64,000 nucleotides of DNA from an uncultured Saprospiraceae bacterium. GTDB lineage: Bacteria; Bacteroidota; Bacteroidia; Chitinophagales; Saprospiraceae. Below, one piece after another: positions 1 to 64,000 of the stretch. How positions within the stretch are numbered: the stretch's first letter is position 1; each line of letters opens with the position of its first letter. A program made the translations under genes and the position numbers. Below the pieces are notes generated by a model that saw only the letters and a list, made by a program, of their open reading frames with translations, made no database searches and had not been told where the DNA came from. Location: assembly GCA_937921825.1 (NCBI GenBank), contig CAKZVK010000043.1:1-64000 (forward strand), in the 5' to 3' direction.

Positions 1-108
1 TTTTGGTTTGCACAGCAAGGGTCTATCTATGTCTTTGTCGCCTTGATATTCATCTATGTCCGACTGATGAATAAGCTCGATGCGAAATATAATGTAGACG
101 AAAAGTAA
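1..108 (+). CDS. DUF4212 symporter small subunit (3' end only)
   Basis: Only the last 35 codons lie in the window, ending at TAA 106-108. The visible protein begins FWFAQQGSIYVFVALIFIYV and ends with a charged tail (LDAKYNVDEK). This is typical of the C-terminal membrane helix of DUF4212 proteins, the small subunit that accompanies VC_2705-type sodium:solute symporters. The next gene, 29 bases downstream, is that large subunit, so the pair forms one transporter in the inner membrane. The start and first helix lie upstream of the window. The call rests on the tail sequence plus the neighbour and is fairly secure. Confidence 0.8.
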   Translation, partial: FWFAQQGSIYVFVALIFIYVRLMNKLDAKYNVDEK

Positions 109-137
109 ACCCAAGCTCACACAGAAAATCTGATACA

Positions 138-1832
138 ATGGACATCAAAACATGGACTTATATTATAGTTGGTTTGACCTTCGCACTGTACATAGGCATA
201 GCCATATGGGCAAGAGCTGGCTCGACTAAAGAATTCTATGTCGCTGGTGGAGGGGTATCTCCCCTAGCTAATGGCTTGGCTACCGCAGCAGATTGGATGT
301 CCGCAGCCTCTTACCTGTCTATGGCAGGACTTATTTCATTTATGGGTTTTGGAGGTGCACAGTATCTCATGGGTTGGACTGGTGGTTATGTGTTACTCGC
401 TTTGTTATTGGCGCCCTATCTTAGGAAGTTCGGAAAATTCACGGTGCCTGATTTCATTGGGGAACGCTACTATTCTAAGACTGCGAGAATGGTCGCTCTA
501 CTTTGTGCTATCCTTGTCTCCTTTACTTATGTCGTCGGACAGATGAAAGGCGTAGGCGTCGCCTTTGCTAGATTCTTAGAAGTGCCTTTTACGACAGGTA
601 TACTTATAGGCATTGCTATAGTGTTCTTCTATGCCGTACTCGGTGGCATGAAAGGCATCACTTATACACAGGTGGCACAGTACTGCGTACTCATCTTTGC
701 CTTTACGGTTCCTGCAATATTTATCTCATTACAAATGGTGGGCAATCCGATTCCACAATTGGGCTTCGGCGGGCAACTGGAGGATGGCACTTACTTACTA
801 GACAAACTAAATATGCTCAGCGTGGACTTGGGTTTTGCCGAGTACACTTCTATGGGTATGGATGACAGGGTCAATATGTTCTTTGTCACAGCAGCGCTGA
901 TGTTTGGTACTGCGGGATTACCCCATGTGATTGTTAGATTTTTTACGGTGCCCAAGGTTCGAGATGCGAGAAAGTCCGCAGGCTATGCTCTACTCTTTAT
1001 TGCTATTCTCTATACAACAGCACCAGCTGTTGCGACCTTTGCCAGAACCAACCTGATTCAGACCGTTAGTAATCAGCCCTATGCAGAAATGCCTAGTTGG
1101 TTCAGCAAATGGGAAAAATCAACCTTGATAAAATTTGAGGATAAAAACCAAGATGGACTAATACAGTATGTTGCAGACCTTGCACAAAATGAACTGACTA
1201 TAGATAGAGACATCATGGTCTTAGCCAATCCAGAGATCGCAAATCTACCAGCTTGGGTTATTGCTCTCGTTATTGCTGGAGGTCTCGCTGCAGCCTTATC
1301 TACGGCGGCTGGCTTATTGTTGGTCATTGCCACTTCAGTCTCACATGATCTACTCAAGAAAAACCTTATGCCTGCCATTTCTGAAAAGGGAGAATTACTA
1401 GCTGCTAGAATTGCCATCGCTATCGCCGTGGTAGGTGCAGGCTTCTTTGGCATGAATCCGCCAGGGTTTGTTGCGCAAGTTGTCGCCCTGGCCTTTGGCC
1501 TGGCGGCTGCATCATTCTTCCCTGCTATCATTATGGGCATCTTTGACAAACGGATGAACAAAGAAGGGGCTATCGCTGGCATGATCGTCGGCATCCTCTT
1601 TACCCTAGTGTATATTTGGTATTTCAAACCCCAACTGGGCGGCCCTGGTAAGCCTGAGGGCTATTGGTTTGGAATCAAGCCAGAGGGTATAGGCATCCTC
1701 GGTATGATCCTTAATCTGATCATCGCCTTAGTGGTCAGTCGTGCGACTACTGCACCACCTCAAGAGATACAAGAGTTGGTCGAGGATATAAGAATTCCTA
1801 GAGGAGCAGCTTCACCAGGAGCTGTTCATTAA
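138..1832 (+). CDS. Sodium:solute symporter large subunit, VC_2705/ActP-like
   Basis: A 564-residue polytopic inner-membrane protein of the SSS family. It begins with a membrane helix (TYIIVGLTFALYIGIAIWA) followed by the family-typical EFYVAGGGVSPLANGLATAADWMSAASYLSMAG region at about residues 32-62. Hydrophobic segments continue to about residue 540. An extra hydrophilic stretch at about residues 315-365 (KWEKSTLIKFEDKNQDGL) is a feature of the VC_2705 subfamily, which pairs with a DUF4212 small subunit. That partner ends just upstream, and acetyl-CoA synthetase starts 57 bases downstream. The inferred job is Na+-coupled uptake of acetate or another short monocarboxylate feeding Acs. The exact substrate is inferred from the neighbour, not seen in the sequence. 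Confidence 0.9.
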   Translation: MDIKTWTYIIVGLTFALYIGIAIWARAGSTKEFYVAGGGVSPLANGLATAADWMSAASYLSMAGLISFMGFGGAQYLMGWTGGYVLLALLLAPYLRKFGKFTVPDFIGERYYSKTARMVALLCAILVSFTYVVGQMKGVGVAFARFLEVPFTTGILIGIAIVFFYAVLGGMKGITYTQVAQYCVLIFAFTVPAIFISLQMVGNPIPQLGFGGQLEDGTYLLDKLNMLSVDLGFAEYTSMGMDDRVNMFFVTAALMFGTAGLPHVIVRFFTVPKVRDARKSAGYALLFIAILYTTAPAVATFARTNLIQTVSNQPYAEMPSWFSKWEKSTLIKFEDKNQDGLIQYVADLAQNELTIDRDIMVLANPEIANLPAWVIALVIAGGLAAALSTAAGLLLVIATSVSHDLLKKNLMPAISEKGELLAARIAIAIAVVGAGFFGMNPPGFVAQVVALAFGLAAASFFPAIIMGIFDKRMNKEGAIAGMIVGILFTLVYIWYFKPQLGGPGKPEGYWFGIKPEGIGILGMILNLIIALVVSRATTAPPQEIQELVEDIRIPRGAASPGAVH

Positions 1833-1889
1833 ATGCTCGCGGATGCTATGAAAGAGTTATATTTAAACGAATAAAAAGATTAGCATCTA

Positions 1890-3788
1890 ATGACAACTCA
1901 AATCAAAGACCTCGCACATTATAAAGAACTCTATAAGCAAAGTGTAGAAAACCCTGAGCAATTCTGGGACAAAGAAGCCCAAACTTTTACTTGGTTTGAA
2001 CAGTATGACAAAGTCTGTGAATGGAACTTCACCGAACCTAAGGTCAAATGGTTTATCAATGGGAAGATGAATATCAGCTATGATTGCCTAGATAGACATC
2101 TGCCAGACAAAGCTGATCAAGTGGCTATCCTTTGGGAACCCAATGAACCCACTGATCAAGCGACCAGCTACACCTATCAAGAATTACATGACGAGGTCTG
2201 TAAATGTGCTAATGCCCTTAAAAATTTCGGCATAGGTAAAGGAGACAGGGTCATCATCTATATGCCTATGTTGGCAGAGCTGGCCATAGTGTTATTGGCT
2301 TGCTCTAGAATCGGTGCCGTACATTCTGTTGTCTACTGTGGATTTTCTGCTCAAGCGATAGCCGATAGAACAGATGATGCGCAAGCCAAGATGATAATCT
2401 GCTCTGACTATAATAAGCGAGGTCATAAAAACATTCCCGTAAAAGCCGTAGTGGATGAAGCCATGAACATCGGATGCAACAGTGTGGAAACAGTACTTGT
2501 GCACAAGAATACTGGAGGAGAGGTGAACTGGAGTGATGATGTAGACAGATGGTGGCATGACGAAGTGCCGAATCAGTCTCCCTTCTGTGCTGCGGAAGAA
2601 ATGGACGCTGAAGACCTGCACTTTATTCTATACACTTCGGGCTCTACAGGCAAACCAAAAGGTGTCGTGCATACCTGTGGCGGCTATATGGTCTATTCTT
2701 GTTTTACTTTTAGAAATGTCTTTCAATATAAACCTGGAGATATCTACTGGTGCTCTGCAGATATTGGATGGATTACAGGGCACAGCTATATAGTTTACGG
2801 CCCACTGCTTGCTGGAGCATCGTCCTTGATGTTTGAAGGGGTACCCACTTATCCTGACGCAGGTCGCTTCTGGGAGGTCTGTGAGAAATACAAAGTAAAC
2901 CAATTCTATACAGCACCTACCGCTATACGTGCCCTAATGGCACATGGAGACAGCTTTCCTGCCAAGTACGACTTGTCTTCTATAAAAGTACTCGGCTCAG
3001 TAGGCGAACCGATAAATGAAGAAGCATGGCACTGGTATAATGATAAAGTAGGAAAAGGGAAAGCCCCAATCGTAGATACCTATTTCCAAACTGAGAATGG
3101 TGGAATCATGATCACGCCATTTCCAGGGATTACCGACACCAAGCCCACCTATGCTTCCTACCCAATGCCCGGCATACAGCCCATACTGGTAGATAAAGAT
3201 GGAAAAGAAATTAAAGAAAATAACGTAGAAGGCCTACTATGCATCAAGCATCCATGGCCCTCTATACTCAGAACAACTTACGGAGACCACGAGAGATGCA
3301 GACAGACCTATTTTTCGACATTCAAAAATTTATATTTTACGGGTGATGGTGCACGACGGGATGAAGAAGGCCGACTTAGAATCATAGGACGTGTAGATGA
3401 TGTCATCAATGTATCTGGTCATAGAATGGGTACAGCAGAGGTAGAAAACGCCATAAACGAGCATCCTAGTGTCATAGAATCCGCAGTAGTCGGTTACCCT
3501 CATCCTATCAAGGGACAAGGTATCTACGCTTATGTCATATCTGTAGACAAGGAACTGAATGATGAGTTCAGAAAAGAAATCAACGCTGTCGTCGCCAGAG
3601 AAATAGGACCTATAGCAAAGCCCGATGTTATCCAGTTTGTTACTGGCTTACCAAAAACCAGATCTGGTAAAATAATGAGACGAGTACTCAGAAAGATAGC
3701 AAGCAATGAAGCTGATAAAATTGGTGACCTTACAACTTTGCGTAATCCAGAGGTTGTAGAGAGTATAAAGCAAGGAGTGCTGGTTTGA
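1890..3788 (+). CDS. acs: Acetyl-CoA synthetase
   Basis: A 632-residue cytoplasmic AMP-forming enzyme that makes acetyl-CoA from acetate, CoA and ATP. The N-terminal ACAS extension is present (ENPEQFWDKEAQTFTWFEQYDKV). The P-loop-like YTSGSTGKPKG motif is at about residues 247-257 and the adenylate-binding YFQTENGG motif is near residue 400. The C-terminal PKTRSGKIMRR motif puts the catalytic lysine, the usual site of regulatory acetylation, at Lys594. The length matches bacterial Acs. It probably shares a transcript with the symporter upstream, so the set works as acetate uptake plus activation. No acetyltransferase or deacetylase gene for Acs control is visible nearby. Confidence 0.96.
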   Translation: MTTQIKDLAHYKELYKQSVENPEQFWDKEAQTFTWFEQYDKVCEWNFTEPKVKWFINGKMNISYDCLDRHLPDKADQVAILWEPNEPTDQATSYTYQELHDEVCKCANALKNFGIGKGDRVIIYMPMLAELAIVLLACSRIGAVHSVVYCGFSAQAIADRTDDAQAKMIICSDYNKRGHKNIPVKAVVDEAMNIGCNSVETVLVHKNTGGEVNWSDDVDRWWHDEVPNQSPFCAAEEMDAEDLHFILYTSGSTGKPKGVVHTCGGYMVYSCFTFRNVFQYKPGDIYWCSADIGWITGHSYIVYGPLLAGASSLMFEGVPTYPDAGRFWEVCEKYKVNQFYTAPTAIRALMAHGDSFPAKYDLSSIKVLGSVGEPINEEAWHWYNDKVGKGKAPIVDTYFQTENGGIMITPFPGITDTKPTYASYPMPGIQPILVDKDGKEIKENNVEGLLCIKHPWPSILRTTYGDHERCRQTYFSTFKNLYFTGDGARRDEEGRLRIIGRVDDVINVSGHRMGTAEVENAINEHPSVIESAVVGYPHPIKGQGIYAYVISVDKELNDEFRKEINAVVAREIGPIAKPDVIQFVTGLPKTRSGKIMRRVLRKIASNEADKIGDLTTLRNPEVVESIKQGVLV

Positions 3789-3924
3789 GAATCAGGTCTT
3801 GGTGTAGTACAGGTACAACTAGTTAGGTATGATCGGAACTGAGATATAGAATACATAGACTGTAAGAATATTTTAAAAACAGAACAAGATATTATTGGGT
3901 TAAAAAGAAATTCAAACAAGAAAC

Positions 3925-4395
3925 ATGTCTAAGATTTTAAAAACATTAGTCATAAGCTTGCTAGCCATTCCTTCACTATTTGTTTGCTATTCTCTTATCC
4001 TCGATCAGGTGAATAAACAATACAGATATGGGGATTTGATTGATGTGGTATTAATTGAAAAGGGAACTTCAGACGGTGTAAGTGGCGGATTTGAAAACTA
4101 TTATGAGTTTACTTTTAAAAACAATGCGCATCCTAAGTATAATGAAATAATGACTTCTACGATTCAAATGGATGAAAAAGGAAACCAACTTGGAAAATTT
4201 ATCCTCGGTTCCGCAATTAATGACACTGTAGTCCTAAAAACTTACAATAAAAATTGTGGGAAAGTCATAGAATGGAAGGATAAGAACATCGCCATTGAAA
4301 AGCCATTTGCGCTAATAATAATTTTACTTGAACTATTATTCTGGGGGTTAATTAGTTTCTTTTGTATAAGAGCATTAGTAAGGCTTTGGTACTAG
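3925..4395 (+). CDS. Hypothetical membrane protein
   Basis: A 156-residue protein I do not recognise. It has a hydrophobic helix at about residues 5-28 and a second at about residues 128-150. The region between them is soluble, about 100 residues long, contains a short beta-type stretch (YYEFTFKNNAHPKYNEIMTS) and is probably outside the cytoplasm. The layout (helix, small beta domain, helix) recalls DUF3592-like proteins, but I see no diagnostic motif. It is followed 18 bases later by the alpha/beta hydrolase gene on the same strand, so the two may be co-transcribed. Confidence 0.65.
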   Translation: MSKILKTLVISLLAIPSLFVCYSLILDQVNKQYRYGDLIDVVLIEKGTSDGVSGGFENYYEFTFKNNAHPKYNEIMTSTIQMDEKGNQLGKFILGSAINDTVVLKTYNKNCGKVIEWKDKNIAIEKPFALIIILLELLFWGLISFFCIRALVRLWY

Positions 4396-4413
4396 AATGC
4401 TATATCTACTAAA

Positions 4414-5346
4414 ATGAAGAGATTCCTAAAACGTACCTATCTATATGTCTTTGCACTAGTTGTACTCACGATAGTACTTTCATATACAAATATCGGAAAC
4501 ATAGAACTTGATGACAAAACCGAAAACCAGACTTATCTTGAGCTTGGAGAGAATAAGATTCGCTACAAACAACTAGGATCAGGTCAGGACATTCTATTCA
4601 TACATGGCACCCCAGGCTCCTTAGAAGATTGGTCATCATTAACATCCAAGCTCTCTGAGAACTATAGAGTAACAGCTTTCGACCGTCTTGGACATGGATA
4701 CTCAACTAACAAGAAATATCAATACAACTTGCCCGACAATGCCCAACTTGTCAGGGAACTTATAAGCGAACTTGAATTAAATCAACCTATGATCGTAGGC
4801 CATTCCTATGGCGGCTCTACCGTTGCTCAATTATTAACAAAGCATTACAATGACGAGCTTGACTACATGATTATTGATTCACCTCTTTATGATTATAAGT
4901 CTTCTTTAATCTATAAATTACTTTCATTACCTGTACTAGGAAAAGCAATAGGACTTATTGCAAACTATACTGTAGCTGCAGTGTTGATCGAGAGTGGTAT
5001 TAAGTCTTCAATCTTAACTACGAAAGGTCCATTGTTAGATGACATCATCCAAGAAAGAAAAAACATTTGGCTGCAACCTAAGGTTCTACATTCCAAGGCC
5101 AAAGAATCTGTAAATTACCGCCATGACTTGAGGTCCATTTCAGATAACTACGAATCCATAAAAGCAAACGTTGTCATAGTTACAGGTGATGACCCTGAGA
5201 TAACTTTCAAATCAGATGCTATTAAATTTAGTGAAGAAGTAACTACAGACACCTTAGTCGTACTTTCTAATACAGGGCACTACATACAGTTCGATAAAGA
5301 AGAGGCTATACTAGAATTAATTGATAACGTGATGAATGAAAATTAA
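4414..5346 (+). CDS. Membrane-anchored alpha/beta hydrolase
   Basis: A 310-residue alpha/beta-hydrolase-fold protein with an N-terminal hydrophobic helix (about residues 8-26) that probably tethers or exports it. The oxyanion-hole motif HGTPGS follows at about residues 62-67 and the nucleophile elbow GHSYGG gives Ser131. A likely acid residue is Asp259 or Asp260 (TGDDPE) and the catalytic His is His289 (NTGHYIQF). All triad members are therefore present and an active esterase, lipase or related hydrolase is expected. The substrate cannot be told. Its end overlaps the start of the next gene by 11 bases, suggesting translational coupling with the lipoprotein. Confidence 0.85.
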   Translation: MKRFLKRTYLYVFALVVLTIVLSYTNIGNIELDDKTENQTYLELGENKIRYKQLGSGQDILFIHGTPGSLEDWSSLTSKLSENYRVTAFDRLGHGYSTNKKYQYNLPDNAQLVRELISELELNQPMIVGHSYGGSTVAQLLTKHYNDELDYMIIDSPLYDYKSSLIYKLLSLPVLGKAIGLIANYTVAAVLIESGIKSSILTTKGPLLDDIIQERKNIWLQPKVLHSKAKESVNYRHDLRSISDNYESIKANVVIVTGDDPEITFKSDAIKFSEEVTTDTLVVLSNTGHYIQFDKEEAILELIDNVMNEN

Positions 5347-6067
5347 AACACCAATACTTGCAACTCTGCTCTTAGTTAGTTGTCAGACTAATGAGGTTAA
5401 AATCAAATCCAAACAAAAAAATCTAAGCCATGAGGTTCAAGTAGATACTACAGCAATAACTCAGAGGTATATTATGGCCAACGACACTTTCTACTTGGTT
5501 AAAAGAAATTACCCTCACATGACTACGCCATTTTATGAATACGTCTATAGAACTTATGAGCCCAAAGAATATCTGCGCCTCATTCCTAAAGTTAAAAATG
5601 AATATTACTCGCAACTAGAGCCTGAGTCTTTAAAGATTGAGTTAGGTGACATACCCAGCCAGTGGACAGAAGTAATTTATTTCGGGAATGAATATTACCT
5701 CAAGTCACCCTCTGACCTTTGCTGGCTGGATCAAAAGATAATTACCAATTCAGGCTTGATCTCTATGACCTGTGATGGACCCTTCCGCAATAAATTATCA
5801 AAAGTGATCAAGCTCAATGACAACCAATATGAGTTGCACTTTGGCTTAGACGAAAAACACCTCTCGAAAATCGAAATCACCGTAATTGACAGAGAACGCG
5901 GGATTACTATTTGGAAAACAGACAAAAACAAGTATAAGCTATATGCAGATATAAATAAATTTAAATCGATACCTATAGCTAGAGCGGATTGCAATGGGAA
6001 TAAATGCCGCAATGAATTAGAATCAGAATACATAGATCTAGCAAGTGTTGTCAAAAAGGCGTTCTGA
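5336..6067 (+). CDS. Hypothetical lipoprotein
   Basis: A 243-residue protein beginning MKIKTPILATLLLVSCQTNE, a clear lipoprotein signal with the lipobox cysteine at residue 16. The mature part is rich in aromatic and charged residues and has no motif I recognise. It contains two or three cysteines near the end of the mature region (DCNGNKC). It starts inside the end of the hydrolase gene, so the two are probably made together. The 3' end faces the hairpin-repeat array. Confidence 0.7.
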   Translation: MKIKTPILATLLLVSCQTNEVKIKSKQKNLSHEVQVDTTAITQRYIMANDTFYLVKRNYPHMTTPFYEYVYRTYEPKEYLRLIPKVKNEYYSQLEPESLKIELGDIPSQWTEVIYFGNEYYLKSPSDLCWLDQKIITNSGLISMTCDGPFRNKLSKVIKLNDNQYELHFGLDEKHLSKIEITVIDRERGITIWKTDKNKYKLYADINKFKSIPIARADCNGNKCRNELESEYIDLASVVKKAF

Positions 6068-6111
6068 TTAGACATGCAAAGATATTACAGATATGTTAAT
6101 TTACTAAGCTT

Positions 6112-6240
6112 AGACATAGCGCGGCGAAATATCAATAAACAGAATTACAATACAACTCACCGCCTGAGGAACATTTCGCTTCTCTGAAGCTTGCAACTAC
6201 GACTAATTTCTTAGCTACACATATTAGGCTCCTACGGAGC
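6112..6240. repeat. Hairpin repeat unit 1 (worn, lacks type B)
   Basis: The unit starts with a degenerate type A (acatagcgcggcg followed by the usual aaatatcaataaa tail). It then goes straight to a B' hairpin at 6177-6190 and a C hairpin at 6228-6240. The type B hairpin is missing and the short spacer (cgcctgaggaacattt) is diverged from that of the other units. This suggests the oldest or most eroded copy. Confidence 0.75.
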
Positions 6241-6344
6241 TATAAAATAAAAACAAACTACATCCACAGGAAGAACAACTACAAACTACATGCAGACATA
6301 ATACATGCACATATCAACCTCTAATCTAAGAACATATAGCATTA

Positions 6345-6541
6345 GCCACAGCGTGGTGAAATATCAATAAAAGAAAACTCAGATACCACAGCGTGGCAAA
6401 TATCAATAAAACAAAACTCAGATAAAAGACACAGCTCCAGAGGAGTGACATATGAGTCACAGCATGAAGAACATTTCACTTCTCTGAAGCTAGCTCTTCT
6501 ATCCTACTTCTTTGCTATACATATGTAGGCTCCTACTGAGC
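6345..6541. repeat. Hairpin repeat unit 2 (doubled type A, mismatched stems)
   Basis: Two type A hairpins in a row (6345-6357 and 6386-6397), then B at 6433, B' at 6477 and C at 6529. In this unit B (GGAGT), B' (ACTTC) and C (TGAGC) each carry one base that breaks the 5-bp stem, so the copy appears to be decaying. Confidence 0.8.
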
Positions 6542-6645
6542 TATAAAATAAAAACAAACTACATCCTCAGGAAGAAAAACTACTAACTACATGCAGACAT
6601 AATACATACACATTACATCATACGATCTAAGAATATATAGCATCA

Positions 6646-6801
6646 GCCACTGCGTGGCGAAATATCAATAAAAGAAAGCTACTACAAACCTAAGCTCCAG
6701 AGGAGCGACATATGAGTCACAGCATGAAGAACATTTCGCTTCTCTGAAGCTAGCTCTTCTATCCTATTTCTTTGCTATACATATGTGGGCTCCTACGGAG
6801 C
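6646..6801. repeat. Hairpin repeat unit 3 (complete A-B-B'-C)
   Basis: The cleanest unit: A 6646-6658, B 6693-6706, B' 6738-6750 and C 6789-6801, all with intact 5-bp stems. Between B and B' lie about 25 bases (tatgagtcacagcatgaaga and a few more), in the place occupied by the transposase gene in the element at the right end of the window. Confidence 0.85.
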
Positions 6802-6905
6802 TATAAAATAAAAACAAACTACATCCTCAGGAAGAAAAACTACAAACTACATGCAGACATAATAAAGACACATTGCAACCTCTGATCTATGAACATATAG
6901 CATCA

Positions 6906-7273
6906 GCCACAGAGTGGCGAAATATCAATAAAACAAAACTCAGATAAGGGACACAGCTCCAGTAGAGCGATATAGAACCAGCACCATATCCTTACAAATA
7001 ATGAGATCAGCCACAGCGTGGCAAAATATCAATAAAAGAAAAAAATTACTACAATTCCTTAGCTCCAGAGGAGCGATATAGAACCAGCACCATATCCTTG
7101 CAAATAATGAGATCAGCCACAGAGTGGCGAAATATCAATAAAACAAAACTCAGATAAAAGACACAGCTCCAGAGGAGCGACATATGAGTCACAGCATGAA
7201 GAACATTTCGCTTCTCTGAAGCTAGCTCTTCTATCCTATTTCTTTGCTATACATATGTAGGCTCCTACGGAGC
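6906..7273. repeat. Hairpin repeat unit 4 (A-B repeated three times, then B'-C)
   Basis: A 6906, B 6955, A 7010, B 7061, A 7116, B 7165, then B' 7210 and C 7261. The two A-B steps are joined by near-identical 40-base linkers (gatatagaaccagcaccata and the following bases, at about 6969-7009 and 7075-7115). The left half of the unit has thus been amplified without the right half. The B at 6955 has a broken stem (AGAGC). Confidence 0.8.
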
Positions 7274-7395
7274 TATAAAACCAGAGGCAAGTATTAACTA
7301 CGACAAACCCAGAAAGTTATCTAGCCACATCTTAGGATGAGTTCCACATTATTCATATCTTAAGTTACTTAGAATTCAACTTTATAAAACAGAAA

Positions 7396-8319
7396 ATGAA
7401 AACCATCCTTCTTCTTTTAGTTCTCCTACCCTTCTCACTAATGAGCCAAAAGTCCTTTGCGCCACTACATGCGGAATGGAACTATGAAGGGCATGACTTA
7501 TACTGTCATGGCAACCACATTAATTATGTGGTGGAGAAAGAAGAAATGATCGACGATAAAGACTGCTCTGTAATTTTTGCCTATAGCTCTAGCGACCTCA
7601 ATCCAAATTTCGACAAAGGTCCTGACAGTCTTATAGTCTGGGAAGATGATAACAAAGTCTACTTCTTAGAAGACACTACTTTCTATCTCCTTTTTAATTT
7701 TGATAATGAAATAGGAGATACAATCACCTATTACGAACCATTTAACAAATATCACTTTAGCTCACAACCATATGACAATACAGCAACTAGTCCGAATAGG
7801 CATCAAGTGATTATCTCAAATATTTCAATGATACAGCTAGGAACACAAGAATTCAGAGAATATGAAAAGATATACCTCAGTGACAATGGGCAGTGTATAG
7901 ACCAGTATCCCTTTATTGAAAATATTGGATCTACCTCACAAATTCTCACAGGAGATAAAGCCTGCTATCTGGCTGATGGCTGTTTCGGTGGCTTACAATG
8001 TTACAGTAATGGCGTCATCGATTACAAAACAGACAAATACTTTGATACACCAAACCCAAGCTGTGATCTCTTAGATTCGACTGAGGAGTTAATAAGTTAC
8101 TCTAACTTGACTCTATTCCCCAATCCAGCAAGTACTGAACTACAGCTTAGAGCAGAAGAGCAAATACTACAAGCAGACCTTATCAACTTCAATGGTCATA
8201 CTGTAAAGACCTTCCATAACACGAAGCATCTTCCAATTGAAGAATTAGATCCAGGTCTCTACTTTCTAAGAATACTCCTAGAAGAGGGGTACGCTACAAT
8301 CAAGTTTGTGAAAGAATAA
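7396..8319 (+). CDS. Secreted protein with T9SS type A sorting domain
   Basis: A 307-residue protein with a Sec signal peptide (MKTILLLLVLLPFSLMSQ). The passenger of about 210 residues is cysteine-containing and I do not recognise it. The C-terminal domain of about 75 residues has the marks of a type IX secretion signal: the FPNPAS motif near residue 240, then two beta-rich segments ending in GLYFLRILLEEGYATIKFVKE. It is predicted to be exported across the outer membrane and attached to the surface or released. No operon partner is visible; the hairpin array lies just upstream. Confidence 0.8.
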   Translation: MKTILLLLVLLPFSLMSQKSFAPLHAEWNYEGHDLYCHGNHINYVVEKEEMIDDKDCSVIFAYSSSDLNPNFDKGPDSLIVWEDDNKVYFLEDTTFYLLFNFDNEIGDTITYYEPFNKYHFSSQPYDNTATSPNRHQVIISNISMIQLGTQEFREYEKIYLSDNGQCIDQYPFIENIGSTSQILTGDKACYLADGCFGGLQCYSNGVIDYKTDKYFDTPNPSCDLLDSTEELISYSNLTLFPNPASTELQLRAEEQILQADLINFNGHTVKTFHNTKHLPIEELDPGLYFLRILLEEGYATIKFVKE

Positions 8320-8607
8320 TAAGAGCTGGCACTAAAGTGATAAGGACTAAAAAATCACTCTAACGAGAAACAAGTCCTAAAGACTCTTCATTTTGATAAG
8401 AAAATACAAAGAGGAAGACGTCTGATAGAATCCTAACCTACAAGACCTCTACAGCCCCTAATCAGGCCCTCTACAACCCCAAATTAACTTTGTCAGCTAT
8501 TAGCAAATACTCAGTAAGACAGGGCCAATTATGTACGATACTAGCTAATCTTGTTTGTGCGGAATACTATTTGGAATTACGCTAGGTAATAAAGTTAAAG
8601 TCAAAAT

Positions 8608-11355
8608 ATGCAAACCCAAACGAAAACTTTCAGTCTATCCTTCGGACAGCTTATTAGCAAGTTGTGCCTTATCAGTATGCTATTTATCGGATTATCACAA
8701 TCCAGTATAGCACAGGATAGCTGTGATCATCTCTTACTTGATTACAGTGCCAGCACTACTTATTATTCAATAGGTGTAAAGAATCCTAGCCAAGAAGAGA
8801 CAAAGTGGTATCTCGAAATTACTAAAGCGCCATATAAACTAGATGAAAACCTATTTAAGAATGCTGAAGGCATCAAATTATCTGTGGAGCTCAGAGAGAA
8901 TGCCAATGGGACCTTTGACTATGTGATAACACCAGATCAGACCATTCAGAGCAATCAGTCACTGAGCTTTATCTATGACGGTGTGCCAGATGGCTCAATT
9001 GGAGGCTATAAAGAAAAAACAAATCTTGTATGCTCTGCTGCTACTCTGGATAGATGTAATCATCTAGAATTGGATTACAATGTCAGTTCTTTATACTATG
9101 CACTAGCGATCAACAATACGAGACTAGAGGAATCTAAGTGGTATCTAGAAATTTTTGAAGCAACCTATAAACTAGATGAAAATCTATTCAAGAATTCAAA
9201 TGGTGTAAAATTATCAGTAGAGCTTACTGAAAATGCAAATGGGACGTTTGACTATCTAATCACACCAGATCAGACAATCAAGGGATATCAATACCTGAAT
9301 TTTATCTATGACGGTGTACCAGAGAGTTCTAACGGAAACTACAGAGCAAGAACGAATCTTGTATGCTCATATAACTATTCTGCGCTATGTGAGAACTTGA
9401 AATTCAACTATTTTAATGAATCTCAATACTCATTTGGATTTAGTGTACAGAATGAAAACAGTGTTGCCTACCATCCATATGAGATTCATATCGATAATGC
9501 GACTTATAAATTGGATCCTGACCAACTAAAGCATGATGGTTTTGACTTTCTAGCAGTAGACAACGGGGACAATACTTTTGATTACTACTTCCTAGCGCAG
9601 GAGCCTATAGAAGCGAATTCAAGTTCGCCAGAAGTAAGAAGCAGTCAAGATCATGGTACAGATATAAAATCTAGTGGTCAATATATTCTTTGTGATGATG
9701 ACATAGTCAGCTCTGGTCTTAATGGTGGTCTTGAAAGCCATGGAGGACTAGCCAGTAAGATAGCACTGAGAAACTTCAAAAGAGCCCTCAGTATCAATAC
9801 TGCTCCAGCTGTCAAAATAGATAACACTATAATTTCAGAACTAGCACCTACACATATACTAGCAGGTGATGAGCTAGTAGAATCCTCTCCTACTGACTTA
9901 GTGGATATCACTATAGCAGATGCGATCTGGGCTGGAGACTACTCTATCAATGGCAGCAGATATGCCTCCATCTTTGGGAGTAAAACAAATACGACAGTCT
10001 ATGATCATACTAAGGCTATCTGCGATCGTGTAAAAGGGTCAGAACTAGTCGCTGTAGAAGTGATAAAAATAAAAGGCTACGAACTGATATTGAGTACCAT
10101 TCGCCGTCCAAATAATATGACGGAGCATGCGATATCATTTTCACTAGCGTATGAAGAACATGGTGATTTTACGATGGCTAGCCACTGGGCGATAGATGAG
10201 TATCCTGAGAGCACGAACTTCCTAAACTATCAAGTATGGACAAACTCCAAAGCCAAAAGCATAGCAGCAGTACAGCACATTATCAATAACGTTACCAATG
10301 AGAAAGGACATACTATTAAGGCCGCTGTAGAATCACCTACAGCACCAAAGCTATTTGCTAGACGTGCTCAGTACAGACTAGGCGCTTTCTATTTAGAGCT
10401 GAATAATGCCTTGACTATACCTACTACTGTCCAGATCTCTGGTGCTTGTATGAGCAAAGAAGTAGACGGAGAGGTATTGCCTTATAACGAAGAGATAGAA
10501 GTAGTACCAGGACAGACAAGTCTTAAACTGGAACTACCTTTTGGAAATATCTTCGATGGACAAGTTAGCATCATCACTGAGGACAATCAGAAAGATGTGA
10601 TCTATCTAGCAGATGGTGCATGGGGTCTTGAATACAATGAATTCAATACTTCTGTTACACAGCTGGAGATTATCCCAGAAAATAGAACTGAGGAAAATGA
10701 CGAGTACCTTGTAGAAAGAGGTATTTCTGTAGCAGGGAATACAGAGACTTATATTTCTATATTCAAACAATTGATTCCTGGTGGACTAGCAGTAGACCTT
10801 TCAGAATACAATACGATGTCTTTTGACTCTCAGAGAGAAGGCGTCTTCGAGGTTACCTTACTTACTGCTGATAATACTGATCCAACTAAAAACTTCAGCC
10901 ATACTCTAAAGGCTGAAGCTGGAAAATCTGTAGATATTCCATTTACAGTATTCAGTAACGCAGACAGAGGACAGATAGACCAAAGTCAGATCACTACGAT
11001 CTACATTGCATTCAAGGAAGCGAATAATGAAGGTGGCGTCTTTGACTTTAGTATCGAAAATATTCGATTTAGAAACAAGGAAGAATCAGAACAGTATGTC
11101 AGACATGATAAGCTCAATATCTACCCTAACCCTGCCGAAGGTGCTGTAAACCTAACGCATACTTTCACAGGAAAATCGGAAGCAGAAATCACTGTCTATG
11201 ACACTAAAGGTGTCGTAGTCAAAAGAATGACGACAACTGTCTACAAAGGACTCCATACTATACCTATCAGATTCAATAACAATGAGGAAGGCTTACACTT
11301 CATCTCACTGAAGACTCCTGAAGGATACTACAGCAATGCAGTCTTACTGAAATAA
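8608..11355 (+). CDS. Large modular secreted protein with T9SS type A sorting domain
   Basis: A 915-residue exported protein (signal peptide about residues 10-36). Three related N-terminal modules start with a Cys (about 39-142, 150-253 and 261-361). The first two are close copies, sharing YKLDENLFKN and ENANGTFDY, while the third is diverged. A middle region from about residue 370 carries GGLESHGGLASKIALRNFKR. A beta-rich, carbohydrate-binding-like region lies around 690-835 (VDLSEYNTMSFDSQREGVFEV). The last 75 residues (IYPNPAEG to SNAVLLK) form a T9SS sorting domain. I infer a surface or released adhesin-like or polymer-binding protein. No catalytic motif is seen. Confidence 0.8.
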   Translation: MQTQTKTFSLSFGQLISKLCLISMLFIGLSQSSIAQDSCDHLLLDYSASTTYYSIGVKNPSQEETKWYLEITKAPYKLDENLFKNAEGIKLSVELRENANGTFDYVITPDQTIQSNQSLSFIYDGVPDGSIGGYKEKTNLVCSAATLDRCNHLELDYNVSSLYYALAINNTRLEESKWYLEIFEATYKLDENLFKNSNGVKLSVELTENANGTFDYLITPDQTIKGYQYLNFIYDGVPESSNGNYRARTNLVCSYNYSALCENLKFNYFNESQYSFGFSVQNENSVAYHPYEIHIDNATYKLDPDQLKHDGFDFLAVDNGDNTFDYYFLAQEPIEANSSSPEVRSSQDHGTDIKSSGQYILCDDDIVSSGLNGGLESHGGLASKIALRNFKRALSINTAPAVKIDNTIISELAPTHILAGDELVESSPTDLVDITIADAIWAGDYSINGSRYASIFGSKTNTTVYDHTKAICDRVKGSELVAVEVIKIKGYELILSTIRRPNNMTEHAISFSLAYEEHGDFTMASHWAIDEYPESTNFLNYQVWTNSKAKSIAAVQHIINNVTNEKGHTIKAAVESPTAPKLFARRAQYRLGAFYLELNNALTIPTTVQISGACMSKEVDGEVLPYNEEIEVVPGQTSLKLELPFGNIFDGQVSIITEDNQKDVIYLADGAWGLEYNEFNTSVTQLEIIPENRTEENDEYLVERGISVAGNTETYISIFKQLIPGGLAVDLSEYNTMSFDSQREGVFEVTLLTADNTDPTKNFSHTLKAEAGKSVDIPFTVFSNADRGQIDQSQITTIYIAFKEANNEGGVFDFSIENIRFRNKEESEQYVRHDKLNIYPNPAEGAVNLTHTFTGKSEAEITVYDTKGVVVKRMTTTVYKGLHTIPIRFNNNEEGLHFISLKTPEGYYSNAVLLK

Positions 11356-11430
11356 AACATACAATAGACCTCGTCTATACGCAGATACAATCCCTTTGCA
11401 GGCTTAATGACTTAACAGCTTAGCACTATG

Positions 11431-11460
11431 AAAGACCCTTACAATTGTAGGGGTCTTTTC
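11431..11460 (+). terminator. Strong hairpin terminator
   Basis: An almost perfect inverted repeat, AAAGACCC-t-TACAATTGTA-g-GGGTCTTT, about 75 bases after the stop of the large T9SS protein and ending in TTTTC. The A-rich left arm means it could work in both directions. It separates the secreted-protein gene from the small lipoprotein gene at 11550. Confidence 0.8.
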
Positions 11461-11519
11461 GTATTGATGCCCACCTGTTAACAGAGCGCTTAGCCAAGGC
11501 TACAGACAAGAAAATTATA

Positions 11520-11527
11520 TACTTTTG
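11520..11527 (+). promoter_or_regulatory. Bacteroidota -7 promoter box
   Basis: TACTTTTG fits the TAnnTTTG -7 element of the Bacteroidota primary sigma factor and lies 22 bases before the ATG of the small lipoprotein gene. No clear TTG -33 box at the expected spacing is visible. Confidence 0.5.
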
Positions 11528-11549
11528 ACTCCTAACAAAATTCAGAAAA

Positions 11550-11915
11550 ATGAACTTCAAAGTAATAATTGCAAGCCTGCTAGCCCTACTAACCTTCGCT
11601 AACTGTAACAATGATCCAGTCGTATGTGAGCTAGGCGATTATATAGGCACCTACAAAGGCAGCAAGCTAGGAGCACTATGCATCAATGATGACAGCTACA
11701 CCTTCACTGTATCAGCAGGAGCAGAATCTGATGAGATTCTCGTAGATGGAAACGTAATGCAATTTGATGGCTGCGATATCAACTCTGATGGCACTTTTCT
11801 AGGTCTAGGAGAAGAATATGAAGGCTATCTAGCAGGAGATTCTATAGTCGTCATACAGACTGCAGGAACTGGTATAGCGACAGTAGGTTGCACATGGCGA
11901 GGACTTCGACAATAG
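11550..11915 (+). CDS. Small lipoprotein, unknown function
   Basis: A 121-residue protein with a lipoprotein signal (MNFKVIIASLLALLTFANCNN, lipid-attachment Cys at residue 19). The mature part is a small beta-rich domain beginning GDYIGTYKG, with four further cysteines that could form two disulphides. That pattern of a short N-terminal YxGTYxG strand is common in small Bacteroidota lipoproteins of lipocalin-like or DUF-type fold, but I cannot assign a family. It has its own promoter-like box and stands alone. Confidence 0.7.
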   Translation: MNFKVIIASLLALLTFANCNNDPVVCELGDYIGTYKGSKLGALCINDDSYTFTVSAGAESDEILVDGNVMQFDGCDINSDGTFLGLGEEYEGYLAGDSIVVIQTAGTGIATVGCTWRGLRQ

Positions 11916-11976
11916 ATTCTATTGGCAGTATAGTAAATCCCACAAAAAGCTTAGCTTCAGGCTGTAAAAGAACACC

Positions 11977-12732
11977 ATGCGCTTACTAGTTTTAGTTTCA
12001 ATAATACTGCTCTCTTCTTGTCAAAATAACAGCGAAAGTAAGGAAGACAAAAATTCTAATAAATCCTCAGCCACCGAGACAGCTAAGGTAATTCCGTATA
12101 CTGCTTCTACTATCTTCTTAGACGCCAAAGCCTCAGAAAGGATATGGACGACGACACCTTGGCAACCTATGGATCAGGTGTGGCTGGGTGAGACGCCTAG
12201 TCCTGATGATTTTCAGGGTCGGTATAAGCTGAGCTGGAATGAAGACTACCTCTATGTCCTAGCTGAGACGATAGATGACAAGCTCATAGATACACATGCA
12301 GACCCTCTTGAAAGATACTGGGATGATGATTGTCTGGAGGTTTTCATAGATGAAAATAGGTCTAAAGGCAATCATCAATACAATCATAATGCCTTTGCAT
12401 ATCACATAGCTCTAGATGGACAAGTGTTAGATATAGGCACAGACAGCAGTGCCCATACCTACCATCATGTAAAGTCCAAAAGAGTGACTACTGGCAACAA
12501 GTCAGTCTGGGAATTGGCTATCAGTTTATATCCCGACACTTACGTAGACAACACCAGAGGACAAGCCCTAAAGTTATCAAAAGGCAAAAAAATGGGATTT
12601 GCAATAGCCTATTGTGATAATGATGATAGTGTAGAAAGAGAAAACTTCATAGGCTCAGTCGCAGTAGAAGGAGAAGATAAAAATAGAGGTTGGATAGATG
12701 CAGGTATTTTTGAAGCCGTCATCCTCAATTAG
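11977..12732 (+). CDS. CBM9-like carbohydrate-binding lipoprotein
   Basis: A 251-residue lipoprotein (MRLLVLVSIILLSSCQ; Cys15). After a Ser/Lys/Asn-rich linker, residues about 45-250 look like a family 9 carbohydrate-binding or DOMON-like sugar-binding module. It has the usual order: WxxTPWQPM, a FQGRYKLSWNEDYLYVLAE strand pair, the YWDDDCLEVFIDENRS segment, and a closing WIDAGIFEAVIL. It is probably displayed at the cell envelope and binds sugar polymers or end groups. It sits 8 bases before the LOG-family gene, so these may share a transcript, although the functions seem unrelated. Confidence 0.75.
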   Translation: MRLLVLVSIILLSSCQNNSESKEDKNSNKSSATETAKVIPYTASTIFLDAKASERIWTTTPWQPMDQVWLGETPSPDDFQGRYKLSWNEDYLYVLAETIDDKLIDTHADPLERYWDDDCLEVFIDENRSKGNHQYNHNAFAYHIALDGQVLDIGTDSSAHTYHHVKSKRVTTGNKSVWELAISLYPDTYVDNTRGQALKLSKGKKMGFAIAYCDNDDSVERENFIGSVAVEGEDKNRGWIDAGIFEAVILN

Positions 12733-12740
12733 AAGCAACT

Positions 12741-13325
12741 ATGAAAGTAACTATCTACTGCGCCTCTAGTGCTCAGATCCATCAGAAATATTTCTATGCG
12801 ACGGAGCTATTGGCGACTACCCTAGCAGCTAATAAGATTAAGGTTGTCTTCGGAGGAGGGGCAGAAGGACTGATGGGTCATCTAGCAAATACCGTCGTAG
12901 AGCAAGGCGGTGAGATCCAAGGTATCATGCCCCATTTTATGAAAGAGATAGAGTGGGCCCATCCCAAAGTAATGGATTTCATCTTCACTGACACGATGTC
13001 AGAACGCAAGACCTTACTTTACAGGGATACTGATGCCATTATTGCTCTGCCTGGCGGGACAGGGACACTTGAAGAATTATTTGAAGTGATCACCCTGAAG
13101 AGACTAGGAGAATTTACTAGGCCTATAGTGATACTTAATACTGATAATTACTACGGTCCACTCCAAGAGATGCTGGAAAGATGCGTCGATGAAAAATTTA
13201 TGAATCCACAGCACTTAGACATGTGGTCTTTTGTAGACCATCCCTCAGAAGTATTGCCAGCTATAGAGAACATGCCTGACTGGTCTGCAGATGCACTGAA
13301 CTATGCAACTCTAAAGCAGTCGTGA
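12741..13325 (+). CDS. LOG family nucleotide phosphoribohydrolase
   Basis: A 194-residue cytoplasmic protein of the TIGR00730/LOG family, often mis-annotated as lysine decarboxylase. Visible marks are the N-terminal Rossmann strand with VTIYCASS, the FGGGAEGLMG loop at about residues 37-46, and the signature PGGTGTLEE with Pro104. Members release the base from nucleoside 5'-monophosphates (cytokinin activation in plants); the natural substrate in bacteria is less clear. Its stop overlaps the GTG start of the next gene by four bases, implying coupled translation. Confidence 0.88.
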   Translation: MKVTIYCASSAQIHQKYFYATELLATTLAANKIKVVFGGGAEGLMGHLANTVVEQGGEIQGIMPHFMKEIEWAHPKVMDFIFTDTMSERKTLLYRDTDAIIALPGGTGTLEELFEVITLKRLGEFTRPIVILNTDNYYGPLQEMLERCVDEKFMNPQHLDMWSFVDHPSEVLPAIENMPDWSADALNYATLKQS

Positions 13326-13906
13326 GTACTGTAAAATTTGACATAAAAGCTCTAACACCTTTCCCTAAACTAGAAACAAAAAGGCTCTATCTCCGCAATC
13401 TAGATTTGACAGATGCCCCTACTGTTTTCAAACAGCGGTCCGATCCAAGAGTATTAAAATACCTAGATCGAGCTGCTATCACAGAACTCAAGCAAGCAGA
13501 AGAATTCATTACCCAAAAGCTTGATCTCTGGCAAAACAACAAAGCCATCTCCTGGGCAATAGATCTTAAAGGAACGACAGATACGGCTATAGGTGACATG
13601 GCACTCTGGCGCATAATAGAAAGTGACCATAGGGCTGAGATTGGTTATACTCTCCTACCAGCTTTCTGGGGCAAAGGTTATATGTTAGAAGCTGCCCGTG
13701 CTATCGTGGATTGGGGTTTTACGACCTTAGGCTTACATAGCATTATCGCAGATATCAATCCTGAGAATAACGCCTCTCGCAAACTGCTACATAAGTTAGG
13801 CTTTCAGAAAGAAGGTTACTTCAGAGAAAACTATCACTTCGATGGTCAGTATCTGGACAGTGAAATCTACGGTTTACTGGAGCGAGATTTTAGGGCGACT
13901 TTGTAG
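13322..13906 (+). CDS. GNAT N-acetyltransferase, RimJ/RimL type
   Basis: A 194-residue acetyltransferase. It opens with the ETKRLYLRNLDLTDAPTVF block typical of RimJ/RimL-like GNATs. The acetyl-CoA site lies around EIGYTLLPAFWGKGYMLEAA at about residues 104-123, and ENNASRKLLHKLGFQKEG follows near residue 157. The start is GTG, inside a GTGA overlap with the LOG gene stop, which fixes it well. The acceptor may be a protein N-terminus or a small amine; it cannot be read from the sequence. Confidence 0.87.
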   Translation: MSTVKFDIKALTPFPKLETKRLYLRNLDLTDAPTVFKQRSDPRVLKYLDRAAITELKQAEEFITQKLDLWQNNKAISWAIDLKGTTDTAIGDMALWRIIESDHRAEIGYTLLPAFWGKGYMLEAARAIVDWGFTTLGLHSIIADINPENNASRKLLHKLGFQKEGYFRENYHFDGQYLDSEIYGLLERDFRATL

Positions 13907-13928
13907 AAGAAAATTTAGTTTATTCCTA

Positions 13929-14169
13929 TCAAAGAGTTGTATCGGGTTGAATTAGTATGTCTGCCGGAATGGATAGAACAGCACTTACCTTACTACTGAC
14001 ATTACTACTCATTGGTCTCTTTCTTCATCGAAATTCAGCTACTCTGCTATTTAGACCAATGACTTCAGCTAAGCCATTTTGGCTCATTTCCATTTGTTCC
14101 ATTCTTAATCTGATGGCCTCAATTGGGTCTGAGTCTGGAAACTCTCCAATAATAATATGTCCTACAACT
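13929..14169 (-). pseudogene. HigA-family antitoxin remnant with in-frame stop
   Basis: Read on the minus strand from 14169, one frame gives DPIEAIRLRMEQMEMSQNGL, then AEVIGLNSRVAEFR, a TGA stop (about 14027-14029), and in the same frame RKRPMSS...IPADILIQP to a stop at 13929-13931. This matches the helix-turn-helix antitoxin HigA (typically DPIEAIKFRMEQMGLTQKDL ... SRVSEVL ... KRxL ... GIPADVLIQ). The spacing between the SRV and IPAD blocks is as in intact members, so only a point change has broken it. There is no start codon, and no HigB toxin adjoins it. It lies directly after the stop of the minus-strand symporter gene. Confidence 0.7.
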
Positions 14170-15750
14170 CTAATAAACAAACAAAATTATAGCTGTCAAC
14201 ACAATCAACAGCAAGGCCTGATATCTATAATTTTTATACCACGGATAGGCTTTGAGACTCTCTGTCTCACTGGTATAGTTATCAGTAGTCCATACGACTT
14301 GTGCCAGTTCACTTTCAGACTTCCTTGTACCGAAGCTACTTCCTACGAAGGAGATAATGCAACAGATCAAGAAATGAATAAAGGCGACATAGAGGAAGTT
14401 AGGCAAGACCATTTGAGAGCCAACCAGCTTCAATCCTATCAGCCAGACAGTGATAGAAAATCCAACGACTATTGAGGCTACGGCACCTGCAGTATTTGTT
14501 CGTCTAAAAAATAAACCCATTACAAAAAGAGAAACTACCGGAGGGCAGAACCATGCTAGGGTATTCTGAAGATAATCCCACAACTTCTCAAACTGCCCTA
14601 TCTGAGGCGCCCAGAAAATAGCGATGATCATGACTATAAAGGTGATTATTCGGCCTACTTTCATGAGCTCTTTAGACGTCATATTGGGCTTCGCTTTCTG
14701 CACAAAATCCATGGTCACTAGTGTAGACACAGAATTCAATCCGGAATCCAAGCTCGACATCATAGCCGCAATAAGCCCTGCCAGCACTATTCCTAATAAG
14801 CCCGTAGGTAGTAGGTCAAAAAGCATAGTCGGATAGATCATATCCATCTCTTGCATATCTGGATACAGCACTCTTGCCATCGCTCCAGGGAAAATCATTA
14901 TAAAGAGTATAGACAACTTCAAGAAGCCCGCAAAGATGGCGCCCCATTGTCCTTGTCTAATATTCTTAGAAGCCAAGGTTCTCTGAGTGATGTATTGATT
15001 CGTGCCCCAAAAGTAAAAGCCTATCAATAGGACTCCTGTAAAGACCGAAGGCCAAGGCATGGACGGATCATCTATGGGTTTCATAACATCAAAATGCTCG
15101 GGTTCTGTGATAGCATACACTGCATCCCAACCCCCTATTTCGACATAGGCCATGTAAGTAATCAATGCACTGCCTAGAATCAAGATAATAGCTTGTACGG
15201 CATCAGTATACATCACTGAACTTAAGCCACCTGTTATCGTATATACACCTGCAATAAGGGCCAGTCCGACTATAATTACTGAGAGCGACAATTGGGGAAA
15301 TATCAAGTTTATCACCAGACCGCCAGCATACAAGGTCGCAGCGATATCTACAAGTATATTAAGCACGATGGCTATGGCAGAGGCATAAGCTCTGACAAAA
15401 TAGGAATAGCGCTTTTCTAGATATTCTGGTATCGTAAAGATCTTATTCTTCAGGTAGAAAGGGAGAAAGAATACGGCAAACAAGATTAATATTAAGACCG
15501 CCATCCATTCATAACTGTAGACAGAAAAGCCATCCTTATAACCCGCTCCTGCCAGTCCCACGAGGCTATTACTGGACATGTTAGAGGCAAAGAGAGAAAA
15601 CCCAATTATAGGCCAGGTAAGATTCCTACCAGCTAAAAAGTAGTCTTCGGCATCCTCATGTTTCTTACCGAAATAGAAGCCTAGTAAGACTATGGCAACT
15701 AAGTAGACTGCAATGATAGAAAGGTCCAAAAAGGCCAGATTGAATTCCAT
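14170..15750 (-). CDS. Sodium/sugar cotransporter, SGLT-type SSS family
   Basis: A 526-residue inner-membrane protein with about 13-14 hydrophobic helices. It has the SGLT-like markers AEDYFLAGRNLTWPIIGFSLFASNMSS at about residues 33-60, the GGLSSVMYTDAVQ segment near 175-187, and ALDSGLNS-like MSSLDSGLNSVSTL near residue 345. SGLT-type members in Bacteroidota carry glucose, galactose, sialic acid or myo-inositol with Na+. The C-terminal helix ends at FVY. It is divergent from the CotH gene. It may add monosaccharide uptake to the sugar locus at 18-52 kb, but the CotH gene lies between, so a link is only a guess. Confidence 0.9.
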   Translation of the reverse strand: MEFNLAFLDLSIIAVYLVAIVLLGFYFGKKHEDAEDYFLAGRNLTWPIIGFSLFASNMSSNSLVGLAGAGYKDGFSVYSYEWMAVLILILFAVFFLPFYLKNKIFTIPEYLEKRYSYFVRAYASAIAIVLNILVDIAATLYAGGLVINLIFPQLSLSVIIVGLALIAGVYTITGGLSSVMYTDAVQAIILILGSALITYMAYVEIGGWDAVYAITEPEHFDVMKPIDDPSMPWPSVFTGVLLIGFYFWGTNQYITQRTLASKNIRQGQWGAIFAGFLKLSILFIMIFPGAMARVLYPDMQEMDMIYPTMLFDLLPTGLLGIVLAGLIAAMMSSLDSGLNSVSTLVTMDFVQKAKPNMTSKELMKVGRIITFIVMIIAIFWAPQIGQFEKLWDYLQNTLAWFCPPVVSLFVMGLFFRRTNTAGAVASIVVGFSITVWLIGLKLVGSQMVLPNFLYVAFIHFLICCIISFVGSSFGTRKSESELAQVVWTTDNYTSETESLKAYPWYKNYRYQALLLIVLTAIILFVY

Positions 15751-15849
15751 GGATTATAGTTTACCTCAAGATAAAGAAATACCCCTATTATCCCGACATG
15801 ACCGCCATAATCTCATGCTAGAATATGAAATTATAAGCATCTTAGCAGT

Positions 15850-17985
15850 ATGAGAATATTGATCTTCTTTTGTTTCATTTCAGTCTATACATATGGTCAA
15901 GTAACGAGCTGGCAATCACCCGTTATAGCGGAAAATACTTGCCGATACTTTGAAGGAACTCAAGAACCTCCCAGTGACTGGTATGAGAAAGATTTTTCTG
16001 ACAACAACTGGAAGCAAGGCCCTGGTGGTATAGGCTATGGAGACAATGATGATGGCACGACGACTGCAGAGATTCAATCCGTTTATCTTCGATACAGCTT
16101 TGCTATAGCAGATAAAGACGAGGTCACTCAAGCCATACTAAGTGCGGACTATGATGATGGATTCATCGCCTATCTTAATGGTACTGAGATTTTCAGAGGG
16201 AATATTAATATAACACGACCCCGATGGAATGATCTCGCTAATGAAGCCCATGAAGCTAACCTCCACTTGGGGCAACTGCCTGAGGAATTTGTATTCAATG
16301 ACAACCAACTCAATCTACTAGAAGAAGGAGAAAACGTTCTGGCTTTCCATGTATTGAATTATATCAATAGCTCTGACCTCAGTTCTAATTTCTTTCTCCA
16401 TTTTGAACTATCAGAAACCAACATGAGCTATGCTCCGACGCCAGAATGGTTTATTCCTCCCATTGGTGACTTCATCACCCCACTGCCTATAATGAAAATA
16501 GAGGCTGGCAGGTTTATCCCTGACGAACCCAAAGTGCCTGCTGTACTCTCTATCATAAACAATGATCAAGGATTACTGAATAATAGCACCAGTACCATTT
16601 ACGAACTGGAGACGAATATTGCCATCGAAAGAAGAGGACAGACTTCGCTCTTTCTGTTTCCGAAAAATGGCTTTGGATTTGAAACCAAGGATACAGAGGG
16701 CATGGATATGGATACTACTATCTTAGGGCTCCCCTCTGAGGAAGACTGGATACTGCATGGCCCCTACTCTGACAAGACCCTAATGCGTAATGTCCTTGCC
16801 TACGACCTGTCGAACCAAATGAATAAATACAATAGTCGTACCCGTTATGTAGAGCTAATAACAGATGGAGAGTATCAAGGCATTTATGTTCTGATGGAAA
16901 GAATCAAGAGAGACAAGAACCGTGTAGACATAGCTAAGCTGACTACAGAGGACCTATCCGGTGACGAGCTGACAGGCGGCTATGTTTTCAAGATAGACAA
17001 GGATACTCCTGATTGGTATTCAAATTACAACATTCAAGATAGAGCTGAGTTTCTTGCTTTCCAATATGTAAGTCCTTCTAGAAACAACATACAACCTGAG
17101 CAGGGGGAATATTTACAATTGTACATAGACAGTTTTGAACGAGCCCTAAATGCTGTAGACTACAGCTATGGAGGCAAACGATATAATGAGTACATAGACT
17201 TAGAATCTTTTGCTGACCACTTCCTAATCAAAGAACTGGCTAAAGATGTAGATGCTTACAGAATCAGTTCCTACTACTATAAAGACAAAGACAGCAAAGG
17301 TGGAAAGATTCATGCTGGGCCTGTTTGGGATTTCAATATTGCTTTTGGTAATGTCAATTATTGTGAGGGCAATACCCGCAGTGGATGGATGTATGAAGTT
17401 AACTGTGATGCAGGTATTCCCTTCTGGTGGTCTAGAATGATGACTGATTCAGAATTTAGAAATGTCTTACAGTGTAGATGGAAGGAGCTATCCAATACTG
17501 TCTTAAATCAAGACAACATCTTCAATAAGATAGATGAGTATCTGGCCATACTAGAACCTGCCATAGAACGAAACTTTAGGAAGTGGCCCATACTCGATTC
17601 CTATATCTGGCCCAATGATGCCGTTAGAGGATCTTACGAAGGAGAAATTACAGCTCTAAAGCAATTTATAGAAAGCAGACTATATTGGATGAATTTGGCG
17701 ATCGATGATGAATGCCAATCCGTATCTACGCAAGAAGTAAACAAACTAGTACTTAGTTGCAACCCTAACCCTTTTTTGAATAGAATCACAATAGAGCTTC
17801 ATGAGTTAATCTCAGAGCCCATAGAAGCAACTCTGTATTCTGCCTTAGGCCAAAGAATATATAAGGAAGTTCTTCCGCCGAATGAGCTAAGCCACACAAT
17901 TGAACTAGGAGATATTTCTAACGGACTTTACTATCTAGAGCTAAAGACTAAGGATAGAAACTGGAGTCAGGTTCTTGTAAAGTAA
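15850..17985 (+). CDS. Secreted CotH kinase-family protein with T9SS sorting domain
   Basis: A 711-residue exported protein (signal MRILIFFCFISVYTYG, cut near residue 16). Residues about 20-190 form an N-terminal beta-rich module, with a lectin-like SADYDDGFIAYLNGTEIFRG stretch. Residues about 215-620 are the CotH domain: IAIERRGQTS, DWILHGPYSDKTLMRNVLAYDL, ELITDGEYQGIYVLMERIKRDKNRVDI and WDFNIAFGN. CotH proteins are atypical secreted protein kinases; in Bacillus CotH phosphorylates spore-coat proteins. The last 75 residues (CNPNPFLNR to NWSQVLVK) are a T9SS signal. Its stop codon abuts the stop of the convergent PAP2-like gene without any spacer. Confidence 0.88.
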   Translation: MRILIFFCFISVYTYGQVTSWQSPVIAENTCRYFEGTQEPPSDWYEKDFSDNNWKQGPGGIGYGDNDDGTTTAEIQSVYLRYSFAIADKDEVTQAILSADYDDGFIAYLNGTEIFRGNINITRPRWNDLANEAHEANLHLGQLPEEFVFNDNQLNLLEEGENVLAFHVLNYINSSDLSSNFFLHFELSETNMSYAPTPEWFIPPIGDFITPLPIMKIEAGRFIPDEPKVPAVLSIINNDQGLLNNSTSTIYELETNIAIERRGQTSLFLFPKNGFGFETKDTEGMDMDTTILGLPSEEDWILHGPYSDKTLMRNVLAYDLSNQMNKYNSRTRYVELITDGEYQGIYVLMERIKRDKNRVDIAKLTTEDLSGDELTGGYVFKIDKDTPDWYSNYNIQDRAEFLAFQYVSPSRNNIQPEQGEYLQLYIDSFERALNAVDYSYGGKRYNEYIDLESFADHFLIKELAKDVDAYRISSYYYKDKDSKGGKIHAGPVWDFNIAFGNVNYCEGNTRSGWMYEVNCDAGIPFWWSRMMTDSEFRNVLQCRWKELSNTVLNQDNIFNKIDEYLAILEPAIERNFRKWPILDSYIWPNDAVRGSYEGEITALKQFIESRLYWMNLAIDDECQSVSTQEVNKLVLSCNPNPFLNRITIELHELISEPIEATLYSALGQRIYKEVLPPNELSHTIELGDISNGLYYLELKTKDRNWSQVLVK

Positions 17986-19320
17986 TTACTCTTTTGTCTT
18001 CAATTCTGAAATAATATACTGACCTAGTAGCTCGCCTTGCTTTACACCTTCTGCTATAGCTGGCATATAATGTATACCGCCATACAATCTAGAAATGGCT
18101 GCTTCCGCACTAGCTTGCTTGAAGGACTTAAACTTCCTCACTGGCAGGCCATATTTTAATTCCACATCATCAGTATAGGCAAAGTCCTCTCCTATCAAAT
18201 GAGTCAGCACCTGAGCCGAGGCTGTAGAAATTACACTGTGCCCACTGGTGTGCTCTGGAAATGGAGGAGTCTGAAGCAAGGGCTTCCATTCCTCATCGAT
18301 GTATTCATTAATGACTGTCTCTGGCCGTATCAACTTCGATCTGTACTTTTCATCCCAGCAACTGATAAAGGCATCGAATAGTGCCACAGACACCAACATA
18401 GTCGTCTCCACAGAAGACATCAAGTCGTGCTTGGACGCCTCGGAAGCAATATTAGCGATACCCATCCAATGACCTCCAGGCGTAATCTTCTTGGTCGCAA
18501 ACATCATATGCCCAGTCTGATTCATCACATAAGGATTACAATCCCAAAAACTAGCGATAAGCCTTTCTTCTTCACTCAGCTTCTTACCTGTCTCATATAC
18601 TTCTAAGGTCTCCTTATAGAACTTACTCCCTTTCTTCATATCAAAGGCCGTAGGAGCTACTGGCCTAAATTGATTTGCAGTCTTGATGACCAATGGTCTA
18701 ATGTTTCGCCAACTCGGCTCTATGCCCTCCATGTATGCTGGTGGTGTCGGTTTCCATTCTGCTGGATTGTCTGTAATTGTATATTTAGGATCAGATCTGG
18801 TTTGCTTATAGTTGTCCTTATCTGCCCAGGCGAGGATATGATCTGCTACTTGCTTTCCGTAGTCAAGTGATTTCTGAGACTGTGCCAGAGACAAGCCTAA
18901 GGAATCAAGCACAGACAGCATATCAGCCCTAGCATCCGTAATTTTTATCTCTGAGAAGATAAGCGCTTGACTTACTGCATAAAAAGCCTCCAAAGCTGCT
19001 AGTTCATAGTACAGGCCTGCTGAATCAGTGGGAGTAGGAACAGCGGTCAGACCATTTAACTGACCAGCCATGCTTCTATACCCATCCCTATCTTGCTGGA
19101 GTACTTCATATGCTGCTACCATAGGATATACATATATTCTACTTGCTACAGGAGGAGAAAAAATATCATGGACTATAACATCAGTTAGCTGATCTAGAGC
19201 GGTATGAAATCGGGCCGTATCAGACAGTAGTTCTTTAGCTTCACCATCAGATAATTTATTGCTCTTACAAGCGACTAGACTTGCAATAAGCAAAACATAA
19301 AACATTATTTTCTTCATCAT
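17986..19320 (-). CDS. Vanadium-dependent haloperoxidase/PAP2-like lipoprotein
   Basis: About 444 residues from the ATG at 19320, chosen because it overlaps the GH13 stop as ATGA and gives a clean lipoprotein signal (KKIMFYVLLIASLVACKS). The fold is the acid phosphatase/vanadium haloperoxidase type: KYRSKLIRPETVI supplies the Lys and Arg-Pro, HTSGHSVIST is the core (SGH at about 359-361), and SRLYGGIHYMPAIAEG gives the last Arg and His. It is the last gene of the long sugar operon. Whether it removes phosphate or oxidises halide cannot be told. Lipid anchoring suggests action in the periplasm or at the outer membrane. Confidence 0.85.
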   Translation of the reverse strand: MMKKIMFYVLLIASLVACKSNKLSDGEAKELLSDTARFHTALDQLTDVIVHDIFSPPVASRIYVYPMVAAYEVLQQDRDGYRSMAGQLNGLTAVPTPTDSAGLYYELAALEAFYAVSQALIFSEIKITDARADMLSVLDSLGLSLAQSQKSLDYGKQVADHILAWADKDNYKQTRSDPKYTITDNPAEWKPTPPAYMEGIEPSWRNIRPLVIKTANQFRPVAPTAFDMKKGSKFYKETLEVYETGKKLSEEERLIASFWDCNPYVMNQTGHMMFATKKITPGGHWMGIANIASEASKHDLMSSVETTMLVSVALFDAFISCWDEKYRSKLIRPETVINEYIDEEWKPLLQTPPFPEHTSGHSVISTASAQVLTHLIGEDFAYTDDVELKYGLPVRKFKSFKQASAEAAISRLYGGIHYMPAIAEGVKQGELLGQYIISELKTKE

Positions 19321-20972
19321 AATTTGCGATATAATCGAGCTTCCCAAGGTAGTAATACTTGGGCCATTTTATTCTCTAAGTTTTGAATCTCCAAGCGATA
19401 CTCTGAGAGGTCAATATTACAACTTTCTACTAGATCAGAATGATTAAGTACGATCACAAGATCCGCTTCCTTATCCTTTCTTCTGTACACAAAGAGCTTA
19501 TCAGACTCAGTAGCTATTGGTTCATAGGCCCCATATATTAGTGTTTTTGTTTGCTTTCTGTAGGCTAAGAATTTCTGATAGAAATAGTAAATGGAATTCT
19601 TATCCGCAAGTACTTTCTCAGAATTGATCTCTATATAATTAGGATTAGCTTTTATCCATGGAGTCCCCGTTGTGAATCCTGCATGCTCACTATCATCCCA
19701 TTGCATAGGTGTCCGCACATTATCCCGACCATTCTCATGTACAAGTTCTAGAAAAGCCTCAGGGGACAGCCCTCTCTCTGTGAATTCTTTATAGTAGTTA
19801 TGGGTTTCTATATCTCTATAGTCCTCTATACTATCAAAGTGTACATTAGACATACCTAATTCTGACCCTTGGTAGATGCATGGTGTTCCTCTTAAAGTCA
19901 GTACCATCATCGCTAAGAGCTTAGCACTTTCTAGTCTATATTCTTTATCATTACCAAATCGAGAAACCAGTCTGGGAAAATCGTGGTTATCTAGAAAGAC
20001 ACTAATCCAACCTGACCGACCCATCGCCGCATCCCAATCATTGATTAAGTCTTTTACATCTTGCCAGCTATAAGGAACTGGATCAAACTTCCCTAGGGGC
20101 CCATGACCTAAGAACATATGATCCAAATGAAAGATCATATTCAGCTCCCCTCTATCGTGCCCGACATAATTCAGTCCGACTTCCTTTGATATTCCTGGGC
20201 CCTCACCTACTGTCATGATATCATAATGCTTGAGCACTTTTTCATACATCTCATTGATATACTGGTGCACCTTAGGGCCATTGGAGTATATTTTTTCTAT
20301 AGTTTCATTAAGAGCCTCATAGGGAGAGTCCGCAAAATCTAATCGTTTAGATATCAAAGGAATCACATCCATTCTGAAACCATCTATACCTTTGTCTAAC
20401 CAAAATTTTACTATCTCATAGATGCCCTCTCGGACTTTAGGATTCTCCCAGTTGAGATCGGGTTGCTTCTTAGTGAATAGATGTAAGTAATACTCTTCCG
20501 TCGTCGCATCGTATTCCCAAGCACTCCCTCCAAAGAAGGACTTCCAGTTATTAGGTGGACCGCCATTCTTTCCTGGCTTCCAAAAATAGTAATCACGGTA
20601 GGGATTATACTTAGACTGACGAGAGGCCTCGAACCACTTATGCTCGTCAGAACTATGATTAAACACAACATCCATAATCAATCGCATACCCCGCTCATGC
20701 AGCCCTGCTAACAGTTCATCAAAATCCGCCATCGTTCCGAACTCAGGATGGATCTTATAATAGTCGCTGATATCGTAGCCATTGTCATCATTAGGAGATT
20801 CGTAGATAGGACTGAGCCAGATAATATCTACACCTAAATCTGCGAGGTAATCCAACTTAGATATGATACCACGGAGGTCTCCTATCCCATCACCATTACT
20901 ATCCTTAAAACTTCGAGGATAGATCTGATAAATGACTTCCTCTTTCCACCATGCTTTTGTAAATGTTGCCAT
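19317..20972 (-). CDS. GH13 alpha-glucosidase (oligo-1,6-glucosidase-like)
   Basis: A 551-residue cytoplasmic enzyme without signal peptide. It opens WWKEEVIYQIYPRSFKDSNGDG, typical of GH13 oligo-1,6-glucosidase, trehalose-6-phosphate hydrolase and alpha-glucosidase enzymes. Catalytic residues are in place: nucleophile Asp202 (DGFRMD), general acid Glu257 (TVGEG) and Asp331 (LDNHD). VIPLISK after the nucleophile is of the alpha-1,6/alpha-1,2-type, as in oligo-1,6-glucosidases. Probable substrates are imported isomaltose-like, sucrose-like or kojibiose-like alpha-glucosides. It lies between the aldo/keto reductase gene (9-base gap) and the PAP2-like gene (4-base overlap) in one operon. Confidence 0.92.
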   Translation of the reverse strand: MATFTKAWWKEEVIYQIYPRSFKDSNGDGIGDLRGIISKLDYLADLGVDIIWLSPIYESPNDDNGYDISDYYKIHPEFGTMADFDELLAGLHERGMRLIMDVVFNHSSDEHKWFEASRQSKYNPYRDYYFWKPGKNGGPPNNWKSFFGGSAWEYDATTEEYYLHLFTKKQPDLNWENPKVREGIYEIVKFWLDKGIDGFRMDVIPLISKRLDFADSPYEALNETIEKIYSNGPKVHQYINEMYEKVLKHYDIMTVGEGPGISKEVGLNYVGHDRGELNMIFHLDHMFLGHGPLGKFDPVPYSWQDVKDLINDWDAAMGRSGWISVFLDNHDFPRLVSRFGNDKEYRLESAKLLAMMVLTLRGTPCIYQGSELGMSNVHFDSIEDYRDIETHNYYKEFTERGLSPEAFLELVHENGRDNVRTPMQWDDSEHAGFTTGTPWIKANPNYIEINSEKVLADKNSIYYFYQKFLAYRKQTKTLIYGAYEPIATESDKLFVYRRKDKEADLVIVLNHSDLVESCNIDLSEYRLEIQNLENKMAQVLLPWEARLYRKL

Positions 20973-20981
20973 ACGTATAAA

Positions 20982-21893
20982 TTAAGCGACTTCTTTTCCT
21001 GTACTAGCAGTCCATATTTCATACCACTGTTCATCAGTAATCTCAATATGCAGAGCATTAATAACTTCCGACAACCTCTCTGCTTTTGAAGTACCCAAAA
21101 CAGGAGAGATTATACTCGGGTGATGCAATAGAAATAGATAAGCCATCTGAGCTAAGGTCCAATCATAATCACCACAGACAGATTGCAATCTCATTATTCG
21201 TTCTGTATCCGCTAAGCTCTCTTGCTGCGTAAACATCTGAGCACCTGCTAAAGGAGACCAGGCTTGGGGTTTTATCTTGTGTAGTTGAAGATGATCTAGA
21301 GTACCATCCGATAAGCTCTCAAGACATAAAGGAGACAACTCCAATTGATTTGTAACTAAAGGGAAATGGCTATGTAACAAGGCAAACTGATGAGTTGTAA
21401 AATTTGAAACACCAAAGTCCAACACTTTTCCAGCAGCCTTCAGTTCCGTAAATGCTTCTGCGACTTCAGCAGCCTGCATCAAAGCACTAGGTCTGTGAAT
21501 TAATAAAAGATCAATGTAGTCTGTATGCAAATTTTTAAGTGATTGTTCTACCGACTGAATGATATAAGCCTTAGACTGATCATAAGACTTAATCTTATTC
21601 AGAGGTCTATTAGCACTGAGCATTCTTATACCACACTTCGTTATCAGCTGTATGTCTTCTCTAGAGACGTCCATCTCTTTAAAAGCTACACCGAACTCAG
21701 CTTCCGTGGTATAGTCTCCATAGATATCTGCATGATCAAAGGTTGTTATTCCATGTTCTATGCAGGCAGCTATCATAGCTTGATACTGGGAACTAGAGAA
21801 CTGTGCACCCCACTGGCCCCAGCGCATTACGCCAGCTATGATACGACTATAGTTTTGACTGGCCTCAGTGTATTTTATCTTCATTCTAGTCAT
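20982..21893 (-). CDS. Aldo/keto reductase
   Basis: A 303-residue cytoplasmic NAD(P)H-dependent oxidoreductase of the YdhF-like type. The catalytic tetrad is complete: Asp53 and Tyr58 (DHADIYG), Lys86 (ITKCG) and His133 (LLIHRP). The C-terminal SPVLGTSKAERL segment is the cofactor phosphate-binding part. Its start overlaps the trehalase stop by 8 bases. In this operon a plausible task is reduction of a keto-sugar or a sugar aldehyde, possibly connected to the GMC/DUF1080 genes further on, but no substrate residue proves this. Confidence 0.88.
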   Translation of the reverse strand: MTRMKIKYTEASQNYSRIIAGVMRWGQWGAQFSSSQYQAMIAACIEHGITTFDHADIYGDYTTEAEFGVAFKEMDVSREDIQLITKCGIRMLSANRPLNKIKSYDQSKAYIIQSVEQSLKNLHTDYIDLLLIHRPSALMQAAEVAEAFTELKAAGKVLDFGVSNFTTHQFALLHSHFPLVTNQLELSPLCLESLSDGTLDHLQLHKIKPQAWSPLAGAQMFTQQESLADTERIMRLQSVCGDYDWTLAQMAYLFLLHHPSIISPVLGTSKAERLSEVINALHIEITDEQWYEIWTASTGKEVA

Positions 21894-23388
21894 TGCTATC
21901 TATGTAATTTTTTAGCGCAAGATAGACACCATTACTCCACCCAAAACCATCTTGGACTGGATACTCTCCGCCTCCAGCATCGAGGGTCATATCTTCCACA
22001 TTGTACTTCTCTACAAACTTACCAGTGGATTTATAGACACGTTCATTGAGGCCTATCCACCGTTCTGCGATTTCCTTAGATAGAGTTTTATGACCATAAT
22101 TATCTAGACCTATCACCGTCAGCCATTGTAAGGGTGCCCAGCCATTAGGGGCATCCCACTGCTGTCCAGAATTTATAGTTGTTGTTACCACACCTCCTGG
22201 TCTGAGCAATTGTTCTTTTATATTCTGGGAGACTTTTTGTGCTTGTGCATTTGTCGCCAGATTAAAATACAATGGCAATACAGTAGCTGCATGTAATTGC
22301 TCTACCTGCTCTTGCTTCACATAATCATAGTCTACAAAATGACCTGAGCTTTCATTCCAAAAATACTTTTGTATCAACTGTCGTCTCGATTCCGCTCTAT
22401 CACTATAGAACTCCATAAGCTCATTCTTTCCCTCCAAGGCTACAGTCTTAGCCAGCAACACCTCTAACGAATAGAGCAGGCAATTAAGATCTACAGGTAA
22501 AATATCTCCACATCGGATAGAACCTAAATCATTCTGATCTTCTAACCACCTAGAACTAAAGTCCCATCCAGACTCACAGGCGGCTCTGATATGTTTAAAT
22601 AAATCCTTGCTCTCCCTATCGCTCTTTGCGACCAAGTGACTGTCGTCAGCATACATCTCTTCTCTAGGTGCAGGGTTCTGATCAAAGTACTTATTCAAGA
22701 AACCATCTTCCAACTCTACCTTGTGTCCAGCATATTCAGATTCATCCATCCAAAATTCATACTCCATTATCATAGCAGACTTGTACTTAGTCAGCACAGA
22801 CAGGCCATTGATACTGCTTAGATGCTCTACCATCTGAGCAAAAAACGGTGGCTGAGAACGACCTAAAAAGTAAGTGCGGTTTCCATTTGGTATAAAACCA
22901 TATTTCTCTATCAACCAAGCAAAGTTATCCACCATACTTTCTACTAGCTCCACCCTATTATGAATAGTCAGGCCCAGCATCGTAAAGTAACTATCCCAAT
23001 AATATATTTCATTGAAACGGCCACCGGGTACTACATAAGCATGTGGTAGAGGGACTAAAGAAGAACCTTCGATATCAGTATCTGCAGTTCTCTCTAGCAC
23101 TTCCCAAAGACTATAGATATGTTGCTCAGCAGATTTAGTGAGATCAGATTGGAAAGTAGAATCCTGAGGTTTTTGAAGACGGAAGTGATTATTGAAAAAT
23201 GAATTCAAATCAAAATTTGGGGCATCCTTTTCCTTCTTATACTCTTCAAGAATTACCTTAGGACTATGCAAAGGAATTGCATCTGAAATCTGTTTGCCAT
23301 CTTTCCATATACCACTCAGATGTAATTCTTCAAAGAGCCGCCCATATATCTTTAGTAAGGTATTAGCCTGCATTCTCTGGAGCGACAT
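21886..23388 (-). CDS. GH37 trehalase, cytoplasmic type
   Basis: A 500-residue alpha,alpha-trehalase. Both family signatures are present: PGGRFNEIYYWDSYF at about residues 121-135 and QWDAPNGW at about 410-417. The glycine-rich GGGEYPVQDGFGWSNG stretch lies near the C-terminus. The general acid Asp is expected in ESGWDFSSRW near residue 290. No signal peptide is seen, so it should act on trehalose brought into the cytoplasm, probably by the MFS carrier encoded directly upstream (26-base overlap). This gene is the best single clue that trehalose is a substrate of the locus. Confidence 0.93.
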   Translation of the reverse strand: MSLQRMQANTLLKIYGRLFEELHLSGIWKDGKQISDAIPLHSPKVILEEYKKEKDAPNFDLNSFFNNHFRLQKPQDSTFQSDLTKSAEQHIYSLWEVLERTADTDIEGSSLVPLPHAYVVPGGRFNEIYYWDSYFTMLGLTIHNRVELVESMVDNFAWLIEKYGFIPNGNRTYFLGRSQPPFFAQMVEHLSSINGLSVLTKYKSAMIMEYEFWMDESEYAGHKVELEDGFLNKYFDQNPAPREEMYADDSHLVAKSDRESKDLFKHIRAACESGWDFSSRWLEDQNDLGSIRCGDILPVDLNCLLYSLEVLLAKTVALEGKNELMEFYSDRAESRRQLIQKYFWNESSGHFVDYDYVKQEQVEQLHAATVLPLYFNLATNAQAQKVSQNIKEQLLRPGGVVTTTINSGQQWDAPNGWAPLQWLTVIGLDNYGHKTLSKEIAERWIGLNERVYKSTGKFVEKYNVEDMTLDAGGGEYPVQDGFGWSNGVYLALKNYIDSND

Positions 23389-24595
23389 TTCTGGTTAATC
23401 GTTCTAAAACCAAACATGCTACAAACAACATGACAAGTGGTATAATCGTATAGCTAAAAGCAGAATCTGCACCGACATTCTTAAACAGGAAACCAATCGC
23501 TCTTGATCCAAGGGTACCTCCTATCGCAGAAAATATGATAATCAATCCTGACATAGGACTATGCAATCTTTTCGGCAAGGCACTCAAGACTACAGAATTT
23601 ATTAAGGGATAGATCGGTGCTAAAAACAAACCGACCATAGGAAAAGCATAACCATAAAAAGGGATGTCTAACAGGGATTGTACATTCTCAACTTTAGAAG
23701 TTATCGCTTTGGGCAATACAAATAAGACCATGACTATGGCCATGAGAATACAGATAGACAAGATCCACAGCCAAGATATTTTCTTGACCAATTGTCCTGC
23801 CAGTAGACGACCTACGCCTAAGGATATAAAAAGGATACTGGTCATCATGATGGCCAAGTTCTCAGGTAAATCTAATACCCGCTCATTGAAAGTAGGCAAC
23901 CAGGTCATGATACCTTGCTCTACCATTACAAATAGAAAAGCGGCAAAAACAAAGACAACCACTAACAACTTGGCCATTAGTTTTACCATCTGCATAAAGT
24001 CATCTGCAAGATTTGCCCCAGGTATCTCTTCTACCTCATCGACTTTTGCCGAGTAAAGGAAGACAAAGGAGAGTATAGAAAGTAGTGAAAGCAAAAGATA
24101 TACATTGACCCAGCTTTCAGGATTGCTCTCACTATTGAACATCGGAAATAGAAAATAACCAAAGGTAATTCCGAACATAAAAAATCCCTCTATAGAACTC
24201 ATCAGACTATTGTGCTCTTGCTGTGTATTCGTAAGGAGGCCTATGGTAGAGTACACAGATACTTTTATCAAAGCAAATGAAACTCCAACAGCTAGAAACA
24301 ACAACTTAGCTGAACCAAAACTATTACCGACATACATACCGATGCAAGCAAAAGAAACTATAGCCAATCCAATTAACATTGCTTTCCTGTACCCTATCCT
24401 AGGCAGAAATGAGGCAACCAGAAAGGAGACAATTGCAATCGGCATATCTTTAAACAATTCCAGGATACTCGCCTGTACTTCATCTACACCATAGAGCTTT
24501 TGAGATTTCAGAATCACGATGCCTACACTATTGAGTAGGATGGCAAACACAAAGTAGTTGAGATACAGGGATATTTTCAGTCTATTACTTTCCAT
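23363..24595 (-). CDS. MFS transporter
   Basis: A 410-residue inner-membrane protein with twelve hydrophobic stretches and a central loop rich in acidic residues (AKVDEVEEIPGANLADD) at about 190-207. The order of helices and GVGRLLAG near residue 265 fit the FucP/NarK-like side of the major facilitator superfamily. It starts 2 bases after the T9SS type B gene and runs into the trehalase gene. It is therefore the likely inner-membrane importer of the disaccharide cleaved by GH37 or GH13. The substrate is inferred from position only. Confidence 0.87.
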   Translation of the reverse strand: MESNRLKISLYLNYFVFAILLNSVGIVILKSQKLYGVDEVQASILELFKDMPIAIVSFLVASFLPRIGYRKAMLIGLAIVSFACIGMYVGNSFGSAKLLFLAVGVSFALIKVSVYSTIGLLTNTQQEHNSLMSSIEGFFMFGITFGYFLFPMFNSESNPESWVNVYLLLSLLSILSFVFLYSAKVDEVEEIPGANLADDFMQMVKLMAKLLVVVFVFAAFLFVMVEQGIMTWLPTFNERVLDLPENLAIMMTSILFISLGVGRLLAGQLVKKISWLWILSICILMAIVMVLFVLPKAITSKVENVQSLLDIPFYGYAFPMVGLFLAPIYPLINSVVLSALPKRLHSPMSGLIIIFSAIGGTLGSRAIGFLFKNVGADSAFSYTIIPLVMLFVACLVLERLTRNVAPENAG

Positions 24596-24597
24596 CT

Positions 24598-27126
24598 CTA
24601 TTCTATTATAGTTATGGTTCCTGTGAATGTTTCAGTCAATCCATCTAAGAAAGTCAGCTTAGCATACCACACATATACACCATAACTCAAGTTCCTCCGC
24701 AGTGTTCTAGATCGCATCACATTAGTCGCAATGTCAGCGTCGTTATTCTCATAGATGATACTGCCATACCGATCATACACAATGAACTCCTCTATTACTG
24801 TATAGTCAGGCGTCTGAATAAAGAATTCACTATTAACGCCTATTTCTGACTCGGATATAATATTGGGCAGATACAATCTTCGTGTATTATCTACTTCGAT
24901 TTTTAGTTCTATAGAATCCTTACAAACTTCATTATTGGCATAGAGCCAATAGTTGGTATCGAGGTAAGGATTGGCATAAGGTTCCAAACAAGTCTGGCAA
25001 GACAGAGTTGTATCACGAGGATCTGTCCAGTTATAGGCTAACGAGTCACCTTCATTGTATATCTGTGGTAGCAATTGAATACTATCTCCAAGGGGAATAA
25101 TTTCTATAAGTCTATCGAATGATAATTCAATATCTGCACCGGGCATAACGTCAAAAAAAACATAGGATACCTCACAGCCCGTAAATATTTGCAACTCATA
25201 GACACCGGGCTTATCCACCGTATTAAGATCTTCTGTAGTACCATCATACCAGAGAAAATCAAAACCGTACAGAGAACCATCAAGGGTCAAAGTTTCATTT
25301 TTGCAAAGTGTCAATTCGATAAAGGAGGAATCTGCTTCAACTCCCAATACCAACAAGGTCGTACTATCTTCCGGTAAAGTCGCTGGATCATCAGATACTC
25401 TAAAGGAACCTAAGTTAGGCGGAAAGTTCTTTATGTACGCCTGATCGAGATAGACATCTGGTTGTATATTACCGACTTCTACTAAAAACTGAATGGTATC
25501 AATGCCTAGAGGAATCTTCATATCCTCTATATTCAAATATCTTCCTTCACTCTTATCGTCTCCATCAAAAGGGTCAGATAATAGATCCAAATAAACTAAC
25601 CCTTCCTGTAAAGTGTCCGAGAAAGTAATGCCCTCATGAGCTGAACCTGTATCATTATTCAAAATGAAATTATAGATAACCTCACTGCATGGATAAGTAG
25701 TGTCTGGTTCTATGGTATGATCTAGATTTATAGTGTAAGGGCAAGAAGCAATGGTGACATCATAGACAACTACGACTGACTGACAACCTGATTGTGCTTC
25801 TAATTCATAGATACCTGTTTCATACACTTGGACTTGTGCAGCATCAGATCCGTCAAACCAATCAAATTCTACTCCATATAAAGAACCGTCAAGTATCGCA
25901 TCTGCAGTGACACAGAAAAAGAAATCTTGAAATACGGTGTCGCCACTTATAAACTTTACCTCTAGTCGAGTAGCATCATTAAATTTGACTGTTTCTGGAT
26001 AATCGGAAACCTTTGTACCATTATCACCTAGATAGGATGGTAGCCCAGAAACGGTAAATTGATGGAAATAATCATCTGCAGGTACATTACCTACCTCTAC
26101 GGTAAAGCTTAATTCTTGTACTCCTTGTTGCAACGTAAGATCTGATACCACAAAACTTTCATCCTTAAATTCTGTATCACCATCTAAAGGATTACTCAAT
26201 AGATCATCAAAAGTAAATCTAGCAGGCATTAGTGATTCTAACCGCAGGTTGTCTATTCTTCCACCAGTAGCATTGGCTATTCTGTAGGTATACTCTACAC
26301 TGTTGCAAGGAAAAGTAAAACGTGGATTCACCGAACTGTATAGGCCTATACTAAATGGACAGCTGGCAAAGTCTTTCATATAAGCTTCAGGTCCTGTAGA
26401 AACCTTGACATTCTCACCTGTATTGGTATTAATCTTAAACAAGGCGCTAGCCACCCCTAGCTGAGTAGAACCAAAAGCAAAGACTTCTCCAAAAGCATTA
26501 CAATAAGCCCCTTGAAAATTATCTAGAGATTCTGGAATCCCATATCCCCTAAAGGCATAATTATTTGGATTAAAAGAAACCACTCTGGAGTCCACAGTAT
26601 TTACACCATAGAGCAAGCCATTTATAGGATTGACAGAAAGGTCAGTGACATTTATTCCTGCAGGCATGGCAAGATTAAAGACATTGGCACCAGGAGTATC
26701 AAAATCAACAATTTCAATCTGCTGACCAACTTCATTTGTAGAACCAATAAATACCATCCGATTACCCGTAACATCAAAGCCAAAGGAAAAATGATCCAAG
26801 TTGGGCAATAGGTCTACAGTGGCCACAAAAGTTTCTACCCCATTAGCATCTATACTGTATAAGGCTTTATCTGCAGAGCTGAGACCATAAAGTAGTCTAT
26901 CATTGAATCTATAAGCTATAGCATCTATTGTATTCTGAAGAGAAACAAATGGACTGAGCTGAATCGCATTATTACTCGGGTTGATATTGAGGTAAACAAT
27001 TTCATTGACCTCTTCATTCAACATCCATACTTGGCTAGAACAATCAAAAGGCTGTTGGCCCGTAATACTATTTACGAAAAATAGCTGCAGCATTAGACAA
27101 CTCCATATGGCTACTAGCGTTCTCAC
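24598..27126 (-). CDS. Secreted protein with T9SS type B (gliding-motility-type) C-terminal domain
   Basis: An 842-residue exported protein. After a signal peptide (about 1-23) there is a propeller-like region (about 25-260) with repeated SIDANG- and FNPNN-type turns and LYGVNTVDSRVVSFNPN, resembling DUF6923-type domains. Two copies of a ~190-residue module follow (about 272-460 and 478-680), each starting with a (F/Y)PC motif and containing LDGSLYG and a W(F/Y)DG. The last ~95 residues (LYLPNIISES to FTGTITIIE, with VYDRYGSIIYE) are a gliding-motility-associated type B T9SS signal. It overlaps the GH65 stop by four bases and so is part of the sugar operon, which is unusual for this kind of protein. 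Confidence 0.85.
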   Translation of the reverse strand: MRTLVAIWSCLMLQLFFVNSITGQQPFDCSSQVWMLNEEVNEIVYLNINPSNNAIQLSPFVSLQNTIDAIAYRFNDRLLYGLSSADKALYSIDANGVETFVATVDLLPNLDHFSFGFDVTGNRMVFIGSTNEVGQQIEIVDFDTPGANVFNLAMPAGINVTDLSVNPINGLLYGVNTVDSRVVSFNPNNYAFRGYGIPESLDNFQGAYCNAFGEVFAFGSTQLGVASALFKINTNTGENVKVSTGPEAYMKDFASCPFSIGLYSSVNPRFTFPCNSVEYTYRIANATGGRIDNLRLESLMPARFTFDDLLSNPLDGDTEFKDESFVVSDLTLQQGVQELSFTVEVGNVPADDYFHQFTVSGLPSYLGDNGTKVSDYPETVKFNDATRLEVKFISGDTVFQDFFFCVTADAILDGSLYGVEFDWFDGSDAAQVQVYETGIYELEAQSGCQSVVVVYDVTIASCPYTINLDHTIEPDTTYPCSEVIYNFILNNDTGSAHEGITFSDTLQEGLVYLDLLSDPFDGDDKSEGRYLNIEDMKIPLGIDTIQFLVEVGNIQPDVYLDQAYIKNFPPNLGSFRVSDDPATLPEDSTTLLVLGVEADSSFIELTLCKNETLTLDGSLYGFDFLWYDGTTEDLNTVDKPGVYELQIFTGCEVSYVFFDVMPGADIELSFDRLIEIIPLGDSIQLLPQIYNEGDSLAYNWTDPRDTTLSCQTCLEPYANPYLDTNYWLYANNEVCKDSIELKIEVDNTRRLYLPNIISESEIGVNSEFFIQTPDYTVIEEFIVYDRYGSIIYENNDADIATNVMRSRTLRRNLSYGVYVWYAKLTFLDGLTETFTGTITIIE

Positions 27127-29153
27127 TTACTATCTACCTTGAATAATTTTCGTTCAGTCCCGACACCTGATATGTTTATACTTTTCCAGCCAGCGGGGAT
27201 ACCTGACTCAACTTGGCGAATACCCTCATCTGTAATATCAAGACCTCCAAATCCCGAAAGTACTGCTTGCAACATCGCTCCTGCCCCCGTAGCAAAATAA
27301 GGGTTAGTACCACCCGCCGCTTCACTAATTACACCAAAAGGAGGCACCTCATTTCTTTTATAACTATACTCAAATACCTCTGCAGCTTTCTCTGCCTTTC
27401 CTAATCGATTATACAAGATAGACAATATACCCGCCCCCATTGCAGGGCCTGTCGGAGACATACGAGGTTCGTAGTAAGCGAGATCTTTTTCGATTTGTGC
27501 ATCGTCACTATAGAGCTTAAGAGGATAGGCTAGCAGGTTCACATCTGCTTGTTTTATTTCTTCTCCTTCGTAGGTCGCATGCTCCCTGGTTACTCCATTA
27601 TCAAACTCCAAAATAGGAATGTTGTCAGCTACTTGAGTCCAATCAGGATCTGGTTTCATATTTAATTCTTTTGCGGCTTGTGTAGCGTATCTTAGGGATA
27701 AAATAGCGACCGCATTAGTAAAGGCGTTATTGTCTACATTTTCTGCCCATTCATCAGCAGCGACTACATTATTGATATCATATCTACCTGGCCCATTCCG
27801 CTCTACTCTACTTGCCCAGAAGTTAGCAATTTCACTAAGTACTGGATAGCCTCTTGCTTCCAACCACTCTTTATCCTTGGTCACCTGGTAATATTTCCAA
27901 TAAGCCCAACCAATGCATCCAGTGATATGATGTTCAAAAGGACCAGTAAGTGCCCAGACTGGAGTATCCTCAGAACCATCCTCAGCTGACTCCCACGGAA
28001 ACATAGCGCCCTTATAGCCGTGTGCAAAAGCATTCTGCTTAGCTGCTCCTAGTCTTTCATACCTGTAGTCTAGTAAGGACCGAGCAATCCCAGGTTGTAA
28101 CATTAATAAAGGAGGATACATCCATAACTCAGTATCCCAAAAGACATGACCATTATATCCTAAGCCAGATAGTCCCATAGGTGATAAAGAATAACTTGTG
28201 CCAGCTCTTGCAAAAGAATACAAATGATAGATGGCAAATCGGATATCTCTGGTTATTGCTTCACTTCCTTCTACCGTGACGTTACTTTCCCACAGTTTAT
28301 CCCAAGCCTCATGATGTCTTCTCAAGAGCCTGTCTTTACCTTCTAACATCGCATAGATGCTAAGTCGCTCTGCTTCATTGTGTGGATCTTCATATTGCTC
28401 AGAAGAACAGGTAGATGCTACCACAGTAAAGCTATAAGTTTCTCCTGCCTTTAAGCGCTTATGGAATTTAGTGAGATGCATATTATAATCCCAGTCTTCA
28501 TGAATGAGGTTTGGTTCTTGACCATGAGATTCATTGAAAATAAAACTATTGCTGGCGGCAACCTTTATTCTACCAGAAGGGCTTAGTGCTACAGAAGTCA
28601 TTAAAGGAATCTTAACATGGGGTCTATCTATTTCGGAGTAATAATTTCGGACATCATTAAGGTGTACTGGAGCTTCTATAACTGACATAGGAGTGATTTC
28701 GATATCTGATATCGCAGTTATTTTCACTTCTATCATAGAACTGTAGGGTAAGTGCCTCAGTGCCCTCAAAGATGTTGTGACCTCAGCTTTATCAGGTACC
28801 TCGAAACTTGTCTCTAAGGTAGCGGTCTTCATATTTAACGTCTGCTGATAATTTTCAGTATCCTTTGCTGATATCCTTCTCTGATCTATATCGAGATTCA
28901 TATTGAGATGGTTAAAGGACTTAAGAATATTAGAAACCCGACCTCGCTGATAGTAATCATAAGTGCCATTTAGTATGACATCACTCACTTTCATCGGCTC
29001 AGCGGAGGAGACAATACCTATTACTCCATTGGCTAGGGTTACACCAAAATAACTGTTAGGATCGATACTATCAGCTTGCACTGTCCAGGCATCCTGAGCT
29101 AAACAATTCAAACTCATCAAGCATCCTATAATGATTATTAGCCTCCTAAGCAT
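27123..29153 (-). CDS. Secreted GH65 alpha-glucosidase, kojibiose hydrolase-like
   Basis: A 676-residue protein with a signal peptide (LIIIIGCLMSLNCLAQ) and the three-part GH65 layout: an N-terminal super-sandwich, an (alpha/alpha)6 barrel and a C-terminal sheet. The general acid lies in NVVAADEWAENVDNNA (Glu468). A second glutamate occurs in ISEAAGGTNPYFATGAGAM (Glu611), where phosphorolytic members bind phosphate. A second carboxylate there is a mark of the hydrolytic GH65 group, whose described example is a Flavobacterium kojibiose hydrolase of similar length. I therefore predict periplasmic hydrolysis of alpha-1,2-linked glucosides rather than phosphorolysis. Trehalose is an alternative substrate. 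Confidence 0.87.
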   Translation of the reverse strand: MLRRLIIIIGCLMSLNCLAQDAWTVQADSIDPNSYFGVTLANGVIGIVSSAEPMKVSDVILNGTYDYYQRGRVSNILKSFNHLNMNLDIDQRRISAKDTENYQQTLNMKTATLETSFEVPDKAEVTTSLRALRHLPYSSMIEVKITAISDIEITPMSVIEAPVHLNDVRNYYSEIDRPHVKIPLMTSVALSPSGRIKVAASNSFIFNESHGQEPNLIHEDWDYNMHLTKFHKRLKAGETYSFTVVASTCSSEQYEDPHNEAERLSIYAMLEGKDRLLRRHHEAWDKLWESNVTVEGSEAITRDIRFAIYHLYSFARAGTSYSLSPMGLSGLGYNGHVFWDTELWMYPPLLMLQPGIARSLLDYRYERLGAAKQNAFAHGYKGAMFPWESAEDGSEDTPVWALTGPFEHHITGCIGWAYWKYYQVTKDKEWLEARGYPVLSEIANFWASRVERNGPGRYDINNVVAADEWAENVDNNAFTNAVAILSLRYATQAAKELNMKPDPDWTQVADNIPILEFDNGVTREHATYEGEEIKQADVNLLAYPLKLYSDDAQIEKDLAYYEPRMSPTGPAMGAGILSILYNRLGKAEKAAEVFEYSYKRNEVPPFGVISEAAGGTNPYFATGAGAMLQAVLSGFGGLDITDEGIRQVESGIPAGWKSINISGVGTERKLFKVDSK

Positions 29154-29158
29154 TTAGA

Positions 29159-32100
29159 TTAATTTATCTTATACAATAAGGGTTTACGTGAATTCTGCAG
29201 GGCAAGTATATTGGTGCGCCCATTGTTTTCAACGAGTTTTAGCTCTCTTACCACCCCGTTTAGTCTTAGCCCTGATTGTGTATTATCTACAAGAGTATAA
29301 TCACCATTCTCATTCATTAGCAACTTTCCTTTGCAAGCATCTAGCCTCGAGAACTGCGGTAGAAGAAAATGGTTATTACCACCTAGTACTAGGTCTTGAT
29401 CTCCGTCTCTATCTACATCGATTTTTGCTATGGCATTAATACATGACAGCTGTAAGTCCATTGATAATGGCTGAAGTGTAAAGTTACCTGCGCCATCATT
29501 AACTGCTATCATTGACTGTAGACAATTAATTTGTTTGATGACAGAGGACTCTATTTTTTCCTTCGGAAAGAGATCTTGCAAAGCTTTCTTTGCATACTCA
29601 GAATGCATAAGGTTTTCTTTCTTCAATCCTGGCAACTGATCCACTATATCTCTTTTGACGACTACTGGAATATCTCGGTTATTTGACCTTGTCGTGATTA
29701 ATTTTTCTACGGAACCATTGTTGTCAAAATCATTGATCCATAGAAACAATGGATTTAGGGTATCTGCTTTAAGATAAAAGTTATCTCCTATATTTCCTAG
29801 CAAGATATCTTGATCTCCGTCTTGATCTATATCATCTGTCGCCAGCGTTTGCCACCAACCAGCATACTTAGAAAGCTCAGACTCTATAATATTAAACTTT
29901 ACTCCATCAAAGGATAATATCTTCGGAGCCATCCACTCTCCTACTAGAATGAGTTCTTTGCCTCTCTGTGGTAAGACGTCAGCCCATAGTGCATCTGTTA
30001 TCATACCTGCTAGAGACAACTCAGGTATCAGTTGCTGTGTGACATCTAGAAATTGCCCTTTACCATTATTATTGTAGATATGGCTACCTGGACTGAGACC
30101 ATACTCTCCAGGAACAGAACGACTACCTACAAAGAGGTCTAAGTCTCCATCACCATCATAGTCATGTGGCCTGACACAGGCAGTATTAAGATAAACAGGT
30201 GGTGTGGCATTTAGATTGATTTCAAATACACCATTACGATTGACATAGAGTCTATCACGAAATGCCCTCTTAGCATAAGTGACATTATTACCTCCACTGC
30301 CTACTAGCAAATCCAAATCACCATCGCCATCACAATCAAAGAACTCTGCACAGGTATCCTCAAAGGCCTTAAACTTATCGAAATACTGGCTTTGAACGGG
30401 TCTATACCCACTGGCAGTTCCTTCATAGAGCTGACCTATCATACCCGCTGCTGCACCGAGATATAGATCTTGGATGCCGTCTCCATTGAAATCACCAACA
30501 GCCGCGCAAGGGCCTTCCTTAGATAATTCCATCGGAATATTTCGCTCGTAATAAAAGTCTACATAGTCGTCTTCTTTATGAGTCTGTAGTTTATGAGCTA
30601 CGGTATTGAATAGACTTTTGGATTTGGCATTTCTACTTGCCATCGGTTGAGACTGACTAGCATCATAGCTAATCTGATGACTTTGATTGACAGCCAGGCT
30701 AGGATACTTAGCGACTTGTCCATTAGGCCATATAATTTCTAATGAATCTATCTTCGACCTCTCCCCTAGTCCTATGACAATATTGTAATCTACAGAAGAT
30801 TGGAAACCTCTAGATGGTATCAGCTCTCTATAGAATACATCTGCCTCTACATAGGCTTTTACTTTGGCACCAATAGCAAACATATTGGGTTCTTCAAATT
30901 CAAGCTTCAACTTCAGGTAATTGTTTTGACTAATGTTTTCTACTAGGTCTGCGGGTTGATTGACATTATTGATGACCATGTCTAAGTCCCCATCATTATC
31001 TAGATCGCCATAGGCGGCACCATTAGAAAACGTCTTTCTACTCAAGCCCCAATCAAGAGTATTATCTACAAATTTTAGTTGTTGACTGCCTTTGTATATT
31101 TTATTAGAGATAGGCACTGAGGGCATCTTGTTGATTATAGAATCTACTGCTGCTTTATTACCACCTAAGACCATTTCTTGGATGATATCATTAGCAAAGA
31201 AATCAATGAAGTCTTGGTCTATCACATCATTGAGTATCCCATTACATACTAGTAGGTCAGTATGACTGTCATTATCCGCATCAAACATTAGTGCGCCCCA
31301 GCTCCAATCAGAAGCTGCCACACCACTATAGAATGCAACCTCACTAAAGTTTCCTTCACCATCATTAAGTTGCAAGGTATTATGCATGAACTGATTGTAG
31401 AAGCCGTTCTTTTCTTTCAGCTTACGGAGATTGATATTGTCGAAGGTGGAAGTCGTCTTGAGTCTATACTCATCGTCAGGTAGCATATCCGTGACAAAGA
31501 TCTCTGGCGCACCATCATTATTGATGTCCGCCATATCTGCCCCCATAGAAGAGTGAGAAAGATGACTTATTCGTTCTTGCAACTCTTCGCTGAAACCACC
31601 TTTTTGATTATTAATATAGAGATAGTCTCTTTCGAAAAAATCATTGGATACATAAATGTCAGGATAATGATCTCCATTGACATCACCTACAGTCACCCCA
31701 AGACCAAAGCCAATAAGACTACCATAGATTCCCGCCTGCCCTGAAACATCTACAAATTTTCCATTTTCATTCTTCAGTAATTTATCTCCTCCGCCTTTGA
31801 GGAAGTCTTTAACATGCCAGTCCTCAGCTCGGAGGTCTCTTTTATTACTATAGTTGAGGGTATTAACTGGAATGAAACTGTTGTTCAGAATGTAGGCATC
31901 TAGATCACCATCTCTATCATAATCAAAGAATGCAGTATGGGTTGTATAACCATTTTCATCCAGACCGTACTGAGTTGCTTCATCCACAAAAGTCAAGTCT
32001 CCGTTATTGATGTAGAGATTATTTCGCTGATCTACACCTTTTTGATACCCTGCGTTGCATACATAGATATCCAGAAGTCCATCTCCATTGATATCAGCGA

Positions 32101-32491
32101 AAGTAACTCCAGTGCTCCATTTATCCTCAGTTCCTACACCTGCCTGAGTTGTGATATCCTCAAATTGCAGCTCGCCTTTATTCAAGAATAGCTTGTTCTG
32201 ACCTTGGTTAGAAGTCATATAGATATCCTGTAGACCATCATTATTAATGTCCCCAATGCCTACACCGCCTCCGTTATAGAAATTTCGATAATTGAAAATA
32301 TTGAAGGCATCAGTGTTAGTTAGGGTATTAGTGAATTCAAATCCCGAAGTCTGAGCATCTAGGTATCTGAAAACAGAACCTTCATTTAACTGAGTAGACT
32401 TAGAGTCCAACGATTGTTCTTGTCCACATCCGCCTATGCAGATTAAAATGGCTAGTACAGCACATATATAGCCCAGTTTTTCCATAAACAT
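29159..32491 (-). CDS. FG-GAP/VCBS repeat lipoprotein with ASPIC-UnbV domain (copy 2)
   Basis: A 1,110-residue lipoprotein (signal with lipobox GGC, Cys22). Two runs of FG-GAP/VCBS repeats carry calcium-loop motifs such as DINNDGLQD, DINGDGLLD and DYDRDGDLD. They flank an ASPIC-UnbV domain at about residues 523-600 (AIGAKVKAY, IPSRGFQSSVD, GLG, WPNGQ). The layout is a beta-propeller, ASPIC-UnbV, then a second propeller. The ATG overlaps the stop of the upstream paralogue as TAATG. Related proteins (CRTAC1 group) are common in Bacteroidota sugar loci but their role is not established; substrate binding at the outer membrane is my guess. GH65 starts 5 bases after its stop. Confidence 0.88.
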   Translation of the reverse strand: MFMEKLGYICAVLAILICIGGCGQEQSLDSKSTQLNEGSVFRYLDAQTSGFEFTNTLTNTDAFNIFNYRNFYNGGGVGIGDINNDGLQDIYMTSNQGQNKLFLNKGELQFEDITTQAGVGTEDKWSTGVTFADINGDGLLDIYVCNAGYQKGVDQRNNLYINNGDLTFVDEATQYGLDENGYTTHTAFFDYDRDGDLDAYILNNSFIPVNTLNYSNKRDLRAEDWHVKDFLKGGGDKLLKNENGKFVDVSGQAGIYGSLIGFGLGVTVGDVNGDHYPDIYVSNDFFERDYLYINNQKGGFSEELQERISHLSHSSMGADMADINNDGAPEIFVTDMLPDDEYRLKTTSTFDNINLRKLKEKNGFYNQFMHNTLQLNDGEGNFSEVAFYSGVAASDWSWGALMFDADNDSHTDLLVCNGILNDVIDQDFIDFFANDIIQEMVLGGNKAAVDSIINKMPSVPISNKIYKGSQQLKFVDNTLDWGLSRKTFSNGAAYGDLDNDGDLDMVINNVNQPADLVENISQNNYLKLKLEFEEPNMFAIGAKVKAYVEADVFYRELIPSRGFQSSVDYNIVIGLGERSKIDSLEIIWPNGQVAKYPSLAVNQSHQISYDASQSQPMASRNAKSKSLFNTVAHKLQTHKEDDYVDFYYERNIPMELSKEGPCAAVGDFNGDGIQDLYLGAAAGMIGQLYEGTASGYRPVQSQYFDKFKAFEDTCAEFFDCDGDGDLDLLVGSGGNNVTYAKRAFRDRLYVNRNGVFEINLNATPPVYLNTACVRPHDYDGDGDLDLFVGSRSVPGEYGLSPGSHIYNNNGKGQFLDVTQQLIPELSLAGMITDALWADVLPQRGKELILVGEWMAPKILSFDGVKFNIIESELSKYAGWWQTLATDDIDQDGDQDILLGNIGDNFYLKADTLNPLFLWINDFDNNGSVEKLITTRSNNRDIPVVVKRDIVDQLPGLKKENLMHSEYAKKALQDLFPKEKIESSVIKQINCLQSMIAVNDGAGNFTLQPLSMDLQLSCINAIAKIDVDRDGDQDLVLGGNNHFLLPQFSRLDACKGKLLMNENGDYTLVDNTQSGLRLNGVVRELKLVENNGRTNILALQNSRKPLLYKIN

Positions 32492-35400
32492 TAGTTGAAC
32501 TCGAGAACCTTCAGTGGTCCATTATTTTGAGTGGCGATAATCAGTTTTTCATTTCCTCCTTTAAGCGCTACTATATGACTTACTTGACTCTTCAGTGGGC
32601 GACCTTGCAGGTTTCGATATCTAAATCCTTTGCCCTTTTCATTCAGCAGTACTGAGCCGTTATCAGCATCATATCTACCCATCTGCACATTGCAATAATG
32701 ATAGTTTCCTCCTGGTATGATATCCATATATCCATCTGCATTGACATCCATAGCTATAGCTGTATTACAACTAGAAAATTGTAACTCCTGAGGTAAATTT
32801 CCTTTCGTAAAATTGCCTTTACCGTCGTTTATATATAAGCTAGACCCAAAGTGATTGGCTGTATACCTCTGAGCAGCTTTGATTTTATCAGCACCAAATA
32901 ATTCATTGATGTTGGCACTCGCAAAGTCCTTCGCATAGAGGTATTTTTTCTTGAGAGCTGGTATTTGTTTTTGTAGTTCCATCATATTACTGAAAGGCAA
33001 CTCTCTACCCTGCACAAAGTAGGTAAGCACTTGCTCATGCACATCATTATCATCAAAATCATTGTAATAGAGGGTAACTGGTTCTTTCTTACTAGGATTA
33101 AATCTTGTATTCAATCCGATATTCCCAGCAAACACATCATTATCTCCGTCATTATCCACATCCGAGACTAGAACTGAACTCCACCACCCCTGTTCATCAG
33201 AAATAGCTTTTGCCTTATATCCGCCAGAGGATTTGGAATAGACAGTGATAGGAGCCCATTCTGAGGCCAGAATGAGATCATCCTGACCATCTCCATTTAT
33301 ATCTGCAAGAGCCGCATCCTTTATAAATCCAAGCTCTCGAGAAGCAAAGTAGTCTAGCGTCTGATCTGAGAATACTCCCTTACCATCATTTATCATTAAG
33401 TAAGATTGCGGTACTTTCCCATAGGACCAAGGCACTGCACGTCCACCAAAGAATAGATCATTATATCCATCTCCATTGGCATCCAGAACAAGTACACATG
33501 ATGCCGTAAGATGCAATCCGTCGAATGCATTTTCATCTCTTGTGAGCCGACCGCCCTCATTAAGATACAACAACGGCTGAGTATATGTGCTATTCAATCT
33601 ATATTCATTCCCACCTGTGGCGACCACTAGATCTAAATCATTATCGCCATCTACATCTACGAATTGCGCATCGACCTCCTCATAGATGGTGTCACTGGCT
33701 AGCCCATTGAGTGACTCAGCAAGAAAGCTTCCATCTTTTTGTTGTAAATAGAACCCACTCTTTCGTCTTTTGGAAGAGCCTAGATAGACATCAGCTAGTC
33801 CGTCACCATTGACATCTCCTACAGCAAGTGCAGGTCCATCAGAAGAAGTACTAAAAGGAATAAGGGGTTCTCTATTAAACTCTACAAAGGGATTTTCATC
33901 ATGCAAATATGCTATGCCTGATTGCTCAGTCAAATCTGAAACTACATAATCTTGGTTACTCTTTTCTTCTATTGCTACCTGCTTATTATTGGCAAATGAA
34001 AACGTCAGATTTTCACCTGAGAAAGTTTGTGTTTCGGCACCCCCGTTTGGCCAAGAGACTGTTACTTCTCGGAGACTATCAGAAGGGACTAAAATCTTAT
34101 TATGCATAGAAGATTGAAATCCTCTGGTCGGATAGTACTCTCGAGCTATTGTTTTATCAGCATAGGTACATATTACTTTCGCTCCTATTGCTGCTTTGTT
34201 ATTCTTCGGACCTTCTAAGTCGATAGTGATCGAGCTACCACGATTACCTACATTTTCGTATAGAAATACTTCTTGGTCTATATTATTAGCAATGAGATCA
34301 TAGTCTCCATCATTATCAAAATCTGCATACGCTGCACTATTAGAATAACTGAGCTGATGGTTGGATATCTTTTGATCTTGAAACTTAAGTGCTTGTGAAC
34401 CCAAATAGAATTTATTGTAGAGCTTGATTTCTGGAATCTTATCAAGAGTCTTTAGGTCCTCCTCCTCTAGGTGGTCAAACTGTATTTTGTACTGTACATC
34501 CTTTCCACTTACATAATTAATGTAGTCGATATCGTTCATACGCTTAGGGATGCCATTAGAGATAAAAAGGTCTTTGTAGCCATCCATATTCATATCAAAA
34601 AACAAAGGAGTCCAGGACCAATCTGTGGCGTGAATACCTGCGTAGGCGCCTATTTCTTTGAAACTGCCATTTCCTTGATTGAGTTGAAGATTGTTTCTAG
34701 CATATTGGTGATTGTAGCCATAGCCTAATTTAAAATTGAAGATATCTAAAGCATCTTCACCCTCAGACATCTTCAGTATGACTGGGTCTTCGGGTAGCAT
34801 ATCCAGTGAAACGATATCTTGGAAACCATCATTATTGATGTCTGCAATATCTACTCCCATTGAAAATCTGCTGGTATGCTTTATCTGATTAGTAAGGTCT
34901 TCTTTGAAAGTCCCATTTTGCTGATTGATATAGAGATAATCATTTTCATGAAAATCATTGCCTATGTAGATGTCAGGGTAGCCATCATTATTTACATCTC
35001 CAAATGCCAACCCTAGACCATACCCTATCACAGTGCTTTCGATACCTGCTTCTAGTGTAACATCCACAAATTGGCCACTATCATTTCTATAAAGCTTATC
35101 TCCAGACACTGCACTTACTTTGCCCACAAATTCCTTACGTTGACCAAAAGTGCCATTATGATGCAAAGAATGATTCATCAGATACATATCTAAGTCACCA
35201 TCTTTATCATAATCAAAGAAACCAGCTTGAGTACTGAAACCCTTGAAGTCCAAACCATAACTGGCCGCTTCTTCTTTATAGCTAGGGACGCCATCAGCAT
35301 TTATTGCGGTGCAAACAAACAACTTGTTTTTACAATCTAAGTTTCGATACTTTCCTACCTGAGCAAGATAGATATCAAGAAGACCGTCATTATTGATATC

Positions 35401-35763
35401 AACCAAAGAGACACCATTAGTCCAAGAGTTAGGACCACCGTCTACTTGTGCAAGAGAGGAGACGTCTTCAAAATGCAACTCTCCACGATTTATGTATACC
35501 GCTTCTTGATCTAAGTTAGAGCTCAGCACTATATCCTGCAACCCGTCATTATTGAGATCGCCTACTCCTACACCACCACCATTATAGTAATACATATAGT
35601 TGAAGATATTCAGGTCAAGATTAACGGGGAGATTGTTACTGAATTTTAAGCCAGTACGGTCTGAATCAACTAAGACATAAGTGTCCGCCTCTACAACTTG
35701 GACCTCAGATTGGCAAGAGCTTAATAAAAGTAGTATTACTAGTAAATAGAACTTTGTATTCAT
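32491..35763 (-). CDS. FG-GAP/VCBS repeat lipoprotein with ASPIC-UnbV domain (copy 1)
   Basis: About 1,090 residues from the ATG at 35763, chosen because it gives a textbook lipoprotein signal (MNTKFYLLVILLLLSSCQ); an upstream in-frame ATG at 35811 would bury it. The architecture matches the next gene: repeats with DLNNDGLQD, DINNDGLLD and DYDKDGDLD, an ASPIC-UnbV domain at about 506-583 (AIGAKV, YPTRGFQSSM, SWPNG), more repeats, and an end in NNGPLKVLEFN. It is the first gene after susD, separated from it by a hairpin terminator at 35898-35928. Position and lipid anchor point to an envelope role linked to SusCD. Confidence 0.88.
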   Translation of the reverse strand: MNTKFYLLVILLLLSSCQSEVQVVEADTYVLVDSDRTGLKFSNNLPVNLDLNIFNYMYYYNGGGVGVGDLNNDGLQDIVLSSNLDQEAVYINRGELHFEDVSSLAQVDGGPNSWTNGVSLVDINNDGLLDIYLAQVGKYRNLDCKNKLFVCTAINADGVPSYKEEAASYGLDFKGFSTQAGFFDYDKDGDLDMYLMNHSLHHNGTFGQRKEFVGKVSAVSGDKLYRNDSGQFVDVTLEAGIESTVIGYGLGLAFGDVNNDGYPDIYIGNDFHENDYLYINQQNGTFKEDLTNQIKHTSRFSMGVDIADINNDGFQDIVSLDMLPEDPVILKMSEGEDALDIFNFKLGYGYNHQYARNNLQLNQGNGSFKEIGAYAGIHATDWSWTPLFFDMNMDGYKDLFISNGIPKRMNDIDYINYVSGKDVQYKIQFDHLEEEDLKTLDKIPEIKLYNKFYLGSQALKFQDQKISNHQLSYSNSAAYADFDNDGDYDLIANNIDQEVFLYENVGNRGSSITIDLEGPKNNKAAIGAKVICTYADKTIAREYYPTRGFQSSMHNKILVPSDSLREVTVSWPNGGAETQTFSGENLTFSFANNKQVAIEEKSNQDYVVSDLTEQSGIAYLHDENPFVEFNREPLIPFSTSSDGPALAVGDVNGDGLADVYLGSSKRRKSGFYLQQKDGSFLAESLNGLASDTIYEEVDAQFVDVDGDNDLDLVVATGGNEYRLNSTYTQPLLYLNEGGRLTRDENAFDGLHLTASCVLVLDANGDGYNDLFFGGRAVPWSYGKVPQSYLMINDGKGVFSDQTLDYFASRELGFIKDAALADINGDGQDDLILASEWAPITVYSKSSGGYKAKAISDEQGWWSSVLVSDVDNDGDNDVFAGNIGLNTRFNPSKKEPVTLYYNDFDDNDVHEQVLTYFVQGRELPFSNMMELQKQIPALKKKYLYAKDFASANINELFGADKIKAAQRYTANHFGSSLYINDGKGNFTKGNLPQELQFSSCNTAIAMDVNADGYMDIIPGGNYHYCNVQMGRYDADNGSVLLNEKGKGFRYRNLQGRPLKSQVSHIVALKGGNEKLIIATQNNGPLKVLEFN

Positions 35764-35897
35764 CAGATTGAAAGTCAAAAACTTGTTTTTGGTGTAGAAT
35801 GAATAGGACACATAATTTAAGAGGATCTAAGTAGAACAGGTCTTTAATTATAGACTAATTTAAGCAATAAACCATCCTATCTACTTACACTAACAGA

Positions 35898-35928
35898 AAA
35901 AAGGCCACCCAAAGTGGGTGACCTTTTT
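35898..35928 (-). terminator. Terminator or attenuator after susD
   Basis: On the minus strand, AAAAAGG, a mismatch, CACCC, a 5-base loop, GGGTG, a mismatch and CCTTTTTT form a stable hairpin with a T-run. It begins 22 bases after the susD stop and lies before the first FG-GAP/ASPIC gene. It may cap the susCD transcript so that susCD is made in excess over the downstream enzymes, with partial read-through. Confidence 0.75.
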
Positions 35929-35949
35929 CGCTATGAAAAAACTATGTTT

Positions 35950-37443
35950 TTAGTATCCTGGGTTCTGAACCAAGTTAGGGTTAGAAGCCAATGATGCTGC
36001 TGGAATAGGGAATACTAATCTTTCCGTTCCAGATTGTGTTTTATCAGACCATGGGTCTAAGAACTTACCGAATCTAAGAAGATCAGTTCTTCTGAATCCT
36101 TCCCAGTAAAATTCTCTACCTCTCTCTGCTAGTAGAGCTGCCTCATCTAAAGATGATAAAGCACCAACTCCTCTAGAAGTTCTTATATCATTTACTATAT
36201 CTAGAGCTCCAGCGCTATCACCAGTTCTCATAAGTGCTTCTGCCTTCATAAGAAGTACGTCTGCATATCTATAGTATACATAATCATTATCTACGTTATC
36301 ACCACTTGCATAGTCAATAACATACTTCATTACTCTAACGCCAGTTACCTCAAGATTATCTCCAGATTCTGTGAGAGCAACTTCTTTAGTGAATGCCAAT
36401 TGATTACCTTTTCTATCCATCAACTCCACACCAAGCTCATTCACTTGCTGACCGATAAGGAAACCAGAGTTGATTCCTCCACCTTCTATCATCCCTGGGT
36501 ATTCAGCATACTTTCTAGCATCTCCATCTTCGAAACTGTCATAGAAATCACCTAGAGTACAGAAGCCATTCCATCCAGAAGGATTTTGGTTGTAGTGTAG
36601 GCCACAGAACCATCTTGATCTTACATTACCAGAATTAGATCCTCCTACATTTTCTGCAGTGAATATATTCTCAGAAGATATCTGATCATTATTAGGTGCA
36701 AAGTTATCGAAGTAGTTAGTCGCAAGACTGTACTTTCCAGAAGCGATAATAGCATCAGCAATAGAAATTACCTCTGCCATGTCTCCACCATCAAAAGTCG
36801 GAGACTCTCTATTCAGGTACATACCCTTATTAAGAAGTGTCTTCATTTTCAAGACCTTCGCTGCATCCTTATTCGCTCTGTTAGCAGGACCATCAGGAAG
36901 GTTACCCATGATTGCATCTACTTCAGAGACAATCAGGTCTACAGTTTCAGCTGCTGATAAGACTTTTGCATCAGAAAGTAGATCTGCGAAGTCATCTCTG
37001 TATGGTACTTGGCCCCAGCCATCCACAATAGAATTAAGAACAAATGCTCTTAATAATCTAGCCTCAGCTTCTGTCTGAGCTGAAGGATTGAAATCCAATA
37101 AGTTACTCGTAGAATAAACTATCTGAAGTAACTCACTAAAAGTACTTCCTAAGAATGCATGATCAGCATCCCAAGAGTGGTTATGAAGTGATCTCCATAT
37201 TCCGTTATCATCCCAGTCAGGACCTCTGGTAGGACCCATTGCTGCGTCACCAGTATGTTCTTGTGCTGCCCAAAATCTAGATTGATCTTGGTAAGGGAGT
37301 CTCATAGCATCGTATGAGCTCTGTAATACTGCATCTGGATCGAGGTCAGCTAGTTCGGTAAGATCCTTTCTATGAGTCTCTTCCAAATCTGTACATGCTC
37401 CAAACGCAAGTATTGCGAAAAGTATATAAAATAAATTTTTCAT
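35950..37443 (-). CDS. susD: SusD/RagB-family outer-membrane lipoprotein
   Basis: About 497 residues from the ATG at 37443, which gives a lipoprotein signal (MKNLFYILFAILAFGACTD). The in-frame ATG at 37467 would overlap susC and add no signal. TPR-like helices cover the N-terminal two thirds. The C-terminal part has the SusD features YVYYRYADVLLMKAEALMR, DIVNDIRTSRG, RGREFYWEGFRRTDLLRFG and a closing IPAASLASNPNLVQNPGY. It caps the SusC channel at the cell surface and helps capture glycans or oligosaccharides. It lies 10 bases after susC, in the same transcript. Confidence 0.95.
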   Translation of the reverse strand: MKNLFYILFAILAFGACTDLEETHRKDLTELADLDPDAVLQSSYDAMRLPYQDQSRFWAAQEHTGDAAMGPTRGPDWDDNGIWRSLHNHSWDADHAFLGSTFSELLQIVYSTSNLLDFNPSAQTEAEARLLRAFVLNSIVDGWGQVPYRDDFADLLSDAKVLSAAETVDLIVSEVDAIMGNLPDGPANRANKDAAKVLKMKTLLNKGMYLNRESPTFDGGDMAEVISIADAIIASGKYSLATNYFDNFAPNNDQISSENIFTAENVGGSNSGNVRSRWFCGLHYNQNPSGWNGFCTLGDFYDSFEDGDARKYAEYPGMIEGGGINSGFLIGQQVNELGVELMDRKGNQLAFTKEVALTESGDNLEVTGVRVMKYVIDYASGDNVDNDYVYYRYADVLLMKAEALMRTGDSAGALDIVNDIRTSRGVGALSSLDEAALLAERGREFYWEGFRRTDLLRFGKFLDPWSDKTQSGTERLVFPIPAASLASNPNLVQNPGY

Positions 37444-37453
37444 GTTATTAATT

Positions 37454-40411
37454 TTAGAATGAAACATTTAAGCCTAATAAAATAGTCCTTGCAGACGGGT
37501 ATGGAATGTATTCTATACCTGAAGAAGGAACACCATTTCTCAAATTCACCGTATTAATCTCTGGATCGAATCCTGAATAATCTGTGATTATCAACAAGTT
37601 CTGTCCAGTTAATGATAAAGCAACATTTTCGAATTCACTAATAGAACCCAAATTGTAACTTAAAGTTGCATTTGCTAGCTTCCAAAAATCACCATCCTCT
37701 AAGAATCTTGTAGAAGAGGCGATTGGATTAGCTGTACTTTCTGTCACATCACCATCTAATAGATTGGCATCAATGTTTCTACTCCCTAAGTTTCCAATAG
37801 GAATAACAGACATCGCTGTGTTGTTAAATAGTTGGTGACCAAAAGCACCATTCCAGTTCATTCCGAAACCCAGTTTTCCTGCATCTACTCCTAAAGTTAT
37901 ACCCGCAATTACATCTGCGTTAGGATCACCAGCTTCTACTAGAGCACCATCATTAGCATAAACACTATTTCCGTTATCATCAAGACCTTGATAGTCTCTC
38001 ATGAAATAAGTATTTAGTGGCTTATCATTAACATGCTTCTGAATGAAAGCACCACTAGATCCTTGACCAAACAGGTTACCTGTAAGAATGTCTGGACCGG
38101 TATAGTTAGTTAACTTGTTGTTCAATAAAGCAAGATTAAAGCCTAAATTAAGTGAGAAGTTATCATTCTCAACCAAAAATGCATTCAATCCTAATTCTAC
38201 TCCAGAATTAATAAGTTCTGCATCAAGATTTTTCCATGCTCTAATAGGTGGACCTGGCTCTTGAAGACTTGCATCTATAAGTAGATTAGAAGTAGTTCTA
38301 CTGTAGTAGTCTAATGTACCTGATATCTTGTAATCAAATAAAGCGAAATCTAATCCCACGTTAATAGTAGAAGACTCTTCCCACTGTAGATCAGGGTTAG
38401 CTGCATTTAAGAAAGTCGTACCTGTATTATTATTCAACCCTACTCTCTGTAGTGCCGCACCAGCTGGGAATTCTTGGTTTCCGGTTATTCCCCATCCAGC
38501 TCTTACTTTTAGATCAGTAATAGCGTCTACATCTCCTAATACTCCACCTAAATTATAGGCAACTGCAAAAGATGGAAATATTCCATACTTATTATTTTCA
38601 CCAAACTTAGAAGAGCCATCTGCTCTTAGAGTAGCCGTTACATTTAAGTCATCACCTATACCTAGATTTACTCTACCAAAGTATGACTGTAATTCTGAAA
38701 TAGGCTCAGCAAAAGAATTAACTAATCTGTTGTCATTATTCGAATTTTGTAGATTGTAGACGATGTCTACATTATCCTCTACATCATCAAATCCAAATCC
38801 AGCTAAAGCGTAACCACTGAAATCAAACTTTTGGTATTCATAACCTACTACTGCATTTAGTGATAAGTTAGAATTTAGGTCTTCACTGAAATTTAAAGTG
38901 TGAGAATGAAGACTTGTCAAGAGAATGTTATTAGAGACACCTGCAAAACCTAGGCCTTCTATACCTTCTACATTGATATCTTTAGTTATTGTACCTCTAG
39001 TAGTACCTGTACCATAGTTTACACCATATCTATATCTGTAGGTTAGATTATCTGTAAAGTTTATGTAAGGAGAAATACTACCCAATATTGTAGTTGTATT
39101 TGCAACTTCATTGTGAGCACTCAAGAAGTGAATTGGGTTTATTGTTGTAGCCCCTACTCCTGTGTTGTTCAGACCAGTTGTGAACGCATCACCAGTCATT
39201 AATGGTATTGTTGGATTCCACTGTAAAGCTTGTCCCACTAGATTACCTCTAAATCCTGCATTAGTTGATATCGGCGCTATGTCTTCTGTAGTATGAGAAG
39301 AGACAACAAAGAAATCTACTCCTGCTCTATCATCAAGGAGATCGTACTGAGCATTCAAAGTACCAGAATATCTTTTGATACCTGATTCTTTAACTATACC
39401 TTGTACATCTTGATAACCCGCAGAAAATCTTACTCTAGAGTTCTCTGTACCCGTTCCTATAGAGAGATTATAGTTCTGAACAGAACCGCTTCTTGTGATT
39501 GCATCAAAAGCATCCACTGATTCTCCTCCATCTCCTGTTAGCCCATAACTATTGAGCGCAGATCTGTATTCATCACCTGTCAATACATCATATTTTTTAA
39601 GAATAGAACTTGTACCTAGACTGGTATTAAAGTTCACATCTAGCTTACCATCTTGCGCCTTCTTAGTTGTAATTAAGATTACACCATTAGAGGCTCTTGC
39701 ACCGTAGATAGCTGCAGAAGAAGCATCCTTTAGGACCTCGATAGAAGCTATATCAGACGGATTTAAGAAATTCAGAGGATTTGAATTTGCTATCTCTCCT
39801 AGGGCATCAGTCGATATCAAACCTGCCTTAGCAGTTCTTCCATCTAATGGAACACCATCGACTACATACAATGGATCTGCCCCAGAACGGATAGAGTTGT
39901 TACCTCTTACCTTTACTGTAGCCTGTCCACCAGGTTGTCCACTGTTGTTGACGACATTTACTCCTGGGACTCTTCCTTGGAGTAATTGATCAGGGGATAT
40001 CATCACCCCTTTGTTAAAGTCATCTTCCTTGAGTGAAGCTACAGATCCTGTAAGGTCTCTTTTTCTTACAGTTCCGTACCCTACCACAACAACCTCATCT
40101 AAGAGACTGCCTTGGTTCAAAGATACATTATAAAAGTTCTGACCATCTAGAGTGATAGTTTGGTCAGCATAACCAGCATAGGATACAACCAATTGGCTAG
40201 ATCCAGAAGGCACACTAATACTGAAGCTACCATCTATATCTGTAATAGTACCTACTGAAGTACCGTCTACAAGGACATTAGCTCCGATTAATGCTTCATT
40301 TGTGTCACCATCTGTGATTACCCCTTTTATCATTTGCTGAGCATAGGATGCTGAGCCTGCAAAAAGGAATAGTCCACATAATAACAAACACCTGAATGTG
40401 AGTTTTTTCAT
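37454..40411 (-). CDS. susC: SusC/RagA-family TonB-dependent outer-membrane transporter
   Basis: About 985 residues from the ATG at 40411 (signal KKLTFRCLLLCGLFLFAGSA then SYAQQ). Domains in order: a CarboxypepD_reg-like beta domain (about 25-100, GVITDGDTNEALIGANVLVDG), a TonB box (DEVVVVGYGTVRKRDLTGSV), a plug domain (about 115-240, with VKVRGNNSIRSGADPLYVVDGVPLDG and IEVLKDASSAAIYGARASNG), and a 22-strand barrel to a terminal aromatic (LLGLNVSF). It transports the bound sugar across the outer membrane using TonB energy. It is the first gene of the minus-strand run and diverges from the LacI-type regulator, with candidate operators in the 246-base gap. Confidence 0.95.
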   Translation of the reverse strand: MKKLTFRCLLLCGLFLFAGSASYAQQMIKGVITDGDTNEALIGANVLVDGTSVGTITDIDGSFSISVPSGSSQLVVSYAGYADQTITLDGQNFYNVSLNQGSLLDEVVVVGYGTVRKRDLTGSVASLKEDDFNKGVMISPDQLLQGRVPGVNVVNNSGQPGGQATVKVRGNNSIRSGADPLYVVDGVPLDGRTAKAGLISTDALGEIANSNPLNFLNPSDIASIEVLKDASSAAIYGARASNGVILITTKKAQDGKLDVNFNTSLGTSSILKKYDVLTGDEYRSALNSYGLTGDGGESVDAFDAITRSGSVQNYNLSIGTGTENSRVRFSAGYQDVQGIVKESGIKRYSGTLNAQYDLLDDRAGVDFFVVSSHTTEDIAPISTNAGFRGNLVGQALQWNPTIPLMTGDAFTTGLNNTGVGATTINPIHFLSAHNEVANTTTILGSISPYINFTDNLTYRYRYGVNYGTGTTRGTITKDINVEGIEGLGFAGVSNNILLTSLHSHTLNFSEDLNSNLSLNAVVGYEYQKFDFSGYALAGFGFDDVEDNVDIVYNLQNSNNDNRLVNSFAEPISELQSYFGRVNLGIGDDLNVTATLRADGSSKFGENNKYGIFPSFAVAYNLGGVLGDVDAITDLKVRAGWGITGNQEFPAGAALQRVGLNNNTGTTFLNAANPDLQWEESSTINVGLDFALFDYKISGTLDYYSRTTSNLLIDASLQEPGPPIRAWKNLDAELINSGVELGLNAFLVENDNFSLNLGFNLALLNNKLTNYTGPDILTGNLFGQGSSGAFIQKHVNDKPLNTYFMRDYQGLDDNGNSVYANDGALVEAGDPNADVIAGITLGVDAGKLGFGMNWNGAFGHQLFNNTAMSVIPIGNLGSRNIDANLLDGDVTESTANPIASSTRFLEDGDFWKLANATLSYNLGSISEFENVALSLTGQNLLIITDYSGFDPEINTVNLRNGVPSSGIEYIPYPSARTILLGLNVSF

Positions 40412-40507
40412 ATGAAAAGTTCGATTTAGTTTATAATAGTTTTTTCCCAATAGTCTCCGAGAAGCATATTGGACGGAGTGAAATTACAAATCCAATGGGA
40501 AATAGTC

Positions 40508-40522
40508 TTAACATTTGGTTAA
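40508..40522. promoter_or_regulatory. Candidate operator, TTAAC-5-GTTAA
   Basis: A perfect inverted repeat of 5-bp arms around ATTTG in the gap between the divergent susC and LacI-type genes. It is 19 bases from the CGTAA/TTACG palindrome. It could be a second operator half-site set or part of the susC promoter region. Confidence 0.35.
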
Positions 40523-40540
40523 TATATGTTGTAAAAAAAC

Positions 40541-40554
40541 CGTAAACGATTACG
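40541..40554. promoter_or_regulatory. Candidate LacI-family operator
   Basis: CGTAAACGATTACG is a palindrome (CGTAA/TTACG) with a CG step at the centre, close to the GTAAACGTTTAC type of sites bound by LacI/GalR-family proteins. It lies 104 bases before the regulator ATG and 130 bases before the susC ATG. The regulator could therefore control both directions from here. Confidence 0.5.
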
Positions 40555-40611
40555 AAAAGCAGCTTTTTCAATATTTACTTGCCTGACTACCAATGAATTC
40601 CAAAGAAAATA

Positions 40612-40641
40612 TTGAAACAAGGAAAATTTCCGTTATTTTTC
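40612..40641 (+). promoter_or_regulatory. Candidate promoter of the LacI-type regulator
   Basis: TTG at 40612-40614, a 19-base spacer and TATTTTTC at 40634-40641 resemble the Bacteroidota TTG-19-TAnnTTTG promoter with one mismatch in the -7 box. The regulator ATG is 17 bases further on. Confidence 0.45.
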
Positions 40642-40657
40642 GCAAAAGACACGAATT

Positions 40658-41707
40658 ATGCCCAAAAGAGTCGGTCTAAGAGATATCGCAGAGGCGCTTA
40701 ATGTATCTATTACAACTGTATCTAGAGCCCTAAATGATAAGTTCGACATTAATCCAGAGACGAAAAAAGTCATATTAGAGAAAGCAGAAGAACTCAATTA
40801 TAGACCTAATGCTTTTGCCGTCTCTTTGCGAAAGAATGAATACAATACGATTGGTGTTATTCTACCAACTATAGACCACTACTTCTTTTCTACAGTACTG
40901 AAAGGTATTATGAACAAGGCTCATAATTCCAACTACCTCGTTCTGATTGGAGAATCTGGACACCAGACAGATAAAGAGCAGCAGATCATGGATCAGTTTA
41001 TTAATCACTGTGTGACAGGTGTTATAATATCCACCACCGTAGGAAGTGAGGTGAAAGATACCTTAGAACCTCTAAGACGAAGGCGTATTCCCTTTATTCA
41101 AGTAGATAGACCAGCTGGTGACAAAGATGATCCCTACGTGAGATATGATGACGAAAAAGGTGCCTTTCTGGCTACCGAGCATTTAATCGATCGTGGATTT
41201 AAAAAAATAGCACTAATCAAAGGTCCAGATATTTGCAATATTTCCAATGCAAGATTGTCAGGATACCAATTAGCAATGGAGAAATACAATCTACCCTTTG
41301 ATCCTCGGTTCGTGAAAAGTGGCAACAATATTGACTTTGCTGAAAATGGATACCATCTAGCGAGACAGGTGCTACTGGCAAAAAACAGACCTGATGCAAT
41401 TTTTACCATTACCGATGAATTGGCAACAGGTGTCTACAGAGCAGCCAAAGAACTAAACCTCAGAATTCCTGATGATCTTGGCATAGTAGGCTATAGTAAT
41501 TCTAAGATATCTACTCATCTTTCGCCTCCACTGACTACAGTAGAACAACCAGGAGAAGAAATGGGAGAACAGGCCTTTGACTTTCTTCAGCAGAGTATTA
41601 TTGGCAATGCTTCTGATCTATCTAAGACCTTTGACGCTAGATTAATTATAAGAGATTCAAGCTTAAAATCAATCCAAATACTAAACTCAATCGCCACCAA
41701 TGGATAA
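40658..41707 (+). CDS. LacI/GalR-family transcriptional regulator
   Basis: A 349-residue DNA-binding protein. The N-terminal helix-turn-helix (about residues 5-25, LRDIAEALNVSITTVSRALN) and hinge helix (LNYRPNAFAVSLR) are followed by a periplasmic-binding-protein-like sensor domain (about 60-335). It sits divergently from susC and directly before the ROK kinase, whose start it overlaps by 8 bases. It most likely senses a sugar or sugar phosphate produced by this locus and represses or activates susC and its followers. Bacteroidota sugar loci often use SusR, hybrid two-component or ECF regulators instead, so a LacI type is worth noting. Confidence 0.93.
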   Translation: MPKRVGLRDIAEALNVSITTVSRALNDKFDINPETKKVILEKAEELNYRPNAFAVSLRKNEYNTIGVILPTIDHYFFSTVLKGIMNKAHNSNYLVLIGESGHQTDKEQQIMDQFINHCVTGVIISTTVGSEVKDTLEPLRRRRIPFIQVDRPAGDKDDPYVRYDDEKGAFLATEHLIDRGFKKIALIKGPDICNISNARLSGYQLAMEKYNLPFDPRFVKSGNNIDFAENGYHLARQVLLAKNRPDAIFTITDELATGVYRAAKELNLRIPDDLGIVGYSNSKISTHLSPPLTTVEQPGEEMGEQAFDFLQQSIIGNASDLSKTFDARLIIRDSSLKSIQILNSIATNG

Positions 41708-42599
41708 ATATAAATGGGGGATAGACTTAGGCGGTACTAAAATAGAAGCCGCTATTCTAGATACCTCACAAGACAATAAAATAATAGAAAGACAAAGAGT
41801 CCCTACCCTTGCTGACCAAGGTTATGAGACGGTGCTGAACCAAGTGTCCACATTGATGACCACCATGGAAAACAAATCTGGACTCAAGCCTCAAGCCCTA
41901 GGCATAGGAACACCAGGCAGGTTAGATCGCGAGAGTGGAACCATTAAGAACTCAAATTCGGTATGCCTTAATGGAAAACCATTTCTTAAAGACTTAGAAG
42001 CTCGCCTAAACATCCCCATCAAAATAGAAAATGACGCCAATTGCTTTGCCCTTAGTGAAGCGACACATATACGAAGCAGTAGCACTTCAGTTGCACAAGT
42101 TATTATCGGCATCATAATAGGCACTGGTGTAGGAGGAGGAATCATCATAGACGGCAAAGTACTTTCTGGCCTGCATGGTATAGGAGGAGAATGGGGACAC
42201 AATTTTCTAGATGCGTCAGGAGGGGAATGCTATTGTGGAAAAATCGGCTGTGTAGAAAAAGTAATTGCAGGTCCAGCTCTTGAGCATTACTATAAAAAAC
42301 TATCTGGCACTAAGCTCAGCCTCAAAGAAATCAATGACCGTGCTCTAGAAAATGAATTACATGCCGTGGCTACTCTAGATAGATTACACAAGTACTTTGG
42401 AAAGGGCATTTCTGTTCTTCTCAATATTATAGACCCTGATGTTGTGGTGATAGGAGGAGGTGTTGGAAACATAGACAGCTTATACACGAAAGGTGTAGAA
42501 TGCATTGGAGAACATCATTTCAACAACAAGCTGAAAACCAAATTTATGAAACCAAAATTTGGCGATAGCTCTGGAGTTATCGGCGCCGCATTATTATAA
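41700..42599 (+). CDS. ROK-family sugar kinase
   Basis: A 299-residue cytoplasmic kinase. The phosphate-binding motif is DLGGTK (Asp9-Lys14). The sugar-binding loop is HGIGGEWGH, with the ROK Glu and His near residues 162-165. The zinc-binding motif C-x-C-x4-C uses Cys177, Cys179 and Cys184 (CYCGKIGC). ROK kinases phosphorylate glucose, fructose, mannose or amino sugars. With GH32, GH37 and GH13 nearby, glucose or fructose is the natural guess. It overlaps the regulator gene, so regulator and kinase are co-expressed. Confidence 0.9.
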   Translation: MDKYKWGIDLGGTKIEAAILDTSQDNKIIERQRVPTLADQGYETVLNQVSTLMTTMENKSGLKPQALGIGTPGRLDRESGTIKNSNSVCLNGKPFLKDLEARLNIPIKIENDANCFALSEATHIRSSSTSVAQVIIGIIIGTGVGGGIIIDGKVLSGLHGIGGEWGHNFLDASGGECYCGKIGCVEKVIAGPALEHYYKKLSGTKLSLKEINDRALENELHAVATLDRLHKYFGKGISVLLNIIDPDVVVIGGGVGNIDSLYTKGVECIGEHHFNNKLKTKFMKPKFGDSSGVIGAALL

Positions 42600-42611
42600 A
42601 CTTTTAGCATC

Positions 42612-43337
42612 ATGAAATATCTACTTTACTGCACCCTATTCATAACTACATTCAATGTAGCTGGACAAATCACAGAACCAAAGGCCTCAGAAGTATGGGA
42701 ACCTGAACCTAGAGCCATCAAGTATTCTGACAATGGTATACCTAGCGATGCCATAGTATTATTTGATGGTAAGACTCTGGACAGCTGGGAATCCACCAGT
42801 GATGGAGGGCCTGCACAATGGACAATAGATAACAATTGCGCTACTGTCGTCAAGGGAACGGGAAATATCCAGACCAAGGAAACCTTCGGTAGCTGTCAGC
42901 TACACTTAGAGTGGAGATCTCCAAGCGTGATAGAAGGAGAAGGTCAGGGTCGTGGTAATTCAGGCGTCTTTTTCCAAAAGAGATACGAAGTCCAAGTCTT
43001 AGACAGCTACCAAAACAGAACCTATTCTAATGGGCAAGCTGGATCTATCTATAAACAGCACATACCTCTCGTTAATGCCACCAAAAGTCCTGGCGAATGG
43101 CAGACTTATGATATCATTTTTGAGGCACCAGAATTCAATGAAGATGGAATAAAGATTAGGTCTGGTTATCTAACTGTGCTACATAATGGTGTTCTAATTC
43201 AGAACCATGCCGAGATAAAAGGGACAACAGAATATATAGGCTTTCCTAAGAATCTTGCTCATGGAGAAGATAAGATCATGCTACAAGATCACAGCAATCC
43301 GGTTAGCTACAGAAACATTTGGATAAGAAAACTATAG
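42612..43337 (+). CDS. DUF1080 protein, 3-keto-glycoside hydrolase-like
   Basis: A 241-residue exported protein (signal MKYLLYCTLFITTFNVAGQ). The whole mature part is a DUF1080 concanavalin-like fold: IVLFDGKTLDSWES, QLHLEWRSP, GNSGVFFQKRYEVQVLDSY, GEWQTYDIIFEAPEF, and IMLQDHSNPVSYRNIWIR at the end. Some family members in gut Bacteroides hydrolyse 3-keto-disaccharides. It follows the ROK kinase by 12 bases. Together with the GMC oxidoreductase and its small subunit at 46-49 kb it could make up an oxidise-then-cleave route for glycosides in the periplasm. Confidence 0.88.
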   Translation: MKYLLYCTLFITTFNVAGQITEPKASEVWEPEPRAIKYSDNGIPSDAIVLFDGKTLDSWESTSDGGPAQWTIDNNCATVVKGTGNIQTKETFGSCQLHLEWRSPSVIEGEGQGRGNSGVFFQKRYEVQVLDSYQNRTYSNGQAGSIYKQHIPLVNATKSPGEWQTYDIIFEAPEFNEDGIKIRSGYLTVLHNGVLIQNHAEIKGTTEYIGFPKNLAHGEDKIMLQDHSNPVSYRNIWIRKL

Positions 43338-43347
43338 AATCCTAGTC

Positions 43348-44940
43348 CTACTGTCTCCATATATCATCTAGTGGATAGACGGTGTAACTAGACGACTGCA
43401 TTTCACCTCCCTGTGCAATTAGGCTGACACTGTCAAACTTTTTAGAAGGAAACAAAATACTCGTGAAACTCACGGCACCATTATCAATGAATATTTCAGA
43501 AGATGCCGCGTCCATATATAGACGGACTGTCATTGATTCTTTATCAAAATTAATAGGTGCAGAATGAATGCCTGCGACAAATTCAGCAGAGAAGTTGCCC
43601 GGCGTAGAATGTGTCCTATCTACGAACATTTTTCCTTTCTCTTTACTGAAGGATATTTGAAAATATTCTCCCACGTCATTATGAAATTTCATTCCAAAAG
43701 ACTCAGCTGTTGTTTTCTTTAAATCTACTGTAAACTCAAATTCTGATTGAGAAACATCGTAGGCGCCTTCCAGCAACTTTTCATCCGAGATAGTGACCGC
43801 CTTACCTCTTGTAGGCTCTCCTCTTAAGGCCTTTAGCTCCTGAACAGGTACACTGTGTATCTGGTATTCATTATTTAGATTGAGCAAGTTCAATTCCCTT
43901 GGTAGCGTCATGGCACTACGCCACTTTTCAGTAGGGACTATCTGGGCATACTGCCAGTTAGACATCCAACCAAGGCCCAGAATACGGCCATCCGCTTTAG
44001 GTATATTATTCCAGGTTACAAAGGCATAGTTATCCGTCCCCCAATCTAACCACTTTTGATCTTTAATATCACACTTGAAGGCCTTGCCATCAAAATCTCC
44101 AACGAAATATGAAGTACCCGTTCCACCATTAGGTGCTTCTTTCTGAATGCTCACAATGAGCACCCACTTAGTCTCGTCTGTGCCCTCTACTTTCATAGGA
44201 AATAGGTCGGGGCACTCCCATAAGCGATTATCACCTTCTATAGCAAAATCAGAAATAAATTTCCAATCTATAAGATTAGGCGAGGCATAAAACTTTACTC
44301 TATCATAGGCAGCAAGGACTAAAATCCAACTTTTTGTGTCTTCATGCCACACGACCTTTGGATCTCTGAAGTCTTTGATTTTTTCAGTATTAGGGATAAC
44401 TGGATTGCCATCGTATTTTATCCATTCCGATCCACCATCGATACTGTAAGCAATACTTTGTTTCTGGAAGTCATTGCTTTTAGCTTTTTCTCCTACAAAA
44501 TCATGATGTGTAAATGTGGCAATGATCGGTGGGTTATTCGCAGTACCCAATTTTGAAGTATTCTTATTATCTACGACGGCTCCACCAGAAAAGATACAAC
44601 CAATAGAGTCTGGATATAAGCCTATAGGTAGATGCTCCCAATGCACCATATCTTTTGATTGCGCATGTCCCCAGTGCATGGGTCCCCAAACTGTACTGTC
44701 AGGATAGTATTGATAGAATAAATGATACTTACCCTGATAGTAGAACATCCCATTAGGATCATTCATCCAGTTGGCCTCAGGCGTGAAGTGGAACTGAGGG
44801 CGATGCTTTTCTTTGTAGTAATCTGAATCTACAAGATTAGTTACTACTTCTTGTTTTGCACTTTCGCTACATCCAATAGCAAAAGACAACATAAGAACTA
44901 GTGAAAATACTCCTAAGTTTTTACAGCTCATACTCCACAT
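43348..44940 (-). CDS. GH32 beta-fructosidase lipoprotein
   Basis: A 530-residue lipoprotein (lipobox IGC, Cys24) of glycoside hydrolase family 32. The three acidic residues are present: nucleophile Asp61 (WMNDPNG), transition-state stabiliser Asp193 (FRDP) and general acid Glu242 (WECPD). A five-bladed propeller is followed by a beta-sandwich (about 370-525) ending YPLDDIWRQ. It should release fructose from sucrose, levan or inulin-type chains at the outer membrane or in the periplasm. It is convergent with the DUF1080 gene and lies 7 bases after the MFS sugar porter on the same strand, so fructose or sucrose import is the likely partner function. Confidence 0.93.
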   Translation of the reverse strand: MWSMSCKNLGVFSLVLMLSFAIGCSESAKQEVVTNLVDSDYYKEKHRPQFHFTPEANWMNDPNGMFYYQGKYHLFYQYYPDSTVWGPMHWGHAQSKDMVHWEHLPIGLYPDSIGCIFSGGAVVDNKNTSKLGTANNPPIIATFTHHDFVGEKAKSNDFQKQSIAYSIDGGSEWIKYDGNPVIPNTEKIKDFRDPKVVWHEDTKSWILVLAAYDRVKFYASPNLIDWKFISDFAIEGDNRLWECPDLFPMKVEGTDETKWVLIVSIQKEAPNGGTGTSYFVGDFDGKAFKCDIKDQKWLDWGTDNYAFVTWNNIPKADGRILGLGWMSNWQYAQIVPTEKWRSAMTLPRELNLLNLNNEYQIHSVPVQELKALRGEPTRGKAVTISDEKLLEGAYDVSQSEFEFTVDLKKTTAESFGMKFHNDVGEYFQISFSKEKGKMFVDRTHSTPGNFSAEFVAGIHSAPINFDKESMTVRLYMDAASSEIFIDNGAVSFTSILFPSKKFDSVSLIAQGGEMQSSSYTVYPLDDIWRQ

Positions 44941-44947
44941 AATACCT

Positions 44948-46279
44948 CTATTTAGTTAGCAGTTCCATTTCTATTTCTTCTAAGTTTTTGCCCTTAGTTT
45001 CTGGCATCTTCAATCTCACCCATAGTAACTGCAGCAACATCATCACTGCAAAAAACAGGAAGATCGTCACTGGGGTAAACGCAGATAGTACAGCAGGTGT
45101 TATCATAGTAATCAGTGCAGCAAAAACCCAATGGGTTCCACTGCCCAAAGACATTCCATTAGCTCGTACCGAATTGGGGAATATTTCAGAAATAAAAACC
45201 CAAATTACTGCACCCTGACCGATGGCATGAGCACCTACAAAAGCACTGATAAAGAATACAACTATCCACCCTTGGGCACCTATGTAGAAAGACCATGCTA
45301 CACCTAGCAAGGTTATGATGTAGCCAAAAGAACCTATAGTCATTAATTGCTTGCGACCCATTCTATCTATTAAATACATTCCCAGTAGAGTAAAGACAAG
45401 ATTGACAACCCCTATGGGCACAGAGGCTATCAAGGTATTACTCTGATCTATTCCTGCCGCCTCAAATATTCTTGGCGCATAATAGAGTATAAAGTTTATA
45501 CCAGAGACCTGATTGAAGAAAGCCAAAAGAAAGGCCAACATGATAGGCTTACTATACTTACCTGAGAAGAAATTACTTTTTGTTTTCAGTACTGAGTTTT
45601 TGATTGCGGCTATTCTTTCATCTACGTTTCCTAGCGGATCTAATTCTTGGAGCAGTTGTTTTGCTTTTGGCTCATCATTGCCTTTGAGCAACAACCATCT
45701 CGGGCTATTAGGAATTCCGAGTATCATGACACAATAGATGAGTGCAGGAATAGCTTCTACGCCGAGCATCCATCGCCACGCATTTACCTCTATCAAACTT
45801 CCCAGAAGATAATTAGAAAAGAAGGCAATCAAGATTCCGAAGACAATATTGAATTGATAAGTCGCAACGAGTCTCCCTCTCTTACTAGCTGGTGCAATTT
45901 CTGAAATGTAAATCGGTGCAGCAACAGAAGAGGCCCCTACTCCTACTCCTCCTATGAATCGAAAAAAGGAAAACACATAAGGATTGGTTGCTAAACTAGA
46001 CCCTAATGCAGAGGCCAAGTAAAGGACACCTATCCAGAACAAGGTCTTCTTACGTCCAAATTTATCGCAAGGTATGCCGCCTAATAATGCTCCTAGGACA
46101 GTACCCCATAGTGCCATAGACATAATAAATACCCCATGAAACCAATCGCCAGTGTTCCATAGTTTCTGAATAGGAAGGTCCGCACCTGATATTACTATGG
46201 TGTCAAAACCAAATAAAAATCCTGCTAGTGCAACCGTGATTACGGAATACTTAATTCCTTTATTATTCACTGAATTCAT
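44948..46279 (-). CDS. MFS sugar porter
   Basis: A 443-residue inner-membrane carrier of the sugar porter family. It shows twelve helices, GGIPCDKFGRKK after helix 2, the PIYISEIAPASKRGRLV motif at about 125-141, the helix-7 QVSGINFILYYAP motif at about 258-270, LIDRMGRKQL, and PETKGKNLEEIE at the C-terminus. These proteins move glucose, fructose, xylose or arabinose with protons. Its neighbour GH32 suggests fructose or glucose. It is 97 bases from the gluconate-dehydrogenase-like gene upstream. Confidence 0.93.
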   Translation of the reverse strand: MNSVNNKGIKYSVITVALAGFLFGFDTIVISGADLPIQKLWNTGDWFHGVFIMSMALWGTVLGALLGGIPCDKFGRKKTLFWIGVLYLASALGSSLATNPYVFSFFRFIGGVGVGASSVAAPIYISEIAPASKRGRLVATYQFNIVFGILIAFFSNYLLGSLIEVNAWRWMLGVEAIPALIYCVMILGIPNSPRWLLLKGNDEPKAKQLLQELDPLGNVDERIAAIKNSVLKTKSNFFSGKYSKPIMLAFLLAFFNQVSGINFILYYAPRIFEAAGIDQSNTLIASVPIGVVNLVFTLLGMYLIDRMGRKQLMTIGSFGYIITLLGVAWSFYIGAQGWIVVFFISAFVGAHAIGQGAVIWVFISEIFPNSVRANGMSLGSGTHWVFAALITMITPAVLSAFTPVTIFLFFAVMMLLQLLWVRLKMPETKGKNLEEIEMELLTK

Positions 46280-46376
46280 TTTAGAGATATCTGACCTAAG
46301 CTATGTCTCAAATTTAGAGTTTGTATTCTGGTACAGATCCATCAGACCATAGCCCAATAACATTCGGATAAGAAAT

Positions 46377-47006
46377 TTATAGAGACCAACTATTACCTAC
46401 CTCACTAAGGGGATGGCAGCCTATGAAAGCACCAGGAATTGGATCATAGCTGAGATGCTCTGTTGCAATCGTCTCATTACTAAAATAGGCGCTAATTCCT
46501 TGACTACGAATTGTACTCAGAAAATGGCCAAAGTAATAACTAGACTTTTCATTTTCCTCTAGAGCCTCCTCTTTTTTACCCATCAAGGTTTGGAGTTCTT
46601 TTAGCTCTTTAGTGTCTTTACCAGACATGTAAGTTTCCATAAATGCATTGACTCCAGATTCATTATCCTCTTGCTTGGATAGTCTAGATACTAATCCAGA
46701 TACTCCTATCTTGAAGTCATTCTGCTCTTTCTCTTTAAACAGTTTGTTCACTACATTATCTATAACCTGGATAATATTAAGCTCCTTAGCTCCTGGAGAA
46801 CTTTCTGTGGTAGGTAAGAAAGCATCTAGCACTTTTTCCAGTGCCGTAGCTTCCTTGACAGACATAAATGAAGGGGTCCAGGCTCCTGCAACTTCAGTTA
46901 TCGTGCCCTCCTGCTTACAACTGCTTATGAAGGCTGCAAAACCAGCTCCTGTCATGGTATACCCTGCACCTAATGACAAAGTTTTAATTGCTCTTCTTCT
47001 TTTCAT
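46377..47006 (-). CDS. Gluconate 2-dehydrogenase subunit 3-like protein
   Basis: A 209-residue protein with a Tat-like N-terminus (MKRRRAIKTLSLGAG), a hydrophobic stretch and a Cys in ISSCK that may be lipidated. The mature part matches subunit 3 of the gluconate dehydrogenase family (LEKVLDAFLPTTESSPGAKELNI and FGHFLSTIRSQGISAYF, ending with PIPGAFIGCHPL). In characterised complexes this small subunit carries the Tat signal and escorts the flavin subunit, which has no signal of its own, across the membrane. The GMC subunit lies 23 bases upstream. Confidence 0.85.
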   Translation of the reverse strand: MKRRRAIKTLSLGAGYTMTGAGFAAFISSCKQEGTITEVAGAWTPSFMSVKEATALEKVLDAFLPTTESSPGAKELNIIQVIDNVVNKLFKEKEQNDFKIGVSGLVSRLSKQEDNESGVNAFMETYMSGKDTKELKELQTLMGKKEEALEENEKSSYYFGHFLSTIRSQGISAYFSNETIATEHLSYDPIPGAFIGCHPLSEVGNSWSL

Positions 47007-47029
47007 CTTATGATCTTTATTATGAGTTA

Positions 47030-48751
47030 TTAGAGGTTACCATTCTTTAGTTCTTTGACTGCATGATCTGCAGCTCTAGCAGTCAATGCCATATAGGTCA
47101 GTGATGGATTTTGGCAAGCTGACGAGGTCATACAAGCGCCATCTGTTACGAAGACATTCTTAACCTCATGCACCTGATTCCATTTATTCAAGACTGAGGT
47201 CTTAGAGTCTTTCCCCATACGAGCTGTACCCATTTCATGTATTCCTAGTCCTACTCCGTAACTCTTATCCCAACCTTGTACATTTTTAAATCCAGCTGCT
47301 TCAAATATCTCTACGGCTGCAGTTTTCATATCCTCCCGCATCTTCAGCTCATTCTCCCTAAGAGTGGTATAGAACTTAATAATCGGGATACCCCAATCAT
47401 CCGTTTCTGAGGTGAGCTCCATACGATTATCATGGTATGGTAATATTTCTCCAAAGCCATTCATCCCTATAGTCCATGGCCCTGGCTCGAAGAGTTCATC
47501 TTTGAATTTCTTTCCGTAGCCCATTTCAGCAACACCTCTCCACCATTTTCCACGACGGGCACTGCCTTGGTATCCATAGCCTCTTATGAAGTCCTTATTG
47601 GTCTCTCTGCTTCCTGGGAGATTTCTGAATCGAGGAATATAAAATCCATTGGGCCTTCGGCCTTTATAATACATATCCTCATAGCCTTCCACATCTGCAC
47701 TCGCTCCTACTTGGAAATGGTGATCCATAATATTGTGACCTAGCTCTCCAGAGTCATTCCCCATCCCATTAGGAAAGCGATTACTCTTACTCTGCATAAG
47801 TATAGCTGTAGAATGAATACTAGAGGCATTACAGAAGACAATCTTAGAAGTAAAGTCATAAGTCTTCTTGGTTACGGCATCTATCACTCTGACTCCTGTC
47901 GCTCTCTTGCTGTCTTCATCATAGATGATTTCGTAAGCAATCGAATTAGGTCTCAAGGTCATATTACCCGTGGCCTCTGCTGCAGGTAGTGTAGATGAAT
48001 TACTGCTGAAGTAAGCACCATATGGACAACCCCTCATACATCTATTTCTGTATTGGCACTCTCCTCGCTTCGCAAACTTTTCACCATCACTAGTGATATG
48101 TGCAGTCCTACCAATCGTCAGCATTCTATGCTTCCATTTCTTTGACATACTCTTTTTCAGGTCTGCTTCTACACAGGTAAAATCCATCGGCTTGAGGAAC
48201 TGACCATCGGGCAATTGTTTCAGCCCTTCTTTCATACCACTGATACCTGCAAAGGATTCTACATAATCATACCAAGGAGCCAAATCATTATATCTAATAG
48301 GCCAATCTACAGCAACTCCATCTTTGGCATTGGCCTCAAAGTCCATTTCACTCCACCTATAGCTTTGTCTCCCCCATACTAACGAACGACCACCCACTTG
48401 ATAGCCTCGTATCCAATCAAATCTAGTACCTTCCTCTTCTTCATAGGGATGCTCAGAATCTTTGACAAAGTGATGAACCCATTCTGGCCTGACTGTGTAT
48501 CCTGTTCTTCTCTGCTTAGGATATTCTTTATCCAATTGCTTTTCAGAAAGACTTCCGCCATTCTCTAGTTCCCAGGGATCTAGATTGGCTGTATGATAAT
48601 CAGTGACATGCTTTATATTTCTTCCTCTCTCCAAGACTAGAGTCTTTAGGCCCTTTTCGCAGAGCTCTTTGGCAGCCCATCCTCCAGAGATTCCGGTCCC
48701 TATTACGATAGCATCATAATTCATTGGGCTCTTCTCATCAAACAACGACAT
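47030..48751 (-). CDS. GMC-family FAD oxidoreductase
   Basis: A 573-residue flavoenzyme. The Rossmann motif GTGISGG (Gly18, Gly20, Gly23) binds FAD, the motif GGRSLVWG follows near residue 117, and GMC_oxred_C ends the protein with the catalytic-type His505 (GIHEMGTARMG) and DGACMTSSACQNPSLTYMAL. A 4-cysteine segment, CQYRNRCMRGCPYG, near residue 232 could bind an iron-sulphur cluster, as in sorbose/gluconate-type dehydrogenases. No signal peptide is seen; export together with subunit 3 through Tat is expected. The substrate is probably a free sugar or a glycoside oxidised at C3 or C2. Confidence 0.9.
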   Translation of the reverse strand: MSLFDEKSPMNYDAIVIGTGISGGWAAKELCEKGLKTLVLERGRNIKHVTDYHTANLDPWELENGGSLSEKQLDKEYPKQRRTGYTVRPEWVHHFVKDSEHPYEEEEGTRFDWIRGYQVGGRSLVWGRQSYRWSEMDFEANAKDGVAVDWPIRYNDLAPWYDYVESFAGISGMKEGLKQLPDGQFLKPMDFTCVEADLKKSMSKKWKHRMLTIGRTAHITSDGEKFAKRGECQYRNRCMRGCPYGAYFSSNSSTLPAAEATGNMTLRPNSIAYEIIYDEDSKRATGVRVIDAVTKKTYDFTSKIVFCNASSIHSTAILMQSKSNRFPNGMGNDSGELGHNIMDHHFQVGASADVEGYEDMYYKGRRPNGFYIPRFRNLPGSRETNKDFIRGYGYQGSARRGKWWRGVAEMGYGKKFKDELFEPGPWTIGMNGFGEILPYHDNRMELTSETDDWGIPIIKFYTTLRENELKMREDMKTAAVEIFEAAGFKNVQGWDKSYGVGLGIHEMGTARMGKDSKTSVLNKWNQVHEVKNVFVTDGACMTSSACQNPSLTYMALTARAADHAVKELKNGNL

Positions 48752-48861
48752 AACTTAATTTTATTTGATAGCAAATTAAACAAATATTCTTTCCCCACTA
48801 AGTAGTTATCCATAATCTTTATCTATTGGAAAATGATAAAATTGTTTGTACCTATGATGCT

Positions 48862-51800
48862 ATGATAATGATTAGAGAAAGAAGCTTAATCATACCATAT
48901 TATGGTCTGTTGATACTTGTCCTCCTTAGCGGCTATGGATGCACCCAAGATTCTAATCAAGATAGCAATGAGAATAAGGTCTCAAAACATCACAGTTCTA
49001 ATGACTATCCTATCCAGCTATCACGAATACTTAGCAGCCAATCAGGAATCTCGTTCAACAATAAAATAAATGACAGCGGAGGCATCAATCCGTTCACATG
49101 GAATTTCATGTATACAGGAGGTGGTGTAGGTATAGGCGACTTTAATGAGGATGGGTTTCAAGACATCTACTTTTGTGGCAACTTTGTAGAAGACCGACTA
49201 TACCTTAATCAGGGCAACTGGACATTTAAGGATGTCACTAAGCAAGCAGGCATTATTTGTCCTGACTGGTCCACAGGTGTCAGTGTGGCAGATGTCAATG
49301 GCGATGGACACCTAGACATCTATGTCTGTAAGAACCATCCCAGCATGGACAAAGACAAGCTCACTAATAAGCTATTTATAAATAATGGCAAGGCAAAGTT
49401 TACAGAAGCGGCTGCGACTTTTGGCCTAGCGGACACAGGTTACTCAATCCAGAGTTTATTCTTTGATATGGAAAATGATGGTGACCTGGACATGTATCTT
49501 ATAAACCAACCCATGGATGCCTTCTCTAAACTACTGGTTACACCTCAACAGGCTTCTGCAGTAGATGGCAGAGATAAACTATTTATCAATGACGGCAATC
49601 GATTTACTGATCAGACGAGTAAGTATCTCAAGAATAAAGATGCTTACGGACTAAATGTATTAGGCTCTGACCTGAATGATGATGGCTTCCTAGACCTCTA
49701 CATCAGTAATGATTATGACCAAGCAGATGAGCTACTGATTAATAAAGCTGGCAGAAAATTCGACAATAAAACATCCTCTAGCTTAGGCCATCTGTCGCTC
49801 TACAGTATGGGGAGTGATATCGCAGACATAGATCATGATGGCTACTCCGATATTGTGACACTAGATATGTCATACTCCGATCACTTCCGTAGTAAGACCA
49901 ACATGGAATCTATGAATGTGGAGCGATTCTGGAGCATGGCTAAAGCAGACAATATTCCTCAGTATAGCAAGAACACCTTACAGCTAAATCAAGGCAATTT
50001 AAAATTTAAAGATATCAGCCATTATGCAGGTATAGAGAATACAGACTGGAGTTGGTCGGTGCTCTTCTCGGATCTAAATAACAACTCAGAAATGGAACTC
50101 GTCGTCACTAACGGTATCTATAGGGATATTAAGAACAATGACTTCCGACTTTTTGTACAACAGAATCATGGAGGACAAGTTACACCTCAGAACTTCCTAG
50201 ATGTCCTGAAGAAGTTACCATCTACCCCAATAGAGAATATGCTCTATGAATTAAATGATGACTACAGCTATGAAAACATTGCACAGAAAGTGGGGTTCGC
50301 TGACAAGGGCTTTTCTACAGGTCTCGCATACGCTGATCTAGATAACGATGGAGACCTTGACCTCATCACCAACAATACAAATGAGCCCGCAGGCGTCTAT
50401 CAAAATAACACCAAGGCAGGAAACTATATTAATCTTCAACTCGAAGGTCCTAAAAAGAATACTAAAGGAATAGGAGCAAAAGTAAGAGTTTACAGCTCTG
50501 GGAAAATATTTACAAAAGAGATGGTCAATGTCAGAGGCTATTTTTCTTCAGTGCAGACAGACTTGCATTTTGGACTTGGCAATGCAACAGTTATAGACAG
50601 CATCGTGACTACATGGAATCACAAAAGCAAGACAGTCATAAAGAACCCTAAGATCAACGAGACCATTGTAGTCAAGTATGATATAAACGAACCGAGAACA
50701 AAGCAAAGAACAGATAAGGTTCTATTTGAAAATGTAGCTCTTGTGAATTATCTCCACAAAGAAAACAGCTACGATGACTATGGAGAACAAATATTACTCC
50801 CCCATGCACAGACTAACAATGGGCCCTACATTCTGACAGAAGATCTTAATGATGACAACCGAGAGGACCTCATCATATCAGGTAGCGCTGGCCGTTCAAG
50901 TCAGATTTTCTTACAGCAAGAAAGTGGTCAATTGAAACCATCTCCATCTGCGGTACTGGAAGCGGACAAGGCCAAGGAACAACTCCATATGTCTATCATC
51001 GAAAGTGAAAACTCAAAGCTACTCTATGCTGTAGCCGGTGGAGCTCAGTTTCAATCAAATTCGGAGAATCTAAAACATGATCTCTACAGAATAAATAAAG
51101 GACAATTAGTCAGAGAAAAAAAATCAAAACTGCCTAAACTAGATGGGCAGCCAGTCATCCAGATAGATATCGACGGAGACAAAGACCAAGACCTTTTTGT
51201 TGCAGGTAGAGCAAAAGCCAATAGCTACCCTCTTGCTCCTCATTCTATGTTCCTCGTAAATAACAAAGGCGTTTTCAATGAAGCCTCGTCCGAGGTATTA
51301 GCTCAGCCCAATATAGGATCAGTCACTGCAGGTGTCGCTGTAGACCTAGATGAGGACGGCGATCAAGACCTGGTACTGGCAGGAGAATGGTCTGAGATAT
51401 CTGTACTAATAAACGAGGGCGGAACCTTCACTCATGAGACTATACAGACTTTCGGACATTCTTCACGAGGTATATGGTCAGCCATGGCGGCTGGAGACTT
51501 TGATAATGATGGAGACCTTGACTTCTTAGTCGGCAACCTAGGAGAGAATAACAAATTCCACCCAACTGTAGAAAAGCCACTGTATCTCTATGCTGATGAC
51601 TATGATGGCAATAATAGCTATGATGTATTCCTAGCAAAAAGTTATAAAGAAAAAATAGTCCCTGTAAGAGGAAAGGAATGCTCTTCGCAGCAACTCCCTT
51701 CTCTTAATCAGAAGTTCAGTTCCTATACCGATTTTGCCCAATCAAGTATCCAAGAGATACTACCAATAGAAAACTCGGATGCAAAGCGTCTAGAGATAAA

Positions 51801-52179
51801 TAGCCTAGCGAGCATTCTTCTAGAGAACACTGGTAAGCTACAATTCAAAGCCCACAAGCTACCGGCTCTAATGCAGATGGGACCAATTAAAGATTTTCTA
51901 GTGGAGGACATTAATAATGATGGGCACTTAGACGTTTTATATAGCGGCAATCACTACAACGTAGAAGTAGAAACTGTCAGATATGATGGCTTAGGTGGCG
52001 GATTAGCCCTGGGTATAGGAAATTTAAAATTTGATTGCCTCCCTAGTCATGAATCTGGACTTTATTTTGATCATGACTCTAGAGACATGGAGTGGATAAA
52101 AATTCAAGGCGAAAAGCACCTTATAGTCAGTTCTAATAATGGGCCTCTAAAAAGCTACAAAATCAAAAAACAGGACTAA
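48862..52179 (+). CDS. FG-GAP/VCBS repeat lipoprotein with ASPIC-UnbV-like domain (copy 3)
   Basis: About 1,105 residues from the ATG at 48862. The frame opens at 48826, but a start at 48862 or 48868 gives a better lipoprotein signal (IPYYGLLILVLLSGYGC). It is related along its length to the copies at 29159 and 32491: the same GGGVGIGDFNEDGFQDIY opening, repeated DxDxDG calcium loops and an SSNNGPLK ending. The ASPIC-UnbV region (about 518-603) keeps GIGAKVRVY and NVRGYFSS but has TWNHKS where the other copies have WPNG. It diverges from the GMC gene and stands alone on the plus strand. Confidence 0.87.
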   Translation: MIMIRERSLIIPYYGLLILVLLSGYGCTQDSNQDSNENKVSKHHSSNDYPIQLSRILSSQSGISFNNKINDSGGINPFTWNFMYTGGGVGIGDFNEDGFQDIYFCGNFVEDRLYLNQGNWTFKDVTKQAGIICPDWSTGVSVADVNGDGHLDIYVCKNHPSMDKDKLTNKLFINNGKAKFTEAAATFGLADTGYSIQSLFFDMENDGDLDMYLINQPMDAFSKLLVTPQQASAVDGRDKLFINDGNRFTDQTSKYLKNKDAYGLNVLGSDLNDDGFLDLYISNDYDQADELLINKAGRKFDNKTSSSLGHLSLYSMGSDIADIDHDGYSDIVTLDMSYSDHFRSKTNMESMNVERFWSMAKADNIPQYSKNTLQLNQGNLKFKDISHYAGIENTDWSWSVLFSDLNNNSEMELVVTNGIYRDIKNNDFRLFVQQNHGGQVTPQNFLDVLKKLPSTPIENMLYELNDDYSYENIAQKVGFADKGFSTGLAYADLDNDGDLDLITNNTNEPAGVYQNNTKAGNYINLQLEGPKKNTKGIGAKVRVYSSGKIFTKEMVNVRGYFSSVQTDLHFGLGNATVIDSIVTTWNHKSKTVIKNPKINETIVVKYDINEPRTKQRTDKVLFENVALVNYLHKENSYDDYGEQILLPHAQTNNGPYILTEDLNDDNREDLIISGSAGRSSQIFLQQESGQLKPSPSAVLEADKAKEQLHMSIIESENSKLLYAVAGGAQFQSNSENLKHDLYRINKGQLVREKKSKLPKLDGQPVIQIDIDGDKDQDLFVAGRAKANSYPLAPHSMFLVNNKGVFNEASSEVLAQPNIGSVTAGVAVDLDEDGDQDLVLAGEWSEISVLINEGGTFTHETIQTFGHSSRGIWSAMAAGDFDNDGDLDFLVGNLGENNKFHPTVEKPLYLYADDYDGNNSYDVFLAKSYKEKIVPVRGKECSSQQLPSLNQKFSSYTDFAQSSIQEILPIENSDAKRLEINSLASILLENTGKLQFKAHKLPALMQMGPIKDFLVEDINNDGHLDVLYSGNHYNVEVETVRYDGLGGGLALGIGNLKFDCLPSHESGLYFDHDSRDMEWIKIQGEKHLIVSSNNGPLKSYKIKKQD

Positions 52180-52234
52180 TCTCTTAGTCCTGCTTAAACG
52201 AAAACCTGCTCAATCCCCACCGAAAAAAAATGGG

Positions 52235-52531
52235 CTAGCAATGAGTATGCGCTGATATCTTATATTTCAGTTTTCTTTTTCTAATAGTACTCATCAGTTG
52301 TTCTATACCGTTAGACTTTCTTATTGTCCGCTCCAAGAAGAACATCGAACTTACATTGTGATGTACTTGCATCTCTTGACGCAAGACCGCGATGGTATCC
52401 ATAGACAAGACCAGCTTAGAACAGAGACGCTTCTGACCATAGACATACTCTAGCCCTGGGTCCTCTCTTCTGAATGAAATATGGACTTCTTCCTTCAGAA
52501 AGTGAATTTTGAATGCATTCACTTTCCTCAT
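52235..52531 (-). CDS. Small hypothetical protein
   Basis: 98 residues, basic (KRKLKYK near the end), with FLKEEVHISFRREDPGLEYVYG in the first third. I do not recognise it. Its ATG overlaps the stop of the next upstream small gene as ATGA, which supports that both are translated. The gene lies between the third FG-GAP lipoprotein and another unknown gene. A fold or function cannot be suggested. Confidence 0.5.
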   Translation of the reverse strand: MRKVNAFKIHFLKEEVHISFRREDPGLEYVYGQKRLCSKLVLSMDTIAVLRQEMQVHHNVSSMFFLERTIRKSNGIEQLMSTIRKRKLKYKISAHTHC

Positions 52532-52713
52532 GCTCTACTAGGGGAATTCATATGTCTGACTGATGGAAGGTCTATGGTATAACCTTGTGTCATTTCCTGT
52601 CGCAGCTCATCCCATAATTTTTTGTTCTCCAGAGTCTGTGGAACCTTGCTGCGGTAGAAGGTTTTGCCTTTCTTAATCTGCTCTATAGATTTGATAATAA
52701 GTGTTCTGTTCAT
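52528..52713 (-). CDS. Very small hypothetical protein
   Basis: 61 residues starting MNRTLIIKSIEQIKKGKTFY, with a helix-forming central part (LENKKLWDELRQEMTQG). It overlaps the 98-residue gene by four bases. The helical, charged composition resembles small regulatory or antitoxin-like proteins, but there is no motif to support that. It is divergent from the gene at 52801. Confidence 0.45.
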   Translation of the reverse strand: MNRTLIIKSIEQIKKGKTFYRSKVPQTLENKKLWDELRQEMTQGYTIDLPSVRHMNSPSRA

Positions 52714-52771
52714 TTGTTCAGATTTAGGGAATAATTAATTTCGTGATTGATAATGCAATAAAAGCGAGAAC

Positions 52772-52790
52772 CGTGCAAGGCATCTGCACG
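52772..52790. promoter_or_regulatory. Inverted repeat before the 52801 gene
   Basis: CGTGCA-aggcatc-TGCACG is a perfect 6-bp inverted repeat ending 10 bases before the ATG. It could be an operator in the divergent gap or a hairpin in the leader that limits ribosome access. There is no T-run, so it is not a terminator. Confidence 0.4.
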
Positions 52791-52800
52791 AAATGACAAC

Positions 52801-53196
52801 ATGAGCAATCCTACAATTATAGAGACCCCTTCTAGGGTAGTCAGTCCCGATATCATAGCGGAACTACAGACACTGGTGCATGAGGCTGGTCAGGTTGTCG
52901 TGCATTGTATACAGACGACGCCTTATGCCAGCTATATAAGAATCTGGCCTACGACCTATCTCTATGATCAACATTCTGACCATAGTTCGGAATTAGTGCA
53001 TGCGGAGAACATAAGCTACTTTCCTACATGGAAAGCAGTGGAGGCGGGAGAGAATCATTTTACCTTGATCTTTTCGGGCTTGCCAAAATCTTGTCTAGTC
53101 TTTGACCTACTAGAGCATTGTGATAATCAGAGTGGCGCTTTTAGAGTGAATAGCATACCTAGGAATGACTCGGACGTCTATTATGTCCAGCTCTAA
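52801..53196 (+). CDS. Hypothetical protein, Bacteroidota-type
   Basis: 131 residues with a beta-strand-rich pattern. The first half (VVVHCIQTTPYASYIRIWPTTYLYD) reads like a small barrel or sandwich, and the second (FTLIFSGLPKSCLVFDLLEH ... FRVNSIPRNDSDVYYVQL) is a motif I have the impression of seeing in several Bacteroidota proteins of unknown role. There is no signal peptide, so it should be cytoplasmic. Its 3' end converges on the DUF6155 gene, with stop codons two bases apart. Confidence 0.7.
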   Translation: MSNPTIIETPSRVVSPDIIAELQTLVHEAGQVVVHCIQTTPYASYIRIWPTTYLYDQHSDHSSELVHAENISYFPTWKAVEAGENHFTLIFSGLPKSCLVFDLLEHCDNQSGAFRVNSIPRNDSDVYYVQL

Positions 53197-53197
53197 G

Positions 53198-53719
53198 CTA
53201 TGAGCGGAAAGTCTCATTATAAATCTCTTCCAGTTCCTCCTCTATCATAAATAAGGAATCAGAATCTGTAGCGAGCATCTGACAGCGATCCTTAAACTGA
53301 TTCTGTAAAGACAGCTGCTTGATAATCTCACAGGCCTTCTTGAAGTTTTCTATACAGTTATTGTAGGTTGCCTTGGTGGTACTTGGTCTCCTGAGGAGAT
53401 ATTGCATTTGACATTCAGAGGCAAAGAGATAGAGCTCTGCCATCTCATGCTCAAAAACAGAAATCTTAGAGATATCCTTAAGGATAGTTTTGATTTTCTG
53501 AATCCTTGGTCTCTTACGTGGCCTATTCCTAATATAGATCAGATTGTTTATGTCCTTCTTGGCAGTTCGGAATATCTTCATTCTATCTGCATCACTACCT
53601 AGTTCCATGGCATAATGCATCTTGACTTCAGGAACCTTTTGATAGATGGCGGTCAGCTCTTTGCGTAACTCATCTTCATCTAGGGACTTGATATACTTAT
53701 TAAACTCAGTTCTGCTCAT
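53198..53719 (-). CDS. DUF6155-like protein
   Basis: 173 residues, all alpha-helical by composition. The opening SRTEFNKYIKSLDEDELRKELTAIYQKVPEVKMHYAMEL and the later helical repeats resemble the DUF6155 family, small cytoplasmic proteins without known function. A good promoter (TTG-18-TACCTTTG) lies just upstream, so it is probably a stand-alone gene. Confidence 0.65.
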   Translation of the reverse strand: MSRTEFNKYIKSLDEDELRKELTAIYQKVPEVKMHYAMELGSDADRMKIFRTAKKDINNLIYIRNRPRKRPRIQKIKTILKDISKISVFEHEMAELYLFASECQMQYLLRRPSTTKATYNNCIENFKKACEIIKQLSLQNQFKDRCQMLATDSDSLFMIEEELEEIYNETFRS

Positions 53720-53734
53720 ATGCTCGGATTACCA

Positions 53735-53763
53735 CAAAGGTAAGACACCTGAGTTTCTCACAA
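53735..53763 (-). promoter_or_regulatory. Bacteroidota promoter of the DUF6155-like gene
   Basis: On the minus strand, TTG (complement of 53761-53763), 18 bases, then TACCTTTG (complement of 53735-53742), 15 bases before the ATG at 53719. This is the best full match to the TTG-n-TAnnTTTG consensus in the window. Confidence 0.6.
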
Positions 53764-53767
53764 AAAA

Positions 53768-53797
53768 AAGAGCAACCAACTAGTGGCCGCTCTTTTT
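53768..53797 (-). terminator. Terminator of the outer-membrane protein gene
   Basis: On the minus strand AAAAAGAGC, then a GGCCA...TTGGTT region with small mismatches and GCTCTTTTTTTT form a hairpin followed by a T-run, about 30 bases after the stop of the beta-barrel gene. Confidence 0.7.
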
Positions 53798-53824
53798 AAG
53801 TATAAAAAAGTGTTAGAAAATATC

Positions 53825-54520
53825 TTAGTATGCCAACGGAAGCGTTTCTTCCTTAACAGGCACTTCTACCTCTTCTTTTGATAGATCGATAGTGTATCCT
53901 AGCGAAACAGATACTCTGTTAGCACTTTTGTTCAGTTTCAAGATATCGTTACCGATAGCAAAGCCATCTACGATTCCTGTAAATCTGTATACATATCTTA
54001 GGTCTATAACTATATTACCAACTGAATACCCTACTAGTCCTTGGAAACCTCCATTGAACTTGTCAGCAGTGTCCTCATATCTATCCAGTTGTACTAATTC
54101 AGAATCCTTAACCAGCCTCATCTCTAGTACAGGGCCTACGCCTAACTTGAAATTCTTATGGCTAATACCCGCAGAAACAGGGATTTCTAGAATAGTATGC
54201 TTTTCTGTGTAAGTCGTTGGTCCTGATACTGATCTTCCATATTCCTGTGAAGAAAATGCAAGAGAATATTCAGTACCTAGTGCTTCTATCTGAAGGAAAC
54301 CTGGTCCTATCTTATTATGAAGCATAAATCCAACAGACTTAACGGAGTTTCCTCCAAGAAATGACATTTGAGGAGGAACAACATCAGAAGTTGGAATTAT
54401 TCTAATTTCTTCCGCTCCTTGGGTTATTGTACCGTATGAGATTTTCGGACCTATTGACCATTGACCCGTTGCTGTCATACCACAGCAAATAAACACTAAG
54501 AGTGCGATTAGTGATTTCAT
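53825..54520 (-). CDS. Outer-membrane beta-barrel protein (PorT/OmpA-barrel-like)
   Basis: 231 residues with a signal peptide (MKSLIALLVFICCGMTATG, cut before QW). The mature part alternates strands and turns as in eight-stranded barrels of Bacteroidota (WSIGPKISYGTI, GFMLHNKIGPGFLQIEALG, VPVSAGISHKNFKLGVGPVLEM, FQGLVGYSVGNIVIDLRYVYRF, RVSVSLGYTIDL). A short acidic tail follows the last strand. It probably sits in the outer membrane; a specific role is not visible. It has its own terminator. Confidence 0.75.
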   Translation of the reverse strand: MKSLIALLVFICCGMTATGQWSIGPKISYGTITQGAEEIRIIPTSDVVPPQMSFLGGNSVKSVGFMLHNKIGPGFLQIEALGTEYSLAFSSQEYGRSVSGPTTYTEKHTILEIPVSAGISHKNFKLGVGPVLEMRLVKDSELVQLDRYEDTADKFNGGFQGLVGYSVGNIVIDLRYVYRFTGIVDGFAIGNDILKLNKSANRVSVSLGYTIDLSKEEVEVPVKEETLPLAY

Positions 54521-54796
54521 TACCTTAAATATTTTTTAATCTAGTTTCTTAAAAATTAATCTTATTATTTGACACAACTAGAAGACAGATTCGAAACATT
54601 ATTACACTAGATTCCCTTTTTAATTGTTTATATTTTGCAAGGCAGTTGCTAATTATTTGCATAGAAAGGAGAAAACTGACGTATTCTGGAGGATGAAAAG
54701 ACCCTGCAAATTGAAAAAATGGGCCTCAGAGGGAAATTATCGCATAAATGATGCATTTAATGCGTCGATAGGCTTTATGTTCAGTAATAAAAGCCT

Positions 54797-54804
54797 TACT
54801 TTTG
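54797..54804 (+). promoter_or_regulatory. Bacteroidota -7 promoter box before rpmB
   Basis: TACTTTTG within CCTTACTTTTGCACC, 33 bases before the rpmB ATG. The same CCTTACTTTTGC core occurs before purB at 61970. The rest of the 316-base gap 54521-54837 holds no gene I can support. Confidence 0.65.
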
Positions 54805-54837
54805 CACCGCTTTTAAAGTAATATAACAAGAGATATC

Positions 54838-55089
54838 ATGTCTAGAATTTGTCAAGTAACAGGGAAGAAGCCGATTAGTGGAAACAACGTTTCTCACTCT
54901 AAAAGAAAAACGAGAAGAAGATTCCTTCCGAATTTGAACAATAAGAAATACTATATCCCTGAGACAGATCAGTGGGTTCAACTAAAGATTTCTGCATCAG
55001 CAATGAGAACAGTCAACAAGATTGGCATTTATGAGTTCTTAAAGAAGCAACAGAAAGCTGGATTTGATATCGGTATAGATTTAAAGTAA
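54838..55089 (+). CDS. rpmB: 50S ribosomal protein L28 (bL28)
   Basis: 83 residues, MSRICQVTGKKPISGNNVSHSKRKTRRRFLPNL at the start, as in all bL28 proteins, and a helical IGIYEFLKKQQKAGFD end. It starts the cluster rpmB-rpmG-DUF4295 that precedes ftsY, a Bacteroidota arrangement. It belongs to the large ribosomal subunit. Confidence 0.97.
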   Translation: MSRICQVTGKKPISGNNVSHSKRKTRRRFLPNLNNKKYYIPETDQWVQLKISASAMRTVNKIGIYEFLKKQQKAGFDIGIDLK

Positions 55090-55112
55090 TAAGAACAAGT
55101 AAGTAATTAGCG

Positions 55113-55301
55113 ATGGCAAAAAAGTCAAAAGGAAACAGAATCCAAGTTATACTAGAATGTACTGAACACAGATCATCAGGTCTAGGCGGTATGTCAAGAT
55201 ATGTAACTCAGAAGAATAGAAAGAATACTCCTGACAGAATGGAACTTAAAAAGTACAATCCTGTTATGAAGAAATATACCGTTCACAAAGAAATTAAATA
55301 A
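55113..55301 (+). CDS. rpmG: 50S ribosomal protein L33 (bL33)
   Basis: 62 residues with the L33 pattern ([49 protein letters not shown]). One of the zinc-ribbon cysteine positions is kept (ECTEH), but the C-terminal pair is replaced, so this is a zinc-free form. It lies between rpmB and the DUF4295 gene. Confidence 0.97.
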
Positions 55302-55303
55302 AC

Positions 55304-55477
55304 ATGGCTAAAGTATCAAAGAACGCAAGAGTAGCTCAGAGAGCGGCCAATGCAGGATCAGGTAGAGATTTTTGCAAGGTTGTAAAAAGTATCAAAGACC
55401 CTGTTACTGGAAAGTATACTTACAAAGAGGTCATTATACACAAAGATAAAGTGAAAGAATTCTTCGCTAAGAAGTAA
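55304..55477 (+). CDS. DUF4295 small basic protein
   Basis: 57 residues, starting at ATG 55304, two bases after the rpmG stop, and ending at TAA 55475-55477. It begins MAKVSKNARVAQRAANAGSG and continues with RDFCKVVKSIKDPVTGKYTY and a basic end (FFAKK). This is the DUF4295 family, found next to L28 and L33 across the Bacteroidota and almost certainly ribosome-associated; I recall a protein of this kind being seen in a Flavobacterium ribosome structure but cannot confirm it here. It is easily missed because of its size. Confidence 0.92.
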   Translation: MAKVSKNARVAQRAANAGSGRDFCKVVKSIKDPVTGKYTYKEVIIHKDKVKEFFAKK

Positions 55478-55498
55478 GAGCTACAATCAAGAAATACT

Positions 55499-55530
55499 AA
55501 AAGGCAAGGTCATCACTTTGCCTTTTTTTT
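55499..55530 (+). terminator. Terminator after the ribosomal protein cluster
   Basis: AAAAGGCAA, a 10-base loop and TTGCCTTTTTTTT, about 20 bases after the DUF4295 stop and before ftsY. Some read-through into ftsY is possible, since no separate promoter is obvious in the 22 bases between. Confidence 0.8.
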
Positions 55531-55552
55531 ATGTTACGCCTTAACAACGGAC

Positions 55553-56509
55553 ATGAGCATATTCAAAAAGTACTTTACTAGAGATAAAAAGAAAGAACTT
55601 GACCAAGGAGTCGAGAAGACTAAGAAGAGCCTATTCGGTCAGATAGCTAAAGCTGTAGCTGGAAAAGCTACAGTAGACGAGAGCTTCCTCGATGAGCTAG
55701 AAGGCATCTTGATTTCTTCAGATGTTGGCCTTGATACTACAGTAAAGATCATAGAGCGACTAGAGAAAAAGGTCGCAGATGAGAAATACTTCAATACTAA
55801 AGAACTCAATAACATTCTCAAGAATGTAGTCGTAGACATCCTTTCTGAAAATAACACTGAAGATGTCGAAGATTTCATTTACCCAGATTTCCATATCCCC
55901 TATGTACTACTTGTAGTCGGTGTCAATGGTGTGGGTAAGACAACAACGATAGGCAAGCTTGCTTATCAGTTCAAGAAGAAAGGCAAGAAGGTCGTCCTCG
56001 GAGCCGCAGATACCTTTAGAGCAGCCGCAGTAGATCAGCTCAAGATCTGGGCAGATAGAAATGAAGTGGAGTTCTATAGTAAAGGTATGCACACAGATCC
56101 TGCAGCTGTAGCCTATGAAACAGTGCAATATGCCATGAATAATGATATAGATCTCTGCATCATAGATACTGCTGGAAGATTACATACCAAGAAGCACCTC
56201 ATGGAGGAGCTCACAAAAATCTCTAATTCCATAAACAAAAAGCTACCAGGTGCGCCTCACGAGGTCATGCTTGTATTAGACGCTACTACTGGCCAGAATG
56301 CTATAGAACAGGCTAATAAGTTTACAGCTGCCACTACTGTGACTTCGCTAGCCCTCACTAAGCTAGATGGCTCTGCTAAAGGAGGTGTCGTACTAGGAAT
56401 ATCTGATCAATTCAAGATTCCTATCAAGTACATCGGTGTCGGAGAAGGTATAGAACAACTGCAGGTCTTCAATAGATCTGCCTTTGTGGAAGCTTTGTTC
56501 AATGAATAA
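55553..56509 (+). CDS. ftsY: Signal recognition particle receptor FtsY
   Basis: 318 residues, the SRP-family GTPase that docks ribosome-SRP complexes at the inner membrane. A short charged N-terminus replaces the long acidic A domain of Escherichia coli. The helical N domain spans about 20-100. The G domain has GVNGVGKTTTIGKLA at about 122-136, DTFRAAAVDQL, DTAGRLHTKKHLMEEL and TKLDGSAKGG. IPIKYIGVGEGIEQLQVF ends the protein. It follows the ribosomal proteins as is usual in this phylum. Confidence 0.97.
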   Translation: MSIFKKYFTRDKKKELDQGVEKTKKSLFGQIAKAVAGKATVDESFLDELEGILISSDVGLDTTVKIIERLEKKVADEKYFNTKELNNILKNVVVDILSENNTEDVEDFIYPDFHIPYVLLVVGVNGVGKTTTIGKLAYQFKKKGKKVVLGAADTFRAAAVDQLKIWADRNEVEFYSKGMHTDPAAVAYETVQYAMNNDIDLCIIDTAGRLHTKKHLMEELTKISNSINKKLPGAPHEVMLVLDATTGQNAIEQANKFTAATTVTSLALTKLDGSAKGGVVLGISDQFKIPIKYIGVGEGIEQLQVFNRSAFVEALFNE

Positions 56510-56567
56510 GCGATTTATATCGATTCCAAATAATTTATTTGTGGTAGAATTAGTTCTCTTTAGACCT

Positions 56568-56575
56568 TATCTTTG
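56568..56575 (+). promoter_or_regulatory. Bacteroidota -7 promoter box before ccmE
   Basis: TATCTTTG (TAnnTTTG) 30 bases before the ccmE ATG. No -33 TTG at the usual spacing is seen. Confidence 0.45.
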
Positions 56576-56605
56576 ATAAAGATCATTTTCATTAATATCT
56601 GAACT

Positions 56606-57010
56606 ATGAAAAAAACTTACCTCATTGGTCTTCTTGCTTTGATTGCTGCTATTGCTATCATCGTATCGGCCTCCAAAGATGTGAGCACTTATGCGACTTT
56701 CGAAGCAGCTACTCTTAACAACACAAGAGTAAAAATAGCTGGTCAAATCGATAAAAACTTTGACATCAAATACGATCCTGTAGAAAGTCCCAACTCTTTT
56801 TCGTTCAGAATGGTAGATAGTGACGGTATATCAAAGAAGGTCATCATCAAAAAGCCCAAGCCTCAAGACTTCGAACTATCAGAGACTGTTGTCGTCACAG
56901 GAGAAATGCAAGATGAAACTTTCGTAGCCGATGAGGTCTTACTTAAGTGCCCATCGAAGTATAAAGACGAAGAGCTTAAGCTTAAATCAGAAGCTAGCCT
57001 AGCCTCTTGA
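56606..57010 (+). CDS. ccmE: Cytochrome c maturation protein CcmE, cysteine type
   Basis: 134 residues with one N-terminal membrane helix (about 4-22) and a periplasmic OB-fold that holds haem for delivery to apocytochrome c. The usual haem-binding HxxxY is here C-x-x-x-Y (Cys115-Pro-Ser-Lys-Tyr119), the cysteine variant known from some bacteria and archaea. The stop overlaps the TTG start of ccmF by four bases, so chaperone and synthetase are coupled. Confidence 0.9.
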   Translation: MKKTYLIGLLALIAAIAIIVSASKDVSTYATFEAATLNNTRVKIAGQIDKNFDIKYDPVESPNSFSFRMVDSDGISKKVIIKKPKPQDFELSETVVVTGEMQDETFVADEVLLKCPSKYKDEELKLKSEASLAS

Positions 57011-59814
57011 ATTCAGATATACAATACATAGGAGAACATTTACTGCCAGGCATATTCGGTCACTTTTGTGTGATCCTCGGATTTGTCACTATTCTCTTCA
57101 GCATCGTCTCTTATTACAACGCCAGTAAATCAGAACTAGATAATAAAGGAACTTGGACGAAATTCGGTCGCTGGGGATTCATAACACATGGCCTAGCTAC
57201 CTTTGGTATCATCGCCATGCTTTTCTATGTCATGGTTAATCAGATGTACGAATACTCGTATGCACAAGCCCATGTCTCCGAGGATCTTTCGATGAAATAT
57301 ATTCTGTCCGCCTTCTGGGAAGGACAGGAAGGGAGTTTCCTACTATGGATGTTCTGGCATATCATCTTAGGGTTAGTGATAATCAAAAAAAGTGGAAGCT
57401 GGGAGGCGCCTGTACTTATGTTTGTAGGTATTGTAGAAGCTATCCTTGCCAGCATGCTCCTTGGCATCCACATAGAGATAGGAGACTTTATCTATAAGAT
57501 TGGAAGTAATCCGACTACCCTACTCCGAGATGTATTTGCAGCACCTATATTCGAGAAAGCAGATTATGTCAGTGTCATCAGTGGTACGGGATTGAATCCC
57601 CTCTTACAGAACTACTGGATGACGATACATCCACCTACATTATTCTTAGGCTTTTCTTCTGCTACTATACCCTTCGCTTATGCAACTGCTGGGTTCTTTA
57701 CAGGCAGATACAAGGAATGGTTAGACCCTGCTCTTAAGTGGGCTCTTTTCTCTGGAGGAATATTGGGAACAGGAATACTAATGGGCAGTGCCTGGGCATA
57801 TGAAGCTTTAAGCTTTGGAGGCTATTGGGCATGGGATCCTGTGGAGAATATGTCTTTTGTACCATGGCTCATATTAGTTGCAGGCATACATACTAACCTT
57901 ATCGCAAAAAGTACAGGGCGGGCTATAAGAAGCACGTACATCTATTATACATTGACTTTAATACTTGTACTCTACTCTACTTATCTTACAAGGAGTGGTA
58001 TACTGGGTGATACCTCAGCGCATGCTTTTACTGAGATGGGCTTGGAACCGCAGCTTATATTTTTAGTTGGGTTTACGGCATTAGTGGCGTTATATCTTTA
58101 TATCGTAAAAAGCAGTATCATACCTGTATTCAAAAAAGAAGAGTCGGCATACTCAAGAGAGTTTTGGATGTTTGTCGGAGCTTTAGTATTATTCTTTAGT
58201 GGAGCTATAATAGCGGCCTCTACTTCTCTTCCAGTAATGAATGCTATAGTGGGTATTTTTGATCCAGAGTTTACGGGCACAGTGATAAAAGACCCAATAC
58301 CCCATTTTAATAAGTTCCAAATCTGGACCTCAGTCCTCGTGATGGTCTTATCGGCCAAGGCTATTTTTCTGAGATATAAAACGGAGTACTTCTCCAAGAA
58401 TCAAAAAGTAAGCTTTGCAAAAACACAGCTAATTCATGCTGCTATAGCTGCAGCTCTTACAGGTCTATTGAGCCTCTGGATAAATTACTACCATTGGAAG
58501 TATATCGTACTAGGCTTCTGTGCCTTCTATACCATGACATCAAATTTCGCTTACCTAGTCACAAAGGCTAAGATGAATCTTAAGATGGCTTCATCTGTCT
58601 TTGCACATGCGGGGTTCGGTATTATGATCATAGGTGTCCTGACAAGTGGACTTAATCAATCAGTCGTGACGACTAATCCTTTTGTCATGAAAGGACTCAT
58701 AAAAAATAAAGATCTTGCCTCATCAGTCAAACTCATAAAGCAAGAACCCTTCTTTGTGAATGACTATTGGATCACTTACGAAAGTGATACCATAGAAGGG
58801 AAAATGAGAACCTTCAAGATCAAATTTGAAAAAGAAGATAAGGAAAGAGGGAACATTGATCCTTTCTACGTCTACCCTAATATTCTCTTTTCTAATGACC
58901 TTACCAAAGTAGCAGCATCTAACCCAGATGCTAAGCACTTCTTAGGTAAAGATATCTTTACGAGTATCGCCTCATTGCCACAGAGTCAGATGGATATCAA
59001 GTTCGCTAAGGAAGAAGAGGACTCCCTGAAATATGTGACGTATACACTAGGCATAGGTGACACTATCTTCACTAAAGAAAACTATGGACTAATAGAGGGC
59101 ATCAATTTTGATCCTCAGCACAGTGACTACCTAGAACATACTAATGACATAGGAATGGGAGTGACCATTAATTTCAAGTCACTAGATGGAGAGTATGACG
59201 AAGTAATAGAGACAGCTATAGGAGTACGTGAGAATATGCTCTACCAATACCCAGAACAAATCAACGAGCTAGGACTAAAAGTCAGACTAAATGAAAAAGC
59301 CTTTGATAACTACTTCTCTACTGAAGACAAGTTAGAATACAAGGTCTTTCATCTCCAACAAGGAGAATCATTCTTCTACAATGAGGAAGAGTATATTCTG
59401 CAAGGATTTGACAAAGAGGTGCAGAACAAGAACTATATACCAGAGCCTGATGATATTGCTATCCAAGCAATCATGATCAGAAAGTCTGACATGGTCACGC
59501 TTAAACCTATCTATATCATCAGAGATACTAAGCCGTCTAACATCAAGGATTACGATATCAAAATGGGAGTCCATATGCGACTGATGAAGATAGATCCAGT
59601 CAATGAAAAGTTCTCCTTCATGGTAGCACAAGACGACAGATCTAATACCGATATAGTTCTGGACATCGCAGAAAATGTCAAGCGTAATGATATCATAGTC
59701 CTAGAAGCAAAGATGTTTCCAGGTATAAATTTATTCTGGTCGGGGGCCTGCTTGATGCTATTAGGTTTCTTTATGGGACTCCATTACAGAAGGACAGAAA
59801 AGAAACGATCTTAA
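57007..59814 (+). CDS. ccmF: Cytochrome c haem lyase CcmF
   Basis: A 935-residue inner-membrane protein with at least 14 helices. The tryptophan-rich WWD motif appears as GGYWAWDPVENMSFVPW at about 272-288, and His pairs flank it (MTIHPPTLFLG near residue 210). A large extra-cytoplasmic part, about 575-900, precedes the last helix (INLFWSGACLMLLGFFMGLHY). The start is TTG in a TTGA overlap with ccmE. It attaches haem to cytochrome c together with CcmE; other ccm genes are not in this window. Confidence 0.94.
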   Translation: MNSDIQYIGEHLLPGIFGHFCVILGFVTILFSIVSYYNASKSELDNKGTWTKFGRWGFITHGLATFGIIAMLFYVMVNQMYEYSYAQAHVSEDLSMKYILSAFWEGQEGSFLLWMFWHIILGLVIIKKSGSWEAPVLMFVGIVEAILASMLLGIHIEIGDFIYKIGSNPTTLLRDVFAAPIFEKADYVSVISGTGLNPLLQNYWMTIHPPTLFLGFSSATIPFAYATAGFFTGRYKEWLDPALKWALFSGGILGTGILMGSAWAYEALSFGGYWAWDPVENMSFVPWLILVAGIHTNLIAKSTGRAIRSTYIYYTLTLILVLYSTYLTRSGILGDTSAHAFTEMGLEPQLIFLVGFTALVALYLYIVKSSIIPVFKKEESAYSREFWMFVGALVLFFSGAIIAASTSLPVMNAIVGIFDPEFTGTVIKDPIPHFNKFQIWTSVLVMVLSAKAIFLRYKTEYFSKNQKVSFAKTQLIHAAIAAALTGLLSLWINYYHWKYIVLGFCAFYTMTSNFAYLVTKAKMNLKMASSVFAHAGFGIMIIGVLTSGLNQSVVTTNPFVMKGLIKNKDLASSVKLIKQEPFFVNDYWITYESDTIEGKMRTFKIKFEKEDKERGNIDPFYVYPNILFSNDLTKVAASNPDAKHFLGKDIFTSIASLPQSQMDIKFAKEEEDSLKYVTYTLGIGDTIFTKENYGLIEGINFDPQHSDYLEHTNDIGMGVTINFKSLDGEYDEVIETAIGVRENMLYQYPEQINELGLKVRLNEKAFDNYFSTEDKLEYKVFHLQQGESFFYNEEEYILQGFDKEVQNKNYIPEPDDIAIQAIMIRKSDMVTLKPIYIIRDTKPSNIKDYDIKMGVHMRLMKIDPVNEKFSFMVAQDDRSNTDIVLDIAENVKRNDIIVLEAKMFPGINLFWSGACLMLLGFFMGLHYRRTEKKRS

Positions 59815-59823
59815 GAAGCTCTC

Positions 59824-60624
59824 ATGTCCAAAGAGCTAAACATAGTAAGTATAGGGGCAGGTAATATAGCGTCACATCTAATACCCGCACTTTTAGACAT
59901 AGGCTGTAACATCACACAAGTCTATAGTCGTGATATCTCTAATGCAGGCAGTCTGGCAAGAAAAGTAAAGGCTAAAGCCACAGATGATCTGACTGAATTA
60001 ATGATCAGTGCGGATTTATACCTTATCATGGTTCATGATGATGCGATAAAAGAAGTCTCTAAGCAATTACCCAAATTAGGACCTCAGCAATATCTAGCGC
60101 ATACATCCGGTGCAACCCCGACTAACTTTTTACAAAAGACTGCAGAGAACTATGGCTCCTTCTACCCTCTTCAGTCCTTCAAAAAGAAGAAAAAGGTAAA
60201 CCTTAAGGAAGTCCCTTTCCTTATCCATGGTAACAATCCCAAGGCTACCAGAAAGTTCAGAATGTTGGCGAGGCAATTGTCCCCTTTAGTAAAAGAGACC
60301 AATGATCATGAGAGGATGAAATATCATCTATCGGCAGTCATGCTCAATAATTTCAGCAATCACTTAGCCTGTCTAACCAATAAGTACCTAGCTGAAAATG
60401 CACTAGATCCCAAAATACTGGCGCCTATAGCACAGTTGACCTATGATAGAATACTGTCCTCTGACCCTTGCGCTATACAGACTGGCCCTGCAATCAGAGA
60501 GGACAATAAGGTCATGAAAGAACATCTGAAGATGCTGAAAGAGGATAAGCAACTTACAGCAATCTATAAGGCCCTAAGCAAAAGCATCAAGGCCACAGCC
60601 ACAGACAAAAAGAACAATAAATGA
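59824..60624 (+). CDS. Rossmann-like/DUF2520 oxidoreductase-like protein
   Basis: 266 residues. The N-terminal Rossmann domain (IVSIGAGNIASHLIPALLDIG, GxGxxA type, then YSRD) is followed by a DUF2520 helical domain (LLAHTSG-type AHTSGATPTNFL, YPLQSFKKKKKV and the helices from about 165). The fold is that of F420/NADP-dependent and 6-phosphogluconate-type dehydrogenases, but no substrate is known for the family. It starts 9 bases after ccmF and its stop overlaps the next small gene (ATGA). Confidence 0.88.
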   Translation: MSKELNIVSIGAGNIASHLIPALLDIGCNITQVYSRDISNAGSLARKVKAKATDDLTELMISADLYLIMVHDDAIKEVSKQLPKLGPQQYLAHTSGATPTNFLQKTAENYGSFYPLQSFKKKKKVNLKEVPFLIHGNNPKATRKFRMLARQLSPLVKETNDHERMKYHLSAVMLNNFSNHLACLTNKYLAENALDPKILAPIAQLTYDRILSSDPCAIQTGPAIREDNKVMKEHLKMLKEDKQLTAIYKALSKSIKATATDKKNNK

Positions 60625-60887
60625 GAGTAGCAGACGAATGGACAAAAGAGGACATGAGGGTACAGGTATTTATTATGAATGGCCGATATAGTCTGAAAGT
60701 GGAAAAGAACCTCCTAGAGCAGACCTTTAAGTTCAGAGATGGACAGATAGAAAGTATGGACCATTTGAAATCGCTGCTCACAGATGCTTTTTACGGTTAC
60801 TGCTCTAACATCTTTATCCATATGGATCTTAATAGATCTAAACTTTTTCCAGATATGGAACAAGAGGATACAATAGAAATTATTTAA
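60621..60887 (+). CDS. Small hypothetical protein
   Basis: 88 residues, acidic and mixed alpha/beta (VQVFIMNGRYSLKVEKNLLEQTFKFRDGQ), ending DMEQEDTIEII. I do not recognise it. It is firmly placed in an operon, with ATGA overlap to the DUF2520 gene and 12 bases before the acyltransferase gene, so I think it is real. Confidence 0.65.
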   Translation: MRVADEWTKEDMRVQVFIMNGRYSLKVEKNLLEQTFKFRDGQIESMDHLKSLLTDAFYGYCSNIFIHMDLNRSKLFPDMEQEDTIEII

Positions 60888-60899
60888 CCAGCTCAAAGG

Positions 60900-61778
60900 A
60901 TGAAATTTGTCTCATACCTGTTCTTCCGCTTGCTCATAGGACTCTTTGCTCTTATTCCCTTTCCTCTACTCTATTTTATCTCTGATCTACTTAGAATCTT
61001 CTTTAAGTATGTATTGAGATATCGTGTCCATGTTATCAATAGAAATCTGGCCTATTGCTTTCCCGATAAAACTGAAAAAGAAAGAAAAATCATAGCCTCT
61101 GCCTTTTATAAGAACTTCATAGACATACTTCTCGAATCAATAAAGGGACTTGCAACTAAGCCAGAAAAGCTGATACCTAGATACAAGTTTAGAAATGCTG
61201 AAGTGATGGATGATGTCTTTAATAGTAGCTCTAACATTATTATATACAGTCAACATTACAACAACTGGGAATGGGCACCACTGTGTCTAGGACTACAAAT
61301 GAAGCACCACCTAGTAGGAGTGGTAAAATTTCTATCCAATCCCTATATCAATAAATACATGATCTCAGGGCGATCTGGCAATAACGTCAGTGTCATACCC
61401 ACCTATAATACCGCAAAGTACTTCAAGCAGCTCCATAAAGTAGAGCGGCCAGTAGGTATCGTATTCATAGCAGATCAAAAGCCAAGTGGAAGCGAAAAGA
61501 ACATAGAACTGGACTTTCTAGGAAGCAAGGCAAGATTTCATCAGGGGGCAGGAAACTATGTAGCCAATTCAGGCCTGGCGACCTACACTTTTGATATCCG
61601 TCGCGTGAAAAGAGGCTACTATGAAGCTGAGGTCAAAGAACTATTACCTCCAGGTCACAAACTATCAAGTCCACAAGTGACTGAGATTTATAAGCAAAAT
61701 CTCGAAAAACTCATCTTAGAATCTCCTCATTCTTGGCTTTGGTCACATAAAAGATTCAAGCAATACCTAGAGTATTAG
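60900..61778 (+). CDS. Lipid A-type lysophospholipid acyltransferase (LpxL/HtrB-like)
   Basis: 292 residues with an N-terminal membrane helix (about 5-35). The catalytic motif H-x4-E is His119/Glu124 (QHYNNWEW). The second block, ADQKPSG, lies near residue 197, and PHSWLWSHKRFK is at the end, as in LpxL/LpxM enzymes. It should add a fatty acyl chain to lipid A on the cytoplasmic face of the inner membrane; Bacteroidota usually encode a single such enzyme. It is the last gene of the ccm-DUF2520 run, with a terminator about 105 bases downstream. Confidence 0.9.
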   Translation: MKFVSYLFFRLLIGLFALIPFPLLYFISDLLRIFFKYVLRYRVHVINRNLAYCFPDKTEKERKIIASAFYKNFIDILLESIKGLATKPEKLIPRYKFRNAEVMDDVFNSSSNIIIYSQHYNNWEWAPLCLGLQMKHHLVGVVKFLSNPYINKYMISGRSGNNVSVIPTYNTAKYFKQLHKVERPVGIVFIADQKPSGSEKNIELDFLGSKARFHQGAGNYVANSGLATYTFDIRRVKRGYYEAEVKELLPPGHKLSSPQVTEIYKQNLEKLILESPHSWLWSHKRFKQYLEY

Positions 61779-61881
61779 GGGCTTTCAGAAGAAATAATAA
61801 AATAAATTCAGCTCCTAGTAGGGGTAACAAAGCAATTTGTCTGTCTTATAGGTGGATAGATAATGAAAAAATGGATTAACG

Positions 61882-61910
61882 AAAAACCTAGCTGAAGAGC
61901 TAGGTTTTTT
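61882..61910 (+). terminator. Strong hairpin terminator
   Basis: AAAAACCTAGCT, loop gaag, AGCTAGGTTTTTT: a perfect 12-bp stem with T-run, between the acyltransferase gene and purB. Confidence 0.9.
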
Positions 61911-61969
61911 GTCTTTTATACCTACCTATAAGAAGCTATACATCATACCGATATAAGCATCTAAGTCCT

Positions 61970-61977
61970 TACTTTTG
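61970..61977 (+). promoter_or_regulatory. Bacteroidota -7 promoter box before purB
   Basis: TACTTTTG in CCTTACTTTTGCGC, 13 bases before the purB ATG, implying a very short leader. It is the same core as before rpmB. Confidence 0.6.
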
Positions 61978-61990
61978 CGCAAAAACAATA

Positions 61991-63319
61991 ATGCTCAAAG
62001 CAGTTACGCCAATAGATGGAAGATACGCAAGTAAGACAGCCGCTCTTCAGGATTACTTCTCAGAATATGCCTTGATAAAATATAGAGTGAAAGTAGAGAT
62101 CCATTATCTCAAAGCACTCATAAATCTAGGTCTCCCTCAACTATCTAGTCTCCAGTCTTCGATACCGTTTCTTGATAGCATCACTAATGATTTTTCTGAA
62201 GCTGATGCTCAGGCGATAAAAGACATAGAGAAAACGACGAATCACGATGTAAAAGCTGTAGAGTATTTCATAAAAGATAAAATGTCTGCCGAGGGTCTTA
62301 CAGAGCATCTTGAGTGGGTGCATTTTGCATTGACTTCTCAAGACATCAATAATACGGCTACTCCTCTCCTAGTATCAGACTTCCTAACTGAATGTTATTA
62401 TCCAGAACTAACTGCTGTCATCAATAGGCTAAAAGAGCTGGATAATATGTATGTAGGTATTCCTATCCTATCTAGGACACATGGCCAAGCAGCAAGTCCT
62501 TCTACTGTAGGAAAGGAAATCAGAGTATTCATAGAAAGACTAGCCAACCAGCTAGAACTCCTCAAGCAGTTACCGATTAAAGCCAAATTCGGAGGCGCTA
62601 CTGGTAACTTCAATGCACATAAAGTGGCCTTCCCTAAAGTAGATTGGCCAAAATTTGCAGATGCAATGATCGGTGACCTAGGATTAGAAAGGTCAAAATT
62701 TACTACTCAGATTAGCCACTATGATCATCTTGCAGCCTTACTGCAGAATGTCGGTAGAATAAATACTATCCTAGTCGACCTCTGCAGAGATATGTGGACC
62801 TACATAAGCATGGATTACTTCAAGCAAAAAGTGATCGCCAATGAAGTAGGTTCTTCTGCTATGCCACATAAAGTTAATCCGATTGATTTCGAGAACGCTG
62901 AAGGCAACTTTGGAATGGCCAACGGTATCATTTCCTTCCTTGCACAGAAACTACCTATCTCTAGATTACAGAGAGATCTTACAGATAGCACAGTAACTAG
63001 AAACCTGGGTCTTCCTTTTGGACATACAACGATAGCCTTTAAATCACTACTCAAAGGTCTCAGTAAAGTAGAACTCAACACCGCAAAACTTAAGGCAGAC
63101 TTAGAAGCTAACTGGGCAGTAGTATCAGAAGCCATTCAGAATATACTGAGAAGGGAGGGCTACCCTAAGCCTTATGAAGCCTTGAAGGCCCTGACCAGAG
63201 GAAATGCGAAGATTACAGAGCATTCGATAGCAGAATTTATTGAAACTCTGGATATATCTGATGAGGTAAGAAAAGAGCTACAGGCTATCACCCCTCACAA
63301 CTATGTGGGGTATATATAG
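61991..63319 (+). CDS. purB: Adenylosuccinate lyase
   Basis: 442 residues of the fumarase/aspartase superfamily. Conserved blocks in order: TPIDGRYASKT, TTNHDVKAVEYFIK at about 77-90, LTSQDINNTA at about 114, RTHGQAASPSTVGKE at about 160-174 with the catalytic His, and the signature GSSAMPHKVNP at 287-297. It cleaves succinyl groups in two steps of purine synthesis (SAICAR and adenylosuccinate). The length and RTHGQ/GSS pattern agree with the E. coli-like class. Confidence 0.97.
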   Translation: MLKAVTPIDGRYASKTAALQDYFSEYALIKYRVKVEIHYLKALINLGLPQLSSLQSSIPFLDSITNDFSEADAQAIKDIEKTTNHDVKAVEYFIKDKMSAEGLTEHLEWVHFALTSQDINNTATPLLVSDFLTECYYPELTAVINRLKELDNMYVGIPILSRTHGQAASPSTVGKEIRVFIERLANQLELLKQLPIKAKFGGATGNFNAHKVAFPKVDWPKFADAMIGDLGLERSKFTTQISHYDHLAALLQNVGRINTILVDLCRDMWTYISMDYFKQKVIANEVGSSAMPHKVNPIDFENAEGNFGMANGIISFLAQKLPISRLQRDLTDSTVTRNLGLPFGHTTIAFKSLLKGLSKVELNTAKLKADLEANWAVVSEAIQNILRREGYPKPYEALKALTRGNAKITEHSIAEFIETLDISDEVRKELQAITPHNYVGYI

Positions 63320-63357
63320 AAGTAAAGTATACATAAGAAAAAAACTGAATAATATTA

Positions 63358-63965
63358 GCCACAGCGTGGCAACACATTAATAGAATATATTCATTATGAT
63401 TTCGCAGCTCCAGAGGAGCGACATAAAATTTCTAGCAAATGGCCAACACCTATTCACAACTATATTTCCACGTCGTATTTGCCGTAAGGGGCAGAGCGAA
63501 TCACATTAGCATTCAATGGAAAGATGAATTGTATAAATACATCACAGGGATCATATCTAACAAAGACCAAAAGCTAATGCAAATTAACGGCATGCCTGAC
63601 CATATACATTTGTTAATTGGAACTAAACCAAATTGCAATCTGTCAGATCTTGTGAGAGATATAAAATCAAATAGCTCTAAATGGATAAATGAAAAAGGAT
63701 TTATAAAATCCAAATTCTCTTGGCAAATAGGCTTTGGAGCATTTACTGTTAGTCAATCCCAGCTAAGTAGGATAACCAATTATATTATAAATCAGGAGGA
63801 TCATCATCGAAAGAAATCATTCAAAGAGGAATATGTAGAATTCCTAGATGCTTATAAAATCGACTATAAGGATGAATATCTATTCGAATGATAAAATATG
63901 TCGCTTCTCTGAAGCTCATAGATGTATCGTAATTATTATCTAATCATATTTAGCTCCTCTGGAGC
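63358..63965 (+). mobile_element. IS200-like/REP-type element with paired hairpin ends
   Basis: The transposase gene is bordered on the left by hairpin A (GCCAC-AGC-GTGGC, 63358-63370) and hairpin B (GCTCC-AGA-GGAGC with GACATA, 63406-63425). On the right lie B' (TATGTCGCTTCTCTGAAGC, about 63897-63915) and C (GCTCC-TCT-GGAGC, 63953-63965). The four types and their order are those of the array at 6112-7273. Y1 transposases recognise such subterminal hairpins in single-stranded DNA; the element probably defines the mobile unit that gave rise to the array. Exact cleavage sites are not visible. Confidence 0.75.
63439..63891 (+). CDS. tnpA: IS200-like Y1 transposase
   Basis: 150 residues of the IS200/REP-associated tyrosine transposase family. 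The HUH motif is His55-Ile-His57 (GMPDHIHLLIG), and the catalytic tyrosine is Tyr115 (NYIINQEDHH), followed by the conserved Gln and His residues. The protein is full length and has no frameshift. No tnpB accompanies it. The flanking hairpins are described with the element; the gene may be a host-adapted single-copy transposase that spreads short repeats rather than itself. Confidence 0.93.
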   Translation: MANTYSQLYFHVVFAVRGRANHISIQWKDELYKYITGIISNKDQKLMQINGMPDHIHLLIGTKPNCNLSDLVRDIKSNSSKWINEKGFIKSKFSWQIGFGAFTVSQSQLSRITNYIINQEDHHRKKSFKEEYVEFLDAYKIDYKDEYLFE

Positions 63966-64000
63966 TCTTCATTTAAGAAGTCATCTACTAGAACGCGGAC

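Follow-up and report, generated by a model that had tools for sequence, protein, structure and literature searches.

A single-copy subclass 1.2 Y1 transposase of a Saprospiraceae bacterium and its probable REP-like substrate with two-hairpin arms

The transposase gene tnpA of an uncultured Saprospiraceae bacterium stands between two arms of short hairpins, and the same hairpins in the same order constitute gene-less arrays elsewhere in the genome. In our reading, which we consider probable, a single-copy Y1 transposase of subclass 1.2 is accompanied by its own REP-like substrate, the whole resembling a REPtron with its REPINs and differing from it by two-hairpin arms. The window (the whole stretch of DNA analyzed, 64,000 nt of contig C43) contains both the gene and one of the arrays. 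The gene and its four hairpins, denoted A, B, B' and C, are as follows:

63439 to 63891, plus strand: tnpA, 150 aa, Y1/HUH transposase with the subclass 1.2 signature (DHIH, WQ, Y115-x3-Q-x2-HH)
63358 to 63370, plus strand: hairpin A, outer left, followed by AACACATTAATAG, with the TAG motif at +10 to +12
63407 to 63419, plus strand: hairpin B, inner left, with the tag GACATA towards the gene
63903 to 63915, minus strand: hairpin B', inner right, with the tag GACATA (minus strand) towards the gene
63952 to 63966, minus strand: hairpin C, outer right, followed on the minus strand by AAATATGATTAG

As the arms point inward, the arrangement is A> B> gene <B' <C, with gaps of 36 nt between A and B, 483 nt between B and B' across the gene, and 36 nt between B' and C. 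The tnpA region extends beyond the window end, to about C43:64722-64723, the gene-bearing unit being followed by two gene-less units of approximately 302 bp each and one further A–B, some of these hairpins being defective.

The region 6112–7273 contains 13 perfect hairpins (stem of at least 5, loop of 3–4, at least three G/C in the inner stem), as found by scripted mapping and direct reading of the window; elsewhere in the window, with this array and the tnpA region set aside, any stretch of 1162 bp has at most two. The positions below come from scripted mapping unless indicated otherwise:

6112 to 7273, no strand assigned: gene-less hairpin array with four B'–C pairs, two intact A-B-B'-C units, two degenerate ones, and two extra A–B halves
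6178 to 6190, minus strand: B'1
6228 to 6240, minus strand: C1
6345 to 6357, plus strand: A2, one stem mismatch, with a second short copy A2' at 6386–6396 (by eye)
6434 to 6446, plus strand: B2, one stem mismatch (direct reading and genome pattern search)
6479 to 6489, minus strand: B'2, 4-bp stem (by eye)
6529 to 6541, minus strand: C2, one stem mismatch (by eye)
6646 to 6658, plus strand: A3
6694 to 6706, plus strand: B3
6738 to 6750, minus strand: B'3
6789 to 6801, minus strand: C3
6906 to 6918, plus strand: A4
6956 to 6968, plus strand: B4, defective stem (direct reading and genome pattern search)
7010 to 7022, plus strand: A5
7062 to 7074, plus strand: B5
7116 to 7128, plus strand: A6
7166 to 7178, plus strand: B6
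7210 to 7222, minus strand: B'4
7261 to 7273, minus strand: C4

The 5' part of this array (array 1) comprises a decayed A1 with B'1–C1 and then A2–A2'–B2–B'2–C2, each with a defect, while in the 3' part the intact unit A3–B3–B'3–C3 is followed by A4–B4, A5–B5, and the intact unit A6–B6–B'4–C4. The gaps are 35–39 nt between A and B, 31 nt between B and B', and 37–38 nt between B' and C. An earlier reading of the window from the sequence alone (the sequence-only reading) had described the order A-B-B'-C as repeated four times here and as flanking the transposase gene as well. Read directly and mapped by script, the array is real, and the same four hairpins do flank tnpA in the same order; as there are four B'–C pairs but only two intact units, the fourfold repetition is right in outline, and the spacer replacing the gene measures 31 nt rather than about 25 bases.

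The genome was scanned with the pattern of hairpin B, allowing for at most two mismatches, which yielded 27 matches; three contigs account for 25 of these, with 17 on C43 (in array 1 and the tnpA region), six on C154, and two on C152, while the reversed pattern used as a control matched once. The arrays on C154 and C152 also have the order A-B-B'-C, on the minus strand; this order holds at four places, and random order has not been found. In this search, gene-less hairpins of the genome are seen only in clusters. The DNA of the array has no match among plasmid records, and in the literature searched, the exact hairpin strings occur only in six unrelated papers, by chance. The gene at 7396–8319, flanking array 1, has long homologues in the genus that are just 29–43% identical, as well as short partial matches, and because of this divergence there is no empty-site comparison for array 1. 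The proteins encoded at 7396–8319 and 8608–11355, to the right of the array, carry a Por secretion-system C-terminal sorting domain.

TnpA matches the Pfam family Y1_Tnp at 1e-28 and passes the NCBIfam IS200/IS605 model (74.3 bits, cut-off 55), and its best-matching solved chains are transposases, including 2xm3 and 2a6m. IS200/IS605 TnpA proteins (subclass 1.1; e.g., those of ISDra2 and IS608) have the same Y1/HUH core, and these chains are among the best matches. In 24 sequences, residues H55, H57, W95, Q96, Y115, Q119, H122, and H123 are invariant, and the NP motif after the catalytic tyrosine is absent, YIxNQxxHH being found instead. Judged by its sequence, TnpA belongs to the Y1/HUH transposases and bears the signature Y---Q--HH that marks TnpA_Y1 subclass 1.2, and it agrees with the description of this subclass (Quentin et al., 2018; PMC6006769) in the motifs DH[IV]H, WQ, and Y---Q--HH, in length (about 148 aa in the description, 150 aa here), in the low copy number, and in belonging to Bacteroidetes, which together with Cyanobacteria are the groups given for the subclass. 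RAYT proteins have the NP motif, whereas TnpA lacks it and fails the NCBIfam REP_Tyr_transpos model (37.8 bits, cut-off 80), and membership in RAYT/TnpA_REP is rejected on these two grounds. The sequence-only reading had taken the arrays for gene-less copies of the ends of a RAYT-like transposase; the part about gene-less copies is upheld by the common order at four places and by equivalent units in another genus, while the enzyme is not a RAYT.

The genome has one close tnpA homologue, the second match having E 0.006 and 30% identity. In the genus, homologues are present in four of 14 genomes, the source genome included, one of them being a fragment, and in the family, 172 of 298 genomes have a homologue (E 1e-10), with up to ten copies in G257. 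Named relatives (the best 80 of more than 580) are spread over Bacteroidota, with a few MAG records titled as other phyla. Among viral contigs there are 116 pattern matches, none of which is a relative; 83 plasmid records have a match, the best two being from Bernardetia (53%) and Persicobacter (36%). One IS200-type gene with the motif YIEEQEMHH (L229) occupies six places in an alphaproteobacterial Megaera plasmid (NZ_CP104168.1).

The score with the IS200/IS605 model and the decayed hairpins in array 1 would both fit a conventional, autonomous insertion sequence of the IS200 type, with ends duplicated by chance recombination and with arrays that are dead satellite DNA, an explanation that we consider unlikely. 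Such elements multiply as whole insertion sequences, and several near-identical whole copies would be expected, while here there is one close copy, and the homologues, though common in the family, are diverged, unlike those of an active insertion sequence. The setting of the gene is a further point in favor of this explanation. A small conserved gene directly follows purB in nine of 11 relatives with sequence available downstream of purB, and another gene in the remaining two; none of the 11 has hairpins in the 450 nt examined downstream of purB. Here, the interval between purB and the small gene is occupied by tnpA with its hairpins, by its array, and by an ABC-F gene (positions 2072–3709 of L030, G000:C43:62800-72000). 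In five examined relatives with a full-length, close ABC-F, this gene adjoins other genes. From this comparison of sequences the purB–tnpA region is rearranged, from which no mechanism follows; the breakpoint is possibly at the array.

The flanks of tnpA homologues have been analyzed at 111 loci, 31 of them from searches in the source genome, the genus, and the family, and 80 from named relatives. Duplicates (L120, L087, L107, and L111) were kept for hairpin density, the tag profile, counts of tagged types, and the tree, and dropped for gaps and the TAG count, and hence two different sets of 107 loci appear below, one of loci with both flanks (tagged hairpins) and one of non-redundant loci (gaps). 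The tags and the TAG motif were counted on the very loci (the 111) where they had been discovered, a circularity answered in part by controls (inner hairpins, the far side of hairpins, distant stretches) and by 36 further loci.

Within 100 nt of the gene, the 111 loci have 8.9 hairpins per kb upstream and 12.7 downstream, compared to 0.4 and 0.65 in shuffled sequences, that is, approximately 20 times the shuffled density; beyond 800 nt the density is near the background, and it equals 0.7–0.9 per kb at 1.5–3 kb. Most homologues carry hairpins, and their absence around other copies of the gene, which would have spoken against the sequence-only reading, is not what we observe. A gene-facing tag, G-A-C/A-A-T, found in a motif-free manner, is clearer upstream than downstream, while the far side of hairpins shows little signal except for an A adjoining the stem. 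A tagged hairpin of any of three types lies within 300 nt of the gene at 81 of the 107 loci with both flanks (on both sides at 43), compared to one of 62 at 1.5–1.8 kb; 26 of the 107 loci have none of the three types. Type-a tags face inward in 151 cases and outward in 42. Where both sides carry type a, the stem is common to both at 22 of 33 loci (on permutation, 10.5 on average and 19 at most). A GT[AG]G tag 5' of the hairpin is not found, the gene-side tag being ATGTC or ATTTC on the other strand; the suggestion of GTAG as a general tag has to be abandoned, since only C in array 1 has GTAG, as judged by position, and C at the gene does not.

Neighboring hairpins are separated by 33–41 nt in 152 of 292 gaps at the 107 non-redundant loci, the mode being 37 nt, while the adjoining bins of 24–32 and 42–50 nt contain only 17 and seven gaps, respectively. 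A pair with this spacing is present on at least one side of the gene at 75 loci, on both sides at 30, and on neither at 32. The trinucleotide TAG is found 8–14 nt beyond the outer hairpin, on its gene-facing side, in 69 of 103 arms, approximately at position 10, compared to two of 74 beyond the inner hairpin and five of 101 on the far side. Similar figures are obtained for the 36 further loci, where TAG accompanies 18 of 28 outer hairpins, one of 28 inner hairpins, and two of 28 far sides, the pair is present at 21 loci and absent at 15, and 46 of 102 gaps fall into the 33–41 nt range and 13 into the 42–50 nt range; within this set, L257 is the same gene as L128, two loci lack the full Y---Q--HH, and the hairpins of 16 had been inspected before counting.

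The two-hairpin pair is absent in ten IS200-family loci from plasmids, one of which, the Megaera gene L229, carries Y---Q--HH and eight of which have a second gene following closely, so that at these eight only the upstream side offers a fair comparison; the Bernardetia plasmid homologue has no pair either. This absence speaks against an ordinary insertion sequence, as does the recurrence of the same order and geometry in unrelated genomes. Moreover, the arm geometry and tags recur across Bacteroidota, and in a few MAGs titled as other phyla, a recurrence that decay would not produce. It had been supposed that such a Bacteroidota version could be little described; the design is not peculiar to this genome, arms being present at most examined homologues.

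Hairpin arms at most loci also contrast with the published account of subclass 1.2, in which Table 1 gives REP “no” and IS200-type structures at the ends are said to be generally lacking (Quentin et al., 2018; PMC6006769). The automatic search in that study accepted only hairpins with GTAG or GTGG and with a basal stem no shorter than 7, and because of this, 5-bp hairpins tagged with GACAT would have been missed. In the literature searched, the coverage of which is incomplete, we have found no report of REPs with subclass 1.2. “RayT” genes have been described near abeS in Chryseobacterium, hairpins not being mentioned in the relevant text of that article (PMC11194056).

Hairpin types form clusters on the protein tree, with 23 changes compared to 45.2 in shuffled data (none of 200 shuffles being as low), while type c taken alone is hardly clustered (nine changes compared to 10.6; 18 of 500 shuffles as low). 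Together with the single close copy and the wide distribution of the gene, this clustering is also what one would expect of a domesticated Y1 nuclease, for which the hairpins would be fixed chromosomal sites, serving, for example, the processing of stalled forks or chromosome folding, and the spread of units slow and incidental. We regard this explanation as quite unlikely, in view of gene-less units in other genomes.

In G303, representing another genus of the family, we observe the nested A-B-B'-C design with other stems, gaps of 41, 29, and 41, and the tags GAAATAT at the outer and GACATA at the inner hairpins, full gene-less units being present on six contigs, the query locus included. The matching stretch extends 1 to approximately 31 bases past the outer hairpins, the tightest one spanning 396–560 with the hairpins at 397–559. 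Three relatives (G236, G179, and G090) have the left-hand neighbor gene of the G303 unit and no unit, the right flank being unaligned, and thus do not provide a clean empty site. Inverted pairs approximately 45 nt apart are numerous in G224, and G140 has seven places with inverted outer-type pairs, whose starts are 164–204 nt apart. Inverted hairpins, inward tags, and dispersed copies, the traits of REPINs, are thus found together in other genomes. The many similar gene-less copies in G303, G224, and G140 point to copying, and repeat numbers are very uneven among relatives; both observations argue against fixed chromosomal sites of a domesticated nuclease.

Overall, the type-a pattern has 1261 matches in the 298 family genomes, compared to 87 for the reversed control, and at least five matches are found in 49 of the 172 gene-bearing genomes and in 11 of the 126 others (p 2e-5). 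The pairing of genes and repeats was considered in five repeat-rich genomes, using the flanks of all 21 tnpA copies at E 1e-10 or better. The main family of G224 (GTCCC, GACCT) is found on both sides of one of three copies, the other two having different hairpins; that of G257 (GTCCC, GAAAT; nine of the 12 matches listed, out of 44) accompanies two of ten copies; none of the four copies in G180 matches the main family, while one matches a minor family; and in G140 and G236, with two copies each, the dispersed stems match no tnpA flank. As many copies have hairpins of their own, while the main dispersed family is matched in two of the five genomes, the link between these families and a gene, as judged from flanking sequences, appears to hold only in part. 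Neither G303 (31 matches) nor G072 (56 matches) has a homologue even at E 0.001, which may be due to another enzyme, loss of the gene, or incomplete assembly, the completeness being 66% for G303 and 94% for G072, and all genomes studied being drafts. Several homologues are present in G257 (L276, L280, L284, L287, L290–L295) and G224 (L040, L279, L286), most with a hairpin sequence of their own, as if separate enzyme–repeat pairs coexisted in one genome.

The hairpins might also act as RNA, being terminators, mRNA stabilizers, or a control element of tnpA, and have spread for that reason, which seems to us very improbable. REPs play such roles in other bacteria (PMC6006769), and the minus strand of the array has three terminator-like sites, compared to 0.6 expected. 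Against 13 perfect and several defective hairpins, however, a T-rich tail at three sites is a small number, and an intrinsic terminator function is rejected as the main role. Furthermore, the arms are symmetrical about the gene with the tags directed inward on both sides, and thus are ill suited to a strand-specific RNA signal, and no Rfam family reaches its gathering score, the best matches being microRNA families far below theirs.

Under the preferred reading, in which a subclass 1.2 transposase comes with its own REP-like substrate, the gene is bounded on either side by an arm of two short hairpins approximately 37 nt apart, both arms directed inward. The enzyme likely acts on these arms, given their geometry and the clustering of hairpin types on the protein tree, and most likely recognizes the hairpins with their tags on single-stranded DNA, e.g., at replication forks, as TnpA_REP and IS200 TnpA do. 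Within each arm, cleavage would take place in the interval separating the two hairpins, close to the conserved TAG, which reads CTA on the opposite strand; placing the cut at CTA is guesswork, prompted by where the motif stands and by the C|T cut of TnpA_REP (PMC8266576). Gene-less four-hairpin units would be moved or copied in trans, and arrays would represent clusters of units, extended when equal arms recombine or when transfer takes place between them. Binding, cleavage, mobilization in trans, and array growth are all steps that we infer from the arrangement described above.

The likeness to REPtrons, that is, RAYT genes with REPINs, consists in a single transposase gene located between inverted tagged hairpins (PMC2817692, PMC6006769, PMC8266576) and in gene-less inverted copies elsewhere in the genome. 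On the other hand, the tag of RAYT-associated REPs is GTAG, whereas here it is GACAT or GAAAT, and each side has two hairpins with a gap of approximately 37 nt, TAG being present at the outer one only. A more specific version, which is possible but which we hold doubtful, would make subclass 1.2 a second independent REPtron lineage, with a pair of hairpins on the same strand so spaced that one TnpA dimer binds both, the outer one carrying the cut site CTA and the inner one serving for docking only. As the arms are inverted, either strand could be processed, and transfer between equal arms would add or remove periods and so produce tandem arrays.

Subclass 1.2 enzymes are widespread in Bacteroidota and have been on record without a substrate; the arms described here offer a precise candidate, defined by its favored geometry, its tag, and a possible site of cleavage, and available in the form of oligonucleotides made to order. 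If the preferred reading is true, RAYTs are not the only transposase class accompanied by REP-like repeats, and a type of repeat common in these genomes has its explanation. CGTC-tagged REPs may be related, but this is a lead only: their tag is often TGTC, to be compared with ATGTC on the complementary strand here, they occur in Bacteroidetes, and they are reported to lack a dedicated transposase, while their stems are 8–9 bp with loops of 4–5 nt, compared to 5 bp and 3 nt here (PMC3733652).

Two further kinds of hairpins are observed at the homologue loci. A second type has 7-bp stems, CGACCCC...GGGGTCG or TGACCCC...GGGGTCA, followed by CAYRT (L045, L058, L063, L064, L106, and others); it is found mostly in one clade of the protein tree, in some cases with a gap of 16 nt and not 37 nt. 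A third type, GTCCC and GGGAC separated by 4 nt and followed by ATATGGGTAG (L082, L114, L134, and L049), occurs mostly in another clade, and its tag resembles that of the outer hairpins in G303.
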